Positions 1 to 9,577 of a stretch of DNA of 9,577 nucleotides are shown one piece after another (the first letter of the stretch is position 1; every line of letters begins with the position of its first letter). Below the pieces are notes generated by a model. It did not search any database, was not told where the DNA came from, and worked only from the letters and a program-made list of their open reading frames with translations. The DNA is from Sphingopyxis sp. (GTDB lineage Bacteria > Pseudomonadota > Alphaproteobacteria > Sphingomonadales > Sphingomonadaceae). The position numbers and the translations under genes are program-made. Where the stretch lies: positions 1 to 9,577 of the forward strand of contig JAAUPH010000073.1 in NCBI GenBank assembly GCA_012035435.1. Reading direction: 5' to 3'.

Positions 1-233
1 GCGCGATAGCAGCGGGAAAGAGTGCGTCTGCCAGCTTTCCCGCTCAGCTTCTCACGCTCCTGATCGTCACCCAAATGGGCTGGGACTACAGGCCCGGTCC
101 GCGCCAGCGGATAGAGCAGGTTGCCCGAAGGGTAGCGCCAATCGTCCGAAAAATTGGACCATCCGCTACGACGCCTTTGTTGGGGGGAGCGGTAACACCG
201 GTTCCAGCACCGAAAAAGGAGAAAACGGACCAT
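1..233 (-). CDS. Possible partial ORF of unknown function, running off the left edge
   Basis: An open frame starts at ATG 231-233 and stays open to base 1 (at least 77 codons, 3' end outside the window). A purine-rich AAGGA lies about 5 nt before the ATG, a fair ribosome binding site. The start of the translation is Arg/Cys/Trp-rich and unconvincing. The later part (NLLYPLARTGPVVPAHLGDD) looks more protein-like. I recognise no family. It lies just downstream of an integrase remnant on the same strand, so it could be another degraded mobile-element gene. Competing open frames on both strands cover the same bases (75-323 plus and 86-307 minus), so coding here is uncertain. Confidence 0.2.
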   Translation of the reverse strand, partial: MVRFLLFRCWNRCYRSPQQRRRSGWSNFSDDWRYPSGNLLYPLARTGPVVPAHLGDDQEREKLSGKAGRRTLSRCYR

Positions 234-339
234 TGCCGTCCTTGCCACCCGAATTGGCCCCCTTCTAAGTTGATTGGCTCATTCCAAATCAGAAAAATGA
301 ATCGCAAGATTGGACGGAATTAGCTCATAGATGCGTCGC

Positions 340-483
340 CTACAACGCCATCAGTTCTCGCCGCTTGTCGGAAAAGTCGGTCCGCCCATAGGCGGCTTCG
401 ATCTGATTGCTCAGCTTGTGCGGCAGGGCCTTGTCGGCAACCTCCTTGGGGAGCCAGCCGAATTTGCTTGAGCAGACAGTCGG
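340..483 (-). pseudogene. 3' remnant of a tyrosine recombinase (P4-type integrase) gene
   Basis: A short minus-strand frame, bounded upstream by a stop at 484-486 and ending in TAG at 340-342, encodes about 47 residues with no convincing start. From about base 462 it reads PKEVADKALPHKL, then QIEAAYGRTDF and KRRELMAL. This is the pattern of the last 40 or so residues of P4-type tyrosine integrases: the LAH-like box with the conserved His, the AY(N/R)R segment carrying the nucleophilic Tyr, and the final RRxLM motif. The usual closing WAxY/C segment is absent because the stop comes early. The 300 or so N-terminal residues are not in the window, and the bases just upstream (486-600) show no integrase frame. 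I infer a decayed fragment left by a deletion or by replacement of the original integrase. The family call comes from motif recognition only. Confidence 0.6.
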
Positions 484-599
484 CTAACGGGATCGCAAAA
501 ATTGGCGCGAGAATGTCTGAAAACTTGTCGGAACCGGGTTGGCCGCTTACCACCCGCTTGCGCGACTTTCGCCTAATCACAACTGGGTTTTCTCGCGCG

Positions 600-1517
600 T
601 CAATTCCCAAACGAGCATTGGTAGACCGGACTGTGATCGGTCAATTCTGATCGCTTGATCCAGAATTCACGCAATCCGTTGGGGCCGGTCCAGTTTCCGG
701 GCAATTGGACGTGGACCAATGGGCCGCGAATATCGGTGACCAAGCCGCAATTTGTCATCGTGCCGAGAACGATGGTTTTCCGCCACGCATCGAGCCTGCG
801 TTGTTCCGCAGCAGCGCTCAATTCCGCCTGCCGGTCGCGCTCTTGGGCGAGAGCTTGCTGGCGCTGGCGATCCTGCTCCTCTGCCGCGAAAGTCGCTGAT
901 GAGGCGATGCTTTCGCCTTTGATGGCGTAAATCGCTGTACGATTCGTCCGAACGAAGAAAACCTTTTCCTTCAAGGTGCGCGTGATGGTCACAATGCCGC
1001 CGAGAACCTGCTGACTGGCTCCAACGCATACGCCGGTCGATACGGTGTTGGTGAAATACCTGTCCGACGTCCGAAAACGTTCGCCTTTGTCCTGCCAGAA
1101 TCTCGTAGCGACAGGGCTGCTGTCCGGCGCGATGCTCCCCCCTGTGGCGATGCACTCATCGGTGAATTTGGCTTTTGCCGCCTTAGCAGTGGCAAGCTGA
1201 TCGGCCTTGTTATCAATGTTGAAGAAGCGGTAGCCGGACATGTTCGGCTCGAAAAAGTCGTAGCCGAAATTCAAGCGTGCGTCGTCGCGCGCATGGTCTG
1301 GCGTGATTGACGCGTTGCCGCTGGAGCCTGCTGCGCTGGCGACGCGGCCAATCCCGGAAAGACGACTGCCTTGCAGCGTCTTGAAATCGGCGCTGCCGCC
1401 GATCTGGTTGATGAAATCGCCAAATCCGGCCTGCGCCTGCGCAGCGGCGTTTGTGGCCGCGATGATCGCGCTCACGCCTGCAAGCAGGGAAATTGCCTTG
1501 GTCTTACTGGTTACCAT
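600..1517 (-). CDS. Secreted hypothetical protein, 305 aa, unknown function
   Basis: I do not recognise this family. The start at ATG 1515-1517 follows GGAGG at 4 nt. The N-terminus is a classical Sec signal peptide: Lys residues at 5 and 7, a hydrophobic stretch over about residues 9-25, and Ala-X-Ala sites ending near residue 30 (AAQAQA before GFGDF), so export to the periplasm or beyond is likely. The mature part has a Gly/Ser-rich opening, a central folded region, a charged Gln/Glu/Arg helix (about residues 210-245, possibly a coiled coil) and a C-terminal beta-rich segment with a PGNW motif. Four cysteines, two in the central region and two in the C-terminal segment, could form two disulfides in an oxidising compartment. 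It lies on the same strand as the relaxase operon but is separated from it by an insertion sequence and 220 bp. It may have been accessory cargo of the mobile element. Confidence 0.65.
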   Translation of the reverse strand: MVTSKTKAISLLAGVSAIIAATNAAAQAQAGFGDFINQIGGSADFKTLQGSRLSGIGRVASAAGSSGNASITPDHARDDARLNFGYDFFEPNMSGYRFFNIDNKADQLATAKAAKAKFTDECIATGGSIAPDSSPVATRFWQDKGERFRTSDRYFTNTVSTGVCVGASQQVLGGIVTITRTLKEKVFFVRTNRTAIYAIKGESIASSATFAAEEQDRQRQQALAQERDRQAELSAAAEQRRLDAWRKTIVLGTMTNCGLVTDIRGPLVHVQLPGNWTGPNGLREFWIKRSELTDHSPVYQCSFGN

Positions 1518-1736
1518 CTCGCCTCCGATCTGACAGAGGCGGCCCGGTCAAGCCGGGCGGTAGTAACGTGGACTTCCGTTCACGCGCTCCCACTTTTGGG
1601 CGCGAGCCTTGGACATGGCGGAAGCCACCCGGCCAAATCTCTTTGACCGGTTCGGAAGGTTCCTCAGGTTACTACGCCTCACGCGGCGGGACATACCGAC
1701 GCGCGATGGCATCATCGCGGATTTTTGGGCACTTTG
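1518..1736. other. Intergenic leader upstream of the secreted-protein gene
   Basis: I see no convincing gene in these 219 bp. They hold two hairpin-forming inverted repeats. One is a GCCCGG/CCGGGC pair with a 5-nt loop near 1540-1556. The other is at 1629-1650. Neither is followed by a T-run on either strand, so they are not clear terminators. The promoter of the secreted-protein gene should lie here, unless readthrough from the insertion sequence supplies transcription. Confidence 0.35.
1629..1650. repeat. Inverted repeat, 9-bp arms with one mismatch, 4-nt loop
   Basis: CCGGCCAAA (1629-1637) and TTTGACCGG (1642-1650) pair at eight of nine positions around the loop TCTC. It sits about 110 bp upstream of the secreted-protein start and about 90 bp from the insertion sequence. 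It could be an operator, a leader hairpin or a worn transcription terminator. Nothing nearby decides between these. Confidence 0.35.
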
Positions 1737-1756
1737 CTAGGGTCAGGACTCATTGA

Positions 1757-2511
1757 TCACAGCCAGTAGCAGCATGTAGCGGCGATGGAGATGGCTGACA
1801 TGAAGGCGTGTGCGCAGCGGTCGTAACGGGTGGCGACCCGGCGCCAGTCCTTGATCCTGCCAAAGACATTTTCGATCTTGTGGCGCTGTCGGTAGAGGTC
1901 TTTGTCGTAGTGATATTGGACCTTCCGGTTCTTTCGCGGCGGGATGCACGGGGTGATGCCGCGTTCGGTCAGAGCAGCGCGGAACCAGTCGCTGTCATAG
2001 CCCTTATCCGCGAGTAGTTCCTTGGCCTGCGGGAGCGCTGAAAGCAGCAGAAGCGCGCCTTTGTGATCGCTCATCTGCCCTTCGGTCAGCAGCATCATGA
2101 TCGGCCTGCCCAGACCGTCGCAGACGGCGTGAAGCTTCGAGTTCAGGCCACCTTTGGTGCGCCCGATACATCGGGAAAGAGCCCCCCTTTTAAGAGGCTG
2201 GCCGCCGTCCGGTGCGCCTTCAGATGCGTGGCGTCGATCATGATCCGGTCCGGCTCACCCGCCTTGCCTGCCAGCTCGGTGAAAATGCGGTTGAACACGC
2301 CTAGGCGGCTCCAGCGGATGAAGCGGTTGTAAATCGTCTTGTGCGGCCCGTAATCCTTGGGCGCGTCGCGCCACATCAGCCCGTGCTTGATGACGTAGAT
2401 GATCGCCGAGACAATCCGCCGGTCATCGACACGCGGAACACCGTGCGACAGCGGAAAATATGGCTCTATCCGGCGCATCTGCGCCTCACTCAGCAGAAAT
2501 GGAACATCCAT
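1757..2511 (-). CDS. IS5-family DDE transposase made by frameshifting (OrfA-OrfB)
   Basis: OrfA starts at ATG 2509-2511, 8 nt after GGAGG, and by itself stops at 2143. OrfB is the -1 frame and stops at 1757. A -1 shift at AAAAGGGGGG (plus-strand 2182-2191) joins them into one protein of about 250 residues. After the shift the frame reads RCIGRTKGGLNSKLHAVCD, a typical join for this family. The catalytic triad is visible: Asp93 in MIDATH, Asp in LADKGYDSDWF, and Glu in HKIENVFGRIKDWRR. The N-terminal region carries the DUF4096-type helix pattern common to IS5 OrfA. The enzyme cuts and joins the element ends at 1741 and 2585. All catalytic parts are present, so it is probably active. Confidence 0.87.
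2182..2191 (-). other. Programmed -1 frameshift site of the transposase
   Basis: On the coding strand the sequence is AAAAGGGGGG, read by OrfA as TTA AAA GGG GGG CTC. The homopolymer runs allow tandem slippage by one base backwards. Only the -1 frame continues into the OrfB protein, which holds the second Asp and the Glu. Such A/G runs are the usual slippage sites in two-frame IS5 elements. Confidence 0.65.
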
Positions 2512-2602
2512 CAAAAGCGCCTCCCTGACGACGCCATTGAATCAACCAATCATCACTCATGCAAGCAATTTAACAGGTCCTGAGCCTAGCCAATTTCAAA
2601 GT

Positions 2603-2635
2603 CACTCGGCATGTCTAGCTCTGCCGTTTCGAGTG
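2603..2635 (-). terminator. Hairpin after the relaxase gene, possible operon terminator
   Basis: The arms CACT and CGGCA (2603-2611) pair with TGCCG and AGTG (2622-2635), with a small bulge on one side and a loop of about 10 nt. It lies 46 bp past the relaxase stop, between that gene and the insertion sequence. Read on the minus strand it is followed by GACTTTG, only a weak T-run. The position fits termination of the mobilization operon, but the weak tail keeps confidence low. Confidence 0.35.
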
Positions 2636-2680
2636 ATATATCAAATGGGCAAGAACGCTTCTGCCGCAGACAATTCTTCG

Positions 2681-5590
2681 TCAAAGTTCCAGGCCCAGAG
2701 ACCGCTCTGGGTAAATGCTCGATAAGTTGGGCAGTTTTGGCGCTTCCTTGACCAACTCGTGCTGATGATCGCCGATTGGCTTGGAGCCACTGCTGGCCTC
2801 GATAGATCGGGTTTCCTTACCCGGCAGCAAATCCCGCGCATGCGGAACATTGCCGCGATGTTTGCCAATCGCGTCAGCCAGTCCCTGCTTGCTGTCCACA
2901 TGAAGCCCCAAATGCTCGCGCGCCCGCGATGACAGGACATAGAACAGGCTCGCGCTGTTGAGCTGGCGGTCATGGCTGTCCATGATGGTAATGGCGCGGT
3001 CCACGGTAAGGCCTTGGGCGCGGTGCATATTCAGGACGAGGCCATGGGCCAAGCTCTCTCGCAAGGGATTGTCATGAGCGATGGTCCGCGTTGCGGTGTC
3101 GTCGCGGAGGGTCAGGCCATTTTTCCCGATGGCCAGAATATCGACGGCTCCGCCATTGGTGATCCCCAATTCGCGATTGTTGGTTGTCCACATCAGGCGG
3201 TCTCCGGCCCGGACCTCGATCTCGCCCGGAACGGACAGGCTCGTTCCCTTCCTGCCAATAGCAAGGTCCGAGGGTTTGAACTCAAGCTGCTTGCCGTCTC
3301 GCATCAGGCTGACCTGCCCCGATTTGCGATCAACGCCGGTCACGTCATATTTGCCCCGTTCGACGCCCGCGCCAGTTTGACGCTGGAAAACTTCTAGCCG
3401 CATGCCTGCCGAGTAGTTTGCGTGTTGGCGCATCTGCTCGTTGGTCAGATTGAGATTCTCATAGACTTTGAGGGTGATTGCCGTCGCACCCAATTTTCCC
3501 TCATTGATCAAACCTGCCCGGACCTGATCCAGCACTTCAGTGCGCAACGCGTGCCCTGACGTAAATATGGCCGTCCGTGCCCGCTCCTCCTGCGAAAGCG
3601 CCAGCCAGGCATCTGCACCGGACTTGGCCGGATTGGGCGTTTCTGTCACCTTATTGCCGAGCAAGTCGAGCGCGCGTGCCGCGTTGCCAGTCTTGGCGGC
3701 TGCAACCGCTTCGCGCACGATCGGATCGAGCTGGCGTCTGTTTTCCGATAGGCGGACAGAGGGTGCCCCTTCCTCCTGCAGCAAGGCAAAGGGCCGTCCG
3801 GCTTCCGGCGCGGCGATCTGCTGCGCGTCTCCCACCAAAACCAATCGAGCCGCACCGGCATTGTCCACAATCTGCATGATGCCGAGCATCTGCCTGCTGG
3901 AAAGCATGCTGGCTTCGTCAATCAGGAGAATCTTGTTGCCGATCTCATGTGCTGCCTTGTCGATGGCATCTGGTGTCCCATTGCCCGCGGCACGCTGGTT
4001 GCGGGCAAGGAAGCCAGCAACCGTTTCAACCTCCATACTGGTCGATTGGCGAAGGTCATTGGCGAGACGATGCTGGGGCGTCAGCGCCACAATCTCGGTT
4101 CCATGCTTTTGAGCGACTTCATGGATCAGAGAAAACAATGTGGTCTTCCCGGAGCCTGCGTCGCCTTGGATGAGCTGGTAACGATGGGGACCAGAAAGGA
4201 CGGCCAATGCAGCCTCGGATTGCTCGGTCGATAATGCAATGCCTCTCGCTTGCGTCGCATCGGCAAGACCGGCTGCTGCTATGTCCTGGGCAATCAGCGG
4301 CGCGACGAGATTGCGCCCGTTGAGCGTGCGGGCGATCAATTCGTTCTCGGTGCGCAGCACGTCGCGCGTGGTCATGTGCTCGACGCCGTCGATAACCTTG
4401 GTGATCAACACGCCTTTTGCCACCAGCGCTTCAATTCGGGGCTCGATCTGCGCGACCCGAGCGCCATGCTCGGCAAAATTCAGCGAAGCTCGAAGAAGCT
4501 GGCCCGGTTCGAAGGTGGCCTGCCGTTCTGTAAGATGCCGGACACCTGCTGACACGGCGAAGGCCGCAGCCAACTCCGCACCGCGACTGGCTGGCTCCGC
4601 ATTTCTTAACAACGGCTCGGGCTTCGGACCGAATGCATGAGTAATGCGGTCCAGCAAAGCGTGACCCCACTCCCGAACCCGCGCAAACACGTTGCGTTGG
4701 GGAACCGCTTCGCGAGCCGCATCGATCAAGGGCCTCAAGTCGAGGCCGCGCTCAGTGGCAAGCGACTGCCAATATCGATCCAGTTCCGCTGGTTTGATTT
4801 CGGCCTTCGCTTCGCGGGACCGCTCAGCAATGGACTGCATGCCTTCGGGGCTGCTGATGCCGAGCCTTTCGGCTATATGAAGAATCTCGGTGCGACGCGT
4901 GCTCCACTGCTCAATTGTTGCGCGGTCGATGCCCGCGATTTCGAAGCTGCCGTGCTTGCCTGTTAGTGAAATTGCATAGCCCAGTTTTTCCAGAGAGGCG
5001 CGGAGTTCGGCATGATACACGGCTCCGATCAGTGTGTTATCCTTGAACAGGGCGGTGTTGCGTAGCGCCCGCCATTCGCTATCGGGCCGCTGCGAAATTC
5101 CAGCGATGACGGCGTGAACGTGAATGCCGGGATCAAGCCCCCTCGTTACTTGATGTGGGAATAGCGCATAGGTAAGATTGTCTGTCCGGACGGTTTGGCG
5201 ACCATTTGCGCCTTGTCGCGCAAGCGCTAGATTCTTCTCCGCCCAGCTCATGGTCGTGCGCACCGCTTCAAGATGAGCAGCGCTAACCCGCTCATCTTTG
5301 CCGACAAGTGCCACCAGCGAGACACTTTTGGGGGCTGAGAACGTTAGATCGATACCGGCCACATGCTGCCCGCCACCTCGACCGCTGATCGTGACGCCAT
5401 TCGGCAACTTCCCTGCCAAAATCGCTTCAAATTGATCGGCCTTCACCTCTCCCAATAGGCCGAGCCGCTCGGCCCCTTCACCGCCCCATTCGCTCGCCTC
5501 TGCCGACTGGTCGGCTAGATAATAATTGTCCTGGGCGTAATACTCAGCGGCTCCGGCTGCTGAGCCGACCGGCGAAACACTGACGACCAC
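2681..5590 (-). CDS. traA: MobF relaxase-helicase (TrwC/TraI/TraA type), 969 aa
   Basis: This nicks the transferred DNA strand at oriT, stays linked to its 5' end through tyrosine, and unwinds the plasmid for conjugation. GTG at 5588-5590 is chosen because it gives the family N-terminus MVVSVSPVGSAAGAAEYYA and places key residues where F TraI has them: paired tyrosines 17/18 and 23/24, Asp81 (IDLTFSAPKS), and the metal-binding His146, His157 and His159 (FPHQVTR, IHVHAV). After the relaxase domain (about 1-300) comes an SF1 helicase: Walker A GDAGSGKTT with Lys482, Walker B IDEAS with Asp558/Glu559, LVLVGDAQQ, ENRRQ, and NMHRAQGLTVDRA with a UvrD_C_2-like end. Length matches R388 TrwC (about 966 aa), so it appears complete. 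The frame is open further upstream, to a GTG at 5632, but that start would overlap the preceding gene by 40 bp. It is probably translationally coupled to that gene. Confidence 0.93.
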   Translation of the reverse strand: MVVSVSPVGSAAGAAEYYAQDNYYLADQSAEASEWGGEGAERLGLLGEVKADQFEAILAGKLPNGVTISGRGGGQHVAGIDLTFSAPKSVSLVALVGKDERVSAAHLEAVRTTMSWAEKNLALARQGANGRQTVRTDNLTYALFPHQVTRGLDPGIHVHAVIAGISQRPDSEWRALRNTALFKDNTLIGAVYHAELRASLEKLGYAISLTGKHGSFEIAGIDRATIEQWSTRRTEILHIAERLGISSPEGMQSIAERSREAKAEIKPAELDRYWQSLATERGLDLRPLIDAAREAVPQRNVFARVREWGHALLDRITHAFGPKPEPLLRNAEPASRGAELAAAFAVSAGVRHLTERQATFEPGQLLRASLNFAEHGARVAQIEPRIEALVAKGVLITKVIDGVEHMTTRDVLRTENELIARTLNGRNLVAPLIAQDIAAAGLADATQARGIALSTEQSEAALAVLSGPHRYQLIQGDAGSGKTTLFSLIHEVAQKHGTEIVALTPQHRLANDLRQSTSMEVETVAGFLARNQRAAGNGTPDAIDKAAHEIGNKILLIDEASMLSSRQMLGIMQIVDNAGAARLVLVGDAQQIAAPEAGRPFALLQEEGAPSVRLSENRRQLDPIVREAVAAAKTGNAARALDLLGNKVTETPNPAKSGADAWLALSQEERARTAIFTSGHALRTEVLDQVRAGLINEGKLGATAITLKVYENLNLTNEQMRQHANYSAGMRLEVFQRQTGAGVERGKYDVTGVDRKSGQVSLMRDGKQLEFKPSDLAIGRKGTSLSVPGEIEVRAGDRLMWTTNNRELGITNGGAVDILAIGKNGLTLRDDTATRTIAHDNPLRESLAHGLVLNMHRAQGLTVDRAITIMDSHDRQLNSASLFYVLSSRAREHLGLHVDSKQGLADAIGKHRGNVPHARDLLPGKETRSIEASSGSKPIGDHQHELVKEAPKLPNLSSIYPERSLGLEL

Positions 5591-5592
5591 GG

Positions 5593-6363
5593 TCAAGGCC
5601 CCCGCGTGAGTGCGGGCATAACCAGATTGCACCGGACCGATGACTTAGCTGCCTTGGCCCGTTCGACACATTTGGCATAGGGAGAGAGAAACTCAGGTTT
5701 GTCGAGCAGCGCCTTGGTTTCGGCCATCAATTGGCCATGGAGATAGCTGCCGCTGCTCGCGAGCAATTGCGCTGCCTGCCATTCGGTATCTGCGCCCGCC
5801 TGCCAAACCGCAACCCTGCGGCCTAGCCCGGTTCCTGATACCAAGGCGAAAATCACTGCCATGGCCAAGAGCGTGGCAACAGCGGTGCCACCAAGCCAAT
5901 ACCGGTCGCTGCGTCGCACATCCAAGATGCGCTGCCAGCGCGCATTGCTCAATTCAACGGCCAGCTCGGCGCGCCTGCCCGCTACCTCAGCGGCTTTGTC
6001 AATGCGGGCTTGTTGCTGATTGCAAAGCTGTTCGATCCGTTGGGTGCACGCCGTGATCGGGCCAACAGCTTTCGTGATGCGGTTTCCATGTTCGGCAAGG
6101 AGCTCCGACATGATTTCCTGAACCGAAGGCTCCGGCGGCTCGGGTTCTTCAATCTCGACGACCTCCGCTCTGGTCAAATCCTGTGGCATCGCGTCGTCCG
6201 GCAGGCTGGCAATTTCAGTATCGCTTGCCTCTGAATGAAGGGCTGCCATTGCGAGCTTCGTGACGAGTTCCGACGGGGTCATTCCCCGCTCGATGCCCCG
6301 GAGCTTGAATTGCTCCTTGGTCACTGGATCCAGCGTGATGCGCATGGTTACGAGGTCGGACAT
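5593..6363 (-). CDS. Membrane-anchored relaxosome accessory protein, RHH-like N-terminus, DUF6118-like
   Basis: The start at ATG 6361-6363 (MSDLVTMRI) follows AAGGAG at 8 nt. Upstream codons to 6456 are open but lack family-like sequence. The product is 256 aa. Residues 5-43 (MRITLDPVTKEQFK, then GMTPSELVTKLAMAAL) look like a ribbon-helix-helix fold: a beta strand and two helices with Thr-Pro-Ser at the second helix cap. Residues 45-80 are acidic and Pro-rich, and 82-150 are helical and probably coiled. Residues 155-179 form one strong membrane helix, followed by a roughly 75-residue tail ending near paired Cys residues (KCVERAKAAKSSVRC). The tail resembles DUF6118 proteins that I associate with TraA-type relaxases. 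It lies 19 nt after the small RHH gene and 2 nt before the relaxase start. I infer a link between the oriT complex and the inner membrane. That role is not proven. Confidence 0.7.
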   Translation of the reverse strand: MSDLVTMRITLDPVTKEQFKLRGIERGMTPSELVTKLAMAALHSEASDTEIASLPDDAMPQDLTRAEVVEIEEPEPPEPSVQEIMSELLAEHGNRITKAVGPITACTQRIEQLCNQQQARIDKAAEVAGRRAELAVELSNARWQRILDVRRSDRYWLGGTAVATLLAMAVIFALVSGTGLGRRVAVWQAGADTEWQAAQLLASSGSYLHGQLMAETKALLDKPEFLSPYAKCVERAKAAKSSVRCNLVMPALTRGP

Positions 6364-6382
6364 TGGGTTTCTCCTTGATCGA

Positions 6383-6646
6383 TCAATTCGGGGTTGCTTT
6401 GGGTGTTGCGCCCGTCGAGCGCGCGCGGATGGCTGCGGCGTCGGGATGCAAGCCAATCAGTTCCTGAACTGCGGCTCGCAGGAAGCCGACTTCATCGCCA
6501 ACCACAGCGTTGGGCTGATCGGCCAACTTGCTCCGGATGGCATTGCACAGGAAGGTACTGCGCGTGAGTCGTGCTGCGCGAGCCAGCTCATCCAGTTTCG
6601 CAAGCTCAGCGCGCAAAAGATAGGCGGTGACCGGTAATTTCGCCAT
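6383..6646 (-). CDS. Small ribbon-helix-helix protein, likely oriT-binding accessory factor
   Basis: This 87-aa protein opens with MAKLPVTAYLLRAELAKLDELARAARLTRSTFLCNAIRSKL, a compact RHH pattern: a short strand (VTAYLL), helix A, a turn, then helix B starting TRSTF. Proteins of this kind (TrwA, MobC and TraM-like groups) bind next to nic, help the relaxase open the DNA and repress their own promoter. Two ATGs are adjacent (6647-6649 and 6644-6646). The second has the better 7-nt spacing from GGGAG. The candidate nic site lies about 75 bp upstream, as expected for an oriT-first mobilization operon. The C-terminus beyond about residue 65 is basic and disordered-looking. Exact assignment to TrwA rather than MobC is not possible from sequence alone. 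Confidence 0.75.
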   Translation of the reverse strand: MAKLPVTAYLLRAELAKLDELARAARLTRSTFLCNAIRSKLADQPNAVVGDEVGFLRAAVQELIGLHPDAAAIRARSTGATPKATPN

Positions 6647-6697
6647 CATTCCGCTCCCGCCGAATGGCCGCTTGAATGCGAGAAATCGCCCCTTCCA

Positions 6698-6730
6698 CTG
6701 CGGGGCACTGCGCAGACATCGTCTATACCG
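6698..6730 (+). other. oriT: Candidate origin of transfer (oriT) with R388-like nic site
   Basis: CTGCG (6698-6702) and CGCAG (6711-6715) form a hairpin with an 8-nt loop. Nine bases later comes GTCTATA (6721-6727). R388, cut by the MobF relaxase TrwC, has a hairpin followed 8 nt later by GTCT/ATA, so cleavage is predicted between 6724 and 6725 on the plus strand. The transferred strand would then start at 6725 and lead rightward through the rep-like gene, with the relaxase operon entering last, as in R388. The site lies directly upstream of the RHH and relaxase genes. Motif, geometry, strand and gene context all agree. The match is to remembered R388 sequence, not an alignment. Confidence 0.7.
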
Positions 6731-6749
6731 CTTTTGAACTTAATTTCAG
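6722..6749 (-). promoter_or_regulatory. Possible promoter of the mobilization operon, overlapping nic
   Basis: On the minus strand CTGAAA (6744-6749) and TATAGA (6722-6727) are spaced 16 bp apart, each matching four of six sigma-70 positions. Transcription would begin near 6715, about 70 bp before the RHH start. The -10 box is the complement of the nic sequence, so proteins bound at oriT would block it, giving self-repression. The match is weak and alphaproteobacterial promoters are loose, so this is tentative. Confidence 0.3.
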
Positions 6750-6753
6750 GGAG

Positions 6754-6781
6754 TTGCCGCACTGTGTGCGCATGACGGCAA
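6754..6781. repeat. Overlapping inverted repeats beside the nic site
   Basis: TTGCCG (6754-6759) pairs with CGGCAA (6776-6781), and CGCAC (6758-6762) pairs with GTGCG (6766-6770) around TGT. The two cannot form fully at the same time. Placed 30 bp from the predicted nic, they are natural candidates for binding by the RHH protein or for a second oriT hairpin. No direct evidence tells which. Confidence 0.45.
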
Positions 6782-6969
6782 TCGTGTCCAGCGCGTTTGG
6801 ATGAAGCAGCTATGCTAGCGAAAATGCCAGAAATGCGCGACTTATCGGCTCCATTCTCGAATGGATGGGGTGTGCTCCCTTTTCCCTTTGCTTTCGCTTC
6901 GTCTCCGCATTCATTTCTTCGCGATTTTGAAATTGCTCTCATATTAGATTCTCCGGGCAGGTTTACTCA

Positions 6970-7734
6970 TCACAATGTAGAATCACGGTCAGGCAGCCAG
7001 TTTTCGCGAGCGAAAATGGTGCGCGCCATGCGATTGAGAATCGTCACCAAATCATCGTCTTGTACGTTGGCGCGGGCGACTGGCTGCTCCCATTCGGGCA
7101 ACTGGCAAATCATGCGTTCCCGTTCGTCACGCTGTTCTTTGCGACGCGATAGCTCGTCATCGCTAACCGGAGCCACAGGCGGCAATCGCAGTGTCTTTGC
7201 TGCAAGTTCGGGCAGCATGATCCGGTAAGCATTGGTGATCTGACGGACTGTAGGACCACTGCCAACGTTTCCCGTAGGCTCATATCGGCGGCGCAATTCG
7301 ATGAAGCCATGCAGCACAAGGCGCTTGAGCGCCTCTGAGATTGCGTTGACGCTGAGCCGTGCCCGTTCGCATAATGACAGGTATGATGGTTCGAGCCTGC
7401 CGGTGCGGTAGTCGATCAAGTCGAGCAAGACTTTGAGAACTTTGATCCCGGTGTAGCCAAGTGCGCCATTGCGCTTACCTGCCGGTTTCGTGATGTTGTC
7501 ATAGCGCTCAGCGGCTTTGAGGATCGGACCTTTCTGCTTCGGATCGAACGATTGAAAAAAGCCCTTGAGAGCGTCGCGATGTAATGATCCCCGTCTGACG
7601 AACGCTTTCATCCGGCGGCGACTGCCTCGATTGAGAAGTTCGCCAATCTGGGCACAGCGACCACGCTCAGCCTTTTCATTTTCGTTTGCAGGGTTGCTCT
7701 GGCGCAGACTAGGAGCTGAACAAGGGGCGCTCAT
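6970..7734 (-). CDS. RepA-like replication initiator with winged-helix domain
   Basis: The chosen start is ATG 7732-7734 (MSAPCSAPS, 254 aa). The open frame extends to 7863, but the added residues are Cys/Trp-rich and cross a hairpin, so they look non-coding. No strong ribosome binding site precedes the ATG, and Met85 of the long frame (7611) is an alternative. The Arg/Lys-rich N-terminus (RGRCAQIGELLNRGSRRRMKAF) is followed by a globular part. The middle is a winged helix: LEPSYLSLCERARLSVNAIS as the HTH and LHGFIELRRRYEPTG as the wing. I recall similar sphingomonad proteins annotated as replication protein A or HTH protein. Position next to oriT and a mob operon supports plasmid-type replication. 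It could instead be a transcription regulator of the element. Initiator activity is inferred. Confidence 0.6.
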   Translation of the reverse strand: MSAPCSAPSLRQSNPANENEKAERGRCAQIGELLNRGSRRRMKAFVRRGSLHRDALKGFFQSFDPKQKGPILKAAERYDNITKPAGKRNGALGYTGIKVLKVLLDLIDYRTGRLEPSYLSLCERARLSVNAISEALKRLVLHGFIELRRRYEPTGNVGSGPTVRQITNAYRIMLPELAAKTLRLPPVAPVSDDELSRRKEQRDERERMICQLPEWEQPVARANVQDDDLVTILNRMARTIFARENWLPDRDSTL

Positions 7735-7817
7735 GCCGCACCGCCCGGAAGCGACATATCGCTTGTCAGAATCCGAAGATTTTGGTACCCAAATTGGACA
7801 AGGCCATTGCACACATG

Positions 7818-7854
7818 ACCGCTGGTGAGGGCTGCAACCCTTCCGGCGGTTTTT
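7818..7854 (+). terminator. Rho-independent-like terminator on the strand opposite the rep leader
   Basis: ACCGC (7818-7822) pairs with GCGGT (7846-7850), and inside it AGGG (7828-7831) pairs with CCCT (7838-7841). TTTTT follows (7850-7854). No plus-strand gene ends here. The sequence lies 84-120 bp upstream of the rep-like start on the opposite strand, so it could end a short antisense RNA or simply be a leader structure on the minus strand. Confidence 0.45.
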
Positions 7855-7898
7855 GTATTCCAAGGTCGAGCAAACTTTCGGAAAAGGCGAAAATTCTG

Positions 7899-7917
7899 TT
7901 CGGGACTATTTCGGGAC
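7899..7917 (+). repeat. Tandem TTCGGGAC repeat with 11-bp period
   Basis: TTCGGGAC occurs at 7899-7906 and again at 7910-7917, spaced 11 bp, about one helical turn. It lies about 165 bp upstream of the rep-like start. Two copies on one DNA face are the smallest form of an iteron-like or regulator site. Two copies alone are weak evidence. Confidence 0.35.
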
Positions 7918-7969
7918 CCTCGTTGCCATTTGGTGCCGCTCGTTCCGCATCGGTTCTTTTCAAGTTCGC

Positions 7970-7997
7970 TTGACCGAGCGAGAAAACGGCTTATTAG
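7970..7997 (+). promoter_or_regulatory. Promoter of the tRNA-Val gene
   Basis: TTGACC (7970-7975) and TATTAG (7992-7997) are spaced 16 bp, matching five and four of six sigma-70 positions. The -10 box ends 17 bp before the mature tRNA 5' end, giving a short leader as is usual for tRNA genes. Confidence 0.5.
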
Positions 7998-8014
7998 GCC
8001 GAGTTCTGGTTTAA

Positions 8015-8089
8015 GGGCGCTTAGCTCATTGGTAGAGCATCTCGTTTACACCGAGAGGGTCGGCGGTTCGAGCCCGTCAGCGCCCACCA
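8015..8089 (+). tRNA. tRNA-Val(UAC), with encoded CCA
   Basis: All four arms fold. The acceptor stem is GGGCGCT with AGCGCCC (7 of 7), and the D stem is GCTC/GAGC. The anticodon stem TCTCG/CGAGA closes the loop TTTACAC, giving anticodon TAC at 8047-8049. The T stem GGCGG/CCGTC has one G-U pair and loop TTCGAGC. The discriminator is A, followed by genomic CCA (8087-8089). It decodes valine GUA/GUG codons. It is complete and faces the downstream minus-strand gene, whose stop is only 14 nt away. tRNA 3' ends are common integration targets, and an integrase remnant lies elsewhere in the window. I see no second copy of the tRNA 3' end here. Confidence 0.97.
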
Positions 8090-8103
8090 CCCGTCTTCAA
8101 TCG

Positions 8104-9360
8104 CTACCGCATATTCTCCAACGCGGCGAAATAGCGTTCCATCGCCTGCGCCGCCTGTGCCGACAATCCGATGAATATCCGCCGCCCGTCGCGCGGATCG
8201 GCCTGCCGTTCGAACAGGCCCGTATCGGTCATTGTTTTGATCCATCGCAGCGCCGTGGTCGCTGGCACTGCCGCCGCAATACACAGGCTCGACACCGCCA
8301 CCGGTTGCCCTTCCAGCTGTGCGGCATAAAGGTCCAGCAGCATGTCCCAAGCCGGGTCGGCAAACATGTCGGCGGGGAAAAATTGCTCGCGCGCGCGCCG
8401 CTGCCGCAGGACCCGGCGGACCGGCGCCGACGGGCGCGCAAGGCGGCGGCGGAAATCCGTCGCCGCCAGGTGGCCATGCAACAGGCAAATGGTGGCGGCG
8501 GCAATGGCAAGCCCATAGCCAGGCAAGAATGAAAATGACTCGATCGATAAGCCGACTTGGTGGGCAGCATAGGCCACGGTGCCGTACAGTAGAACAAGTT
8601 TGGTATAGATGAAAATTCCAGCCTGCTGGACGACCCGTTCGCCGGAGACCGACGCACCCACATCCCAGATTGAGCGAATGAGATCAAGACGGAGTCGTAC
8701 CGACGTCTTTAAGATGGGGCGACAACGCAGCAAAAGATACAGGGTGCCTGTTGCTTCAGCGAGGCCGACGGCAATGGCCGCACCCTTGATCCCTAAATTG
8801 GGTGCTCCCCATCGCCCGTAGATCAGCGGGTATGCAAGGAACGCATGAAGGAGATTGACGCCGATCATGGCAAACATGGGAGTTTTGGTATCGCCGACAC
8901 CCTGCAGAACGGACGACAGGACTTGGATGAGGATGGTACAGGGAATGACGAGGAAAATGAGTGTCGAATAGGGGAGGGCTAGCTCGATGACGCCCGGCTC
9001 CGCACCCAACTGTTGCATCACCAACCGATTACCCGCTATTCCAAAGCCGGCCAACACGAGCGACAGGCCAAGGGAAATCCAGAGGAAATGCCGTGCAGCT
9101 TCTCCTGCATCCTGCCGCCGTCGAGCTCCCCACAGCTGCGCAACGATGACGTTGGTACCGACCGAAAGCCCAGAGACCAAGGTCGTCGCGACAAATGCCA
9201 GCAGTTGACCCAGACCAACAGCTGCGATTGAAGTGGCACCAAGTCCGCCGACCAAGAATACTGCTACAATGCCTTCCGCACGTTGAAGGAGAGTACTGAC
9301 CGTGATGGGAAGGGCAAGAGTCAGGACGGAACGTCTGATCTGTGTGACACCGTTGGCCAT
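8104..9360 (-). CDS. Chimeric ORF: truncated MATE transporter fused to winged-helix regulator tail
   Basis: The start at ATG 9358-9360 has AGGA 9 nt upstream. Residues 1 to about 287 are a MATE-family cation/drug antiporter: the N-terminal lobe plus part of the second lobe, about eight membrane helices, with family phrases such as LALPITVSTLLQRAEGIV, SVLQGVGDTKTPM and LPGYGLAIAAAT. MATE proteins are usually about 450 aa with 12 helices, so the last third is missing. From about residue 290 the frame becomes soluble and Arg-rich (FRRRLARPSAPVRRVLRQRR). It continues as FFPADMFADPAWDMLLDLYA, AAVPATTALRWIKTMTD and RQADPRDGRRIFIGLS, a MarR-like winged helix I associate with sphingomonad regulators, itself lacking its first few dozen residues. 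A deletion fusing neighbouring genes is the simplest origin. Efflux function is unlikely. The DNA-binding part would be tethered to the membrane if made. Confidence 0.78.
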   Translation of the reverse strand: MANGVTQIRRSVLTLALPITVSTLLQRAEGIVAVFLVGGLGATSIAAVGLGQLLAFVATTLVSGLSVGTNVIVAQLWGARRRQDAGEAARHFLWISLGLSLVLAGFGIAGNRLVMQQLGAEPGVIELALPYSTLIFLVIPCTILIQVLSSVLQGVGDTKTPMFAMIGVNLLHAFLAYPLIYGRWGAPNLGIKGAAIAVGLAEATGTLYLLLRCRPILKTSVRLRLDLIRSIWDVGASVSGERVVQQAGIFIYTKLVLLYGTVAYAAHQVGLSIESFSFLPGYGLAIAAATICLLHGHLAATDFRRRLARPSAPVRRVLRQRRAREQFFPADMFADPAWDMLLDLYAAQLEGQPVAVSSLCIAAAVPATTALRWIKTMTDTGLFERQADPRDGRRIFIGLSAQAAQAMERYFAALENMR

Positions 9361-9577
9361 GGGGCGCTATCCTAACAGAGTTCCTCATCGCATCTGATCA
9401 GAAATCAGTGATCGCATAAGAGGGAGGATGACAATAGTTAATTCGCGCAGCGGAGCATTGGGTAGTTTCACGCCACCCCGCTTATCAAAATCTAAGTTCC
9501 TTTCTGGGGTGCACTGTCTTTAAACGGCTGTATCTCGAGATTCACCACCCTGGGTTACGCGAGCCGCCCGATGCGTC
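9361..9577. other. Intergenic region upstream of the MATE chimera, right edge
   Basis: No gene is visible in these 217 bp. They should hold the promoter of the minus-strand MATE gene. The palindrome TCTGATCAGA (9393-9402) and a direct repeat ATCGCAT (9387-9393 and 9411-9417) lie 25-60 bp before the start. A CACCCC/GGGGTG inverted pair with a gap of about 30 bp lies near 9472-9512. Confidence 0.35.
9387..9417. promoter_or_regulatory. Candidate operator upstream of the MATE chimera
   Basis: The perfect 10-bp palindrome TCTGATCAGA (9393-9402) sits between two direct copies of ATCGCAT 24 bp apart, with a further CTGAT/ATCAG pair (9395-9399 and 9404-9408). The position just before the gene suits binding by a dimeric regulator. 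No known consensus is claimed. Confidence 0.35.

Follow-up and report, generated by a model that had tools for sequence, protein, structure and literature searches.

Does the gap in front of the MobF relaxase operon on this Sphingopyxis contig hold an oriT, and if so, where and at what type of nick would the relaxase act? The window, by which we mean the whole 9,577-nucleotide stretch that was analyzed (contig JAAUPH010000073.1), carries the genes for the relaxase, a DUF6118-like protein and a ribbon-helix-helix (RHH) protein in a row, all on the minus strand (Table 1). A first-pass annotation had placed an oriT with an R388-style GTCT/ATA nick at 6698–6730 on the plus strand. We find it very probable, judging from the sequence, that the gap does hold an unannotated MobF oriT on the plus strand, as had been proposed, but that this oriT is of the F type, with a hairpin at 6850–6865 followed by ATGG-GGTGT/GC at which cleavage is predicted. 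The place 6698–6730 and the R388 type of the nick were not supported, GTCTATA being unconserved.

Table 1. Positions in the window of the features discussed in the text.
Feature	Position	Strand	Remarks
MobF (TrwC/TraI-like) relaxase with SF1 helicase part, 983-aa frame	2681–5632	−	Pfam and NCBIfam matches; true start maybe slightly later
DUF6118-like protein	5593–6363	−	RHH-like N-terminus; one membrane segment by eye
Ribbon-helix-helix (CopG-like) protein	6383–6649	−	Pfam RHH_1 22.1 bits (cut-off 20.5); 53% identical to that of L001
Direct repeats, two copies of CACTGCG	6696–6702, 6706–6712 (period 10)	+	Putative RHH operator; hold most of the hairpin of the first-pass annotation
GTCTATA	6721–6727	+	Present, unconserved; taken as a chance match
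Third, diverged repeat copy CGCACTGTG	6758–6766	+	Kept in L001
Predicted relaxase-recognition hairpin of oriT: TCCATTC (6850–6856), loop TC, GAATGGA (6859–6865)	6850–6865	+	Conserved block; relatives agree in place, strand and spacing
Spacer and predicted F-type nick motif, ATGG-GGTGT/G	6865–6874	+	F-like stem-to-nick spacing; family counts
Protein of no recognized family	6970–7734	−	Rep-like by eye only; leading side of predicted nick

The relaxase and its relatives

The catalytic domain of the relaxase lies over the curated cut-offs of both Pfam TrwC (264.4 bits, cut-off 25) and NCBIfam MobF (247.9 bits, cut-off 100), and the C-terminal SF1 helicase part is present as well (AAA_30, 144.3 bits, cut-off 27). 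When aligned with TrwC and F TraI, the protein keeps the N-terminal Tyr pairs and the three His, which agrees with the complete active site described in the first-pass annotation. The closest relative among the loci compared is found in L001, a 4-kb contig of a Novosphingobium MAG, with a relaxase that is 80% identical. No confirmed relative of the relaxase was found on viral contigs.

The tree of relaxase domains was built by a quick method with SH-aLRT support only; L044 was left out, its contig being as long as the L006 record, L008 is absent because of its short match, and some rows are near-copies of each other (L002/L003, L007/L045 and L005/L006). In this tree the window, L001, L043 and L046 form one clade (support 96), which shares a 38-row group with a nine-row clade consisting of L002, L003, L005–L007, L045 and L145–L147. 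R388 TrwC clusters with relaxases of Xanthomonas and Pseudomonas plasmids (support 93), and 12 sphingomonad rows (L131–L142) share an open fork with them. As a separate observation, the relaxase frame of L046 (L161 9183–12043) is broken near its 3′ part, and this copy looks decayed.

Two candidate sites in the gap before the operon

The string on which the R388-type proposal was built is present as described: CTGCG (6698–6702) and CGCAG (6711–6715) can pair on the plus strand across a loop of 8 nt, and the distance from the stem end to the supposed nick is 5 + 4 = 9 nt (ACATC at 6716–6720, then GTCT). In R388 (L143) the corresponding distance is 8 nt, as had been stated (CGCACC GAAA GGTGCG, TATT, GTCT/ATA), and the window is one base longer in spacing and otherwise shares the order of a hairpin and then GTCT/ATA. 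GTCTATA occurs once in the window, with 0.14 copies expected, and at least one copy was seen in 24 of 200 shuffles. The full combination (stem of at least 5, gap of 4–5, GTCTATA) was found in 0 of 5000 dinucleotide shuffles of 6650–6969, and a looser rule (stem, gap of 2–7, GTCTA) in 34 of 5000; the folding energy of the hairpin is ordinary (z −1.50).

Both this rarity and the closeness of hairpin, spacing and motif to those of R388 would favor a relaxase that cuts GTCT/ATA between 6724 and 6725. Conservation argues strongly in the other direction. It had been anticipated that hairpin and GTCTATA would both be kept among related elements, but in L001 only the repeat that forms the hairpin is kept; in the alignment of the two intergenic regions TTCCACTGCG.G.CACTGCGCAGAC is retained and GTCTATA is substituted. 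Among the 108 MobF loci surveyed below, the window itself is the only one with GTCTATA on the same strand at most 4 kb upstream of the relaxase, the outcome that the first-pass annotation had named as counting against its proposal. GTCTA next to a hairpin is at background (2/108 loci against 5, 1 and 3 in the controls), as is a relaxed GTCTA rule (20/107 against 27, 5 and 17), and the tree places the window apart from the R388 cluster. When R388 and its relatives served as positive controls, GTCTA was recovered by the exact rule in R388 itself, whereas Xanthomonas pXCV38 and Pseudomonas pDR208 yielded none, so an R388-like relaxase cannot be dismissed merely because GTCTA is lacking; no clear site emerged in Burkholderia glumae or Nostoc. 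The combination in the window is unusual as a string, yet it is unconserved, and in our judgment of these sequences the non-conservation outweighs the rarity in shuffles. An R388-type nick in the window was rejected, with GTCTATA missing at the aligned position in L001 and, within 4 kb upstream on that strand, from all 107 loci other than the window, and we regard this reading as very improbable.

The CACTGCG repeats that overlap the hairpin of the first-pass annotation are perhaps the operator of the RHH gene. L001 keeps both copies at the corresponding position ahead of its RHH gene, and elsewhere in the window CACTGCG does not occur on the plus strand and occurs once on the minus strand, at 7187. 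We lean towards the view that the block 6690–6770 is only an autoregulatory operator of the RHH gene with no role in the nick, although the comparison rests on two closely related loci only, with the binding predicted from sequence, and although in L046 the site and the operon are not separated by an RHH gene of its own. Such an operator would be compatible with a neighboring F-type oriT and would not compete with it.

The candidate F-type oriT lies about 150 bases from the site first proposed, in the same gap and on the same strand. On the strand opposite the operon, the hairpin is followed by a 4-nt spacer, GGTGT (6869–6873) and then G6874, and the nick is predicted between 6873 and 6874. 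Folded alone, 6850–6865 gives 6 pairs and a 4-nt loop. The stability of the hairpin in the window is unexceptional (z −1.14), and a stem, 4 nt and GGTGT were met in 10 of 5000 shuffles of 6650–6969 (2 of 5000 for stems of at least 6). In the alignment of the window with L001, the block 6845–6873 is conserved as TCGGCTCCATTC..AATGGAT..GGTGT, that is, as hairpin, four bases and GGTGT. A promoter and terminator scan of 6600–7000 returned nothing, and 6640–6970 showed no DNA similarity to plasmids. The weight of the F-type reading rests on conservation of the predicted site among kin loci, the counts from which are not independent.

Conservation of the predicted F-type site among sphingomonad MobF loci

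The survey drew on 298 genomes from the family to which G002 belongs, G002 being the Sphingopyxis genome with L003. Of 111 MobF places listed, 100 were fetched; one of the other 11 is L003, and the remainder were lower-scoring or without the N-terminus. Together with the window, L001–L003 and L005–L008 this gave 108 loci. For 13 of the 108 the frame is not open at the assumed relaxase start, and distances there are approximate. Under a strict rule (a stem of at least 5 perfect pairs, a loop of 2–8, 4 nt, GGTGT), 58/108 loci have a site upstream of the relaxase and on the strand opposite to it, as compared with 1/108 on the other strand and 6/108 and 3/108 on the two strands of the relaxase gene. 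The motif reads GGTGTGC in 51 of the 58; in L117, L132, L139, L001 and L002 GGTGT is followed by other letters, and L048 and L108 matched only via a recurrent, possibly coding GGTGTTG about 1.1 kb upstream. If the hairpin is not required, GGTGTGC occurs 101 times in 85/108 loci, and 51 of these occurrences have a stem exactly 4 nt before; the three controls together have 41 occurrences, 1 of them with a stem at that distance. A relaxed rule ([GC]GTGTG, stems of at least 4, gap of 3–5), set after the misses were known and applied to 107 loci (L003 left out), was matched in 101/107 against 11, 22 and 11 in the controls, and part of these matches will be due to chance.

Of the 14 rows nearest to the window (13 rows of the tree and L008), 13 carry the site. 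The exception is L003, where the DNA of the site is not on the contig and a resolvase-like frame is found instead. Small departures occur within this set: L001 reads GGTGTC and L045 reads CGTGTGC, the stems of L043 and L046 have one mismatch each, and that of L008 has a G-T pair. Among the 12 sphingomonad rows at the open fork with the R388 cluster, 11 show GCAC(NN)GTGC - GTGA/GTGG - GGTGTGT and L132 has a TCTCG stem, and five sphingomonad rows that form a clade (L123, L124, L125, L127 and L128) gave no clear site.

Place, strand and spacing of the site are conserved, and the stem shows compensatory changes across relatives. We examined this in 45 distinct sites picked by the nick-side letters alone, GT[AT][CG]GGTGTGC, with repeats and other spacers dropped and drawn from loci other than the window, L001–L008 and L043–L046. 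Because the 45-site alignment is ungapped while the loops vary in length, the arms were permuted and no covariance model was used. A perfect 5-bp stem ending beside the spacer is present in 28/45 sites, whereas 10,000 permutations of the 3′ arm gave a mean of 4.8 and a maximum of 13; at least 4 outer pairs are present in 39/45 (permuted mean 7.1, maximum 19), and with one row per distinct arm 8/13 stems are perfect (permuted mean 0.77, maximum 5). The stem is thus retained although its letters change, and CCATTC/GAATGG of the window is another version of it.

We propose that the relaxase would bind single-stranded DNA at the plus-strand hairpin, cut after T6873 and remain attached to the 5′ end at G6874. 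The plus strand would then lead rightward, so that the gene at 6970–7734 enters first and the relaxase operon last; the strand and the order of entry predicted in the first-pass annotation are thus retained. The RHH protein would serve the relaxosome as an accessory factor that attaches to the CACTGCG repeats ahead of its own gene and helps to load the relaxase. In this scheme, cleavage, the exact nick, RHH binding and transfer are what we infer from the arrangement.

Known systems and the element around the site

MobF oriTs with F-like nicks are a known kind. The nicked strand in the F record reads GCAAAAA CTTG TTTTTGC GTGG GGTGT/GG, and the portion available to us of a structural paper on F TraI describes a 49-mer with 27 nt on the 5′ side of its nick, i.e., a nick after GGTGT (PMC5422253). 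The window thus shares with F the MobF relaxase and the hairpin, 4-nt spacer and GGTGT/G on the predicted nicked strand. The two differ in the stem sequences and in layout, as oriT of F is far from traI (traM side 66 kb, traI 92.7–97.9 kb) whereas the site in the window is beside the relaxase operon, and neither traM, traJ nor other tra genes were seen in the window. In layout the window resembles R388, where TrwA is an RHH protein: in both, oriT stands before an RHH-like gene, a middle gene and the relaxase, with the nicked strand opposite the operon. However, the nick in R388 is GTCT/ATA, and the middle gene encodes a coupling protein in R388 and the DUF6118-like protein in the window. Sphingomonad MobF plasmids (L005–L008) share both the gene order and, ahead of the RHH gene, the combination of hairpin and F-type nick motif, but they are plasmids of 80–265 kb and their relaxases are 46–48% identical. 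For another plasmid, pPDL2, the accessible part of one report places oriT upstream of the repB gene and says that it matches that of pLB1 (PMC3516476).

The DUF6118-like protein of the window has no Pfam match even at E 1, and the L043 copy matches PF19613 below the cut-off (20 of 27 bits). RHH models match the copies in L001, L043 and L046, likewise below cut-off. The protein has 12 relatives at 54–66%, and the confidence of its structure model (pLDDT 61.9) was too low to support a fold search. On the leading side, the 6970–7734 protein matches no Pfam or NCBIfam family, and a 67% relative of it lies beside tRNA-Val in G027.

A tRNA-Val(TAC) gene adjoins the element in three related loci (window 8015–8089, plus strand; L043 1093–1168 and L046 1940–2015, both minus strand), and the element is always on its 5′ side, in the same relative orientation; the 4-kb contig of L001 has no tRNA. 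None of the 14-nt pieces of the tRNA-Val gene is repeated elsewhere in the window, and no att repeat was found there. Between element and tRNA-Val, the window, L043 and L046 share an identical GTTCGGGACTATTTCGGGACC (window 7898–7918) and, likewise identical, much of a nearby hairpin-like block, which ends in CAGCGGTTTTTGT or CGGCGGTTTTTGT; these may be a terminator or sites at which a recombinase binds. Beyond the tRNA gene, a protein of the MATE efflux family that ends in a winged-helix tail is encoded (8104–9360, minus strand), and in some Novosphingobium genomes (e.g., G325 and G393) tRNA-Val is near MATE-like DNA in the opposite relative orientation. At the other end of the window, on the minus strand, there is a 45-aa tail that resembles the C-terminal end of a tyrosine integrase (343–477; weak integrase-model match, E 0.014), and the relaxase gene is followed by an inserted IS5-family transposase, which occupies two overlapping frames (1757–2514). 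The protein encoded at 600–1517 (minus strand), without a Pfam match, is related to that at L045 307–1143 (31% identity, E 6e-32); its gene is an accessory one that accompanies the relaxase operon in both elements.

It is quite conceivable, if not what we would expect, that the oriT is real by descent and the element decayed and immobile. The integrase-like tail is all that the left side shows, the transposase behind the relaxase is in two frames, and no secretion or coupling gene was recognized among the window proteins searched. On the other hand, the relaxase frame is open, its active site and the stem pairing are intact, and the judgment is made from 9577 bases, with the element ends outside view. 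The window shares with IMEs a relaxase without secretion genes in the 9.6 kb seen, beyond which the element may extend, and the adjoining tRNA gene in three related loci, but neither an intact integrase nor an att repeat was found in the 9577-base window. The RHH-like N-terminus of the DUF6118-like protein, its membrane segment and its position in the slot of the R388 coupling protein suggest that it could be an oriT-binding membrane adaptor. As a tentative and rather doubtful extension, the window, L001, L043 and L046 may represent a family of chromosomal mobilizable elements with a MobF relaxase, three of the four at tRNA-Val(TAC), in which this adaptor could hand the relaxosome to the secretion system of a helper. 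MobF is not encoded by any canonical IME known to a 2017 review (PMC5704250), a statement that may since have become outdated. A MobF-bearing IME family at tRNA-Val, if true, would be the novel case.

For the predicted F-type oriT itself, the place and type of the nick are corrected relative to the first-pass annotation. In the literature searched, which included few subscription papers, we did not meet a sphingomonad MobF oriT with this hairpin-4 nt-GGTGT signature. An F-like nick motif can accompany MobF operons whose genes are ordered much as in R388, and the type of the nick should thus not be guessed from operon layout. The signature, which lies opposite the operon strand and consists of a hairpin, 4 nt and GGTGT (GGTGTGC in most cases), could mark oriTs in many sphingomonad plasmids and chromosomal elements.
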